Source of the DNA: Hondaea fermentalgiana
Lineage: Eukaryota; Sar; Bigyra; Thraustochytrida; Thraustochytriidae
Direction: 5' to 3'
DNA length: 54,335 nucleotides
Assembly (NCBI GenBank): GCA_014084085.1
Contig: NPFB01000020.1
Span: 261,968-316,302 of the forward strand
The notes under the pieces were generated by a model. That model searched no databases and was not told the origin of the DNA. It saw nothing but the letters and a program-made list of their open reading frames with translations. The position numbers were made by a program, and so were the translations under genes. Each line of letters opens with the position of its first letter. The first letter of the stretch is position 1. Of this stretch, positions 1-54,335 are shown piece after piece.

Positions 1-526
1 CTCGGCCGTCGTGAGCTCTTCGTCAGCGTCGATTCCCGAGACGGTCACCGTGCTCTCTCTGCGGCCGGGCTTGCTCACTGAGACAGCGAGACGCCTTGCT
101 TGCCTTGGCTCGGCCGGCTTGCCGGGCCTGGCTTCGCTCGCCTCCACTCTCCGGGCAGGCCCTGCATTGCGCGGCGAGGCGGGCCCGGCCCGGCCCGGCT
201 TCGCGCCGCGCAGCGAGGCGGGCGGCGGAGACGGGTGGTGATGATATGATGATGGCAGCGATTGATGGTGATGTGATGTTTTGGAGAAGACAGAGCCAGG
301 TGAGCATGAGCAGCAACAGCCGTTCTCGCAAAGATGAGTTTACGTGCTTGCTTGGGGGGGGGAGCAGCACAGCGAACGAACCTGGGGCGCAGCGAGGACG
401 ACCGGCGACTGGGGCGTCTGGTTTGGCGGGCATACATGTCTGTCAATCTTGGGTCAAATGGATGCACGGAACCGGGCTCCTTCTTATGTTCGTTGGCGAG
501 ACGGGCTTCATTCTCGAGGTTGACGA
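1..526. other. GC-rich stretch without a supportable gene
   Basis: Several overlapping open frames exist on both strands, but they are Arg/Ala/Pro-rich translations of a GC-rich stretch with short repeats of the GGCCC/GGCTTG kind between about 100 and 230. None shows a domain or a plausible start context. A run of eight G lies at about 354-361. I see no gene here. Confidence 0.5.
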
Positions 527-1710
527 GTGTCTCGCCTTCGGGTCGCCGATGAAGGCTGTATGGTTGCCGCCGTCACTGCCGTGACATCAACATCAAGCTC
601 GAGTGCAAAGGACACTGAGAACGTCGTTTACTCGCCAGGTATGCTTGACCAGCCCACGTCGTCCCTGGAGGCGCTCATGTACAGCCGAGACAAGCCTGTG
701 TTTGCTTCCCGTGGCTTCGCAAAACTCAGTTCTGCAACACTCTCTTTTTTCGAGGTTCTGGTGGCTGGCTCTATCGATATGTTGTTTTTGATCATTTTGT
801 ACCTTGCGAAACGGTGCAGAAAGCATTCTGAATCGATCGTGGATATCATGCTCGCCGATCATCATGGCGTCGCGGAAGACGTTGTCGACACGCTACAGAT
901 AGAAGAGGCGATCGCGGAGAAAATACCTCCGCTTTTCGTATGGCGCGATGGAATGCACAACGCCGAGCTTATTGCCTTGGCTGAAGAAGGGGGGCTTTTA
1001 CGGCGAGACGGCCATGTGCGCGAGAAAAGTCGACCAGATGACCTTCCATGACTGCCGAACGACCTTTGCGGATATAGTGACCAACATCCGGCGCATGATC
1101 GAGACGAAGCACCCTATGTGGCGGCGCGCCGTGGCTGCGTGCTTGGCCGTTGCAAGCCAGCGTTCAGCGACCAAATATGAGAACGCGCAATAGCTTCTCG
1201 ATGCGGTGGACATCAACACCTTGAAGATTCTGCATAGTGCGATGTCGATAGTGGACTTGCTCCATTACCTGGGCAGGAATGCGCAATGGACTTCATCTCA
1301 GCACACCAGACCATGGTGACATGATGCTGCAGCAACATCTCTGGGATCTGCGGCACAAGGCACTGTTTCCTTAGAACCGAACGCCAGTTAGTTTTCCAAT
1401 GGCGCTGGATCTCTTCCCTTAAAGCATTGCGAGTGATCACGAGGTGCAGATTTAGAAGGCTTTAAATTTTTAAAAAAATTCTAAAAAAATTGTGTGACAT
1501 ATTCCGCCCACGATTGGCCGACCGAAATCGGGACGCATGCAAGCTTGATGATCCGACTTAGCTCCCAGGGTCGCAGGTTCTCTTCGAAAGATTCTCGAAT
1601 TTTGCCGACGGTGGGAGTGCGAAGCAGTACGACGAAATGGAGAGCTTTGCCGATATTGTGCCGTTGCAACAGCTTGGCGAGATGATCATGATTTTCGACC
1701 GGCACTGATG
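527..1710 (+). pseudogene. Decayed protein-coding gene remnant, unknown family
   Basis: A protein-like frame opens at 527 and contains a hydrophobic segment (about 765-805, VLVAGSIDMLFLIILYLA) followed by a charged helical stretch up to about 988. At the six-G run 989-994 the sensible reading moves by one frame and continues to a TAG at 1191-1193. The same frame stays protein-like after that stop until 1316. Further protein-like pieces follow in shifted frames (about 1318-1440 and 1583-1707, with ADIVPLQQLGEMIMIFD). I read this as one old gene broken by a frameshift and stops. An intron-containing gene or a sequencing error at the G run would be alternatives. I recognise no family, and it does not resemble the neighbouring orphan gene. 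Confidence 0.4.
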
Positions 1711-1962
1711 TTGTCTGGGCCTACTTTGCTAAACAAGTTAGTAGTGTCAATGTTCATTTTCAGTTCGCCGCTAGCGTCTTAGAATCAAACAAGCAAGTAA
1801 TCAAGCAAGCGAAGAAGCAAACAAACAAATCGAAATAGGCCTACAAAGGCAATAATTGAGAACGGAACTGCAACCGAAAAATCAAGAACCCCAAAATACA
1901 AAGAAAGAAAAGAAAGAAATGAAAAGAAAAGAAAAAAGAAAAAGGAAACCCCGTGGTGGACC

Positions 1963-3558
1963 TCAAGAGTGCCAATTGGATTTCCTGAGACGCTTAGATT
2001 TTCTGGGATGTGTCTTGAATGCTGCGATATGCTTCACTTTTGGCATTGATTTGGGAGTGGGTAAGTTGTCATTGTGGTACCATGACATGACGGATCTGGG
2101 ATGCCATAGAGTGTACTCAATAATGCCTGCAACATCAACAAAGTCTTGGATCAATACCGGAAGGCTCGACGTGAAAATTTTGTATGCGATGGACAGTTCG
2201 CGAACGATGGTGAGAGCCTTCGCAATTTTGCTTCCCGATTGGCGATCGTGCTCCATCAATGCTGCAACATCGCGATGGATCGCTGTGCTAGACATCGTCC
2301 AATAGGAGACGAACGCCTCGGCTCTGGTGAAGTATGGTCCGGAAAAGTTAGACTTAAGATGCCTGAAACCAATGCGCCAGACCGTCAAGCACCAGTCTCG
2401 ATATCGATGATAGCGTGATGCTCTTCGTACGACCTCGACAGCGTCGACAAGGACACTTTTAAAGTGACACACACGCGCGATGCGCATTTGAAACTCGGGA
2501 GAAATTGACGACACCTGCAGGCTATGAATATTATCACCAGCAACCATCGCATCGATGAACGCATCCTCCTCGTCTGGTGCAAATGAAATCTGCTGCCCGT
2601 TATTTAGAGAGCGTCTGAAGGTGATGATGACCGTGCTAGAATAGCACCACTTGCTAGAGACCAGTTTACGAAAACGTTCACTGACAAACAGGCTAGACCT
2701 TGCAAGAGTCAATGACAGCGTTAGGACGCCCGAACCATTTCTCCTGGTTAGCGCCGGACGGAGTACTTCGATGTCTTGAGCGAGTAGACTGTGCCTGATG
2801 GTAATGGTGTAAGCACCACCCCCTTTTCGTCGACCAAAAAGCGCTTTTAACACGCGTCTGCCAAAATCTCCAGGGAAGGCAATGGAGACGCTGCGGCATT
2901 CAAGTAGCTTCTCATGTGTTGCCTTTTCGATGGCGACTGCGACTGCCTCTTGGAGATCTTTGTGCACATTCTCTATTCTGATATTGACGCTATCAATTTC
3001 ACAGAAACGTCGAGCAGTTATGAGCAGAAAATGCACATCGAGCTCAAAGGCTGTCAATGCATGGCTTGCGTAATTGGACGACCACACGGCGTGAGGCGAT
3101 AACACATCCAGAATGATCTCAGACGGCTTCATCACACCAGGTAAGACCACCAAACCTGCGATGAACCAACCCGTGAGCGAGCGCAATCGCTTCGATTCAA
3201 CGATGGAGAATGGAATCCTCGAGTCTTGTGAACACTCCGTAATCGACGTGAGGACGCCAGCAATCGTGGCAAGCTCCATCCGGTAAAAGTCGATGGCCTC
3301 TTGCAGTGCCACGGGGTCGTCCACCTGGAAAGCATCTCGCATCGCCCAATAAATGGATCCTGCCGTGTTTTTGTAGAAACAGCGATTTCTGCCTTCAATG
3401 ATCTTTTTCGCCCTGCCGAATGCCTTCATGATCAGATCGGGTTGAGCGACGGACCCCTCATCCTGCAATTCCGCTTCGATGCCATGAGCGATCCCCCGAA
3501 GTAAATCGCGTTCGTGGCTGTACCACTCAAAACGCTGTCCGTCAGGAATCGCGGACAT
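1963..3558 (-). CDS. Orphan protein, 531 residues
   Basis: Intact frame with start at the ATG at 3556-3558 (MSAIPDGQRFEWY). The upstream extension of the frame to 3948 is Arg-rich low-complexity sequence that lies in the GC-rich divergent promoter, so I left it out. The protein is mostly helical by eye, with no signal peptide, no clear membrane segment, no zinc-binding cluster and no motif that I can name. The C-terminus is basic (KSKRLRKSNW), which could be a nuclear signal. Its base composition looks less GC-rich than the housekeeping genes nearby. It may be lineage-specific or related to a mobile element. It is head-to-head with the metallophosphoesterase gene. Confidence 0.65.
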   Translation of the reverse strand: MSAIPDGQRFEWYSHERDLLRGIAHGIEAELQDEGSVAQPDLIMKAFGRAKKIIEGRNRCFYKNTAGSIYWAMRDAFQVDDPVALQEAIDFYRMELATIAGVLTSITECSQDSRIPFSIVESKRLRSLTGWFIAGLVVLPGVMKPSEIILDVLSPHAVWSSNYASHALTAFELDVHFLLITARRFCEIDSVNIRIENVHKDLQEAVAVAIEKATHEKLLECRSVSIAFPGDFGRRVLKALFGRRKGGGAYTITIRHSLLAQDIEVLRPALTRRNGSGVLTLSLTLARSSLFVSERFRKLVSSKWCYSSTVIITFRRSLNNGQQISFAPDEEDAFIDAMVAGDNIHSLQVSSISPEFQMRIARVCHFKSVLVDAVEVVRRASRYHRYRDWCLTVWRIGFRHLKSNFSGPYFTRAEAFVSYWTMSSTAIHRDVAALMEHDRQSGSKIAKALTIVRELSIAYKIFTSSLPVLIQDFVDVAGIIEYTLWHPRSVMSWYHNDNLPTPKSMPKVKHIAAFKTHPRKSKRLRKSNWHS

Positions 3559-4018
3559 CGCGCAGTGTGAGTGATCAAGGTATCTATGCTTCTGCTTCTC
3601 GATCGCTGCTCGCCCGCCCGCCCGCTCGCCCGCTCGCCCGTCTTCCCGCCTCGAGCCCCCTTTTTGCGTGCGTTCGCCTCGCGTTCGCCGCTTCGTTCTG
3701 TCAAGAAGCACGAGTCGTATCCAATAGCCCAAGTCCCAGCCGGCCAGGCCGCTGTCGCCTCTTGCCCAATGTCGATGCCCACGGTGAACGACGTCACGTC
3801 CACGACGCCGATGCCGCTGGCAAGTGGCCTCTCGGTGCACGCGCGCCACGCCCGCGCGCAGACGCGGCTCGAAGGGTTCCTGCGCTGCCTTTGAGGCGGC
3901 GAGTGCGAGCGGCCCTCGAGGTACTGGCAGAGAGACCGAGAGAGACACTCAGTCTTGGAGCTGCGCGCGGCGGCCGCCAGGGGGCAGGCCAGGCCAGGCC
4001 GGGCCAGGCCAAGCCAGC
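3559..4018. promoter_or_regulatory. Divergent intergenic region, GC-rich
   Basis: This 460 bp gap separates two head-to-head genes, the 531-residue orphan (-) and the metallophosphoesterase (+), so it must hold both promoters. It contains a (CCGC/CTCGCC)-type repeat at about 3608-3645 and clusters of GGCCAGGCC-like words at about 3975-4012. No TATA-like element or other defined site can be supported. Confidence 0.45.
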
Positions 4019-5407
4019 ATGCGTGCCGCGGTCGCGGGCTTCGTCTGCGCCCTGCGGGGTTCGCACTGCCGCCGGACGCCGACGTCGGCAAGCTCGCCGT
4101 TGTTGAGGCGGCGAGCAGGCGACCCATGGCAGCGACACTTGACGACGACGACGACGACCACCTCTTCGTCCAAGTCTTGTTCGCCGTCTTCAACGTCGTT
4201 GCCCCGCGGCAAGCGCGTGGGGTACCTGACGGACGTGGAGGGCCATCTTGACTTTTTCTGCCGTAGCGTGCAGTTCTCGAGCGTGCTCGAGCTGACCGAG
4301 CGCTCGTCTTCAGCCGTGAAGCTCGAGTTCAAGGACGCGGACGCCAGCTTCGTATACGGAGGCGATGTCTGCGACCACGGTCCGGGCGACATTCGCGTAT
4401 CTCGCGCGCTCGTGGACCTTAAAAATCGTTATCCTGATCGCGTTTTCATTCTCGCAGGCAATCGCGACATCAACAAACTCCGCCTCAGCTCGGAACTCTG
4501 GCGCCGCTTTGACAAGGATCCCACGGCTGCTGTCAATTTCCTGAAAATGATGCTGCAGCGCACCATGGGCTCGCCCAACGCCTTTGAGTCGAGGCGACAA
4601 GAGCTCACCGAAATGAATGGAAATCCAGCCAGTGATGTCGACGTCGTCGCCTCCTTTTGCGATGCCATGCGACCTGGCGGGTATATGATATCGTACCTTG
4701 AGGCCGCGCAGCTAGGAGCGCTTGTGGGAGACACACTCTTTGTACACGGAGCAGTGCCAGCTGGCGGTCTTGGCTTTGTGCCAACGACGCGACGAGACGG
4801 CTTTTACATGGACGAACCGCGAGCCTGGATTAGTCGCTTGAATGAATTTTACGCGGACCAGCTCGCGGAGTGGGCCGCCAACCCAGAAGTCCGTTCGCCG
4901 AACGCCAACGGCGATCTTGTCATGGATTATAGTCGTCCTGGAGGGATTGAGGGGCGCGGGGTAGTGTACAATGATTGGCTTGAGGATGACGACACTATTC
5001 CAGCGTCGATTCCGCAAAGTGTGGCAGGCTTTTTGCACCGCGGAGGTATTCGACGTGTGGTTTCGGGCCATCGGCCTCATGGTGAGACCCCCACGGTCAT
5101 TCGACGAAGCGACGACCCGGAGCTGGTCGTCATCACTGCTGATACCTCGTACTCTGACCCTGAGGCGGCTGACACCCGCGGCCAAGTCGTGTGCGAGGTC
5201 GTGGTCACCCCACAAGAGACTTGTATTCGAGGCCATCTCAAGGACGGGACTGAATATGCCTTTGTGGTGGAAGATCATCCCGAGCTTGGCTATCGTCTCG
5301 AAAACGGAGGACATGTCAAGGCCGTCGTTCCCGACGGCGTTCTTGTCTGCCACAGCGCTGGACCTGGCACATATAGCAGTGACATGAACTATGAGCTTCT
5401 CAACTAG
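4019..5407 (+). CDS. Calcineurin-like metallophosphoesterase, probably organelle-targeted
   Basis: Predicted 462-residue phosphoesterase of the binuclear-metal superfamily. Motifs appear in order: DVEGH (residues 72-76, the motif I position), GGDVCDHG (about 114-121), GNRD (147-150), then VHGAVP and SGHRPHG further on. The last matches the GHxH-type metal loop. Motif I lacks the usual DxH histidine and motif III reads GNRD rather than GNHD/E. From memory this belongs to a protist/fungal subfamily with DVEG and GNRD signatures, so the changes may be family traits. The first 65 residues are rich in Arg, Ser and Thr with almost no acidic residues, like a mitochondrial transit peptide. That is why I start at 4019 rather than the farther upstream in-frame ATG at 3824, which sits in repeat-rich promoter sequence. 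The substrate cannot be told. The TAG stop is followed by GCC. It ends 92 bp from the convergent gene downstream. Confidence 0.85.
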   Translation: MRAAVAGFVCALRGSHCRRTPTSASSPLLRRRAGDPWQRHLTTTTTTTSSSKSCSPSSTSLPRGKRVGYLTDVEGHLDFFCRSVQFSSVLELTERSSSAVKLEFKDADASFVYGGDVCDHGPGDIRVSRALVDLKNRYPDRVFILAGNRDINKLRLSSELWRRFDKDPTAAVNFLKMMLQRTMGSPNAFESRRQELTEMNGNPASDVDVVASFCDAMRPGGYMISYLEAAQLGALVGDTLFVHGAVPAGGLGFVPTTRRDGFYMDEPRAWISRLNEFYADQLAEWAANPEVRSPNANGDLVMDYSRPGGIEGRGVVYNDWLEDDDTIPASIPQSVAGFLHRGGIRRVVSGHRPHGETPTVIRRSDDPELVVITADTSYSDPEAADTRGQVVCEVVVTPQETCIRGHLKDGTEYAFVVEDHPELGYRLENGGHVKAVVPDGVLVCHSAGPGTYSSDMNYELLN

Positions 5408-5499
5408 GCCCGTCGAAAGAATTCTAACAAAACGTATTTTCAGATTATGAATTTTGTGTGTGCGTGTGCGTATGGGTGATTTTAGCAAGCCCAAGGCCG

Positions 5500-6630
5500 T
5501 CAGACATCGTCGCTCGCTGAGGACGACACAGGCGCGTAGTAACGATCTCGCGGGTCCTCATCGATCTCCTCAAATCCAAACAAATTTGGTTCTGGCTCCT
5601 CGGCCTGCTGCTTAGAGGTGGTGGCGGCGGCGGCGGTTTCTTCCTGGCGTTTCTTTTGCATTTGTTCTTGTCGTCTTGCCTGCGATGGCGACTGCACGCC
5701 ATAATCGTCATAAATCTGGGATCCAAAAGCGCTAGATCCGGTAGCACCGTTTGTACTATTGCCCATGTTCCGACCCGACATGGAGCTCTGCAATGTGGTG
5801 CGCACTTTGGCAATGGCAGGGTCCAGATAGGTATCTTTAACGTGGCGAGCCGATTCGCGCGTCACTTCGAGAGTGAGCTCGAGGTCATCGGACATTTCGT
5901 TACCGCCGATCTCTGTGGTCTCATTGACAAGCCTAAATCCGCGTGGATCCCGCAGATCTGAACGGAGCGAAACCTTGGATCCACCATAGACAAAGTGAAT
6001 CGTGCGCGAGCCCTGGACGGGGGAATGCGAGAGGCCATCGTCGACAATTGGTGTGGCCGATATAGAATAGAAGACGTAGCCGCACTTGAATTTAACCACG
6101 GCAAAATTGGCGCCCACAAAGTCTTTGGCGCTCCCGCTCCTTCCCGTGAGCGGGGCCCCGACGTCGTCCTCCTGCGCCACCAGTGCATCATTGGCAGGCA
6201 GCGTCTCACGCTGGTACACGATGCCACCGACCTCGAGCGTGAGCGCGTACGAGACGCCAGTGTAATTGCTCACCGAGATGCTCGTCTGGCTCCCGATCGT
6301 GTTGCACGCGTCGACGAAGCGCCGCTTGGCATCGGTAGCCATGGCGCTCGCCGCCTGCATAGCTTCACCAAGGCTGCCCGCGCCTTGCTCCCCGCCGCTC
6401 GAGCGCGGTCGCTCAGACTCGGGACCCGTGGACACGCGCGTGGGGTAGCCCCCGCCGGGCGGCACGTACGCAAAGGTCTCCATCCCCCTTGCGGTCTCGA
6501 CCTGGTTGGCGCGCCTCGTCCGCTCTGCCAAGATTTTGCTTTGCATCGCTTTCGATTGCCGCTTTGCGATCGCTGCTTTGCAAGCATTCATTCGACTTCC
6601 TTTCATTGATACGTAAAACAGAGGCGCCAT
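5500..6630 (-). CDS. Orphan protein, 376 residues
   Basis: Intact frame with start at 6628-6630. A basic N-terminal helix (residues about 8-45, many Lys/Arg/Ala/Gln) is followed by a Gly/Pro/Ser-rich linker. Then comes a central region of about 170 residues with alternating hydrophobic strands (SISVSNYTGVSYALTLEVGG and following), which looks like a beta-sandwich or lipid-binding type fold. The C-terminal 110 residues are disordered and rich in Gln, Lys, Glu and Ser. There is no signal peptide or membrane segment. I recognise no family. It is convergent with the metallophosphoesterase and shares orientation with the next two genes. Confidence 0.7.
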   Translation of the reverse strand: MAPLFYVSMKGSRMNACKAAIAKRQSKAMQSKILAERTRRANQVETARGMETFAYVPPGGGYPTRVSTGPESERPRSSGGEQGAGSLGEAMQAASAMATDAKRRFVDACNTIGSQTSISVSNYTGVSYALTLEVGGIVYQRETLPANDALVAQEDDVGAPLTGRSGSAKDFVGANFAVVKFKCGYVFYSISATPIVDDGLSHSPVQGSRTIHFVYGGSKVSLRSDLRDPRGFRLVNETTEIGGNEMSDDLELTLEVTRESARHVKDTYLDPAIAKVRTTLQSSMSGRNMGNSTNGATGSSAFGSQIYDDYGVQSPSQARRQEQMQKKRQEETAAAATTSKQQAEEPEPNLFGFEEIDEDPRDRYYAPVSSSASDDV

Positions 6631-6732
6631 TGGCAGAAGCGCGCCGTGACTGACAGGCGAGGAACTGGCAACAAGCTTGGGAATACGAGCTCAAGCGGCG
6701 CAAGGCCTGATTCTTTTCAATTTACTAAACGT

Positions 6733-7383
6733 TCACGCCGAGGTGGTCTCCTGGGAAACCACCGCCAGAGGCTCTCGGTCCACCTGGCTGTAGAGCTCGC
6801 GGAGCTTGTCAAGCTCGGAAGCGTCAATGGTCGCGCGACGCGAGACCTTGGCCGCATCGCATCGGATTTCACGGTGCTGGCGCGGCTTCGACCGGGACAA
6901 CGGCATCGGAGCGACTGTATCAGAAGGAAAAGGAGATCCTCGTTGTTCTTCTCCAGAACAGGTGTCGCTGGTTGTCGGCGTTGTTGATCGCGGTCTTGTG
7001 ACAGTGCTGTGAGATGGAGAAATCCGCTTGCGTTTTTTGTAGACTTTTGAAACAGTGGGCGTTGACGAGACGCGCTCGTCTGTCTGGACGCATGCTTTCG
7101 CAGCATTCTTTATTGGCACGCAAGCTTCGTTCTCCTCTTCATTCGATTGATCCTGCAGGGCGCGTACGGCACCTGCAATGCTTGCAAGAGCTCGGATGAC
7201 CTCTTGAGCGGTCTGGTGAGGCGTCAATCCTGGGCCTGCCACCTTGCCATCGGCAATTCTATGTAAAATGTCAGCAAGTCGCTCCTCGTCACCGACAGCC
7301 TTGGGGCCCAGCACTCTGCACAGTCTGCGCCGCAGGCTGTGCAGCACGGCTTCGTCTCGAACGTCTTCGTCGAGGCCAGCCAT
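6733..7383 (-). CDS. Small orphan protein with a basic cluster, 216 residues
   Basis: Intact frame starting MAGLDEDVRDEAV at 7381-7383. The N-terminal 85 residues look helical (LRRRLCRVLG, then a QTAQEVIRALASIAGAVRALQ amphipathic helix). The middle is Ser/Thr/Pro-rich with a KKRKR cluster near residue 117, a possible nuclear localisation signal. The C-terminus carries a short charged helix (DASELDKLRELYSQV). I recognise no domain. It lies 102 bp upstream of the start of the 376-residue orphan on the same strand. The length and helical character make it plausible, but it could be lineage-specific. Confidence 0.55.
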   Translation of the reverse strand: MAGLDEDVRDEAVLHSLRRRLCRVLGPKAVGDEERLADILHRIADGKVAGPGLTPHQTAQEVIRALASIAGAVRALQDQSNEEENEACVPIKNAAKACVQTDERVSSTPTVSKVYKKRKRISPSHSTVTRPRSTTPTTSDTCSGEEQRGSPFPSDTVAPMPLSRSKPRQHREIRCDAAKVSRRATIDASELDKLRELYSQVDREPLAVVSQETTSA

Positions 7384-7619
7384 GAGCTTGCAGTGCAGTG
7401 GTCTTCTAACCGTAGGCGAGCGCGTCGAGTATACTCACAACACGCGCGTTCGTGTAGGAAACGGTGGTTGCGAAAGGTCTCTCGTACAGAGCGAATGGCG
7501 ATGCGGCCCGGCGTAGCTTGCCGCGCAAGCGTGGCTTTCTCAAGCCAAGACCTCAGGGCGCTAGCCCGATCTGCTTTGCTTTGCTTTGCTTTGAATTTTT
7601 CTGCTTTGGCATCGATGGG

Positions 7620-7644
7620 AAAAAAAAAAAAAAAAAAAAAAAAA
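7620..7644. repeat. Poly(A) run, 25 nt
   Basis: Uninterrupted run of A on the + strand in an intergenic gap. It could be a slippage-prone microsatellite or the tail of an old retroposed transcript. No coding remnant upstream supports the second reading. Confidence 0.9.
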
Positions 7645-7832
7645 CACTCTCAAAGGGAAAAATTATCGATAAAAAAAATAATGGACGTAGATTAGAACGC
7701 GCCAGAGACAAGCAAAGAAGTCGTCCCAAGCTAGGCCTATTGCTCCATTACTACTTTCTCAAGACTAGGCCTAGGCCTAGTTCAAAGCAAAAGATCATCG
7801 AGAAAAAGAAAACGACCCGGGGGTCCCATTAC

Positions 7833-7862
7833 CATCATCATCATCATCATCATCATCATCAT
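7833..7862. repeat. (CAT)10 microsatellite
   Basis: Ten perfect copies of CAT on the + strand, in the 3' flank of the WD40 gene. Confidence 0.95.
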
Positions 7863-7911
7863 AAAAGTAAAGAAATCCTCTATTCCTAGTTTCTCTTTGT
7901 GAACAGCACAG

Positions 7912-9006
7912 CTAAGCATAGTCCTTGCCTTCGATAGGACCTGCATCCTTACCCTCGTACGAACGATCGACATCGCCGTATCCAGCAGGGCCGCCAACGT
8001 CACCCTGCTTGGTCTCAATGCCAAGAACTCGAACGGCCGTATCGCCGCCAGCGACCGCAAGGCGGGTACCAAAGGGATCAAAGTCCACCGTAAAGACGCC
8101 GCGCGAAAGACCGGCGACGGTGCCAATGAGCTTGTTGCCGGCGGAACGGTCGAATACTTTGGCCTCGTTGGACCCAGTGCCACCTGCAGCAATGAGGTTG
8201 GCGCTGCCCTTGCTAAATTGGGCGCAGTACAGCATCGCGGGCGTGGTGCTGTGCACGACACTCTGATTCCAGGGAATCTCGCACTTGCGCTCGCCCGAGC
8301 CATAGTCCCAAAGCTCGAGCTGATTCTTGGTTCGCCACGAACCAGTCACAATGGTGTTGTCATAAATGTCGACGGCATCGCCGCAAACGTGTGGGCCGTA
8401 GATGGAGCGAACAGCCTGCTCGACACGAAGATCCCAAATCTGCACTGTGTTGTCCCAGCCACCGGAAATGAGCGTGTTTGGATCGGTCGGGTTGAATTTT
8501 AAAGAAAACACACGGTTTGAGTGACCTGGCGTGGTGAGCCCAACGCCGGAGCGCATTTCGGTCATGAGCGTCTTCGTCGCCTCATCATACACGCGGACCG
8601 TAAAATCCTTGCCAGCCGTAGCAAAGACGGCACCGTCCGGTCTGTAGTCCACGCAAAAGAGCTGGTTATCCTCGTGCTTGATGGTGTGAAGGCATTTTCC
8701 CGAGGTCACGTGCCAATGCGACACCGAGCCATCGGCGTTCACGGCAAGGAGCACGTTCTTGGTCTTAGATGCGCCCAGAGGCCGAAAGCGAATTCCTGTC
8801 ACGGGCATGGCTTCTCGGCCCTTGCCATTCTTGAGTTCGTACGCAAGCCTGCCCGTACTGGCATTGTACACGCGCACGGTGCCGTCACCGCAGCCGGCTG
8901 CCAGGAGCTTGCCGTCCGGCGAGAATCGCGTCGAGAAAACTTCGCTTGGGTTGTCGCTCACCGTGAAGAGCGGCACCAGCCGCTTCGACAGACCTGCGTC
9001 GCTCAT
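7912..9006 (-). CDS. WD40-repeat protein, 364 residues
   Basis: The whole protein is a WD40 beta-propeller. Repeat-like units end in VRVYN, VSHWH, VRVYD, VQIWD, LELWD, AKVFD and VRVLG, which makes seven blades. Typical loop motifs are visible (FSPDGKLLAAGCGDG, FNPTDPNTLISGGWDN, FDPFGTRLAVAGGD). The C-terminal 40 residues are a Gly/Asp/Lys-rich tail. I start at MSDAGLSKRL (9004-9006), where the first blade begins. The further upstream frame to 9288 is basic low-complexity sequence without homology-like features. There is no signal peptide. WD40 proteins are scaffolds, and the partner or complex cannot be deduced from sequence or context. Confidence 0.88.
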   Translation of the reverse strand: MSDAGLSKRLVPLFTVSDNPSEVFSTRFSPDGKLLAAGCGDGTVRVYNASTGRLAYELKNGKGREAMPVTGIRFRPLGASKTKNVLLAVNADGSVSHWHVTSGKCLHTIKHEDNQLFCVDYRPDGAVFATAGKDFTVRVYDEATKTLMTEMRSGVGLTTPGHSNRVFSLKFNPTDPNTLISGGWDNTVQIWDLRVEQAVRSIYGPHVCGDAVDIYDNTIVTGSWRTKNQLELWDYGSGERKCEIPWNQSVVHSTTPAMLYCAQFSKGSANLIAAGGTGSNEAKVFDRSAGNKLIGTVAGLSRGVFTVDFDPFGTRLAVAGGDTAVRVLGIETKQGDVGGPAGYGDVDRSYEGKDAGPIEGKDYA

Positions 9007-9663
9007 CGTGTCGTGCGCTCTTTCGTCGAGCTCGCAGAGTGTCTTTGCGCGTCCGCGACGCCGGGTTCTTGCGTGCCGTTGAGCCTTGACGAGACCCAAG
9101 ACCCGTGCCGGCGCTCTCTCTCCCTTTCGACGCGGACTCTTTCTCGCCGGCCGCGGTTCGCAATTGCGATATGCGCAGCGGCGAGAAGTGCTCGGCTTTG
9201 CTTTGCCTGCCTTTTTCAACTTCGTCCGCACCGTCAAGCCGTCGCACGCGCAAGTCTGATTCGCCGTCCTCGAGACCTGACGCAACAAGGCAGAAGACCG
9301 TTGAGCAATCTCTTATGTCTTTCATAGTCAAAACACTAGTATAAAGGTAAAGAGGAAAAGGACACCTTTTTCCCAGGAGACGAGTAACCCTATCTCAGAT
9401 AAAATTGCAGTTTATACTGCAAGGTACTGCTTATTCCTAATAAATGGGGCTCCATATAAATGATAGAAGCTAAAAACTTGCGCAATGAAACTGCGTTCTT
9501 TGCCAATGTCCCATATCAATTTATAGAGATACATGGTAAGTGTCTCCCCTTGGTTGAAAGTCTTTTTGGAAGCTGGAAAACTTTTACTTTTCACTGTCAG
9601 GCAGAACACCATGGTCTTCGGAATGCCCGTTCGCAGGCAAGATCACTTTTGAGATTATTTCAT
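9007..9663. other. Intergenic flank between WD40 gene and transposase
   Basis: The part next to the WD40 gene (9007-9310) is GC-rich and should hold its promoter. From about 9320 the sequence becomes AT-rich and probably belongs to the transposon flank. TAACCC at 9385-9390 is a weak candidate for an element end, with GGGTTA at 13604-13609 on the other side. No gene is supported. Confidence 0.45.
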
Positions 9664-12600
9664 TTAGTGGTGGGGTTCTAAAGTTTGCAGGCTATGCCAT
9701 TTCTGCGCGCAGGATTTGTCATTTCCGGATACAACATTGTGAAGTGGGACACAGCAGGTGCTGCAGAATGTCTGGGTCCTCTTTCCCGAGTCTCTGCAAA
9801 ACGCGCAAGGCTGCTGCTTGGGACGGCCGTTCCTTGACTTTCCAATGAATTCTATGCGATGACTAAAATTGCGATTGAGACGGATCGCCCTAAGCGTGGG
9901 CGTGTCAAAGTATATGCATCGCTTATGTGCGTATTTTGACGGGCATTGTTCTGCAATGCGCCTCGCATCTTCCTCACTTAACGTAGGAGAAAGGGTTGCT
10001 TCTGAGAAGGACGTTGGTTGTTGCACATCTGAGCAGGACGTTGGTTGTTGCACATTAGAACCGTGTGACGAAGTTGCTCCCGAGGCGTTTCGTGGGCTGC
10101 GATGAACTGTGTTCGGTCCTCGAGAGAGGGCTTCAGACAGAGCAAAAGCAAAGGATCTGAGAGTTCGAACACCATTGCACGCCTTCCTGAATGCCGCAAT
10201 CGATGTAAACGGGAACTCAAAGTCTCCATTTTCGTTGGTGCAAGCCCAAAGAATCCTGTAAAAGGAGAACGAATTGGCAACAAGTTGAAGGATGCCTCTT
10301 GTGCATAGCTTTTGTTCGAATTTGAGCTTGAATACGCCTGTATGAGTGATTGCAGCAACATGGTGGCTGTGGCCATCAAGACCCTGCTTGCATGAATTGT
10401 ATGCAACCTGTGCCCTGGACTTGAAGATCCGGATGGGTGGTAAGACACCTTTTTCGTGCACGTGACGACGGACTGCTCGCCACAATCTTAGATGCGACGA
10501 AAGAATGACCCTGTCACTCTCCAGGACAAATACATCAGCAGGGGGCTCCGGGGGTTTAGCGTCGATCTGCAGCGTATCGTACGCCCAAGTGAATAGATCA
10601 CGATAAGCAAGAAGCGAAGTCATGTAAGTTGATCGGGCCTCAGACGGGACGCAAACGAGGCAAACGTAGAGAAGTTCTTTCACCGTCCCTTCTGTGTAAA
10701 GAACGAAGTCAACGTTGAGGACCATAGCCTGGTGGATGACCTGACCTCGACATGATGCAGGGACTGCCTTCCACCAAACAGAATCCCCGACCGTTGAAGA
10801 AAAATATCGACCATGTGTTTCCCGCACATTCCGCGCCCGAGAAATGGCATCCTTGCTGCATCTGGTTTTGAATTCGACGCTGGCGATGATGTTCTCTTGC
10901 AGATCCATACTGCTTGGGGTTGTATTCGGTCGCCGTACTTTGGCGACTGCGTCCGCTGAAACTGCAAGGAAAGGGTAGTCTACACGTGCCAAAAGACCTA
11001 CCTCGTACAGCTCTTTGCACCAGTCTTGATTTTGCATCTCATTGAACAAGTTTCGCTCATTCAAAGCGCCAGTCTCCATGTCTTTCGTCACTACCCCGCG
11101 AGTGAAGAACCACGAGCCCATGAGGTCCTCGACCGTTCTCTCGATATCTGAGGTGCTTGCACGTGTGATTCGACTCGGCGCTCCTACAACAACAACATCC
11201 CCCAGCTCTTGCGTGTTTTCATCCTCACTATCGGTGTCTTCGCCAATGCTGTTCCCGTCAGAGTTGATGTCGTCCTCACAATCGTTGTCAGGTGGCTCGT
11301 CGAGCTTCGCATCTTTGGGCGCAGTTGATTTTTCACCATCGTCGTCATCCTCTTCGTCGTTGTCTTCAGTGCTGCTGTTGTTATTGTTGTTGCAAGCTTC
11401 GTTCTCACCGGACCCCCCCACGACGTTCTCTACGAGTAGCGCTCGGGCCCGAGGATTCCGTCGAGCAATCGCGCCGCAAGTTGTTCCAGTGATAGTGAAA
11501 GTGCGCAAGATGAACCAACAGGCAGTACGTTGAGAACACGTGAGCGGAAGAACGCCGCGTTCCCTCAGGTCTTTCTCTACTTTCACACGTTTCAGGCTTG
11601 GCCTGTTCGATGGAAAGAAAAGGACAGATGCCGAATGGTTCAAACTTTTTGGAATCTTCTGCTTTTCCATGCAAATGTGACTGGCTAATTTTGCCGGAAA
11701 AGAAGTGTTGAACTCGACGAACCGGATTACTCGAGAGACGCTGTCCACAACTTTGCCCTGATAGTCCCGGAAAGCGATGGCATTTAGCGTTTTGCGTTGA
11801 CCCTCAACATCAACTTGGGCTGTTGCTGTGAAAATTTCGCGACCAAGACGTGCGTTGTCATCAATGATGATCGAGTTCTCAAAATTCAAGCCAGCTCGGG
11901 CGGCTCGCTGGGCAACGGACTCTACTGTGGCCACAAAATTAGAGGACTGGCCAGTCACCCTCTTGTTACGTTCGCGCCGTTTCGTCTTTCTCAGCTGTGT
12001 GTCCAGAGACATGAACGGGTCTGAGCTTGAATTCGAAGTCATAATGAATGAAGCGCTTTTCGCCATGACGTCCTTCCACAGCTCGAGCTTGCTGTAACCA
12101 CGATCAGCAGTGATAGAGCATTGACGAAGTGCGCCAGGTTCGTTGAATGGCTCGTCACATTCATTGAGAAGAGCTCGGACAGCAGAAGTTTGGTTGTACT
12201 CACGAGCACAATGGCGCACAGCGTACATGATGTGAAAGAGAGCGTCGGCTGCACAATCGTTCTTAACCCCGCCCTTTCCAGCTTTGCGCAGACTCTGTTC
12301 TCGTTTCTGAACACCGGCCGACCGGGATCCCACGAGTTCATCGTCAATCACGATGTGTTGGTGCGCAGACGTAGCAATCATGCGCGAGGTACGAAACAAG
12401 TGGGATTCGAACGCGCGCATATTATCCACAATGTCAGTGGTGTTGGAGAAAGTATGCGATGGGTGCCCGACGCTCAACTCGGGGTCGACAGCACTGAGGT
12501 GACGTAGAATGTCCCTAAAGCGGCTGGTTTCCAACTTGGGCTTTCTGATATACTGCGTGGGCGATCGTTCTGAACCATCGAGGCTGATGTGAATGTTGAC

Positions 12601-13609
12601 TGTCGGTTTGTTATAAATTTTCATGCTCTCTTCCAAAGTGATGCCATGAAGTTGCGTGGTGAGAAACGCTCCCAGAAAGATGAGCATTTCTGTGGTGTCA
12701 ATCGGCTCACAATCCGATTGGCAAAGGCGAGTCTTTGTCCAATCCACCAGCTGGTTTATTGTGTCTTTTGCAAGCACAAAGAAAACTGGAAAGATCCAGT
12801 CGAGCGACGATGAGGGCTTCCGTTGAGTAAACCCAGGTACACTCTCGAGCTGCGCTTTCAGAGTTGCAACAATGTCTTCGCAGTGCATTTTCATGGAATT
12901 CAAAAACATCTCATCTCGTGCGTCCTCCAAGAATTCAAGATGGTAAACGTCCGGAACAGGGTTCGCAGTCCACTTAAGCTTGGAGGGCAATGTTGCCCCT
13001 CGTACATGGCCTCTTTGACTGTTGGAGCGACCTTGGTTGTATGGACAGTCGAGATGGTTCGTTCGGGAGTGCGTTGTGCTTCCACATTTGCATGACTTTG
13101 GTCGAGACGCCGGGTCTGGGGACGTTGAAGGGTTTTGTCGATGTGAAGGTGGTTGGTGGTTAGGTTGCTCGACAGCCTCCCCTTGACTTTGCGTTGACTG
13201 AGACGAGCGTTGACGCGACGAGGAAGACGAGCGCTGACGCTTGCTCCTATGCACTTCCTCGCTGTCCTCGGAAGAAGCGTCTGAGCTCTTCGAGAAAGTG
13301 CTCCGCCTTGGACGAGTCGTGCCTTGAGCAGCTCCATGACCACTGCCCCGTCCTCCGCCACCGCGGCCGCCGTGGTGGTAAGACATGTGATGAACCGGAA
13401 GGGGGGGCTCCCGCGCACCGCCCTCGCGCCACTTCTTCTGCGCCCACGAACCCAGAAGTTTGGGCGAATGAAAGCGCGCGTTTCAAGGTTTGCGGTGCCA
13501 CGGTTAGCATCGCCTCGCACGCATTGCACGATCTCCCACTGTATTGAAAGTAGTAGGCCTAGTAGGCCTATCGATAAACTTTGTAGTTTTAAACCCAAGG
13601 TTTGGGTTA
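9385..13609. mobile_element. piggyBac-like DNA transposon, ends tentative
   Basis: The single large transposase gene on - strongly indicates a class II element here. The ends are uncertain. The only symmetric words that I see outside the gene are TAACCC at 9385-9390 and GGGTTA at 13604-13609. They are short, and a perfect TTAA target duplication, the usual piggyBac footprint, is not visible. The boundaries are therefore placeholders. Confidence 0.3.
9664..13386 (-). CDS. piggyBac-type transposase with internal PD-(D/E)XK (YqaJ-like) nuclease domain
   Basis: Intact 1240-residue protein. Order of parts: a disordered Gly/Arg/Ser-rich tail (1-95); a zinc-knuckle-like cluster CKCGSTTHSRTNHLDC (about 99-114); a DDE_Tnp_1_7-like catalytic region with candidate aspartates in IDDELVGSR (D349), TADRGYSKLELW (D428) and FRDYQGKVVDSVS (D541); and an acidic Asn/Asp/Glu linker (665-730). 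A nuclease-like region follows (about 750-915) with ADAVA (D812), VEFKT (E839, K841) and GQVIHQAM (Q882 onward), matching the D...ExK...Q pattern of YqaJ/PD-(D/E)XK enzymes. The C-terminus is a piggyBac-type zinc ribbon (CAFCRDSGKRTQTFCSTCC). The family cuts and pastes DNA at TTAA. The extra nuclease between catalytic core and zinc ribbon is unusual. No stop or frameshift breaks the gene, so it may be recently active or domesticated. The catalytic assignments are by eye. Confidence 0.85.
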   Translation of the reverse strand: MSYHHGGRGGGGRGSGHGAAQGTTRPRRSTFSKSSDASSEDSEEVHRSKRQRSSSSSRQRSSQSTQSQGEAVEQPNHQPPSHRQNPSTSPDPASRPKSCKCGSTTHSRTNHLDCPYNQGRSNSQRGHVRGATLPSKLKWTANPVPDVYHLEFLEDARDEMFLNSMKMHCEDIVATLKAQLESVPGFTQRKPSSSLDWIFPVFFVLAKDTINQLVDWTKTRLCQSDCEPIDTTEMLIFLGAFLTTQLHGITLEESMKIYNKPTVNIHISLDGSERSPTQYIRKPKLETSRFRDILRHLSAVDPELSVGHPSHTFSNTTDIVDNMRAFESHLFRTSRMIATSAHQHIVIDDELVGSRSAGVQKREQSLRKAGKGGVKNDCAADALFHIMYAVRHCAREYNQTSAVRALLNECDEPFNEPGALRQCSITADRGYSKLELWKDVMAKSASFIMTSNSSSDPFMSLDTQLRKTKRRERNKRVTGQSSNFVATVESVAQRAARAGLNFENSIIIDDNARLGREIFTATAQVDVEGQRKTLNAIAFRDYQGKVVDSVSRVIRFVEFNTSFPAKLASHICMEKQKIPKSLNHSASVLFFPSNRPSLKRVKVEKDLRERGVLPLTCSQRTACWFILRTFTITGTTCGAIARRNPRARALLVENVVGGSGENEACNNNNNSSTEDNDEEDDDDGEKSTAPKDAKLDEPPDNDCEDDINSDGNSIGEDTDSEDENTQELGDVVVVGAPSRITRASTSDIERTVEDLMGSWFFTRGVVTKDMETGALNERNLFNEMQNQDWCKELYEVGLLARVDYPFLAVSADAVAKVRRPNTTPSSMDLQENIIASVEFKTRCSKDAISRARNVRETHGRYFSSTVGDSVWWKAVPASCRGQVIHQAMVLNVDFVLYTEGTVKELLYVCLVCVPSEARSTYMTSLLAYRDLFTWAYDTLQIDAKPPEPPADVFVLESDRVILSSHLRLWRAVRRHVHEKGVLPPIRIFKSRAQVAYNSCKQGLDGHSHHVAAITHTGVFKLKFEQKLCTRGILQLVANSFSFYRILWACTNENGDFEFPFTSIAAFRKACNGVRTLRSFAFALSEALSRGPNTVHRSPRNASGATSSHGSNVQQPTSCSDVQQPTSFSEATLSPTLSEEDARRIAEQCPSKYAHKRCIYFDTPTLRAIRLNRNFSHRIEFIGKSRNGRPKQQPCAFCRDSGKRTQTFCSTCCVPLHNVVSGNDKSCAQKWHSLQTLEPHH

Positions 13610-14014
13610 GAAAGTTTTCGAAACCAACAAAGAACGCAGTTTTACACACTAACTTGGTTTTTTAATCAGGGGATATTAGACTTTGCAAAATCGTCCACAT
13701 CAACACTTGACTGTGACGTGGTAGCTTTGCATGATGCCAAAAAAAAAGTGGAGTGATTTTTTTTGCTTTTTGGCCTTGGCTGAACTCGCTTTGGAAAAGG
13801 AAAACCTCGTTGAAAAAACCAAAATGAGCGTAAACTGTGCAGATCACTCCATGATGAACACGTAGGTAATGCATGCACTTGGAGTTCAATTTCAATCGAC
13901 TGAAAAATCGAAAACCCACTCGCACCCAAAGTGTCTACCCTTGGCTCGTCTGGAGCCCTGACACCAAGGTGATGGATGGTTGGAAGAAAAGTCAATTTCG
14001 TTCATTCAGTTCAT
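13387..14014. other. Intergenic, 5' flank of transposase
   Basis: Two TAGGCCTA copies lie at 13554-13561 and 13563-13570. An inverted repeat AAACCCAAGGTTTGGGTT spans about 13591-13608. The rest is AT-rich with no convincing coding frame on either strand. It covers the presumed element end and the 3' flank of the glycosyltransferase-like gene. Confidence 0.5.
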
Positions 14015-15064
14015 CTAGTATTTCAAGGCATGGTACAACTTATTACGCCCTTCAGTCGAATTTTTGGTGAGAATCGCGTTCCATTCACTCTCCGTGATGC
14101 GCACTGCGTTGCCGTAGTTCTGCACGGAGATGTAGTTCTTGTCAATTTGGCCAATCGTCATGTTGAGGTATTGACAAATGGAAGGAATGGAAACCTCCGA
14201 CCAAGCCACAATACCATGATTAGCTGCTTGGTCATGTAAACCATCAAGAAAGCGGGCAGAGAAACGCTCCACGTGCTCGCGCACGTACAAGCGCTTCTTT
14301 AAGGGAATTGCCTGATTAAAAGCATCGCTCACCATGCGACGCCAGAAGAACGAAGGATCCAATGGGTGGCAGTTGTGCGCAAGAAGATCTGCTTTTGACT
14401 CTTTCATTGCTGCGAAGAGTACGGAAAGATCACCGGAAAAGCCAACGTCGTCTTCAAAAACCCAGACGTACGATGGACGCTTACCTTGAATCTTCTGGTA
14501 CCAGGCATTGGTAGCAGAGGCATGAAACGCCCAGCCAAGACTGAGCGCCCTCTTTTTAGTGACTCGCTTCCAGCTGTGCTTCTGCAAGACGTCTTCTTCA
14601 AAGACAGGGTACATTTCCTTCACCTCGGCATCCCTCCATTCATGAATTTCGACCCACGAAGGAAGCCCTGCATCGCGCAGGCGCTGCGCCGCAACGCCTT
14701 GCTCCATCAGTGTAATGTCAAGGCTGATGGTCATTCCAGAGGCGTGCCCGTGCACTTGGTGAGCCCATTCAACCATTCGCTTACACGCTGCTCGTGATGG
14801 ATTGTATGATCGCACAAGCAACCACGGCGCGTCTTCCTCGATGAGGTCGGATGCCTCATTCACTTCTCTCTCGTCATCATCGAGGATAGTTGTCAATTTG
14901 ATGTTGAGATCGAGCTCGACCGTGTCGGCCGGCAAGAGGTCGTCACGGAGTGCATCAGTTCGTCCGTCGCGTGCGCCAGTGATGTCCTCGTTCCAAACCC
15001 ATACCGTGAGCACTGTCGCTAGCAGAGACAGACAGAAGGCGCACAAATAGCGTCGCGACTCCAT
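14015..15064 (-). CDS. Type II membrane glycosyltransferase-like protein
   Basis: Predicted 349 residues with start at 15062-15064 (MESRRYLCAF). A single hydrophobic segment at about residues 5-24 follows a short basic N-terminus, which is the layout of Golgi type II enzymes. The lumenal part carries VFEDDVGFSGD (about residue 205), an acidic EDD motif like the metal/sugar-nucleotide DxD of GT-A folds, preceded by a predicted strand and followed by helices. An NMT sequon and an NST sequon occur near the C-terminus. Neither donor nor acceptor can be told. The farther upstream frame to 15190 would bury the signal anchor behind a low-complexity stretch, so I prefer this start. A secreted protein of another fold with an EDD motif is the alternative. 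Confidence 0.65.
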   Translation of the reverse strand: MESRRYLCAFCLSLLATVLTVWVWNEDITGARDGRTDALRDDLLPADTVELDLNIKLTTILDDDEREVNEASDLIEEDAPWLLVRSYNPSRAACKRMVEWAHQVHGHASGMTISLDITLMEQGVAAQRLRDAGLPSWVEIHEWRDAEVKEMYPVFEEDVLQKHSWKRVTKKRALSLGWAFHASATNAWYQKIQGKRPSYVWVFEDDVGFSGDLSVLFAAMKESKADLLAHNCHPLDPSFFWRRMVSDAFNQAIPLKKRLYVREHVERFSARFLDGLHDQAANHGIVAWSEVSIPSICQYLNMTIGQIDKNYISVQNYGNAVRITESEWNAILTKNSTEGRNKLYHALKY

Positions 15065-15732
15065 GGCGACCTGCCTCCGCCCTGCACAGCCGCGCGCGAG
15101 CAGCAAGCCGGCCGGTAGCCGACCTGCAGCTGCTTGCTTGGCTGGACTTGGGCTTGCGTGTTTGCCTCGCCTCGCCTCGCCTCCGCCCACTTGACTGTGA
15201 GGTCTTTCAGTCGGTGCGGATACGGACTCGTATACTGCCGCATTAGAAATTCAGACTACATATCAGCGCACGGCTCGCAGGGGGTGGGCTAGGGTTCTGT
15301 GCGCCGCGTCGATGATGGTCGCCATCTTAACTCGCCTCCGCGTTGGTCACACTTCGAGCGGGGAGAGTCAGCGATGCAGATTGCAGTGATGCGAGCGTCC
15401 GAGGCGCGGGACTTGGGCCGCGAGCGTCAGCGTGCGCTGCTCCCCCCGCAACACAGTCAACAAAGAGCAGTCTTGTCCTTCTGTCATTTGGAATGTGGAC
15501 ATGGAAAAAAAAATGGACTGACAGTGAATGGTTTCGCGCAGTCCAAGTGGCAATGGGATTGTAGAGCCCGAGCTGGGTCGCAGACGCGCTACGAGACCAG
15601 ACAAAACACTTGATGATAATCAGATGAGACGGGAAGGTGAACGAGGCGCCTAGTCGGCTCATTGCTGACAATGAATGCATCTTGACCATGTATCACTTCG
15701 AGCAGCTTGTCACATCGAGAACATTGAGAGAG
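15065..15732. other. Intergenic, no gene seen
   Basis: The first 150 bp are GC-rich with GCCTCGCCTCGCC-type repeats and should be the promoter of the glycosyltransferase-like gene. The remainder holds overlapping short frames on both strands with no domain. It ends in the 3' flank of the first seven-helix gene. Confidence 0.5.
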
Positions 15733-16794
15733 CTATCTGCTTGTCGTCATACTGCTCTGTGTCGCTTCCGCCGATGGCAAGCTTCGGATCTGCGTCCTGT
15801 TGCGGTTTCCCCTACTGTGCCTCTTGCTGTTATCCTTGCTAGTAATGCGCTGGCTTCGAAGATGTGTCACGCGACGCGATGATGGAGACTGTCTCCATGC
15901 AGCACTTGTAATGCCAAGTATACTAATCAAATTGCAGAAAGCATCGCAGGCACCAATCAAGTAGTCGACTAAACGAAGATGATAGATGGTTTCGCCCCCA
16001 TGAAAAGCGATGTAAAGATGAAGACTAGCAACGACTCCCATGGAGATCGACGTCGTGCAAATACTAAGGAGCGAGAGATGAAAGTGAAACCTGAGGGTTC
16101 TTGCCATTGCTATTGTACTTGCGGCTGCCGATAGCGCTTTGAATTTCGCGGTCGAATATTTGCGCATCGGAAAGTAAAATAGTCCAAGAAAGGCAGATGA
16201 GATTCCAAGGTTGGCGAGCATGGACATCATGCCGAATACCCAAGGAAACGATTGTACGCATACACCATTGGGTAATAGGACCCCACGCGTTCCTAACGCA
16301 GCTGTAGTGATCATAAATGGGGAGCTATAAATGCTCGCAATTGCAATGGCCCGCATCATACGGAAGAGCCACCCCGTATTGTCGTCAGCAAGGCGGGAAC
16401 GCTGAAGAAAAATGAGATATGAGAGACTCTGCGATGCTATGAAGAAAGACGTTGGCAACGCTGCAAAATTCGCGCATGACTTCCAACTTGTTTCTTCAAA
16501 GTTGGCAAAGCTGAGGAAGAGCGTGGAAGCTGCACATGCTGTCATAATGGCGACATTCGTAATGAGAATCCTCAACATGCTCCTCTTGGGTTTCGGAAGC
16601 AGCTGTTTCATGCTCGCGGCAACCAAAATTCGCAGAGTCACGACAAGAACCACCACGAGTACGCACGAGAGAAGCTGTTGCGCGATTCGCATGCGCCTAA
16701 ACGTCTCAGTTTCCACGAAGGCATCGTCAACAATGATAGTGTTTGTCTTGTTGCGGACCAGGTCGTCATAGAGCCATCCCATGACGTCCTCCAC
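15733..16794 (-). CDS. Seven-helix membrane protein, receptor-like (paralogue A)
   Basis: 353 residues with seven clear hydrophobic helices at about residues 38-60, 72-95, 105-130, 145-168, 182-208, 233-258 and 272-297. The N-terminus is short and carries an NKT sequon, consistent with N-out topology. The C-terminus is a basic, Ser/Arg-rich tail of about 55 residues. A conserved loop GTRGVLLPNGVCVQS precedes helix 5, FLQRSR ends helix 3, and ACDAFCNLISILGIT lies in helix 7. These are shared with the neighbouring paralogue at 17418-18383. The topology is that of a G-protein-coupled receptor, but I see none of the standard class motifs, so receptor function is inference. The tandem arrangement and same orientation indicate local duplication. 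Confidence 0.8.
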   Translation of the reverse strand: MEDVMGWLYDDLVRNKTNTIIVDDAFVETETFRRMRIAQQLLSCVLVVVLVVTLRILVAASMKQLLPKPKRSMLRILITNVAIMTACAASTLFLSFANFEETSWKSCANFAALPTSFFIASQSLSYLIFLQRSRLADDNTGWLFRMMRAIAIASIYSSPFMITTAALGTRGVLLPNGVCVQSFPWVFGMMSMLANLGISSAFLGLFYFPMRKYSTAKFKALSAAASTIAMARTLRFHFHLSLLSICTTSISMGVVASLHLYIAFHGGETIYHLRLVDYLIGACDAFCNLISILGITSAAWRQSPSSRRVTHLRSQRITSKDNSKRHSRGNRNRTQIRSLPSAEATQSSMTTSR

Positions 16795-17417
16795 GAAGAC
16801 GCCCGGCGCATTCGTCCATGAACCCGCTCACGTGGACTGATGCCCCGCCACGGATAGGTAGTCTCCATGTACCGTTCCAACCAAATCGCTTCCCACACGG
16901 TTGATTATTTTTCAGGTAAAGGCTCCAATGTAAGCGAAGCTTGCTTGACTCTGACTTCTGCTCTTTGTCCGAAGTTTAACTGCTTAAAGTTAGGCCTTGG
17001 CCTAGGAAGTTGAGCTCAGCTCAGCTCAGCCGCCCGCCGCCGGGCCCGGGGCACCCGACAAAGATTCAACGGACAAAACCACGCTGCTTTTTCCGCTCTA
17101 TGGTCGCCGTGTGAAGAAAGGAGAGAAGAAAATAAAAAGGATCCTGGAAACAACTTGAAAAATGACTCACAGTTAGACCTTTTTTCAGAGCCGAGGATGC
17201 GAACTATGGTCAGGAGAAAGGCAAGGTAAAGTTGGGGACGCGTCGCATGTGTTGTCTAAATCTGCGGCTGCATCCGCTTTGTCTCCTTTAATTTTCACCG
17301 TCAACTTTAGCGGAGATAAGCCTTGGCTGACCTCTCCATCTTTCTGGTCTCTAACTGTAAGGGTGTTTGCACGAGAAATCTAGATTGACGTGGAGGTTCA
17401 ACATGGTTAGTAGCTGC
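16795..17417. other. Intergenic between the two seven-helix paralogues
   Basis: No gene is supported. TAGGCCTTGGCCTAGG, an imperfect form of the recurring palindrome, lies at about 16990-17006. A short (AGCTC)n stretch follows at 17009-17030, and then a GC-rich patch. This must contain the promoter of paralogue A and the 3' end of paralogue B. Confidence 0.5.
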
Positions 17418-18383
17418 TTATGGTGACCGAATCGTGCGCCTGTTCTGCTGCTGGGGTCGTGTAAGATTTGATGATCGAACGATTGTCAAGCGGGGTGCAG
17501 GCCGTCGCCAAACAGCGGCTGTGATGCCGAGAATGCTGATTAAATTACAAAATGCATCACAAGGACCCATCGCAAAGTCAAGGAGGAGAAGATGATAGTC
17601 AGCGCCGACACCATAAAGTTGCGAGTACATTTGTAATGCCGACGATGACCCTAGAAAGACAGTTGATGTCACGATGCCAAACGAAGAGTAGAAGAAATGT
17701 TTTTTGAGTGTCCGCGCCATTTTTTGCGTGCTTTCAGATGCCGAAACATCCTTCCTTGTGTGCTCAAGAACAGGAACCACAAAGAGCGATAAGAATGCGC
17801 ACGAGATGACGAAGTTGGCCATCATCGAAACAACCCCAATCACCCAATAATAGGATTGCACACAAACGCCATTCGGCAGCAGCACTCCTCTTGTGCTTAT
17901 GGCGATGGCGATGACAACTCCGGGCGTGCTTATGATACTCATGCGAGCAATGTACCGCATAGCATGCAAAAACCTGCCTTCCACACCAAAAGAAACCCTT
18001 GAACGTCGAAGAAAGATCGCATACGCAAATCCCTGCGACGAAATGTAAAAGACCGTAGGGATAGCCGCAAGGTTGGCGCATATCCTCCAATCCGACTTGT
18101 CAAAGTAGACATAAGCCATAACCAGCGTGGAGATCGTACAGGTAGTCAAGAACGCCGTGAACCCCAGAAGAACTCGCATCATGTTTTTTTTGGGCCCGAC
18201 TATGTCAGGTCGACGGTTCGCGGTCAACAAAACGACCCAAACCACTGCCAAAATCGTGAGAAAGATGCTATTGAGCCATCTTTGCGCTACGCGCACACGC
18301 ACAAAGGTATCCGTGGCGACAAAGGCGTCGTCGATGATAATGGTCGTTGTCTCATTGCGAACGAACTGATCAAAAAAGCTCAT
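17418..18383 (-). CDS. Seven-helix membrane protein, receptor-like (paralogue B)
   Basis: 321 residues, clearly related along the full length to the gene at 15733-16794. Both share VRNxTxTIIxDDAF at the N-terminus (with an NET sequon), the pre-helix-5 loop GTRGVLLPNGVCVQS and a helix 7 with PCDAFCNLISILGIT. Seven helices have the same spacing. FLRRSR closes helix 3 at the place where class A receptors carry DRY. The C-terminal tail is shorter (about 30 residues, RPQQQNRRTIRSP). The strong conservation of loop and helix 7, against divergent helices 1 and 2, suggests that these are functional sites. Ligand and coupling are unknown. A transporter or sensor of another kind is possible. Confidence 0.8.
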   Translation of the reverse strand: MSFFDQFVRNETTTIIIDDAFVATDTFVRVRVAQRWLNSIFLTILAVVWVVLLTANRRPDIVGPKKNMMRVLLGFTAFLTTCTISTLVMAYVYFDKSDWRICANLAAIPTVFYISSQGFAYAIFLRRSRVSFGVEGRFLHAMRYIARMSIISTPGVVIAIAISTRGVLLPNGVCVQSYYWVIGVVSMMANFVISCAFLSLFVVPVLEHTRKDVSASESTQKMARTLKKHFFYSSFGIVTSTVFLGSSSALQMYSQLYGVGADYHLLLLDFAMGPCDAFCNLISILGITAAVWRRPAPRLTIVRSSNLTRPQQQNRRTIRSP

Positions 18384-19459
18384 CGCGCGCCCAATTTGAG
18401 ATTTGTCAAGGTCTGGCGCATCCTGGTGGACATATCATCATTAAAAACATGTTTTACTGTTAGTGATGAAAAGTGTCAAGCAGGGTTCGGACTGGACTGA
18501 AAGTGGACGTTAATTGACATGTGCACATTGTACTCCAACGACTCAGTGTGCATCAAACCTGCCTGCCTCTTTGCCTCACAGTAGACACTAATAACGGAAC
18601 CATGCGCAACTCTTTTTCTCAGCGACCAGGCAAGCAAGCAAGCAAGCAAGCAAGTCGCACGAATCAGTGCGGCTTCTTCCCCCCTCCCTCTCTCCTCTCT
18701 TTTCCGATCGCGGCGCGCGCGGGTTCTCGGCGAAGTGTGGGCATGGCAGTGCGTTTCTGTCGTTTCGTTTCAGTCGTTTCGTTCTCGCCTCGCGGCGCTT
18801 TTCTGTCTCCCTCCTCCCTCCTCTGCTTGCCGACTCCGTTCTCCGCTCTGCCAACAGCAACCAACATGCAAGTCCCGCGCGCCCGAGACTCCGGCGGGCC
18901 GGCTGGCTCCCGAGTCGCGCGCGCCCAGACCGATCGATCAGTTCAGAAGGATCGATCGATCAGTGGCGGCGACGAGCGAGGGACGAACGAACGAGTGCGA
19001 ATGAAAGACCGCCATCTTGTCGGGAGGGACCCTGCGCGTGTGTCCCTGCGCGGTTTCATCGTGCCGGGCCGTCTCGAGTCGCAGTGAGCGCTCTCAGGTC
19101 CTTCGGGCGGTGCAGTGCCCTCGAAGCTCGGCAGCCCCAGCCCCGCGCGGCGGCCGGGGCGCGGGCCTGCAGAGCTGCAACGCGAGCGGCGCGAGCGGCT
19201 GGCTGAAGCGGCGGCGAAAGTAGAATTGTCTGTCTTGGCAGCGAGCGGCGCGGTCCGGGACCTTGGGAGGTCTTACGGGAAAGGTGGCGTGGTCCGAAGC
19301 GAGGCGGACAAGGCACGGAGGCGCGCAGATCAGACGGACCCCATAAATTGCACGGAGCGGAGCAAGTCTTGGCTTGACGTGGCGTGACCCTTGGGCGTGA
19401 CGTGGACTTGGGCTCTACTCGTTGTTCTTGCGGAGAATTAAAAAGGGAGTTGGGCGGAG
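18384..19459. promoter_or_regulatory. Long divergent region between seven-helix gene B and cyclin Y
   Basis: Over 1 kb without a convincing gene, and it must hold both promoters. It contains a (CAAG)n tetranucleotide run at about 18628-18652, a C/T-rich tract at 18675-18710 and a GATCGATCAGT repeat pair at about 18931-18963. The final 400 bp before the cyclin start are GC-rich. Long frames here are low-complexity and differ on every strand. Confidence 0.45.
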
Positions 19460-19657
19460 ATGGACGACGGTGCCGATGACTACTTTGCAGCAGCAGCAGA
19501 GGCGCCTGGCAGCGCCCGAAAGGTAGAGGAGGAGAAAGCCGCCTCCACGTCCGAGTTCGAGTCCGACGAGGAGGACGAGGTCTTTTTGCCGCCGGCACCT
19601 CCGCCTCTTCCCTCGAAAACGGCGACGCGAGACGCCACCGCCGAGGAGCAGTTCTCT

Positions 19658-19695
<38 letters not shown>

Positions 19696-21025
19696 GCAAC
19701 AACAAGAAGACGAAGAAGAAATGCGCCAGCTCGACGCGATGATTGCGAGTCGGCGACGATACGGCCGACACAATTCGACTTCCACCGTCAAGGTCGATAC
19801 CACCATGGCCCACCCAAACCAGGACGCAACCATGGAGATGATCGCGCGCCGTCTTTGCGCCATGATGGCCACCACGGATGCGTACAATGACAAGAGCACC
19901 CGTCCTCGCTCGCTCGGCAAGCCTAGTTTGGACTGCTTCAATGAGCCAACGTACAAGGTCGCTACAGCTCTCACGCACGAGTTTAGCGATAGCGAAAGCG
20001 AGGACGAATACGATCCCGAAGACGATGACGAATATGCCTCGCTCGTCGATGCTGGCCCGAGCAATGGTGCGCATCACGAGAATCAGAGGTCTGGAGATAG
20101 CGAAGAGGAAGAGGAGGAAAAGGAAAAGGACGAAAACTGCTTCCGCATCTCCACAATGGAGACGAGGTCTGATGTGGCACCAGCCTCTGCTCGCCAGGCC
20201 CGCCCCAGAGGTGTACTGACAGAGTTTTCCACCGCCGAAAAGAACGATCTCGTACATGCGATGCGTAAGATCAGCCTGCGCGATACTCTGAAAGACCACG
20301 TGCGGCAGCCTCAGTGCCAGCTGCCGTACGTCCCGAAACCATCCCCGGCCATCCTGCGCGAGTATATTCGCAACATGTTCGTCACCGCACAATGCTCGGA
20401 GGAATGCAATATCATTTGCCTCTTGTACGTTGAGCGTCTCATTGAATGCGCGGACCGTCCTGAGGCCTTCAACCCTTACAACTGGAAAGCCATTGTCATG
20501 ACCGCCTTGCTTCTTGCCAGCAAGGTATGGGACGACCTGAGCATGGTCAACGAGGACTTTAGCATTTTCATGCCATATTCTCTGGAGCAAGTCAACCGAT
20601 GGGAGTCCCAGTTTCTAACCTGCGTTCAATTCAACGTGAGAGTCAGTGCCTCACAGTACGCGCAGCTGTATTTTGAGCTTCGCAACCAGGCGCAGATCGC
20701 AGGATTCGAGGGCCTCCCGCAAAAGGAACTCGATGTTGCCAAGGCCACGAAACTTGAGGCGCTCACCGCAACAATGGAGAAGCGTACAAAACATCTTTTG
20801 CAGCACAGTGGAGCTCCCAATCCCGCAACGACTCCGCCTGCGGCAGGAGCTGCAGACGGGTCTTCGCTGTCGTTTGCAGGTGAATTTGCCGATCCTGCAA
20901 ACACTTGCGGTGGCGATTCGAGTGTTTCCAGCGCGACCGTTCCTCCCCCTCCTTCTCGCTATTTGCGTCGCTCAAACTCTGACGCTGGGCCTCATCGATC
21001 TTCGTGCCGCTTTGTTATTGACTAG
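19460..21025 (+). CDS. CCNY: Cyclin Y-like protein
   Basis: 521 residues. The cyclin box lies at about residues 290-410. It begins PAILREYIRNMF and runs through SEECNIICLLYVERLI, NWKAIVMTALLLASKVWDD and RWESQFLTCVQFNVRVSAS. These match the cyclin Y subfamily (NWKRIVLGAILLASKVWDD type) rather than cell-cycle cyclins. A RRSNSD site near the C-terminus corresponds to the phospho-serine 14-3-3 site of cyclin Y. In animals cyclin Y activates CDK14/16 at the plasma membrane. The long N-terminus (about 280 residues) is acidic and disordered and includes 15 Gln encoded by mixed CAG/CAA at 19661-19705. It lacks the N-terminal MG myristoylation signal of animal cyclin Y. The first ATG after the GC-rich leader is used as start. 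TAG is followed by GCT. Confidence 0.88.
19661..19705 (+). repeat. CAG/CAA trinucleotide tract (15 Gln) in cyclin Y
   Basis: Fifteen consecutive Gln codons, interrupted by CAA, in the disordered N-terminus of the cyclin Y-like protein. Confidence 0.95.
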
Positions 21026-21407
21026 GCTAGACTTCGAAAGGATCATCGAAAATAATGTCGCGCTCTCGAGCTTTGATGCACGCTGAGCTACGCACACTAC
21101 GAACCGTAATCAAGAACGACGACAACGTCAATAATGTCGAAAATGGATTTTGTATATTGTAGATTCAAGCGAGCTTGAGTTGTGAAATGGTCCAAGGAAA
21201 CGCACACTTACAGACATCTAAAAGATCATGAGGGTCCAGAGGTCGCGACAGACATCCCGTATACGCGCGCTCGCGCTCTCTCTCTCTCTCCCTTTAAAGA
21301 TGACATATCGACCGAAGAAGATCAGAGGCTTTTGCTGGAAACTTTCGAGGCAGAGCTTATATTTCAAGGCAGATCTCAATCTCAACTTATCAGGATGGAG
21401 TGCGTTG
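21026..21407. other. Convergent 3' flanks
   Basis: This 382 bp lies between the ends of cyclin Y (+) and the MFS transporter (-). It is AT-richer than the genes and includes a (CT)n run at about 21275-21293. No gene is seen. Confidence 0.6.
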
Positions 21408-22913
21408 TCAGCTTGTTTCCCAGTCTTGCCGCTGTGAAACGTCAGGCAAGACGCCAAGACTTGCAAGAGCAGCAGCTGCGCAGAGAGCAGCGCAACTGAT
21501 CAAAGCAGTCCCCGGCGAACGATCGAAGAGAAGCTGACCCACAATAGGGCTGATGAGACCTCCAATGCGAGCAAATGCAGTCACCGCGCCAACGCCCAGA
21601 GCACGATGTTGCGCAGTAAAGTACGTAGAGCTGTAGATCCAAAGACTTTGGTTGAACCCAAGCGCTGAAGCCCTTGCTCCAAAGAGCAACAAGGTCTCGA
21701 GAAATTTGCCTGGTGCTGGAAAGACAAAAGCAATCGTTGCCATAGCAAGACAAAAACCGCCGCAGATGGCAAACATGAGTGCCACAGAAATGCGCGAGCC
21801 ACGTCGCTTGACAATGTGTAACGCGCCAAAGAGTCCAGGCAACTCAGCGGCATTGACAATGAGAATCTGTAAAAAGGTAGAATCGGACAGGCCATCTCCA
21901 TCTTCGGGCCAAAGATACATGACACTGAGCTCAACGAGCGCATAATATACAATTGCCATGACCGCAAAAAGTCCGCACAGCGCCAAAATAGGCTTGGTGC
22001 TCTTATCCTTTGCGTCATCTCTCCTGGCATCGCAATCGATTTCCCGAGTGATGAACGAGGTGGTTTCTACGCGCGTCGCATCAGCCTCGAGGCCAATCTG
22101 TCTGCCATTCACCTGGCCCATGCCCTGAAGAATCTCGGATGCCTGAACGCGGTCACCTCGCGTTGCTACAAAGACAGCGCTCTCCGGCAAAGCGAGACTT
22201 AGGCCAGCAACGACGAGGCTTGGCATGGACGCAAGGCGCAAAAAGAGACGCCAATCACCTGTTCCACCCAGCGTCGCCCATGCAAGACCAGCGCATGCCA
22301 CACTACCTACTGAAAAGAACAAGAAGAATCCCACGAGCCAGGGTTCACGCTTGCGAGGCGGCAAACTTTCTGAAAACCAAGCAAGAGCGCAACTTGCGCC
22401 GCCAAGCCCGCAACCAACAAAAAAACGTGCAGTGAAGAGCTCTGCGAGGCTCGAAGCGAGCGAGCTACCAAAGCCCGCAACGCCGACGAGCGCTGCAGTC
22501 CCAAAGGTGCCAACGCGCCGTCCAAATTTGTCAGCAACCCAGCCCCATGCGGGTGCTCCTACGAGCATACCCGCAAAGACGCAAAAGCTTAAAAGCCAGC
22601 CGTCTTGCGCCGTGCGCAGTCGCATAGGGGATGATTCTGGCTCCTCGGTCAGCGCGCTCGCGAGCAAGGGCAAGAGAATGAGCTCGAGGGCATCCGAAAA
22701 TTGTGTCCCGCCACACACCGCAAGCATTGCCCATTGCATTTTTCCGACTCCAACTTCGCGCTCGAGAATCTCTTCTGCCCATGCCGCAGCTGCACCTGTG
22801 CTCACTGTCGTCTCTGTAGCCGCTACGTTGTTATTACTTGCGCAGCAACCCCAGGTTGCTGTGCTGCACTGTGCTGTTGACGACATGTTCGTCGACGTCG
22901 AGGCCGTCATCAA
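21408..22913 (-). CDS. MFS transporter, SVOP/SV2-like
   Basis: 501 residues with about twelve hydrophobic helices. After a 50-residue cytosolic N-terminus, VGVGKMQWAMLAVCGG and FSDALELILLPLLA correspond to helix 1 of the SVOP/SV2 and organic-ion transporter group. GWVADKFGRRVG is the MFS loop 2-3 signature. ARFFVGCGLGGASCALAWFSESLPPRKR matches the helix 4 and loop 4-5 segment, and LALPESAVFV the PESxR-like motif at the end of helix 6. A soluble loop of about 60 residues separates the two halves, as usual. The group moves small organic solutes by proton or ion coupling, and the substrate cannot be assigned. It is convergent with cyclin Y. Confidence 0.88.
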   Translation of the reverse strand: MMTASTSTNMSSTAQCSTATWGCCASNNNVAATETTVSTGAAAAWAEEILEREVGVGKMQWAMLAVCGGTQFSDALELILLPLLASALTEEPESSPMRLRTAQDGWLLSFCVFAGMLVGAPAWGWVADKFGRRVGTFGTAALVGVAGFGSSLASSLAELFTARFFVGCGLGGASCALAWFSESLPPRKREPWLVGFFLFFSVGSVACAGLAWATLGGTGDWRLFLRLASMPSLVVAGLSLALPESAVFVATRGDRVQASEILQGMGQVNGRQIGLEADATRVETTSFITREIDCDARRDDAKDKSTKPILALCGLFAVMAIVYYALVELSVMYLWPEDGDGLSDSTFLQILIVNAAELPGLFGALHIVKRRGSRISVALMFAICGGFCLAMATIAFVFPAPGKFLETLLLFGARASALGFNQSLWIYSSTYFTAQHRALGVGAVTAFARIGGLISPIVGQLLFDRSPGTALISCAALCAAAALASLGVLPDVSQRQDWETS

Positions 22914-23265
22914 CCTGCTCTCGTTGCAAGAGGAGCTGGCAGGGCGGCAGGCAGGTAGGCAGGGCGACAGGCAGGCAGGTTGGCCGGCAGAGTCGCTGTC
23001 GCAGTGGTAAGGTATACAGAGCCGGCCGAACGGTTCGGTGGCAACCTCGTTAGTGCTCCCTGCAATCTTTCATTGCATTTTCGTTTTGCTTGTTCTGCTC
23101 GCAAAACGACTCAAAACCGCTCAAACATCTAAATAAAAACCTCGGATCTTCTTCGAAAGCTCTTGACTGGGAGTGAGGACAAGAGTTGACGATGAGGTCT
23201 GAACTTACAATTCGTTTCGTCAGCAGAGTGTCCGAAGTCAGTATTATTATGCCATAATTCAAAAG
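22914..23265. other. Intergenic, promoter of MFS gene
   Basis: It contains a (GGCAGGCAGG)-type repeat at about 22940-22985 directly upstream of the MFS start. The rest is AT-richer, the 3' flank of the next gene. No gene is seen. Confidence 0.5.
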
Positions 23266-23925
23266 CTAGAGAACTGCAGTGTTCGAATCCTCGTAACCCT
23301 CGAGAACTATGGGTCGCTGTACTTGATGAGCCGTATCCTGACGATCCTGCTGACGTTGTAAAATCGGCTGCAGCTCCGGAGCTGTGGCTGTATCGCGACC
23401 TGTGTGCACACACCACGCCTTGACGCTCAAGCCGAGAGGCATGATCAATACGAGGCCAGCCAAAAGGGCCAGGGCAAGGGATAATTTGTGCAATAATGCA
23501 CTAACGGTAAGCCATGACGACACCAGGAGATATATTGCAGAGGCCATGGTGAGATGACGGGCAAGACGAAGTTTGTTGGCAAATTCAATCGTCTGTTGCT
23601 CCCGTTGTGCGTCGCGTAGCAGCTGGTTTTCCTCGTCAATGCGTTCTGAAGCCAAGGGCGGCGGCGAAGTGTCTGCTGCAATCCCTTTACGCCAAAGACT
23701 AGCATTCTCGCTCATTAACGAGATGTGCACATAGAAAACGTATGCGAGGAAGCAAGCCCCAATACCGACGTTGAATGCTGTTGCGATGGAATTGGCGAGT
23801 TGGACAGCCGATGCATCTTTGGAGTCTCGATCACTGATCCATTTCGTTACGAGCGCCGCCAAAGCTGACGCGCAGAGCACAAACAGCCCCGAAGTGACCC
23901 CGACTCCTGCCGCCGCAGCCATCAT
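23266..23925 (-). CDS. Four-helix membrane protein of unknown function
   Basis: 219 residues starting at MMAAAAGVGV (23923-23925). Hydrophobic helices lie at about residues 5-27, 45-70, 125-150 and 152-175. A charged cytosolic or lumenal loop of about 50 residues between helices 2 and 3 is probably coiled (ERIDEENQLLRDAQREQQTIEFANKL). The C-terminal 45 residues are Gln/Asp-rich. The longer frame from 24177 adds a GC-rich low-complexity leader that lies in the divergent promoter. I recognise no family. The layout resembles small tetraspan proteins, but the tetraspanin Cys motifs are absent. Confidence 0.6.
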   Translation of the reverse strand: MMAAAAGVGVTSGLFVLCASALAALVTKWISDRDSKDASAVQLANSIATAFNVGIGACFLAYVFYVHISLMSENASLWRKGIAADTSPPPLASERIDEENQLLRDAQREQQTIEFANKLRLARHLTMASAIYLLVSSWLTVSALLHKLSLALALLAGLVLIMPLGLSVKAWCVHTGRDTATAPELQPILQRQQDRQDTAHQVQRPIVLEGYEDSNTAVL

Positions 23926-24609
23926 GATGGGTCTTTTGTGCGTATCTCCTCGCTCCAGCAGAGTATATGTATCCCGCGCCTCCCCACCCCGGGACTCGAC
24001 TCGCGTTGGCCCAGCGAGACGGCAAGTAAAGCAGCCTCCACCTCCGAGCCAGTCCTTGGCAATGCGAGCCTGCTCAAAAGACAAGCACGCCTCGAACCTC
24101 CCGTCGCACGCACGCGAACGCGCCTTCGCGCTCGCTGCGGCCGGCCTCGGCTCGCGGGTTGGCTCGCGCGAGGCCAAGCGACGCGAGCCTGCAGCGCCTC
24201 ACTCGGGACTACTGCTCCCTACTGCTAGGACGGCCCGACCAGGGCGGGCGGGGCACGTCGACAAGGGTCGGGCTTGATGGATCAATGTGAACGTTGGTGT
24301 CTACGTTGGGGGCGCGAGGCGACGCGGCCGCGCGCCGAATTAGAGGCGGCCGAAGCAGAGCGCCAATCCTTCACGAGCGTCCTCCGCGTGTCGCGCCCCG
24401 GACGCGGCCCCGACGGCCGCCTCAGCGACCCACTTGCCGCAGCCCGCCCGCGCGCCCGCGGACCGCCCGCCCGCGCCCGTCTCCGCGCGTGAGCGGACAG
24501 CGAGCGACGTGCAGGAGGAGGGAGATCTTCGTTGGTGGGCCTTTTCTTGTCGTGCTTTTGCTTGCCATTCTATCCATCTATCCTTCGCGCGCAGCAGTAA
24601 GGAAAGAAG
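23926..24609. promoter_or_regulatory. Divergent promoter region, 4TM gene / ABCE1
   Basis: 684 bp between head-to-head genes. Very GC-rich, especially 24300-24490 with GCCCGC-type words. The last 100 bp before ABCE1 are T-rich and contain the likely leader. No defined element can be supported and no gene is seen. Confidence 0.5.
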
Positions 24610-26487
24610 ATGGCGCCCAAGAAGGACAAGGATGAAAAGCTGACCCGCGTGGCCATCGTTGAGTCGGAAAAGTGCAAGCCTCGCAAGTGCCAGCAAGAAT
24701 GCAAGAGCTTTTGCCCTGTGAACCGTATGGGCAAGGCCTGTATTGAGGTCGCGCCCAACTCGAAGGTTGCCAACCTCTCCGAGGTGCTCTGCATCGGTTG
24801 CGGTATCTGCGTGAAGCGGTGCCCCTTCAAGGCGATTCAGATTATCAACCTCCCCAAGAACCTCGAGAAGGAAACCACTCATCGCTATGGCCCCAACTCG
24901 TTCAAGCTCCATCGCCTTCCCATGCCGCGTCCCAGCCAGGTCCTTGGCCTCGTCGGTACGAACGGTATTGGCAAGTCCACTGCCGTCAAAATTCTTGCCG
25001 GCAAGCTCAAGCCCAACCTCGGTCGCTACGATGACCCCCCTGACTGGGAGGAGATCCTTCTCATGTACCGTGGCAGCGAGCTCCAGAACTATTTCACCAA
25101 GATCCTGCAGGATGACCTCAAGGCCATTGTCAAGATCCAGTGGGTCGACAAGATCAGCGCAGTGGCCAAGGGCAAGGTCTCGACGTTGCTCAAGTCCAAG
25201 GCCGACCGCGGCGACGAGGTCATGAAGGAGCTCACCAAGACGCTCGATCTCGACCACGTTCTCGACCGCAATGTTGATGTGCTCTCCGGTGGTGAGCTCC
25301 AGCGCTTTGCGATTTGCATTGTCTGCGTGCAGCGCGCTGACGCCTACCTCATCGATGAGCCGTCCAGTTACCTGGACATTCGCCAGCGCCTCAACGCTGC
25401 GCGCACCATCCGCTCGCTCACCGATGTTGGTGAGGGCACCTTTGTCACTGTCATTGAGCACGATCTCGCCATTCTCGATTACATGAGCGACTTTATCTGC
25501 TGCCTCTATGGCACGCCCGGCGCCTACGGTGTGGTTACCATGCCCTTCAACGTGCGCGATGGCATCAACATTTTCCTCGCTGGCTTTTTGCCCACCGAGA
25601 ACCTTCGTTTCCGCGACTCGGCGCTCTCCTTCAAGGTGGCCCAGGGCCTCGACGAGCGCGAGATTGGCTACGAGAAGGAGGACATGACGCACAAGTACCG
25701 CGCCATGTCCAAGACGCTTTACGCGCGCAAGACGAACGAGCAGGTTTTCAAGCTCAACGTCTCTGCCGGCGGCTTTAGCGAGTCCCAGATCATTGTTCTC
25801 CTTGGTGAGAACGGTTGCGGCAAGACCACTCTTGTTCGTATGATTGCCGGTCTGCTTCGCCCGGATGGCGAGGAAGAGGGCGAGGAGAACCCCGCTGTGC
25901 CGCAGCTCGCGATCTCTTACAAACCACAGAAGATTAGCCCCAAGCTCAACGTTCCTGTACGTGCCCTCCTCATGAAGAAGATCAAGGCTGCCTTTGGTCA
26001 CCCGACCTTCCAGACTGAGGTCGTCAAGCCGATGATGATTGAGGAGCTTCTCGATCAGCCGCTGCAGCAGCTCTCGGGCGGTGAGCTTCAGCGCGTCGCC
26101 ATTGTCCTCGCGCTCGGTACGCCCGGCAACGTCTACCTCATTGACGAGCCCTCGGCCTACCTTGACTCTTCGCAGCGTATTGTCGCCGCAAAGGTTATTC
26201 GCAGGTTTGTCATTAGCTCCAAGCGCTCTGCCTTTATTGTCGAGCACGACTTTGTCATGAGCACCTACCTTGCCGATCGCGTCATTGTCTACACAGGTAC
26301 GCCCGGTGTTGAGTGCACGGCCACGCCGCCCAAGTCTCTTCTCGAGGGCATGAACCAGTTCTTGAAGCAACTCGACATTACCTTTCGCCGTGATGACGAG
26401 TCCCACCGCCCGCGTATTAACAAGGGCGGCTCGCAGATGGACACGCAGCAGAAGAAGGCTGGAACTTACTTCCACGTCTCCGACTAA
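24610..26487 (+). CDS. ABCE1: ABCE1/RLI1, ribosome-recycling Fe-S ATPase
   Basis: 625 residues, close to the usual 600 or so, with all landmarks. Two Fe-S clusters use C22, C27, C31, C35 and C61, C64, C67, C71 (last four [11 protein letters not shown]). NBD1 has GTNGIGKST (about 116-124), signature [10 protein letters not shown] and Walker [14 protein letters not shown] hinge follows. NBD2 has [19 protein letters not shown] and [12 protein letters not shown]. The enzyme splits ribosomal subunits after termination with eRF1/Pelota and links to re-initiation. Codon use is strongly biased to C/G third bases, typical of a highly expressed gene. This bias also opens a long meaningless antisense frame. 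The start at 24610 ([10 protein letters not shown]) matches the family's short basic N-terminus. Confidence 0.98.
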
Positions 26488-27327
26488 GCGCTCTTTCTCT
26501 TTCTCATTGCGCGCATCATGCGTCAACACTCCCTCCCGTGCGTGGGACGCACGTCCTTGAGCGAGTGTGTATGTGCACGCCTCAGGGTTGTGGACTGCAA
26601 TGGAACTGTGCCGAGGTTACAAGATCCGATCGTTCGTACTTGGAACTGGTCGGTCGTCTCGCGATGCCTCGGTCTCATGCAGTTATTGCAAGTTTTTCTC
26701 TCTTTTTGCAGCGTCCCTGCAATGCGTGCGCGCGGACACCTTTTCTGCCTTGCACAAGTCATGTCAGGCTCGCAGCTGCTCATATCTGCTCACAGCGAGC
26801 GAGCCAAAGTCTCCGGGTCCCGGGTCACCTTGGCCTTATACATTCTCTGATTACCCCAACCAAAAAATAAAAAATATAAAGTGATGATACGTACCATGGT
26901 GTACGGTAGGCCTTTACTCTTCAAATTCAAAATTCTAAAAAGTAAAGTGCGTGGTGATGATGATGATGCCCAGGGAAGAATCGCAAGGCTTGGTTTTTTC
27001 CCGGAATCAAAAAAGTCTCTCAGGTGTTTTTGACTGCTAGTATCTCAGACGGAAATTTGTCAGACACACGTCTTTCATTCGTGATATCTAGTACAATGCA
27101 AAGCTTGCCCCGTGCAAATACCCCTTGCCAACCACGTTCACTTCACTAGGCCTGATCACCCAACGCTCTGTCATGGACAGCACGGCGTCACCATCTAGCA
27201 AACGATCTTTTTTCTTTTTTCTTGGCACAGTTTTTTTTTTTCGCTTGCCCCTGCCTCTGGTCCTGGCCCAATCCAACCAAAAGCTAAAAAGAACAACGGT
27301 GAGCGCAGCAGCGCTGACGGAGCTAGG
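26488..27327. other. Intergenic, 3' flank of ABCE1 and promoter of CPSF160
   Basis: 840 bp. An A-rich stretch with overlapping AATAAA-like words at about 26863-26880 may be the ABCE1 poly(A) region. Imperfect TAGGCCT copies lie at about 26906 and 27147. A T-rich tract (27208-27242) precedes the CPSF160 start. No gene is supported. Confidence 0.5.
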
Positions 27328-30300
27328 ATGTTCGCGTGTCTGCGCGAGCTCAGCGTCTCCGGCACGATCGACCTGTGCGTGGAGGCGCGCTTCACGCAGG
27401 TCGAGAGACCGCAGCTCGTGGTCGGGCGGGGCCGCGAGCTGCACGTGTTCGACCTTGTCGATGTCGACGAGGACAATGGAGACGAGGACGACGGCGCTGC
27501 CACCGCTGCCGTCGCGCCGACTACAGCAGCGAGTACAGCGGCGACGAAGAGCGCAGATCGAGGTGCGCTTCGGCTGTGCGGTAGCTTTGAGCTCTATGGC
27601 CGCCTCGAAAGCGTCAACACCATCTGTGCGAGCAAACCAGGTGAGCTGGATCTCCTGCTGCTCACCTTTGGCACTGGACGCGCAAGCCTCGTGGGCTGGA
27701 GCGACGATCTTGGACCACACAAGCTCCGTACTGTAGCGCTTTACAATTTCGAAGGCGAAGCTCTCGGCTCGAATCTCCGTGCAGACTCTCCAGGAAACTT
27801 TCGCATTCACGGCTATGGTTCGCGCGCATACGCAGAGGTCGACCCTCTCAACCGCTGCGCAATCATGTATCTGAATGGTTTCCAACTCGCTGTGATGCCC
27901 TTTCAGACCCTGAAGCAGCGAATGGGTGCCAGTACCGATGAGGAGGAGGATCTCTTGGTGGAAGAGGAAGCAGCAGGAATCCGTCTCGCGCGTGCTGTGC
28001 GTCGGGTCGCCATTGATGCCGAAGACGTGTGGGAGATGCCTTCTGGATGTTTCCTTATCGATCTCGTCAAGCTTGGCATCCCCTGCGGATCGGTCATGCA
28101 TACAGCGTTTTTGCGCGATCAACGCGGTCTTCCCGTGCTGGCCATTCTCCATGCTGGGCCCATTCGCACGGGAACAGGCCGCCTTGTTGTAGGCCGATGG
28201 ACCTCCCAGCTCACGGCCATCACCATTAGTAAAGAAGACGTGAGCGTTGTCTGGAATGTCAAGCGCCTCCCGCATGATGCTCTTGCGGTTGTGCCAACCG
28301 CCACGGGTGATGCTCTCGTGCTCTCGCAGAATGCGATTCATCACATTGTTGGCGGATCGGTCAAGCGTGTTCTCGAGCTGAACGGATTTTCTCGCACGAC
28401 AGCAGATATCGATCTGCTGCCAAGCGATCGTGCTCCGCTCGAGATCTCGCTCGAGGGAGTGCGCTATGTCTGGCTGGACGACCATCGTCTCCTGATGTCC
28501 CTGCACTACGGTCAGCTCGTGCTTCTTGACGTTGGCCCCGACTCGCTCACGCTTCCTTATCGTGCGCTCTCCAACCAGTGCTCGAGTATGTGTCTTCTTG
28601 GAGATGGGCACATCTTTTTTGGTTCCCGCGTCGCCGATTCGGTGCTCATGTCGTTTCGCCTTTTCCTCACGTCTCGTGGGGAATCGGGCCTTCTCGGCGC
28701 ACTAGTCGACGATCCTGAGGAGCGTGAATTGTACGAGCCTGTTACCTCCTCCTCGGAGTCCAGTGCTCTCGAGACAGCCAAGGGACCTTTGGGTGCAGGC
28801 CATTCTTCTTCTTCTTCTTCTACTTCCTCATCGTCTGCTTTGTTGTCATCTTCATCATCGATGGCCATTGCGTTGCGGTCCACGGAGGGCGGGCAAACTT
28901 CGCTTGCTGGGCCTGATGCCAGCGATCGTGGCAATCCAGAACCGTACCAGTCTTTCACGGCGCTGCGTCTCCTTGCCGTGGACGCGCTTCCCGTAGGCGG
29001 GCCCGTGGGCGGGCTCACCGTGTCAGAGATTCGCGCCGACGACGTAGAAGTCCGTCGCGCCAAGGAGATCGCTGCCAAAATGCAAAAGGAAGGCAAACAT
29101 TCTAAGGCAGCGCGCATGCTGCAAGAGGTAACCAACGCGGAGAAGGAGCGCCGCAAACCAAAGGAGATCTTTTCGACGGCGGGAAGAGGTCGCGATGGCG
29201 GCGTCCGCGTGCTCTGTCCTGGGCTGCGTCTTGATGCGCACGTGGACTTGCTCGAAGACATCCAACTTGAGGAACCGTGCCAGAACATGTTCGCGTTTGA
29301 CCTCTACGATAATCGTGCCGAATCAGTCGTGCTTGCTACCAGCGCAGCGCATGGTCTCAGTGCCTATCGCTGCATTGGCGACAATCGTGTGTTTCAAACG
29401 ACAATGCTCACTTCAGACGACACGGAACCCTTCGAGACAATCAAGCAGGCCACTCTCTTGGTCGCCGCACACGCAAACTGGATTGTGCGCGCCACACCTG
29501 ACGGCCTCTATGTGCTTGAACGAGCGTTGCCCCTCAAGTCTTTGACCTCGCACGAGGTCCAGATACGCGCTGCCTTTGCATGCGACGACTACGTGCTCGT
29601 CTTCACACGCGACCGCCGGCCAATCCTCTTTCGCATTTCACGCGATCGGAAACCAAGAAAAGGTCACCCTCCTGCGACAATCACCGAGGTGGCCTTCGAC
29701 TTTGATCAAGGGGGAAGCGCCGATGCTCCTGTGGTGTCGGGTTTTCTTTACAAGGACGATCGCGATCAACTCATGTGCGCCCTTGTGCGCGGCGGAGTGT
29801 CCGAGAAGGGCGCTGGCGCCTTTGAGCTCTTCAACATCGCCAAGGGTGTACTCAAGTTTCGGTCAAGTCATGCACTCGCTGTGGGCGAGTCCACCGTGGA
29901 TAATGTGAGTCCATCTGTGCCATTAGAGCCTCACCAAGGTCTTCTCGCAAAACTACGAGTCAGCAGTCTCTGCGTGGCGCGTGTGGGCCGCGTCGACCCC
30001 GATCCGCATTCATCGGCCCACAAGGTCGCTCCTGTGCTTTGCCTTGCCTTGGCACTTCAAACGGGCGATCTCTTACTCTATAAGGTGCACGGCGACTGGC
30101 ATCGTCTTCATCGAGTTCAGCACGATGTCATCACCCGACTCGACCGTAATATCTCCCAACGATCTCGGCAGCAGCAACAGCAACAGCAACAACAGCAGCA
30201 GCAACAGCAGCAACAGCAGCAGCAGCGTGAAGAGGAGGAGGAGGATGCGGATATGGAAAAGGAACCGCTCGAGGAGGTAGAAGACCCAGCCGCCGAAGTA

Positions 30301-31866
30301 GGCGAAAAGCGCGAACGACGAGACGTCGCCGGCGAGGGTGCGGGAGGCCTCAAGACTCGACGCACGATGCGACGTCCGCATCTCCGCCTCATCCCGTTCG
30401 ACTACCTGAACGGCTTCTGCGGCTTTCTTTTGTTCTCCAACCTCGGCACCTCGACATGCGTCGTTGGCGCACGGGGATCCATTTCTGTACTCCGCATTGA
30501 CACAGACGCCTACCTTGTGCACAGCATGGCCGTGAACCGCGGCCGCCTGCTCATGCTCGCGTCAACGCGCGGGTCGACACGCACAGGTAGCGGCGACAGC
30601 CTGCCCCGATTCATGGCCTACGCGGGCTTCAAGCTGCTGCGTCACATGCGGGTCGACCACGGAGGCAGCTTGCCCATGGTCGAGGTCCCTCTGCAAGCAT
30701 CAGTGTCCAAGGTTGAGTACGATCCGCGCTCGCGTGCGCACTTTTTGCTCTGCCACGAGGATGACCCCTCCGAGGAGCAGCATTTAGCGGTTCGTGCGCG
30801 ATCATCCATTCGCCTGCTCTGCGCCGATACGCTGCGCATTTTGGACCAGTACACATTGCAGCGTTACGAGAAGGGCATCAATGCAACGTGCGTGACGATT
30901 GATGTGTCGCCGCAAAGCGCCACCTTCGCCAAGAATGTCAAATTTTGCGCTGTTGGCACGGGATTTGTCGGCCCAGACGGCGAGGATGCTGGCTGTAAAG
31001 GCCGTGTGCTGGTTTTTGAGGTGGAAAAGAAGCGAATCAAGTTGTGGAACAAGATTGAGAGCCGACACATCCGTGGACCCGTCACCTCGGTGTGCAGCGT
31101 TGATGGTCATCTCGTGTGCTCGTTCGGCTCATCGCCTTGCAGTCTGCGCATCTTTTATTACGACCCAAATCAGGCGACATTTGTGGCTCGTTCCTTCGTG
31201 GATACTCCCTTTTCGGCTATTGCAATTCGCAGCATCAAGAACTATCTTGTGGTCGGCGATCTGATCAAGTCCGTGCAGTTCATTCATTGGCATACACAGG
31301 AGCGCGAATTTCGCCAGCTGGCCAAGGACACACAGATTATGCAAACGTATGCGGCTGATTTTGTGCAGCTCGAGCGCCAGCTCGGCATCGTCGCTTCAGA
31401 CAACAACGGCAATCTTCACCTCAAGCAGTTCAACAATAAGAGCTTCCTTGACCACCGGGGCGAAATCAATGTGGGGGCACCGATTAATCACATGATCCGT
31501 CTCCAAATCGCGCCCGACCACTCACTCGCACTCTTTGGCACTCTCGACGGTGCAATTGGTTCGCTTATTCCGTGCCACGAGTCTACTTTTCGTCGTTTGC
31601 TGGCGTTGCAGGCGGCCATGTCAACCTCGGCGCTGGTGCCGCGCAACGCGGGTCTCAATCCGCGTGCCTTCCGCCTGGCCGTCTATGACGAGCCGCTGCG
31701 CAGACAGCGCGCTAGAAACATTTGCGATGGTGCGCTGCTTTACAAGTTCCCGATCCTCGACGCCCTCGCTCAGCGGCAGCTCGCGCGTCTCATTGGTACG
31801 ACTCCGGAGACCATTTTGCAAGATCTTTTTGAGATCGACCGCGCAATCTTCTCGTACGCATTGTAG
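27328..31866 (+). CDS. CPSF1: CPSF160, cleavage and polyadenylation specificity factor large subunit
   Basis: 1512 residues in one exon, near the usual 1400-1500. The N-terminal part shows the beta-propeller start (LVVGRGRELHVFDLV, then LCGSFELYGRLESVN and LLLLTFGTGRASLVGW). The region around 115-190 matches the CPSF160 NFEGEAL...VDPLNRCAIMYLNGFQLAVMPF segment. The C-terminal CPSF_A domain ends with NAGLNPRAFRLAV, ICDGALLYKF and LIGTTPETILQDLFEIDRAIFSY, very close to the animal end. The protein scaffolds WDR33 and CPSF30 in recognising AAUAAA and starting 3' end formation. Two disordered acidic inserts are present, one with Ser runs (about 470-520) and one with 19 Gln (about 948-966) followed by an acidic Glu/Asp stretch. 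The TAG stop is the first three bases of a TAGGCCTA palindrome. Confidence 0.95.
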   Translation: MFACLRELSVSGTIDLCVEARFTQVERPQLVVGRGRELHVFDLVDVDEDNGDEDDGAATAAVAPTTAASTAATKSADRGALRLCGSFELYGRLESVNTICASKPGELDLLLLTFGTGRASLVGWSDDLGPHKLRTVALYNFEGEALGSNLRADSPGNFRIHGYGSRAYAEVDPLNRCAIMYLNGFQLAVMPFQTLKQRMGASTDEEEDLLVEEEAAGIRLARAVRRVAIDAEDVWEMPSGCFLIDLVKLGIPCGSVMHTAFLRDQRGLPVLAILHAGPIRTGTGRLVVGRWTSQLTAITISKEDVSVVWNVKRLPHDALAVVPTATGDALVLSQNAIHHIVGGSVKRVLELNGFSRTTADIDLLPSDRAPLEISLEGVRYVWLDDHRLLMSLHYGQLVLLDVGPDSLTLPYRALSNQCSSMCLLGDGHIFFGSRVADSVLMSFRLFLTSRGESGLLGALVDDPEERELYEPVTSSSESSALETAKGPLGAGHSSSSSSTSSSSALLSSSSSMAIALRSTEGGQTSLAGPDASDRGNPEPYQSFTALRLLAVDALPVGGPVGGLTVSEIRADDVEVRRAKEIAAKMQKEGKHSKAARMLQEVTNAEKERRKPKEIFSTAGRGRDGGVRVLCPGLRLDAHVDLLEDIQLEEPCQNMFAFDLYDNRAESVVLATSAAHGLSAYRCIGDNRVFQTTMLTSDDTEPFETIKQATLLVAAHANWIVRATPDGLYVLERALPLKSLTSHEVQIRAAFACDDYVLVFTRDRRPILFRISRDRKPRKGHPPATITEVAFDFDQGGSADAPVVSGFLYKDDRDQLMCALVRGGVSEKGAGAFELFNIAKGVLKFRSSHALAVGESTVDNVSPSVPLEPHQGLLAKLRVSSLCVARVGRVDPDPHSSAHKVAPVLCLALALQTGDLLLYKVHGDWHRLHRVQHDVITRLDRNISQRSRQQQQQQQQQQQQQQQQQQQREEEEEDADMEKEPLEEVEDPAAEVGEKRERRDVAGEGAGGLKTRRTMRRPHLRLIPFDYLNGFCGFLLFSNLGTSTCVVGARGSISVLRIDTDAYLVHSMAVNRGRLLMLASTRGSTRTGSGDSLPRFMAYAGFKLLRHMRVDHGGSLPMVEVPLQASVSKVEYDPRSRAHFLLCHEDDPSEEQHLAVRARSSIRLLCADTLRILDQYTLQRYEKGINATCVTIDVSPQSATFAKNVKFCAVGTGFVGPDGEDAGCKGRVLVFEVEKKRIKLWNKIESRHIRGPVTSVCSVDGHLVCSFGSSPCSLRIFYYDPNQATFVARSFVDTPFSAIAIRSIKNYLVVGDLIKSVQFIHWHTQEREFRQLAKDTQIMQTYAADFVQLERQLGIVASDNNGNLHLKQFNNKSFLDHRGEINVGAPINHMIRLQIAPDHSLALFGTLDGAIGSLIPCHESTFRRLLALQAAMSTSALVPRNAGLNPRAFRLAVYDEPLRRQRARNICDGALLYKFPILDALAQRQLARLIGTTPETILQDLFEIDRAIFSYAL
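30169..30225 (+). repeat. CAG/CAA trinucleotide tract (19 Gln) in CPSF160
   Basis: Nineteen consecutive Gln codons with CAA interruptions, followed by Glu codons, inside a predicted loop of the CPSF160 propeller. Confidence 0.95.
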
Positions 31867-31976
31867 GCCTAGCTTGTTATGTCGGGCGATGATTTCCACG
31901 AATTTTACAACTTTTTTTATTTTTTGTGTTGACGACTACTACCCTACCCTAATTGGTATCGATCGGATGCGGCCGC

Positions 31977-33731
31977 CTACTGAAGCAGGACGCGCACAAT
32001 TTTCTTGGCGTTGAGTTTGTTGATGTTGGTGTACTTTTGACCCGTGCCAACGAAAATAATCGGCTGACCGGTGGCATGCACCAGGGAGATGGCCCCTCCT
32101 ACCTTGTCGCCAATGGTGTCAAACTTTGTCATGATCATGCCGTCGATCGTGCGAGGCACGGTGGTTTCTGAAAAGTCCTTGAGCGCCTTGTCAAAGTGCA
32201 CGAGCTGATCAGTGGCATCGTTGCCGGCAAGGGCTTCGACAACCTGGACACAAAGGTCAGGCTTGGTCTTGGCCACAAGCTTGGTGAGCGAGCGCATGAG
32301 CGGCTCGTTGTTCTGCATGCGACCAGCTGTGTCAATGAGAACAACGTCCATGCCGGTGTCCTTCGCCTGCTTGATACCATTGACAGCCACGGAAGCGGCG
32401 TCCTTGTTATAGCCAGCCTCAAAGACAGGAACGCCAAGATTCTTGGAGTGCACCTTGAGCTGCTCAATGGCACCAGATCGAAAGGTGTCACAGGCACAGA
32501 GCATGACCTTGAGACCGTTGTTTTTCAGGTAATAGCAGACCTTGCTGAGACTCGTGGACTTGCCCACGCCGTTGACTCCAATAAAGACAATCGTGTACGG
32601 CCGGCCCTCGGCCTTGGCGGCGCGCGCCTCGCGGAGAACATCGATGCTACGCTTGGGTGCCAACAGACGCTGCAGCGCCTTTTCGCACGACTCGCGAACA
32701 GCTGTCGACACGCCGCGCGTCATGCTTCCTAGCTTTTGGCCCTCCAAGTCCTGCATGACCGCTTCACAAATCTCGCGAGCTGCCACTGCGGACACGTTCT
32801 GCGCCTGGAGCTGCTTTTGCATGGTCTCGATAGGGAGCGAAAGGTCTTCTCGTGTGAGCGGCTTTTGTCCCGTCAGTCGCTGGAAAAAGTTACCAACGGC
32901 GGAGGACCCAAAGTTCCAGCCGCCGTCATCATCGTCGTCGTCGTTACCGTCCTCTTCGGCAGCCTCCTTGTCGAGATCTGCCATTTCGCCCTCTTCGTCG
33001 GGCAAGTAAACTTTTGCCTTGCGGAGGTACGCGGCCTCAACTTCGTCTGCGCTTGCGCCATTGGATCCAGTCACGTCGAGAGCGATCCTCTCTTCCTCGG
33101 TCATGTCTTCTTTCTCGTTCCAGGCGCGTTTTGCCTTTGTGGCATTGCCACTACCTTTTCCCCCAGACTTTGGCGAGCGCGATCCGCTCTTGCGCCCTTG
33201 ATACCCGCGGGGGCCCCCACGACGCGTGGAGCGGAATTGAGCAAATTCGTCGTCGTCGGCCTCATCTCCCGTGTCGTTATCGTCGGTATTGTCGTTTTCG
33301 GGGGTCTGACCCGAAGTTTTGACAGCAGCAGGTTTCTTTGCTCTGTTCTGCCTGTTTGACCTGCGGCTGTTCTCCTCGGCCTCGAAGAGAAGGGTGTCGA
33401 ACTTGGTACCAAAGTCGAGCGGGCCCGTGGCGTCAGCAATGTCGTCCTTGAAGGCGCGTGGAAAGGCTGTGGCGACGTTTTCGAGCAGGTCGTCGACGTA
33501 AGTGAGCGCGAGGGAGCTCTGATAGACGGCCACACAGACGATGCCATACTTGTTGACGAGCTTCCATTTGATCGCATACGAGCCGACCTTAAAGACAGTG
33601 TCAGTCGTTGACCTGTTCTCTAGCAGCACCGTGCGGATCAGGGCGTCCACCGGGTCGCCCTTGAGCGTTGCGAGCTCGTACTTGAAGAGCACGAGCCCGC
33701 TTTTGGAGAAGATCATGAAAACGTCCAGCAT
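31977..33731 (-). CDS. SRPRA: Signal recognition particle receptor subunit alpha
   Basis: 584 residues with start at 33729-33731 (MLDVFMIFSKSGLVLF), which is the conserved start of the SRX longin-like domain that binds SRP receptor beta at the ER membrane (LALTYVDDLLENVA near residue 85). A charged linker of about 180 residues follows, then the NG GTPase domain. It has G1 GVNGVGKST, the DTFRSGAIEQL motif, G3 DTAGRMQNN, G4 TKFD, and the closing FVGTGQKYTNINKLNAKKIV. The protein docks ribosome-SRP complexes at the ER translocon. The longer frame to 34136 extends into the divergent promoter and is not conserved. It is convergent with CPSF160 (110 bp apart). Confidence 0.96.
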   Translation of the reverse strand: MLDVFMIFSKSGLVLFKYELATLKGDPVDALIRTVLLENRSTTDTVFKVGSYAIKWKLVNKYGIVCVAVYQSSLALTYVDDLLENVATAFPRAFKDDIADATGPLDFGTKFDTLLFEAEENSRRSNRQNRAKKPAAVKTSGQTPENDNTDDNDTGDEADDDEFAQFRSTRRGGPRGYQGRKSGSRSPKSGGKGSGNATKAKRAWNEKEDMTEEERIALDVTGSNGASADEVEAAYLRKAKVYLPDEEGEMADLDKEAAEEDGNDDDDDDGGWNFGSSAVGNFFQRLTGQKPLTREDLSLPIETMQKQLQAQNVSAVAAREICEAVMQDLEGQKLGSMTRGVSTAVRESCEKALQRLLAPKRSIDVLREARAAKAEGRPYTIVFIGVNGVGKSTSLSKVCYYLKNNGLKVMLCACDTFRSGAIEQLKVHSKNLGVPVFEAGYNKDAASVAVNGIKQAKDTGMDVVLIDTAGRMQNNEPLMRSLTKLVAKTKPDLCVQVVEALAGNDATDQLVHFDKALKDFSETTVPRTIDGMIMTKFDTIGDKVGGAISLVHATGQPIIFVGTGQKYTNINKLNAKKIVRVLLQ

Positions 33732-34171
33732 ATTCCCGAGCCTTTGCTGCGCCGGGCGGGCCTTCCTTCCCCGCCGACCCTCAGGACCCTTTCCGCGTCC
33801 GCGCGCCGACCACGCGTCGCCCTTCTTCTTCTTCTTCTTCTTCGCCTTCTCCTTCGCCTTCTTCTTTCTTCTTTTGCGCGCGCAGAAAGTCCACGTGGCT
33901 GCGTCCAAGGCAAGTGGACTCCGCAAGTGCAGAATACGGGGCTTTCGAAAGTTCGCTAAACTCTGCGCAAGTCGACTTTTCCGCTTGCGTCCTGTTGCGG
34001 CCAGCGGGACAGTCAATTTGACGCGCTTGCAAGTGAGGCAATGAAACGAATGACTGTGAATAAAGAAAGAAACAGCAACATAACGCGGCGAGAAACGAGG
34101 TGAGGTGAGATGAGATGATAAACGATGCGACGGCAAGACCCATAACGCGAATCGACGCGACGCGAGCGAGC
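33732..34171. promoter_or_regulatory. Divergent promoter, SRPRA / CENP-M
   Basis: 440 bp between head-to-head genes. A (CTTCTT)n tract lies at about 33823-33870 near the SRPRA start. An in-frame upstream ATG for CENP-M occurs at 34115. No core element can be identified. Confidence 0.5.
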
Positions 34172-35287
34172 ATGACGACGATGGCAGAGGCGACGACGAC
34201 GCCGGCAGCTTCAGCGCTGTCGGCTGTGCGGACGCCTGAGGAAAGGCTTGGCGTCATGGTACGTTGCGAAGGGAGAGAGGAGAAGACGGAGGGGTGGGTG
34301 GTGGGGGCGATGAGCTTGCAAGCTGCTCGACGGTTAGGCGGCAGTCGAAAGGGAAGGAACGAAACTAACCTCATCGCGAGCGCACGCGCATGTATGAAAA
34401 ACAAACCGAGAAAAGATCGTTGGCATTGACGGCATTGGCAAGAAAGAGCTTGGCGACGCCATTGTAGATGCCGCCAAGACACGTGATATCGAACTCGACG
34501 TGTAAGTGTGCCCACCAGAGACACGAGGATCAAGACAGATCTTGTCATACTCACTCTGGCAAACATCGTTGCGATGCGTACAGATTTACCTTTAGCTCAC
34601 TTCCTCTGCAGGAGCCCTTTGCGCGGCGTGTTGATCATGTAATTTTCATGATCGATATGGCGAGCAAACTGAGTCTGCACCGCGTAGCTGCCTCGGTCGG
34701 CCACTTGGACTGCAACTTTGCGCTTGGCAGGTCTACCCTCGTGGTCATCAATTGTAAGTGAAATCCTGTGGCTATGGGAAACATCCGAAAATGATTCAAT
34801 CGGAATAACTAACATCGGTGAGATACTACCTACGCGCCTGGCTCATGGTGCGTTCATCTTTATCATGTACGCCTGTACGCAGCAGAGACGCCCGCCAAAT
34901 TCAGCTTTGCGATTGGTAAGTATGCGAATTGGTTCGAGATAGGTGACACATATTTTCTCGTTACGCGAAGACAAGACAAGAGAAGATTGGGGAACGGACG
35001 CTGACTTTCTTGCAATGTCTTTTGATTCTGCTCTTGACCGCTCAGACGAGGCCCTAAATTTCGCAGACATTTACGGGACGGCCTTGGTGTACTGTACGCT
35101 GGAAGATAATGATGCTCTGGTACGTTTTTCTTTTTAAATTCGCCTGACAAAGCCAAAAGAGTACAATACGCTAACGTGTTTGGACGCTTGTGCGCAGAGC
35201 ACTGCCGGCGAAGCGCTCGTGCGTGCTGCCGAAGCAGCACGACGCCCACAAGGTGTGAGCCCGCTATTTTCTAGCTTGCTGAGTTGA
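34172..35287 (+). CDS. CENPM: Centromere protein M (CENP-M), six exons
   Basis: Spliced model: 34172-34258, 34416-34501, 34596-34753, 34883-34915, 34971-35119, 35198-35287, joining in frame to 200 residues plus stop. All five introns (157, 94, 129, 55 and 78 nt) begin GTAAGT or GTACGT and end AG. Human CENP-M is 180 residues and small-GTPase-like. Matching landmarks are an LGVMIVGIDG strand, SLPLQEPF, VDHVIFMIDMASKLSL (compare IDLIVFVVNLHSKYSL), HLDCNFALGRSTLVV, LVYCTLE (compare LLYCDLE) and the final GVSPLFSSLL. CENP-M joins CENP-H/I/K in the inner kinetochore. Unlike the animal pseudo-GTPase, a GIDGIGKK P-loop-like motif is kept. The in-frame ATG at 34115 would add 19 residues. The intron 2 acceptor TTTAG at 34595 is chosen because it alone keeps frame and restores SLPL. 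The last 17 bases overlap the end of the sulfotransferase gene on -. Confidence 0.85.
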
Positions 35288-36893
35288 CGGGTTCCTCATC
35301 ATTCTGGACTTTTTCTCGTTTTCGTGGTGGCGAGTCCTTTTCGTGCTTTGCTTTAATGCGCACAGGCGGCAGCTTTTCCAGCGCCGCCTGCCATCGTTTG
35401 CCAAATCCACGGCCAAAAGGATCATCGGCAGTAAGCGGACGGAGCGCGTAGCGCTGATTGAGAAAGAGGTAATGCTCGCAGCCCATGAACCCGGGGCGTT
35501 TGCGCGAGGTTGGTTTCAAAACGATGCAAGAGTTTGGGCGTCGGTCCTCCCCGCTCGGCCCGTGCGCTGCCTCAAAGAAGCTGTCCCAGTACCCAAATCG
35601 AACGAGTTCGGACTTTGCTACAGTAAAGACATACGCTTGCTGGTGTTTGTTGAAGAAGCGCAGGTTGCGAAGAGCATCCTCTGGCAGCGGCGCCCATGAT
35701 GGTGTCGCCTCTTCTTCGTTTTGATCTGGTCGATCGTCTTTCGTAGACCCTAGGCTGGCATCTGTGCTGGCTGCGACTTTGCCAGCTTCTGAGCTGTCAG
35801 ATTGCGCTTTGGGCTCTGTGTTTCTCTGCGAAAGGTCGCGTGGGGCATAGACGCCCAAGCTATCGCGAGATGTCGAGCAGGCGGCCTGTACAAGCGCGTG
35901 CAGCTCGTTGTCGTCGAGAGGGTTTTCCTGATACAGGAAGCGCGCGACTCGCAGCATGGCGTCCTCGCGATGATGAATGACATCTTCGTAGCGAATAAGG
36001 AGAAGCGGAACTTTTTTGTTCACTTGCTCATCGAGCCAATGGGCGTGAAACTGTTTCCAAATGGAGATTTCCTCCCTCACAAAGGCGTCCCAAATGTCGG
36101 CATATTTGATAAACTCGTCATCCTCAATCGTGTGCGTGTGTGTTTGTGTAAGCACCATGTTGAAGTAGGAAACGATAGCATCGAACGGATTGCGGACGAT
36201 GAGCACGGCCCGACTCGCGGACAGTGCGCAGCGTCCAAGACGTTCTGGAAAGTGCGTCTTGACAGCAAAGACAACGTCCTTGACAAAACCTTCTCCCATC
36301 ATTCCGGCCTGCACGAGTTGTTTATTGAGCGGTCGCAAAGGGTCACAGTCGCTGCCAGTGTAAATGTGTGTGAGGCGCTCGACAATGCTTCGGAGAAGAG
36401 AATTTCCGCTCCGTGGGTAGCTCGCAAGTGCGACGCGTCTGCTGAGGCTGGTTCTGGGATCTTTCTCAGCCAAGAAGCGGATGGGGTGGTCTCGTGGCGG
36501 AGCGAGCCCTTCCTCGACGATTTTGAGCTGCTCTTCGAGTGCGAGGGCTGTCTCTGCCTTGCGCTTCTCCCATCGCTCGCGCTGCGCCGCCTCGGAGTCT
36601 TCTGCTTCTGGCGTCTCCCCCGCATCTCCTTCTTTTCCCTGTCCACTTCGCCGCCGGTGCTCGCTGTCTCCACCTTCCGCATTGTGCGCCTCGTGGTCCT
36701 CGTGGTCCTCGTTCTGGTCCCCCTCCTCGTCCTCCTCGTCGCGCACGGCCTTTTCGAGGTCGCTCTCGATTTCCTGCTCGCGCACGAGCGCCTGCCGCAG
36801 GCTTTCCCGCGCAGCCTCGACAGCGCGTTCGGCCTCCGCGCGTTGCCTGCGCGCGGCGCCCAGCGCGCTGCGCAGCGCGGCCGCCTGCTCCAT
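35271..36893 (-). CDS. WSCD-type sulfotransferase-like protein
   Basis: 540 residues. The sulfotransferase core starts near residue 150 with ASYPRSGNSLLR, the 5'-phosphosulfate loop for PAPS. It is followed by THIYTGSDCD and GEGFVKDVVFAVKTHFPE, and then VLIVRNPFDAIVSYFN, the 3'-phosphate-binding segment. Later come WDAFVREEISIWKQFHAHWL and VPLLLIRYEDVI. This order and wording match the WSCD1/2 sulfotransferase group. The enzyme would move sulfate from PAPS to an acceptor, probably a glycan. Odd points: the N-terminus is an Ala/Arg/Glu coiled coil with an acidic His/Asp/Glu stretch, not a Golgi signal anchor. An acidic insert (about 355-400) and a Lys/Arg-rich C-terminus (RKREK) are also present. 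The start at 36893 is the only reasonable ATG, but an upstream anchor exon cannot be excluded. Confidence 0.88.
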   Translation of the reverse strand: MEQAAALRSALGAARRQRAEAERAVEAARESLRQALVREQEIESDLEKAVRDEEDEEGDQNEDHEDHEAHNAEGGDSEHRRRSGQGKEGDAGETPEAEDSEAAQRERWEKRKAETALALEEQLKIVEEGLAPPRDHPIRFLAEKDPRTSLSRRVALASYPRSGNSLLRSIVERLTHIYTGSDCDPLRPLNKQLVQAGMMGEGFVKDVVFAVKTHFPERLGRCALSASRAVLIVRNPFDAIVSYFNMVLTQTHTHTIEDDEFIKYADIWDAFVREEISIWKQFHAHWLDEQVNKKVPLLLIRYEDVIHHREDAMLRVARFLYQENPLDDNELHALVQAACSTSRDSLGVYAPRDLSQRNTEPKAQSDSSEAGKVAASTDASLGSTKDDRPDQNEEEATPSWAPLPEDALRNLRFFNKHQQAYVFTVAKSELVRFGYWDSFFEAAHGPSGEDRRPNSCIVLKPTSRKRPGFMGCEHYLFLNQRYALRPLTADDPFGRGFGKRWQAALEKLPPVRIKAKHEKDSPPRKREKVQNDEEPVNSAS

Positions 36894-37149
36894 CCCGCGC
36901 GGGGCGAGCGTGGCGGGCTAGTGGTTCTGGCGCTGCTCGTCGCCGCGGGTGGAGCGGAGGAGGGCGCTGCCCTCCGCAAGGCCCGCTTGACCGCGCGGCC
37001 CTTCAAGGCGCGCGAGCACGAGCACGAGCACTGCGACCAGATCCGAGACCGCGGGCGCGCCGAGTCGCCTCGCCGCGCAGCAGCCGCGCGCAGACCGGGC
37101 CCGCCCGCTCGCGAGGCGCGCCTGTCGCGCGAGAGACGCGCTCTCCGCG
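36894..37149. promoter_or_regulatory. Short bidirectional promoter, sulfotransferase / OSGEP
   Basis: A 256 bp GC-rich gap between two divergent starts must drive both genes. No specific element is recognisable. Confidence 0.5.
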
Positions 37150-38295
37150 ATGGGCGGCGAGACGATGGCGGCTGGCCAAGCCGAGGCGGCGGCGGCCGCG
37201 GGCGGCGCGCGGGGCGTCGTGGCGCTGGGCATCGAGGGCTCTGCCAACAAGGTGGGCGTGGGGATCATCAGGTACGAGGGAGGCGGCAACGCGTGCGGAG
37301 ACGGCGGCAAGTTTTCGATCCTGGCCAACCCGCGCAAAACGTACGTGCCGCCTGCGGGCCAGGGGTTCTTGCCAAGAGACACGGCCTGGCATCATCAGGC
37401 GCACGTGGTCCCGCTCGTGCGCGTTGCTCTTGAAGAGGCGGGCTTGGAGCCCAAGGACATTAGTTGCATTTGCTTCACAAAGGGACCCGGCATGGGCGCG
37501 CCACTATCGAGCTGCGCCGTGGCTGCGCGAACGTTGTCCTTGCTGTGGAACGTTCCGCTCGTGGGCGTTAACCACTGTGTCGGCCATATTGAAATGGCTC
37601 GCGCCATTGCTGTGGCTGACAATCCGATCTCGCTCTATGTTTCTGGAGGGAACACCCAAGTAATTGCCTTTTCGGCACAGCGATACCAAATTATGGGGGA
37701 GACCATTGATCTGCCACTTGGCAATGCACTAGATCGCTTTGCAAGGGTCTTGAACCTTTCGAATGCACCGTCGCCGGGTTACAACATTGAGCAGCTTGCG
37801 AAAAAGGGCACCAAGCTTGTCCCATTGCCGTATACAGTCAAGGGCATGGACATGAGTTTCAGCGGCATTCTCTCTGCGATCACAAAGTTGGCCAAGAAGA
37901 TGCAGCAGAGCGAAGCAAAGGGCGCCGAAGTTGAGTATACAAAGGAAGACTTGGCGTTTTCGCTCCAAGAGCACGTCTTTGCAATGTTGGTAGAGGTCAC
38001 GGAGCGCGCCATGGCGCACTGTCGCTCGAGCGAAGTCATTATTGTCGGTGGCGTCGGCTGCAATGTGCGTTTGCAGGAGATGATGCAAGCCATGTGCGAG
38101 GCTCGCGGTGCGAAAATGTACGGTATGGATATGCGCTTTTGCATCGACAATGGTGCAATGATTGCTCAAGCGGGCATTTTGCAGTATATGGCTGGAGATC
38201 GTTTCGCGCTCGATGAGACGGTTTGTACGCAGCGTTTCCGAACGGATGAAGTCCTTGCCAGATGGCGCTCTCCCCCCGAGAGCCACTCAGTCTGA
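37150..38295 (+). CDS. OSGEP: Kae1/OSGEP, tRNA N6-threonylcarbamoyladenosine synthase subunit
   Basis: 381 residues against about 335 in animals. The extra length is an Ala/Gly-rich N-terminus (about 25 residues) and a Gly-rich insert in the first strand pair (about 45-58). ASKHA-fold landmarks: [16 protein letters not shown] (phosphate 1), [33 protein letters not shown] with the two metal-binding His, [11 protein letters not shown] (phosphate 2), [36 protein letters not shown], and the metal ligand region [12 protein letters not shown]. It is the catalytic subunit of the KEOPS complex that makes t6A37 in ANN-decoding tRNAs. No transit peptide is evident, so it is the cytosolic Kae1 rather than the mitochondrial OSGEPL1. 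A second ATG five codons in is an equally possible start. Confidence 0.97.
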
Positions 38296-38638
38296 GCGTA
38301 AACTCAATCATGCGCAATTTTTGATTTTCTCTTTTTTCTTTTTTTTCTGATCTTCTACATGACTGATCGGTCGGCCTTGAAGCAAAAGCGTCAATCCTAG
38401 AAAATAAAAACAAAAGTGTCTGTTCATGGTTTTATTTATAAAAGCCCACCATGGAAATTTTAGTGGCAGGAAAGAATGGGGAAATCAGGTAGAAAATGGA
38501 AAGGCAAAACAAGGTAAAGCGGTTCGTCAACGACGTCCGCCCTTCTTCAGTCAAAGATCATGCATGCGAATGCGTGCGAGAATAAATAAATGAATAAATT
38601 TTTATCTACAGGTGTTCTTACAAAAAGTAGGAGGCCTA
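38296..38638. other. Convergent 3' flanks
   Basis: AT-rich 343 bp with T runs just after OSGEP (38320-38348) and AATAAA/AATAAAT words at about 38402, 38581 and 38591, which fit 3' end signals on the + strand. No gene is seen. Confidence 0.6.
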
Positions 38639-38962
38639 CTACCAGTCGCCGTCGTCGTCAGCGTTGAGCTGTGCCAAGAGCTCATCCTTTTCCGTCATAA
38701 GCTTGTCGTTCTGCAGCACGAGGTATTGCGCCAGTTCTTGGGCGTCCTCGAGCTCCTCCTCAAGCTCATCAATCCTCCGCTCAGCGGCCACAAGCGCGTC
38801 CACCTTTACCGCAGAGACGCCCAAGTCCCACACCCTGGGGATGCTAGCGACGGGAATCATGGCGGTAGCGACTGCATCAGGGTTCGCGTGGATGTTCGTG
38901 TTGCGACCAGGGCGGGCTTGCGAGCGGACATCCGCGTCGATCTTGTCATTAATGCATCCCAT
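38639..38962 (-). CDS. Small MGC-type acylated coiled-coil protein, 107 residues
   Basis: Starts MGCINDKIDAD, a good N-myristoylation sequence (Gly2) with an adjacent Cys3 for palmitoylation, so membrane attachment is likely. A Pro-containing middle with IPRVWDLGVSAVKVDAL leads into a 45-residue coiled coil rich in Glu, Asp and Leu (AAERRIDELEEELEDAQELAQYLVLQNDKL) and an acidic end (ADDDGDW). I recognise no named family. Composition, heptad pattern and acylation signal make it more credible than other frames of this size. TAG TAG GCC follows its last codon. Confidence 0.65.
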   Translation of the reverse strand: MGCINDKIDADVRSQARPGRNTNIHANPDAVATAMIPVASIPRVWDLGVSAVKVDALVAAERRIDELEEELEDAQELAQYLVLQNDKLMTEKDELLAQLNADDDGDW

Positions 38963-39963
38963 CTCGCTCTCTTGCCTCTCTCTTTCTCTCCGAATCGATT
39001 GCGGTCTGCTGCCCGACCCCGACCGAAGTCATCATCGACGTCTTCTTCTCCGCGCGCAGTCTTCTCGTCAACGCGACACGCGTCCGCAACAACGCAGCAA
39101 TGAACACCCTGGTTCTCCGAGTTCAGGCGCAGCTGCGCGAGCAGGCGCAGGCGCAGGTGCAGGTGCAGGTGCAGGTGCAGGTGCAGGTGCTTTACAAACA
39201 GCCTGCATCTGCATGCAACTCGAACGAAGCCTCGGGCGGGTTCCCGCGTCCTGCGTTTGGGACATGCATGCGAAGAAGGGACCAGCGAGGAGAGCCCCGC
39301 CTGCAGCCCATCTGCGCTTTGACCGTCTGTTGCGCCTTCGTTTCCCGACGGCGCGGTCGCGAGGCGGCGGGCGCAGCTGCATCGCACGATCGATGCCGTC
39401 AAAGAACCGCACGAGAACCACGAAAGACGGCGCGCCGGCTCGTCGGCCAAGTGCCGCATCCTCGTCGCTTCGGAGCGCGCGCGACGCGTCGGGCCAGGCC
39501 CTCGCAGGCCGGGCCAGGCTAGGCTAAGCCAGGCCAGGCTAGGCCCGCCGCTCCCTGCGCCGCGTCGCGTCCCGTCCTGCCGCCGTCCATCCATCCATTC
39601 CTTTCGTCTTCGCCTCGCCGCCGCGTCCGCATCCCGGGCTCTCCGCGTCCGTCCTCGCGCCGCACGCTCGCCCGCGCTCTGCACAGCGCGCTGCTCTGCA
39701 TTCACGTGCTGCAAGCCCGCGGACGCCGCTGCCGCGCACCTTCGGGCTTGCCGCCTTGGGGTTTGTCGCCGCGCTCCTTCTCCGTCTGCAGCTGCTTCTC
39801 CATCTGCTTCTCAATCTGCTTCTCCAGCGCGTGCAGCGCCTCCGGCCCAGCTCGCAGGGTGTGCGCGAGGGGGGACCCAGGGCGCCTTTCCCGCGCTCAC
39901 CCTCGGAGACCCCGGTCGCCGCGGCCGCTCTCCGTCTCCCGCCCGTCGTGCGTCTCCCTCTCG

Positions 39964-40002
<39 letters not shown>

Positions 40003-41493
40003 GCCGCTGCCGTGGGGTGGACGCGGCACGTGCGCGGCGCGAAGCTCGCGGGCTGCGTCCTCTGCTCTGCGCTGAGGCACGCCGCGGCGTCGCAGCCGCA
40101 CCGGCTCAGGGCGCGGTCTGCCGCCCGCCCGCGTCTGCCCAGCGTCTCGCTGCGACGGCACGAGGGGCGGGAGGGAGGGGACGAAGAACTCGAGAAGCTC
40201 GGCAGCGTCTCAGCGCGCAGACGCGGCTGGTCTCTGTCGCGCAAAGCCAGGGGTGGCTAGCTTGGGTGGTGACTCCTGCCGCCGCTAACAGGCGTGTCCG
40301 GTGACATTCCTTGTCAGTATAGGCTCAGCCAACTCTCCTTTTTCTGTTTCCCCTCTTGGTTTCCTCTCCGTCCCTTGGCTTCTTTACTCTGCAGTGCTTG
40401 CCGGCCATTGGTCGCTGGCAGGAAGGAAGTCTTGACAGCTCCGGGTTCTCTGTGTGTGAGTCTGATCAGGCTCATCGCGGTAGCACCGGCGATGCAGGGC
40501 CGCTCTGTTTGCGTCGCACGGGCATCTGACGCAAACAAGGACCGAGATTTCACGGCGTAGTATGGATAACATTCAGACTGTGTGCCAGCGCCAGTGGTGA
40601 CTGCGACTTTCCGCCACTTCGACGTCAGCTGCGCTTTCCGCGTCCACGCATCTGTGCTGGCTGCAGAAAGCAATCCAACCAATCAGCCAGCTGTCTGCGA
40701 TTCACTCACTGTCAACCCTCGACGGCCAGTCAACCAATCAACCAAGGACTTGCGAGCCGCCAGGCAAGTCCGAGTTCGTTGCCATGGTTGACGACAGAGA
40801 GCGTCCCGACGCGTCGCAGGAAAGGCCTCTTCCCTTGGTTGCTGGAAGACGGACACACGTACGCTGGACTCACCTGTTCTGAAGTACGCCTGCTACTAGG
40901 CCCTACTACTGAAAACGTTATACCACCTTCGCTCTCAGGCTTGCTTCCAGCCAGCTCGAGGAAGAGCGAAGCCATGAAGCGAAGCACCGAAGCAGCGAAG
41001 CCACCCTCGGCTCGGCTGCGGCACGGCCACTGCCGACATGCGAATGACGGAGCATGCAACGTCTCGGGCTCGGCCGCTCGGGCTAACAGCGGGCAGCTGA
41101 AGCAAAAAGACCTGCAAGGACGACCAGGTCTGGCAGCCGGAGGACACAGGTGCCCGCCCGCCCGAGCTGGCCGGCGGGCGGGCTGGGACGCGCATGTTTC
41201 ATTTCTTTCATTCGATGACTAAACTTGAGGGTGGACGCGCTCACACGTTCCTGAGGGGCTGGCTGCAGCAGCGGCCAGTGCGTCGTCGGTGTCCGTCTCG
41301 GCGAAAGCAAGTGAAATTCGCCACCGTGGGCCGCTGGTGCAGCGACCACGGACGCACCTTCGTCCTTCGGTGATCAATTGCTTCGGGCAAAAAGCTTTCT
41401 GTCGCACTGAAATGCATAGCTAAAGACAAATAGCCGTCGCGGCACGCAGCAAACCTGAAATGCACCCGACGAGGCGAGCAGTCGAGGGCTGAA
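38963..41493. other. GC-rich, repeat-rich stretch without a supportable gene
   Basis: The longest gene-free stretch. It holds (CAGGTG)n at about 39153-39190, AGGCCAGGC/AGGCTA words at 39485-39545, a CTGCTTCTC repeat at about 39788-39830, (GCCT)n at 39966-40003 and a tract of CCAACCAATCA words at about 40676-40745. Open frames are numerous on both strands but low-complexity and without domains. The best is a Gln/Lys/Glu coiled-coil-like end on - at about 39700-39890, interrupted upstream by a TGA. Part of this must be promoter for the flanking genes. Confidence 0.5.
39966..40003. repeat. (GCCT)n tetranucleotide microsatellite
   Basis: About eight tandem copies of CTGC/GCCT on the + strand within the GC-rich gene-free stretch. 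Confidence 0.9.
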
Positions 41494-42180
41494 ATGTTGG
41501 GCATGACCAGCAGGTCCATGGGAACGCCAAAGAAGCCCTCGCGACTGCACATGGGCGTCGCAGGTTGGTGCTTCTGTGCCGGTGTTGCCACCCTGGTGTG
41601 CATCCTTCTTCTCGATGAGATACTTACCGTGAATCTCATGGGTGGCAAAGAGCGAAACCTTCATACATCATGCGATGATGGTCTTATGGACGGAGCCGCG
41701 GCACAACAAGTCTGTATTCTCGACGAAAAGGTCATCAAGCTTCCCCGCGCCTGCACGGACCCGCACCAGGTTCTGGCGTGCAAATGGCGCTACTGGAAAC
41801 AGCAGTACACAAACCATCACTGGAAAAACATGTACTCTCGCTTACCCTTTGTCGCCGACGTCCTCTCGTATGACGGGACCAAGATTGAGATGGAGCGTGC
41901 GCACCATCACGCTGACGTTGAACCCCAGCGGCTCGCCAACAAGTTTCGCATGGAGGAACTCGATGCCTGGCTCGAGATCAACGGGCACATCATGCTCGAT
42001 GTTGCGCCTCGTTCCAACGTCTTCCTGGATGCCAGAGGTGGTATTCTCTTTATTGACTTCAACATTGTGCCTCGATGGGCCCGGGAGCTCATCGAGCGCT
42101 ACGACAGTAATTCACGCCGAATCGAGCCTTTTCGCAACATCTACGGATACGCGGCTATTCTCGACTGGGTTGCGCACTGA
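41494..42180 (+). CDS. Membrane-anchored compact kinase-like protein, 228 residues
   Basis: A basic N-terminus is followed by one hydrophobic segment (about 20-45), giving type II membrane topology. The rest shows an order reminiscent of a minimal protein-kinase-like fold. KVIKLPRACTDP has a candidate Lys82, IEMERAHHHAD (131-141) looks like a hinge, and HIMLDVAPRSNVFLDARGGILFIDFN (166-190) resembles the catalytic loop D...N and the DFG metal-binding Asp (D169, N175, D188). The glycine-rich loop and most of a C-lobe are missing. The fold assignment is inference. It could be a divergent Golgi/ER kinase-like protein (compare DIPK/FAM69) or a pseudokinase. It is a single exon, downstream of a long repeat-rich gap. 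Confidence 0.6.
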   Translation: MLGMTSRSMGTPKKPSRLHMGVAGWCFCAGVATLVCILLLDEILTVNLMGGKERNLHTSCDDGLMDGAAAQQVCILDEKVIKLPRACTDPHQVLACKWRYWKQQYTNHHWKNMYSRLPFVADVLSYDGTKIEMERAHHHADVEPQRLANKFRMEELDAWLEINGHIMLDVAPRSNVFLDARGGILFIDFNIVPRWARELIERYDSNSRRIEPFRNIYGYAAILDWVAH

Positions 42181-42510
42181 TTCTCACGCTTCGGCGTGTC
42201 TCATTTCATGCTCTGAAGCCGTCCCCTGTACTCTATTCACATCCCGCCCCATCCCACCTTCGAAATGTTTATTCCAGGCGACAACTCAGCTGCGCTTTCC
42301 TGCTGGGCTCTGCGCGGATGAATTCTCCACAATACTTAGCGAACAGTCCGGACGTCATGCTAGAGAGCGCGATTACTTGAAAATTCCTCTGACATTATCG
42401 ACTCTCTGCATGCCGAAGCACGAGCGTCCGTGCCTTAACTTCGTAATCTATTCATGTACTTAACTATTTCCCAACTAATTTGTTCATTTATGAAAAGATT
42501 TGCTCGGAGC
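42181..42510. other. Convergent 3' flanks
   Basis: 330 bp between the ends of the kinase-like gene (+) and the ABCC gene (-). AT-richer than the genes. Nothing recognisable. Confidence 0.6.
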
Positions 42511-45500
42511 CTAGGTCGAGATTCCTGCGCGTTCAAAGAGGTCGCGCAGCGCACTATTGGGCCGCGACAAGAGATCCGAAGGGGGGCCTTGCTCCTGCAG
42601 CGTGCCGCCCGGTGCCATAACGACCACACGATCAAAACGCGGCACGTGCTGCAGACGGTGACAAATCATCACCACAGTTGCGTCGAGACCAAGAAGGACG
42701 TCATGAATCTTGACGTCTGAAGCGAGATCAATGTTTGCCGTGGGCTCGTCGCAAAGCAGAATGCGCGGTTTTGCACCATTGCGCGGTAAAAGAGCACGCG
42801 CCGTGCACAAAAGCTGGCGCTGCCCCACGCTCAAATTGCGCCCGCCATCTTCCACGATGCAGTCCAGGCCGCCTTCTTGCGCCTCGACGAAAGTCCGCAT
42901 CTGCACCTTGCTCAGAGCGTCCCAGAGGTCAGCTTCGGAGACCCCATCCCGGCCGCTCGCCAAGTTGCTGCGCAGCGTTCCCGCCACCAGCACCGAGTCT
43001 TGCGTGATGACACGAATCGCGCTGCGTAGCTCCCGAAGAGGGACCTCATTGATGTCCACGCCATCGATGCGCACCTCGCCCGCAGACATGGGAAACAATC
43101 GACAGAGAATGCCAAAGGTTGAAGACTTGCCGCATCCTGTGCGTCCACAGAGAGCCACCTTCTCGCCTCCAAGAACGCTAAAGTTCAATCCGTTCAAGAC
43201 ACGCCGCCGGTGCAAGGCGTAACGCATGCACAAGTCGCGCACTTCGATACCGCCATGCGATGGCCACACGCGCCGAGGCGCTTCGATATCAGCGGCCCCG
43301 CTGTCAATGGAGCAGGCGCGTCGCGCCCGCTGCAGCTTTTCCAGACGTCGGGCATCCTGGTCGAACTCGTCTGGCGTGCGCATAAATCCGGCAATACGCT
43401 CCACCGAGACAAAGTTGGTTTCTACATTGGTCAGGCCCATCATGTAGTCCATTGAAGCGCGCTGCAGCTGCGCAGAGTACAGGAGAACGAGGCCCAACTG
43501 ACCTTGCGTCATGCTCCCGCGTGCAATCAAAAATACACTCACAATTCCGCAAGATAAGTACAGTAGACACCCATTTTGCGTCGTCAAGGTCTGCGCCCAC
43601 TTGGAAACCGCCTCGTTTGCGTACTTTCCCCGTGCCATGGCGTTCACAAGGTCGCGGTTCCACGCCTCAAAGCGAGGCTCCACAGCGAACGCCCGAATGC
43701 ACAGCTTGCCACGTAGAATGTCCGAGAACTGCGTGTACACTGGCGAGTGCGCCATCGCCTCGAGTCTTCGGCTATCGCGCGCTGCGCACCGAACGGTGCC
43801 AAACACCAAAAAGTACGGAATCATCAGGAACGGGAGCGTGAGGATCACCCATGGCGCAAAAAGTACCACGAGACCAATTTGGGTCACCATGTTGAGTGTC
43901 TTTTTCACCTGGTCCACGATGCAGTCCGGTACGCCCATGTCGATGTTTGCAAGATCCTGAAGAAATCTGTTCTGGACCTGGCCTGACGGCGTGCGATTAA
44001 AGTACCCCATGCTGGCGCCAATGAGCGTGTGGATCATCACTTCATGAAGTACTTGACTCGCGGCAAAGGCGCACAGAGCCAGAATGATAATCTCCAGACC
44101 TGCCAGCACAGCTGACGCAAGTCCAAGACCCATGTACACATAAAGATACCCTTGGCTCGCGTCCGGCTTGTCGCCCCAGACGCTCAGCCACACATTCATG
44201 ACAACGTTCGACACTGCCGTGGCGATGATAATACAGGCAAGAGCGACGAGCGTCGATTTCGTCCCGAAAGCTTGCAAATATACACGAAAATCGCGCCAGG
44301 CAATCAGACCAACCTGTCTCTTTTCCTCGTGCGACGACTCGCCACGCAGCGCCGCCATGAGTTCGTCTACGAGCCGATTATCTAGCACGCGGTCCCGCTG
44401 TTCCTCCAAAAGGGCTTGCACTCGAGCTTCGCATTCGGCAAGCGTCACCAGCTCTGCCTCGGGCCGCTGTTCCTCCGCTCGATCTAGTGTGTCGCTTTCC
44501 GCACCCTCTTGATGATCTTCTGAAATATGCCCATTCGCGTGGCTTTCCTCTTTTTTCTCTCCCTCCGCCGACGGCTTTGACGTCTCAGCGAAGGACGAGA
44601 TATCTGTGTGCACTTGCGAGCGGACCTCTTGCCAGGTCCCAAGTACAACACGTCCATCATCGACCGCAGCAACGAGATCAACTTCGGGCCGGGTCAGGTA
44701 CTGAAGCTGGTGCGTTACGAGAACGATCGTTTTGCCTTGGCGTGCCAAGCCGCCCGCGAGCGTGTTCTGCCAAATAAATTGGCCTGTTGTGGCGTCGACC
44801 GCCGAAAGCACATCGTCTAAAAAGTAAAGGTCCGCGTCTCGGTACAGGGCTCGTGCCAAAGCAAGACGCGCCTTTTGTCCGCCACTGAGCTGCACCCCCT
44901 TTTCGCCAATGACCGTGAATCTTCCATCTTGCAAAGCTTCAAGATCTTGGCCAAGTGCTGCGTCGTGAACGCACTGTTGAAAGCGAGCCTCGTCGAGCGG
45001 CTCGCCAAAGCATATATTGCTTTCAACCGTGTCGTTGAGAAGAAAAGGAAGCTGGCTCACGTACGCCCGCGTTCCGCTCGTCGAGCACTTGCCATCCAAG
45101 ACCGGAAGACCCCGTGACAAGGCTGCCAAGAGCGTCGACTTTCCAGCACCAACCGCACCCACGACGATCGTGAAGCTTCCTCTGCGGATGGCAATATCGA
45201 CGTCTTTCAGCACAATTTTGGGTTCCGCCTGGACATGACCAGCAGCGCGGTAGCCAAGTGTTCCACAAAGATGGATGGCCGGCGCGTTGGCAGCGGTCTG
45301 GCCGTTATCTGGTGTACGATTATTCGTAAAAGAGTTGTTGCCATCCGTCCAAGCACCAGTACCCTCACCGCCGCCGTCCACCTCCTCGTCGTGATCGTCA
45401 TCGTTCTCAAGATATAGCCAAGCACGAGGTCCGCCGCCTGACTCGTCATTGAAAAAGCGAGCAAGACGCTCGCAGCTCGGCGAAAGCTGGGCGTACATGT

Positions 45501-47532
45501 TGTAAATGTCGGGGAGAACGTTAATGCTCCAGCGCATTTGCGCGATCCACGCAAGCGTGGTGAAGGCAGTCGTGCTGTCAAGTTTGTGCCCGTCTACAAG
45601 GGTGTACCAGGTGAAGATTGCCACGGGCACGGCCACGTAGACCATGGTGCCAATGATGGTGGTGAAGGCGGAAATGAGTCGAATCTTGAAGATCTCCTTC
45701 ATTTCTGCACGACGCGCGGCCTTGACACGTTCCAACCACTCCTCCTCGCCAGTCTGCAACTTGATGGCCGAGATACTTGACAGAATCTCCTTGATAAGCT
45801 GACTGCGAACGTCGCGGCGTTCCTGTGCGGCGAGGACCACCGGCTTGGCGAGCTGCGACATGTGGCGCAGCAAGATACCTCCCAAGAGCATGCTTCCGAC
45901 GCCGGCCCAAATGGCATTGCCGATAACTTGATAGATGCAGTACACCACGAGAGGGAGCGTGCATACAGCCCAAGTCCACTGCGCAAAGAAAAAAGTCATC
46001 CACGCCATGCGACCAAGCTTGTCGGCGTCAGTGGCCATGAGATTGGTAAGCGAGCCCGAGTCATACGCTGGAGTGTCTTCACCGCGGAGTACTTTGCGGA
46101 AAATGGTTGCCACGAGCACGGATCGTGCGTTGTTGTTGACACGCAGAGAAGCAAAGAAGCATATTTCCATAAAGGTGACGCGAATGAACATGCTCACGGA
46201 TAGCAATCCCACGAGGACAAGACTTCCGGACATGCTCTCGGACGCGCCGTGCTCCGCACTCTTGAGCAGCTTATTAAGCACAATGGGGTCAAGAAGCATG
46301 AGTGCTTGATACGCCCATCCATGGAGCATCGAGGAAAAGAACACGGGGCGCTGCACGCTGTAGCAAATCTTGACAAGCAAGTTCCAGCCGGTGAGCGTCT
46401 TGCCTTGCCACTCATCCCGGAAGCGCTCAAAAAGGTATCGTGGAGCGTCTTGCTGAGGCAGACGTGGGAGGTCGCCCGCGTCAAGACGTCCAGCCTGGTT
46501 CGCCGTGCGGAGCGTGGGCAATATCCACCAAAACGTGTAGCGGGAAAGCAGCGATGCTTGATCCTGCTCGGCGACCTCGCCTTGCTGGTTAGCCTTGGTC
46601 TCGTTTTCTAAGATGAGTGCTTCTCGCGCATGAAAAATTTGAAGACGTAATTCAAAGGCCAAGAACAACAGCGAAATACAGGTCATGAGAGACATGAACC
46701 AGTACGTTCCAAGACTTGCGCTGTTCCTGAGCCAAAACAAATGTTCGAATCGGAGATAGATCCATGCCACAGCAGCAAAGGCTGCAACAGTTTGCAAAAC
46801 ACGTTTCCTTGCCCGAGTGAGCGCGCACATAGCTTCTGTTACGATCTCGAGGAGCAAGACGACGAGCTGACCAATCGTGATGGCCTCGAAGGTTCTCGAG
46901 TGTGCGTCGACTTCACGCTCCGGATGGAATCGAAACGCCACAAAGGAGCCTGCGTGCCATACGTTGAGATAGATCACAGCGAGCGCCACGCAGCCTTCGA
47001 AGCTACGGAACCCGTAAAACGAGATGCCCAGCGTCATAGCGAGGCCCACAAGCGTGACGATGCAGCTCTCCATGAACTCGTCACGAGAGGAGGGCTGCAA
47101 AGGGGCCCACGCAGCAAGAATAGCGCAACCTGCGCCAAAAAATGCAATCGTGATACTCGCCATGGCCTGCGCTCTGCTGGCGCACCACACAAAGCCCTGA
47201 CTGGCAGGGCTTGTCGCGTTCTCCAGCGGTGTGTGACCCTGTGCTGCGGCCCAGAGAGCCCAGATAGCGACGGCTAGAGTGCTGGCAGCTGCTTGCAGAC
47301 TTGTGCCCATCCAGGGCTCTGGCAGCGGACCTTTCGCCACGCGAGGAAGGCCCTCAATCACCACGGCCCACACGACGACGACCACGAGCAGTCGCGCGAG
47401 CTCGCTCACAAGATAGCGAGCCCATGTCCGAGTCGATGAACGGAGGAAATGCCCTTCGTGTTCGAGTCGCGCGTCATCGCGTACAAGGGGGGATCCAGCC
47501 TGCGCTCTCGCGAGCAGCGGCGTCGCGTCCAT
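42511..47532 (-). CDS. ABCC/MRP-type full ABC transporter
   Basis: 1673 residues with start at MDATPLLARAQ (47530-47532). The upstream frame to 47745 adds a Ser/Arg-rich piece in the promoter. Order: an N-terminal hydrophobic domain (TMD0-like, several helices to about 290), TMD1, NBD1, TMD2, NBD2. NBD1 (about 780-930) has GAVGAGKST, signature LSGGQKARLALA and YFLDDVLSAVD, where the Walker B glutamate is Asp, the degenerate site usual in ABCC. NBD2 (about 1440-1640) has GRTGCGKSS, LSVGQRQLLCTA and LLCDEPTANID with the catalytic Glu. A Glu-rich linker joins NBD1 to TMD2. This family exports glutathione, glucuronide and similar conjugates across plasma or vacuolar membranes. The substrate here is unknown. 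A His/Asp/Glu and Asn-rich insert (about 705-745) sits before NBD1. Confidence 0.95.
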   Translation of the reverse strand: MDATPLLARAQAGSPLVRDDARLEHEGHFLRSSTRTWARYLVSELARLLVVVVVWAVVIEGLPRVAKGPLPEPWMGTSLQAAASTLAVAIWALWAAAQGHTPLENATSPASQGFVWCASRAQAMASITIAFFGAGCAILAAWAPLQPSSRDEFMESCIVTLVGLAMTLGISFYGFRSFEGCVALAVIYLNVWHAGSFVAFRFHPEREVDAHSRTFEAITIGQLVVLLLEIVTEAMCALTRARKRVLQTVAAFAAVAWIYLRFEHLFWLRNSASLGTYWFMSLMTCISLLFLAFELRLQIFHAREALILENETKANQQGEVAEQDQASLLSRYTFWWILPTLRTANQAGRLDAGDLPRLPQQDAPRYLFERFRDEWQGKTLTGWNLLVKICYSVQRPVFFSSMLHGWAYQALMLLDPIVLNKLLKSAEHGASESMSGSLVLVGLLSVSMFIRVTFMEICFFASLRVNNNARSVLVATIFRKVLRGEDTPAYDSGSLTNLMATDADKLGRMAWMTFFFAQWTWAVCTLPLVVYCIYQVIGNAIWAGVGSMLLGGILLRHMSQLAKPVVLAAQERRDVRSQLIKEILSSISAIKLQTGEEEWLERVKAARRAEMKEIFKIRLISAFTTIIGTMVYVAVPVAIFTWYTLVDGHKLDSTTAFTTLAWIAQMRWSINVLPDIYNMYAQLSPSCERLARFFNDESGGGPRAWLYLENDDDHDEEVDGGGEGTGAWTDGNNSFTNNRTPDNGQTAANAPAIHLCGTLGYRAAGHVQAEPKIVLKDVDIAIRRGSFTIVVGAVGAGKSTLLAALSRGLPVLDGKCSTSGTRAYVSQLPFLLNDTVESNICFGEPLDEARFQQCVHDAALGQDLEALQDGRFTVIGEKGVQLSGGQKARLALARALYRDADLYFLDDVLSAVDATTGQFIWQNTLAGGLARQGKTIVLVTHQLQYLTRPEVDLVAAVDDGRVVLGTWQEVRSQVHTDISSFAETSKPSAEGEKKEESHANGHISEDHQEGAESDTLDRAEEQRPEAELVTLAECEARVQALLEEQRDRVLDNRLVDELMAALRGESSHEEKRQVGLIAWRDFRVYLQAFGTKSTLVALACIIIATAVSNVVMNVWLSVWGDKPDASQGYLYVYMGLGLASAVLAGLEIIILALCAFAASQVLHEVMIHTLIGASMGYFNRTPSGQVQNRFLQDLANIDMGVPDCIVDQVKKTLNMVTQIGLVVLFAPWVILTLPFLMIPYFLVFGTVRCAARDSRRLEAMAHSPVYTQFSDILRGKLCIRAFAVEPRFEAWNRDLVNAMARGKYANEAVSKWAQTLTTQNGCLLYLSCGIVSVFLIARGSMTQGQLGLVLLYSAQLQRASMDYMMGLTNVETNFVSVERIAGFMRTPDEFDQDARRLEKLQRARRACSIDSGAADIEAPRRVWPSHGGIEVRDLCMRYALHRRRVLNGLNFSVLGGEKVALCGRTGCGKSSTFGILCRLFPMSAGEVRIDGVDINEVPLRELRSAIRVITQDSVLVAGTLRSNLASGRDGVSEADLWDALSKVQMRTFVEAQEGGLDCIVEDGGRNLSVGQRQLLCTARALLPRNGAKPRILLCDEPTANIDLASDVKIHDVLLGLDATVVMICHRLQHVPRFDRVVVMAPGGTLQEQGPPSDLLSRPNSALRDLFERAGIST

Positions 47533-47957
47533 CGTTGGTGTTCTTGGTTTCTCTCTCCCCTCCCCTCTTTCTTCTCTCCTCGAGGTGGAGAGAGTTTTGG
47601 AGTTGGGCCGCCTCACACAGGCCGAGACTCCAAACTGGTTTTTCGGAATCAAAGAGAAGAGGAGACCGGAATGCGTTGTCCACCCTGCGGCAAGGTGCTG
47701 GTTATTGGCCATCTGAGAGAGCGAGATTTTTGCAGTCATGGTCACGGAGAAGAAAAGAAAGGCCAGACAGCTAGTTCGTCAGCTTGGATCGTCTTCGTTG
47801 TCATCGAACAATAAGTATAGATTATTCATTCAGTATCGTGTGAAGGAAGAAGGGTGTGTGCGGTCAACATTTGCAAAATATTACCGAGAACAGAAGCAAA
47901 ATAAACGACAAAGCAATAGATGCACAATAGTCATCTCTCAAAACGTTTGACATGAAT
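47533..47957. other. Intergenic, promoter of ABCC gene
   Basis: 425 bp. Contains a pyrimidine-rich tract (47553-47585) just upstream of the ABCC start, and AT-rich sequence after 47800 (3' flank of the TBC1D23-like gene). No gene is seen. Confidence 0.55.
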
Positions 47958-50900
47958 TCAAAGCGCCACCCTATCATCATCGTCATCGTCGTCATCAACG
48001 TTGGCATCGCCGTCGTCCTTTCCCGCAACAATCGGCTTCTCTTCCTTGGTGGTAGCTTCTGATGCTGCGGCTACTGATTCAGACGTGCCTCCCGTGGCAC
48101 TCGACGCAGTTGGAACAGCATCACCCTCGGCATCTTGATCATCTGCTGCCTTTTTGGACGCTTCTTCGTCAGCTTTAGGAACATTGTGGCGGCTGTTGTA
48201 GTTGGCGCAAGCGCCCATGAGAGCTTTGACGAAGGCGCGAGAGTCTTGAGCGGCATGATATGTGCGAGCAACTGGCTCGTCTTCGCCCTTTGCGTAAAAG
48301 AGCGTAATGAAAGTGGGGTCATTGTTGGGAAAGCGCATGCGCACAACGTCCTTGAGCGATCGCACAGACTTGACGTATGCGTAGCCTGGGCGCATTGGAT
48401 GCGGGTCGAGAACGAGGAAGCGATCGGGCGTGACGACGAGCATCCGCTTAACCTCAAAGGTCTTGTCGAGTTTTTCATCCTTCTTTTCCTTGTAGACATC
48501 ATACGCGCGGTGCATGCGACCAAACTCCTGCACGGCAACAAGATCTCCCTTGGTCACCGAGGCAATGCGGTTCATGGCCATTTGGTCGTCCTCTTGCTGC
48601 TGCCTTTCGCGAGCCTCCGCCTGGGCTTGGGCTGCGCGCTCTGCCTCTTCAACAACAACCGCAATCGTCTGCTGGGCGCTGTTGTAGGCCTGATTCATGG
48701 AGGTTTTGAGCTTGGAGCCTAGCTTCTCCGTATCAAGCTTGAAGCGCGACGACCAACCCGAGGACCAAGACGCTCCAGAGCTCTTGTTGGCCTCTTTCGT
48801 CGGGGTAGCGTCCTGAGCAGCCTTGGCCTTTGCAGCAGCAAACTCGGCTGCCGTTTCCGACGACGATTCGTCGTGATCACGCTCGGCAGGATCCGCGGTT
48901 GCTTTTTCTTCAGTATTACCAGCACTCGTGTTGTTACGCTTCCACATGGACGAAAAGAGACGCGATCCGCTGCTTCCATGCCCATCTTTTGAGGATCCTT
49001 GCGCATCAGCCTGAGACACCCCTTCCTCGGCAGGGGCGCCCTCATCCTTCTTTGAAACGGCAGCATCCGACGCAACCGGCGATGCCTCCTGATCGGATGC
49101 GGGTTTCTTCCAGTAAGAAGAAAAGAGCTGCGAAGCCTTGCCAACAATTTGCTTGGTCTGCGCCGAGGCCGCTGCAGCTGCGGCTGCTGCTCCAGCCCCA
49201 CGTTCGGACCCGTTAAGCTCGGAAAAGGAAACTGCAGTGTCAGATCGTGGCTTGGCTTCGCCCGCATCGCTTCCCACAGAGGCGTCAGCGCCATCCGTGT
49301 TGATCGCACTAGCGCCCAGACGAGCAGATGCGGCACGCGCTCGTCGCTGTGAAACGAGCGAGGATGCCTTGTTGGCTAAGAACCTCGTGGCGACGCTCGG
49401 AGGAGAGTTCCGGTACCGTTCGTAGGCATCGTACTTTGTCAGCGAGCCCTTATCCGCGGGAACATTGATGAGAGCGTCCTCAAGGTGGTAGCCCAAGCGG
49501 CGTAGGGCGCGATAACACGCGAGAAAGCCACCATCCACCACACCAACGAGAGGGAAGCCAAGTTCGATAAAGTATACGGCACAGCGATCAACGCGGCGAC
49601 GATCAATCTCGCGCTTGTAGCGCGCGCGACGCGGGTTAAAGTCCGCCACGAGAGCATCTGTGCCAGACCCTAGAATGCAAATGTGCATGTCGCCTCGCAT
49701 CGGTGCAAAGGTCTCCTCGAGAGACTTGCGCTTTTCCTCGTCGCCAAGATCGGCGGGATCAAGGACAAAGGCCGTAGGGAAGCGGCCAGTGCGTTCAATG
49801 ACTTGCCTCGGTCTGCAGTCGACCACAAAAACTTTGCGCCCCCCTGCACCAGCTTCACCTGAAATAGCTGACTTGTTCCCGGAACCTGCCCCCGCCGCCG
49901 CCGACGAGGGTGTCGACACGTGGTGTTCTCGAAAGCATACTTGTCGCACTACATCATCACCTGCAACGGGGAGACAGAATGCGCTGAGCGGCATGACAAA
50001 GGGATCACCGGTGATGTGATCATCGTACTTGACTGCAAGTTCCTCGAGCAGGACCGGCTCGCGATGAGAGTAAATGCGAGAGATGCGCTGGGCATCGCGC
50101 TCTTTGCCTGGATTGTACTTGAGATAATAAGCTTCGATGCGCTCCGTGAGCGCCGCGCAAGTGGTACTTTGCGTGCTTGCGGCGTTGTCTCCATCCTCGA
50201 CGGAAATTTCGCCCTCGAGCTCTTTGGGCACAAGCGTGGCGAAAATGACGAAAAAGGGACGTTCTTGTAGCGCAATAAGACCATCCGCCTCGGAAGGACT
50301 CAGTCCAAAGACCAGGTGACCATTAAGCGTCATGACGAGATCTCCAACGTGAACAAGTCCGCAGCGTTCAGCCATGCTTCCAGGTGTCAGACTGGCCACC
50401 TCGAGGCCGTGCTTGCCGCGGCGCAGCCCGAGACCTGCGGGTTCACTTTCAGGCCCGTTGAATTCAACAAGTCTCCGCTTCAAAAAGTACTTTTCAAAGT
50501 CGATTGGGACCTTGCCGGCGTTGAGCGAGGAGGTCACGGCGGTGCGCAGGTCTTGCGCCGTCTTTTTGAAGGCCGATGATAGCCACGCCGAGGTCCTCGC
50601 AGACGAGGAAGGTTGCGCAGACTCGCCTTCCTCATTATTGCCAGTCCCGCCAGAAGGCTTTTCACCGGCGTTGTCAGGGTCTGCTGCGCCCTCACTACCC
50701 GCACCAGCTAGTTCGGCATTCGCTCGAGCTGCAAACGCGGCGAGAAGCTTGGCATCGTGGTTCTTGGCTTGCATGCGACGAAAGTCGAACATTCCAAGGT
50801 CTTCTTGAGATGGGACGGCGAGAAGTAATTCGTCTTCGGCGACCCACTGGGAGACACGGCGCGGGGTGAGGGATGCAAGAAGCCTGACGAGCGCGCCAAG

Positions 50901-53075
50901 GCGTGGGCCGGCGCGAGGTGCATCTTCATTGGAAAGCAGATCCGCGGCATTGGTGATCATTTGCGTGAGTTTTGACGCGTTCTGCTCTGCGAGCAGAGAC
51001 TCGCGCTGCATCATGAGAAGTCCCACGGCGGTGAAGAAACTGAGCGTCTGCATTCCCATGCCAAGGATGACCAGCGTGTCCCAGAGCGAAATTCTCGCCA
51101 GAGGGTTTAAAAGAGGACCATCGCGTGGAGAAAGGATGCCGAAGAGAGCGGCTGAAGGCCAGGGCTCGCTACCCTTTGCTTCGGCTGCCTTGATGAGTCG
51201 ATCCATGCCTTTGAGAAGGAAGTCCTCATCGGCGTCGCTGCCGGTCGAGTCCTTTTTGGTCAGATCCACGTTGTCCGCAGAACCCGTGACGGTGGTCGTG
51301 GTGGGCTCATTGTTTGCAACAGCAGTATTGCTCTCCTTGTCGTCATCGCTGCCGTCCTCTGGTGTTGGCTTGGGCGAGCTTTGCGATGACGTGTTGGTGC
51401 TCTCGGCCTTGAAGAGTGTCCAGTCTGGGCAATAGGTGTGGAGATGAGCTCCGAGCTGAGGATCGTGATAGAGCAAGATGCGGGAGACGAGGGCGTGACG
51501 GCGAAGCTCGTTAAGAGGTGTGGAGCGACGGGACCAGGCAGCGCCCCCGACGCCGACATCGTCAGGTTGAGTACCTTCATAGAGTCCAAGGGAGCGCCAA
51601 TCGCCGCGCCGGCCTCCATAGCGCAGTGAAATGGCCTCGAGAGCTCGGGAAGCGGCTTCGACGTCATTATCGAGAACAAAGTAGACGGAGGCCGCCAATT
51701 CGCAAAGAAGAGGGTGATAGATGCGAGAGGCCTGGCGCAACGTAAAACGACAGACGAGCGCGGCAAGCTCGTCCAAAGAGCTGTCGTCGCTCTTGGGGGC
51801 CGCGTCTGCTTGGGCCTGTGAGGACTGATGAAGAGCGGCCCACACGAGCTCGCAGTCACGGCGAATCGATTTGCGCGTCGAAGACAGAACCTCGGAGAGA
51901 CGTTCCTCTCTCACGGAGGCCCATTCCGGGACTTCTTGTCTGGCGCCAAGGACAGCGAGCCAGACGTCGCGACGTCTCTTGTTGGGCAGCACAAATCCCG
52001 CAACGTCTTTGACGCGGAGAGCCGACTGCAGCGCCGAAGCGTCGGTTTGACCAATTTCAAAAAGGGTTTCAAGGCGCGTGTCAATCTTACCTTCCGCATC
52101 GGAGGCGGCACGCGAGGCAGCATCTGTGTCTGACTCCTCCTTGCGAAGCGCGGCGAGCGCGGGGGGATCAGAATTTGCGCCAGACAAAGTTTGCTTGGGA
52201 ATGCAAAGGACAGGTGCGGCTGGTAAAGTGTTTGCGTGCAACGCATCTTGACTTACGTCGGCAGATTGGCCCTGCGCGTCGGCTTTGGCAGCTGCGGCAG
52301 CCAGAGCAGGTTGGCTGGTCGTGACGTCACCGTCCTGGTTGACGTAAAATGCGATTTCGTCCTCCTCGTCATCTTCATCATCATCCTCCTCGTTGTCTGT
52401 CTGATTCCCATGTGACGCATGAACATCATCGCCAACGTTGAACTCGTCAATTGTCTTGAGATCACCACCGAGTTGGGACATGGGTCCGCCGGTTGATCCA
52501 GAGGATGCGGAAGCGGGGGATCCGACGTTGTTGCCGGACGCCGGTTTCTCCTCGAGCCAGCTGAGAAAGTCGTCCTTGTCCTTGCTGTTGCCGCGCTCGG
52601 AGGTAGGAGGTGACTGGAGGGATCCCATATCGAGGTCTTGCAGAAAGGTGTCGACATCGTCAAAGCTGTTGCCTGATCCGACGTGCTTGAGACCCTCATC
52701 CTCGGTGCCGCCCGAAGAACCGGTAAACCTTGAAGCGCCTACCGGGGTTGCCGAGGACGAGGATGTGGACGAGGATGAGGAAGGGCGCAAACGAGGAGAT
52801 GCAGTGTTTGAACCATCGCCCGAAGCGTGTTTGGGCGAGAGCGAGGAGAGGCCAATGTCGTTGAAGAGATTGTCGAGCTCGGAATCGCCGCGTTCGCGCG
52901 ACTGGCTCGCATCCTTTGCGAGCGTATCGCCGATGCCCGCAAAGATTTCGTCCATGTCCGACATGGAGCTCACCTTGCGGCCAACGGAGGCCTCGTCCGC
53001 TGCGCCCTGACCCTTGCGCGCGGCGGTGCCCTCGTCCTTGAAGAGGTCCTCCATGAAATCGTCATCGTCCTCCAT
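47958..53075 (-). CDS. TBC1D23: TBC1D23-like protein with an added PDZ domain
   Basis: 1705 residues, start at MEDDDDFMEDLF (53073-53075). Order: a disordered acidic N-terminus (1-330) with repeated acidic-hydrophobic motifs; a TBC-like domain (about 335-735, split by an acidic insert) with KSIRRDCELVW, ILLYHDPQLGAHLH and LWDTLVILGMGMQTLSF; a PDZ domain (about 860-950) with GLGLRRGKHGLEVASLTPGSMAERCGL and GDLVMTLNGHLVFG; a helical KYNPGKE...EELAVKYDD segment; a rhodanese domain (about 1075-1200) with FVVDCRPRQVIERTGRFPTAF; and a PH-like C-terminal domain (about 1500-1640). TBC, rhodanese with VDCRP and the end domain identify TBC1D23. In animals it bridges golgin-97/245 and the WASH complex to capture endosome-derived vesicles at the trans-Golgi. 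The Arg finger motif is absent (DCELVW), as in the animal pseudo-TBC. The PDZ is not in animal TBC1D23. A Gln-rich helix precedes the C-terminal domain. Confidence 0.88.
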   Translation of the reverse strand: MEDDDDFMEDLFKDEGTAARKGQGAADEASVGRKVSSMSDMDEIFAGIGDTLAKDASQSRERGDSELDNLFNDIGLSSLSPKHASGDGSNTASPRLRPSSSSSTSSSSATPVGASRFTGSSGGTEDEGLKHVGSGNSFDDVDTFLQDLDMGSLQSPPTSERGNSKDKDDFLSWLEEKPASGNNVGSPASASSGSTGGPMSQLGGDLKTIDEFNVGDDVHASHGNQTDNEEDDDEDDEEDEIAFYVNQDGDVTTSQPALAAAAAKADAQGQSADVSQDALHANTLPAAPVLCIPKQTLSGANSDPPALAALRKEESDTDAASRAASDAEGKIDTRLETLFEIGQTDASALQSALRVKDVAGFVLPNKRRRDVWLAVLGARQEVPEWASVREERLSEVLSSTRKSIRRDCELVWAALHQSSQAQADAAPKSDDSSLDELAALVCRFTLRQASRIYHPLLCELAASVYFVLDNDVEAASRALEAISLRYGGRRGDWRSLGLYEGTQPDDVGVGGAAWSRRSTPLNELRRHALVSRILLYHDPQLGAHLHTYCPDWTLFKAESTNTSSQSSPKPTPEDGSDDDKESNTAVANNEPTTTTVTGSADNVDLTKKDSTGSDADEDFLLKGMDRLIKAAEAKGSEPWPSAALFGILSPRDGPLLNPLARISLWDTLVILGMGMQTLSFFTAVGLLMMQRESLLAEQNASKLTQMITNAADLLSNEDAPRAGPRLGALVRLLASLTPRRVSQWVAEDELLLAVPSQEDLGMFDFRRMQAKNHDAKLLAAFAARANAELAGAGSEGAADPDNAGEKPSGGTGNNEEGESAQPSSSARTSAWLSSAFKKTAQDLRTAVTSSLNAGKVPIDFEKYFLKRRLVEFNGPESEPAGLGLRRGKHGLEVASLTPGSMAERCGLVHVGDLVMTLNGHLVFGLSPSEADGLIALQERPFFVIFATLVPKELEGEISVEDGDNAASTQSTTCAALTERIEAYYLKYNPGKERDAQRISRIYSHREPVLLEELAVKYDDHITGDPFVMPLSAFCLPVAGDDVVRQVCFREHHVSTPSSAAAGAGSGNKSAISGEAGAGGRKVFVVDCRPRQVIERTGRFPTAFVLDPADLGDEEKRKSLEETFAPMRGDMHICILGSGTDALVADFNPRRARYKREIDRRRVDRCAVYFIELGFPLVGVVDGGFLACYRALRRLGYHLEDALINVPADKGSLTKYDAYERYRNSPPSVATRFLANKASSLVSQRRARAASARLGASAINTDGADASVGSDAGEAKPRSDTAVSFSELNGSERGAGAAAAAAAASAQTKQIVGKASQLFSSYWKKPASDQEASPVASDAAVSKKDEGAPAEEGVSQADAQGSSKDGHGSSGSRLFSSMWKRNNTSAGNTEEKATADPAERDHDESSSETAAEFAAAKAKAAQDATPTKEANKSSGASWSSGWSSRFKLDTEKLGSKLKTSMNQAYNSAQQTIAVVVEEAERAAQAQAEARERQQQEDDQMAMNRIASVTKGDLVAVQEFGRMHRAYDVYKEKKDEKLDKTFEVKRMLVVTPDRFLVLDPHPMRPGYAYVKSVRSLKDVVRMRFPNNDPTFITLFYAKGEDEPVARTYHAAQDSRAFVKALMGACANYNSRHNVPKADEEASKKAADDQDAEGDAVPTASSATGGTSESVAAASEATTKEEKPIVAGKDDGDANVDDDDDDDDRVAL

Positions 53076-54335
53076 GACGTGGCGCGGCGCCCCGGCTCCA
53101 GCCGCGGCGCCCTTGCTCTCGCTCGGGGAACGGGAAAGAGAAGAAACGAGGAGACTCGGCCCGCAGCCGCGCGGCGGCAAGCGGCGGCGCCCGCGGCAAG
53201 CGGTCTGCGGCGGCGCGCGCGGCCCTCTCCGAGCCTGGCTCCCTCGCGCGAGGGCGTCGAGCTCGCAAGGTTTTTCAAATGCTGCTTGCCTGCTTTCTTT
53301 CCGCGTCTTCGCATGAACCCGAAGATAGAGCCCTCGCGCGCCTGGAACTTCTAGAGCTCCTGGCCGCGTCCCACCCGGAACGCTTGCGGAACTACCACGG
53401 ATCTCGCGCGGGTCCCCGATCGCCACTGCGACACGAGAGGCTCAGTGAGCGCGAGTGGAGCGCGAAGCTCGGCGCGGCGGATCGGCCTTCTGCGCGGCGT
53501 TCGAGAGAGCCGATCGCGTGAAGATTTGGTGCTAGCATGCCCCCTTGGTGAGACGTTTTGCGAATGGGGCAAGGGTGGGAAGGGAGGGGCAGGCTGCATC
53601 TCCTACGGTGGACTGTTGTGATGGTCCCAAGATCATCAAGGATAAGATCGAGAGAACTTGAGCTTGCCAAAGAAAGGAGTTTGCAGATGTCAATGGTATA
53701 GATGGAATTACGTTTTGCGAGGCGGTAGAACATGGACAGCCGCGCTACATTTGAGACAACAGGATATTTGTACCACTTCTTTTTGCACGGAGACATGACG
53801 AGTTTCGGGCTCCCTTGCGCGGACGCACGCCACCCTTGTGGTCGCGACGAGTAAGATTAGGGGAAAGTTGGCTTTAGTTCGTTTTGTTTTGTTTTGTTTT
53901 GTTTTCCAGCCTATGGCTTCCGCATAGAGATACGACAAAACGAAACCATTATCGTGGCGTCCATTCCCTTTTTTCAAAGGTTGAAGAACCAAAGGTGATT
54001 CAAGCCACTGCCATTAGCAGCGCAATCTTTCTGCATCGGCAAGACTCCCTCTCGTCGTCGATGATCTCCGTTTATCCCTGCTCGCCTCCATCAATCCCCT
54101 CCTCGTTATTATCGCCTTGGCCCTCGTCGAAGTACCTCTCCTCGCGCGCCTCTCCATCGAACAGCAGGAAGGAAAAGGGAATAAGAAAGCAAAAGAAAGT
54201 CAAAAAAAAGAAAGAAAAAAGCACGCAAGCAAGCAAGCAAAAGCAAGCAAGAAGGAAGGCCATAGTACCACGCATCTATCCCATCTTCATCTCTCGTCGC
54301 GGCCTCCTCTCGCCGCCGCTGCCACCACCCCGCTC
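53076..54335. other. Terminal stretch without a supportable gene
   Basis: The first 400 bp are GC-rich and should be the promoter of the TBC1D23-like gene. Further on there is a (TTTTG)n run at about 53881-53905, and an A/G-rich tract with (CAAG)n at about 54180-54255. Short frames around these repeats, including a hydrophobic one on - at 54072-54275, are repeat translations. A gene beyond the window edge may begin nearby. Confidence 0.5.
53881..53905. repeat. (TTTTG)n pentanucleotide run
   Basis: About five tandem copies of GTTTT on the + strand in the terminal gene-free stretch. Confidence 0.9.

What the first reader, a model, noticed from the sequence alone, without database searches (positions are those of the whole stretch)
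34172..35287. CENP-M orthologue that keeps a nearly complete P-loop
The six-exon gene encodes a protein with the animal CENP-M landmarks (VDHVIFMIDMASKLSL, LVYCTLE and the C-terminal SPLFSSLL). Animal CENP-M has a small-GTPase fold but cannot bind nucleotide. Here the first strand is followed by GIDGIGKK, which fits the G-x4-GK part of a Walker A motif and misses only the final Ser/Thr. The motif lies entirely inside exon 2, so it does not depend on my splice choice. This could be a transitional state between a true GTPase and the kinetochore pseudo-GTPase, or an independent nucleotide binder.
Basis: partly seen in the sequence, partly recalled or inferred. Interest (0 to 1): 0.75.

Follow-up and report, generated by a model that had tools for sequence, protein, structure and literature searches.

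The report
Protist kinetochore protein with GTPase relic
A marine protist gene encodes the chromosome-segregation protein CENP-M, a dead relative of GTP-binding switches, and it still shows most of the old phosphate-gripping loop that mammalian versions have lost, though it probably no longer binds GTP.

Summary
Six exons encode a 179-aa CENP-M (Pfam E 8.9e-23; human CENP-M is the best PDB match). The window ends a 316,302-bp contig of Hondaea fermentalgiana, a thraustochytrid. GenBank already names the protein CENP-M, with a worse model that skips exon 4 and mis-frames the end. Two of five introns match, in place and phase, CENP-M junctions inferred from mammalian isoforms, supporting old orthology. 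GIDGIGKK (residues 32-39) lies in exon 2; the predicted fold puts it on KRAS G10-S17. Its match to the genome's own Ras-family loops beats all but about 0.3% of shuffles, and 0 of 85 scorable, mammal-dominated homologues have the GK. A vestige of the ancestral P-loop is likely, but chance is not excluded. Binding is unlikely: the Ser/Thr is a Lys, switch I is missing, and DxxG, NKxD and SAK are gone, while leucines needed for CENP-I binding are kept. No other thraustochytrid N-terminus could be read, so conservation is untested. Basilico et al. 2014 already said that distant CENP-M relatives keep a P-loop. A good new member and relic, not a new mechanism.

The parts
34172..34258 (+). exon 1 of CENP-M (residues 1-29), ends in strand 1; intron 1 is phase 0
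   Evidence: junction shared with the GenBank model P0001 and, by position and phase, with the junction at residues 19|20 inferred from mammalian CENP-M isoforms
34416..34501 (+). exon 2 (residues 30-57 and two bases of codon 58); intron 2 is phase 2
   Evidence: its end matches the junction at V46, phase 2, inferred from mammalian isoforms
34422..34445 (+). GIDGIGKK (residues 32-39), partial P-loop: GxxGxGK without the final Ser/Thr
   Evidence: fold register
34584..34753 (+). exon 3 (residues 58-114), with SLPLQ, VDHVIFMIDMASKLSL and the leucines equivalent to human L52 (L64, nt 34600-34602) and L94 (L105, nt 34723-34725)
34883..34915 (+). exon 4 (SETPAKFSFAI), missing from the GenBank model P0001
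   Evidence: relatives P0002 and P0003 carry SDTPARFSFAI at this place
35046..35119 (+). exon 5 (to residue 150), with LVYCTLE
35198..35287 (+). exon 6 and stop, GVSPLFSSLLS; L173 (nt 35264-35266) equals human L163, one of two leucines whose double mutation abolishes CENP-H/I/K binding
   Evidence: P0002 ends GLSPMFSTLLF, with Met at that place; role of L94/L163 from PMC4080450 (passages)

Best explanation
This is the CENP-M gene of Hondaea fermentalgiana or a near-identical strain, a thraustochytrid stramenopile. The protein most likely works as human CENP-M does: a small-GTPase-fold subunit that cannot switch and that holds CENP-I in the inner kinetochore. GIDGIGKK is most likely a vestige of the P-loop of the Ras/Rab-like GTPase from which CENP-M arose, kept here and lost on the mammalian line. 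It no longer binds nucleotide in a useful way. Shown: gene structure, family, predicted fold, loss of the other GTPase motifs, and other inner-kinetochore domains in the same genome. Inferred: register of the motif inside the loop, binding to CENP-I, lack of nucleotide binding, and that the residues are inherited rather than re-evolved.
Confidence: 0.6

Rival explanations
1. Chance resemblance: an ordinary, non-binding CENP-M whose strand 1-helix 1 loop drifted to GIDGIGKK, helped by a local GGCATT repeat. The first Gly is shared with most mammals, so only G and K at +5 and +6 (and G at +3) need explaining.
For: Given the first Gly, GK at +5/+6 arises in 1.3% of residue shuffles; repeated hexamer in the DNA; negative profile score and poor flanks; no GTPase family matches the N-terminus alone; the finding was picked after the fact from a long window.
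Against: With the extra Gly the chance is 0.14% given the first Gly; 280 of 100,000 shuffles reach the profile score; the family descends from GTPases (PMC4080450, passages), so inheritance needs no new event; single-sequence alignment to own-genome GTPases is better for Hondaea (E 2.2e-4) than for 4 of 4 mammals tried (0.0046 to 0.24), though this comes from the later part of the protein.
Confidence: 0.3
2. A nucleotide- or phosphate-binding CENP-M (pseudoGTPase of the binding, non-hydrolysing class), perhaps with Lys39 standing where Mg2+ is normally held.
For: Helix 1 starts at the GK lysine in the model, as in real P-loops; dynein LIC is a printed precedent in which some lineages keep motifs and bind GDP while a fungal one does not (PMC4359372, passages).
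Against: No switch I threonine or strand 2, no DxxG, no NKxD for the base, no SAK; Lys at the Ser/Thr position; human CENP-M was tested and does not bind MANT nucleotides (PMC4080450, passages). In the LIC case the binding form keeps the canonical motifs.
Confidence: 0.07
3. Wrong gene model or misassigned protein, so that the motif is not part of CENP-M.
For: Intron 1 acceptor lacks a pyrimidine tract; GenBank's model differs in exons 4 and 6; no transcript of this gene was read.
Against: Pfam match begins at residue 27, before the motif, and runs to 174; exon 2 has the boundaries and phases of the corresponding mammalian exon as inferred from isoforms; GenBank's model has the same exon 1-2 junction.
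Confidence: 0.03

Closest known systems
Human CENP-M (PDB 4p0t, 4wau, 7qoo; Basilico et al. 2014, PMC4080450)
   Same: Same family, predicted fold, lack of switch I/strand 2, invariant Leu at the Ras Gln61 site, CENP-I-contact leucines; two intron positions and phases shared with mammals as inferred from isoforms
   Different: Human has GTEDALLQ where Hondaea has GIDGIGKK; about 31% identity
'Distant CENP-M family members' with a canonical P-loop in Basilico et al. 2014 (sponge, Dictyostelium, fungal SAS1 and Aedes hits)
   Same: Same idea: a CENP-M-like protein that keeps a P-loop
   Different: Those were found by iterated HMM search and two are named as a GTP-binding or Ras-related protein, so they may be ordinary GTPases; Hondaea's is a CENP-M over Pfam's cut-off whose loop is incomplete
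Dynein light intermediate chain (PMC4359372)
   Same: Ras-like fold used as a scaffold, with nucleotide motifs kept in some lineages and lost in others
   Different: Different complex; the binding (metazoan) form keeps the canonical G motifs
Ras/Rab GTPases, e.g. L009 and L010 in the same genome (GDSGVGKS)
   Same: GxxGxGK at the same predicted structural site; similar strand 4 to G5 region
   Different: Real GTPases have Ser/Thr after GK, switch I, DxxG, NKxD and SAK

Membership tests
CENP-M (PF11111) | Pfam score over the curated cut-off along most of the model | tested here: met
   80.9 bits against 25, positions 17-166 of 174
CENP-M (PF11111) | GTPase fold with CENP-M topology, nearest to solved CENP-M | tested here: met
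   modelled on P0001, which lacks exon 4 and the true C-terminus; mean pLDDT 64.1
CENP-M (PF11111) | Leu at the Ras Gln61 position (human L52), called invariant by Basilico et al. | tested here: met
   L64 (aligned to the 180-aa Aotus protein P0004)
CENP-M (PF11111) | CENP-I-contact leucines (human L94, L163) | tested here: met
   L105, L173; one search also aligns query 173 with human 163
CENP-M (PF11111) | Binds CENP-I/H/K in the inner kinetochore | not testable with these tools
   CENP-H candidate only; CENP-I and CENP-K not found by Pfam, which does not show absence
Active small GTPase (Ras superfamily) | G1 P-loop GxxxxGK[ST] | tested here: not met
   GIDGIGKK, Lys in place of Ser/Thr
Active small GTPase (Ras superfamily) | G2 switch I Thr | tested here: not met
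   switch I/strand 2 stretch is a gap in alignments with own-genome GTPases and has no strand in the model
Active small GTPase (Ras superfamily) | G3 DxxG, G4 NKxD, G5 SAK | tested here: not met
   G4 reads NSET or SETP depending on the aligner, G5 TLE; at G3 TFSS, taking human L52 = Gln61 from PMC4080450
PseudoGTPase class i (no nucleotide binding; PMC5593906, passages) | GTPase fold without nucleotide binding, shown by assay | not testable with these tools
   human CENP-M is listed in this class; the Hondaea protein was not assayed

The most novel reading that the evidence does not exclude
Thraustochytrid CENP-M keeps a working phosphate- or nucleotide-binding loop, used for stability and not switching, with Lys39 in place of Mg2+, making it a living intermediate between a Rab-like GTPase and the dead kinetochore form.
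Probability: 0.06. Interest if true: 0.8.

Novelty: new member of a known kind. Interest (0 to 1): 0.4.

Why it matters
CENP-M was described in 2014 as identifiable only in metazoans (PMC4080450), and its GTPase ancestry rested on fold and a structure-based phylogeny. A clear stramenopile orthologue that shares two intron positions and phases with mammals and carries a partial P-loop at the right place would support an ancient CENP-M derived from a Ras/Rab-like GTPase, with the loop decaying later. It also gives a concrete protein for testing when nucleotide binding was lost.

Tried and rejected

Literature: searches (20 of 37 papers listed; none held; Hondaea; 15 of 32 listed); I saw titles and starts of abstracts, and passages of PMC4080450 (plus one whole section), PMC5579357, PMC9252888, PMC4359372 and PMC5593906. 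Nothing seen there reports CENP-M in a thraustochytrid or this motif. Only open PMC papers are held; Tromer et al. 2019 was not held and is known here only as cited in PMC9252888.

Full report
Observation. Pfam finds CENP-M and nothing else (80.9 bits, E 8.9e-23), and the only PDB matches at E up to 1 are two CENP-M sequences, those of the human structures (4.9e-11 and 6e-11). The quoted landmarks are all present. GIDGIGKK is residues 32-39, nt 34422-34445, inside exon 2.

Origin. The best protein hit is 'Centromere protein M [Hondaea fermentalgiana]', whose contig is 316,302 bases long. The window is the last 54,335 bases of a 316,302-base contig of the held genome G000. So the gene is already public under the name CENP-M. 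Hondaea is a thraustochytrid stramenopile. The deposited protein (150 aa) lacks exon 4 and ends in another frame.

Orthology. Alternative mammalian CENP-M proteins show where their exons join. Fourteen of the 16 rows listed have a different first exon ending right before L20, with last residue Q, E or S, which means phase 0. Six proteins carry a five-residue insert (FSFFS or FLFSS) after residue 46; an insert that ends in Ser next to an AG acceptor fits phase 2. These two junctions align with Hondaea introns 1 (M29|I30, phase 0) and 2 (codon V58, phase 2). The other junctions seen in isoforms, near residues 77, 96 and 134, do not coincide with Hondaea introns 3-5, which fall at residues 114-115, 125-126 and 150-151. 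Two or more exact matches among five and five random sites in 444 nt occur in about 0.1% of trials. The mammalian positions are inferred from isoforms; I read no mammalian gene. This supports vertical descent from an ancient gene and confirms the exon that carries the motif.

Is the motif a relic? I took 20 Ras-family loci of the same genome (of 30 loci returned and 74 matches); 18 loop segments entered an ungapped profile. The Hondaea segment at the exact register is the best of all positions in the protein. 280 of 100,000 shuffles of residues 32-49, and 209 of 100,000 of residues 27-49, do as well. Of 120 listed other homologues, 85 had a strand 1 that my pattern could read; 0 of 85 have GK at +5/+6, and their mean profile score is -17.2 (best -9.2) against -1.7. 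These 85 are mammal-dominated, so they do not show what other animals or protists have. As single sequences against the Ras-family profile, Hondaea gives E 2.2e-4 and aligns over residues 26-159, while four mammals give 0.0046 to 0.24. Against this, 54 of 200 shuffles of residues 27-58 score as high overall, so this last result reflects the later part of the protein, not the loop. And the N-terminal 70 or 39 residues alone match no GTPase family at E up to 10, only CENP-M weakly.

Nucleotide binding. A GTPase needs G1 to G5. Here G1 lacks Ser/Thr, switch I and strand 2 are missing, DxxG reads TFSS (placing human L52 at Gln61 as Basilico et al. do), NKxD reads NSET or SETP depending on the aligner, and SAK reads TLE. 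Human CENP-M does not bind MANT nucleotides (PMC4080450, passages). The best-documented parallel, dynein light intermediate chain, binds guanine nucleotide in its human form, where the canonical motifs are present, and not in the fungal form tested (PMC4359372, passages). Binding is therefore unlikely.

Kinetochore context. In the same genome the Pfam families CENP-C_C (38.8 bits, cut-off 29), CENP-L (62.9, 24.4), CENP-N (32.4, 25), CENP-O (52.6, 23.9) and CENP-T_C (best of six matches 78.7, 28.1) pass the cut-off; CENP-H falls just short (27.9, 29.9; only CENP-H matches that frame); CENP-I and CENP-K give nothing. That is 5 of the 8 other families searched. Among the 14 prokaryotic control genomes CENP-C_C rang in 8, CENP-T_C in 3 and CENP-O in 1, none over the cut-off; the rest rang in none. 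These are six-frame exon matches, not curated genes. An inner kinetochore network is therefore likely present, and the leucines needed for CENP-I binding in human are kept (PMC4080450).

What is new. Basilico et al. wrote that CENP-M is found only in metazoans and that distant family members keep a canonical P-loop. Their distant members came from iterated searches and include proteins named as GTP-binding or Ras-related. van Hooff et al. 2017 report the CCAN in three of five supergroups, hence probably in LECA (passages; CENP-M itself is not named in the text). PMC9252888 says LECA is suspected to have had the full CCAN, citing Tromer et al.. The Hondaea gene is thus an expected member with an unusual and informative loop. 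Eight literature searches showed no report of it among the papers listed.

Verdict. Observation confirmed; CENP-M identity very well supported; vestigial P-loop likely (about 0.6), chance about 0.3, working binder about 0.07. The deciding data, other thraustochytrid exon 2 sequences and a binding assay, were out of reach.

Noticed in passing
window 31977-34136 (-): SRP receptor alpha (SRP54 GTPase and SRP-alpha_N domains) is head-to-head with CENP-M; an ATG at 33731 begins the matched N-terminal domain, which would leave about 440 bases between the two starts.
   Followed up: partly
window 35271-36893 (-): Sulfotransferase-domain frame convergent with CENP-M; its stop lies inside CENP-M exon 6, so the coding ends overlap by 17 bases.
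   Followed up: no
public protein P0001 (Hondaea CENP-M): Deposited model skips exon 4 and ends in the wrong frame; the six-exon model restores both.
   Followed up: yes
L003:1378-1998 (G000:C233:147008-147493): Probable CENP-H just under the Pfam cut-off (27.9 of 29.9 bits).
   Followed up: partly
window 9664-13386 (-): Long frame with a weak DDE transposase match (26 bits, cut-off 23).
   Followed up: no
window 47958-53426 (-): A 1,822-codon open frame with no Pfam match at 1e-5.
   Followed up: no
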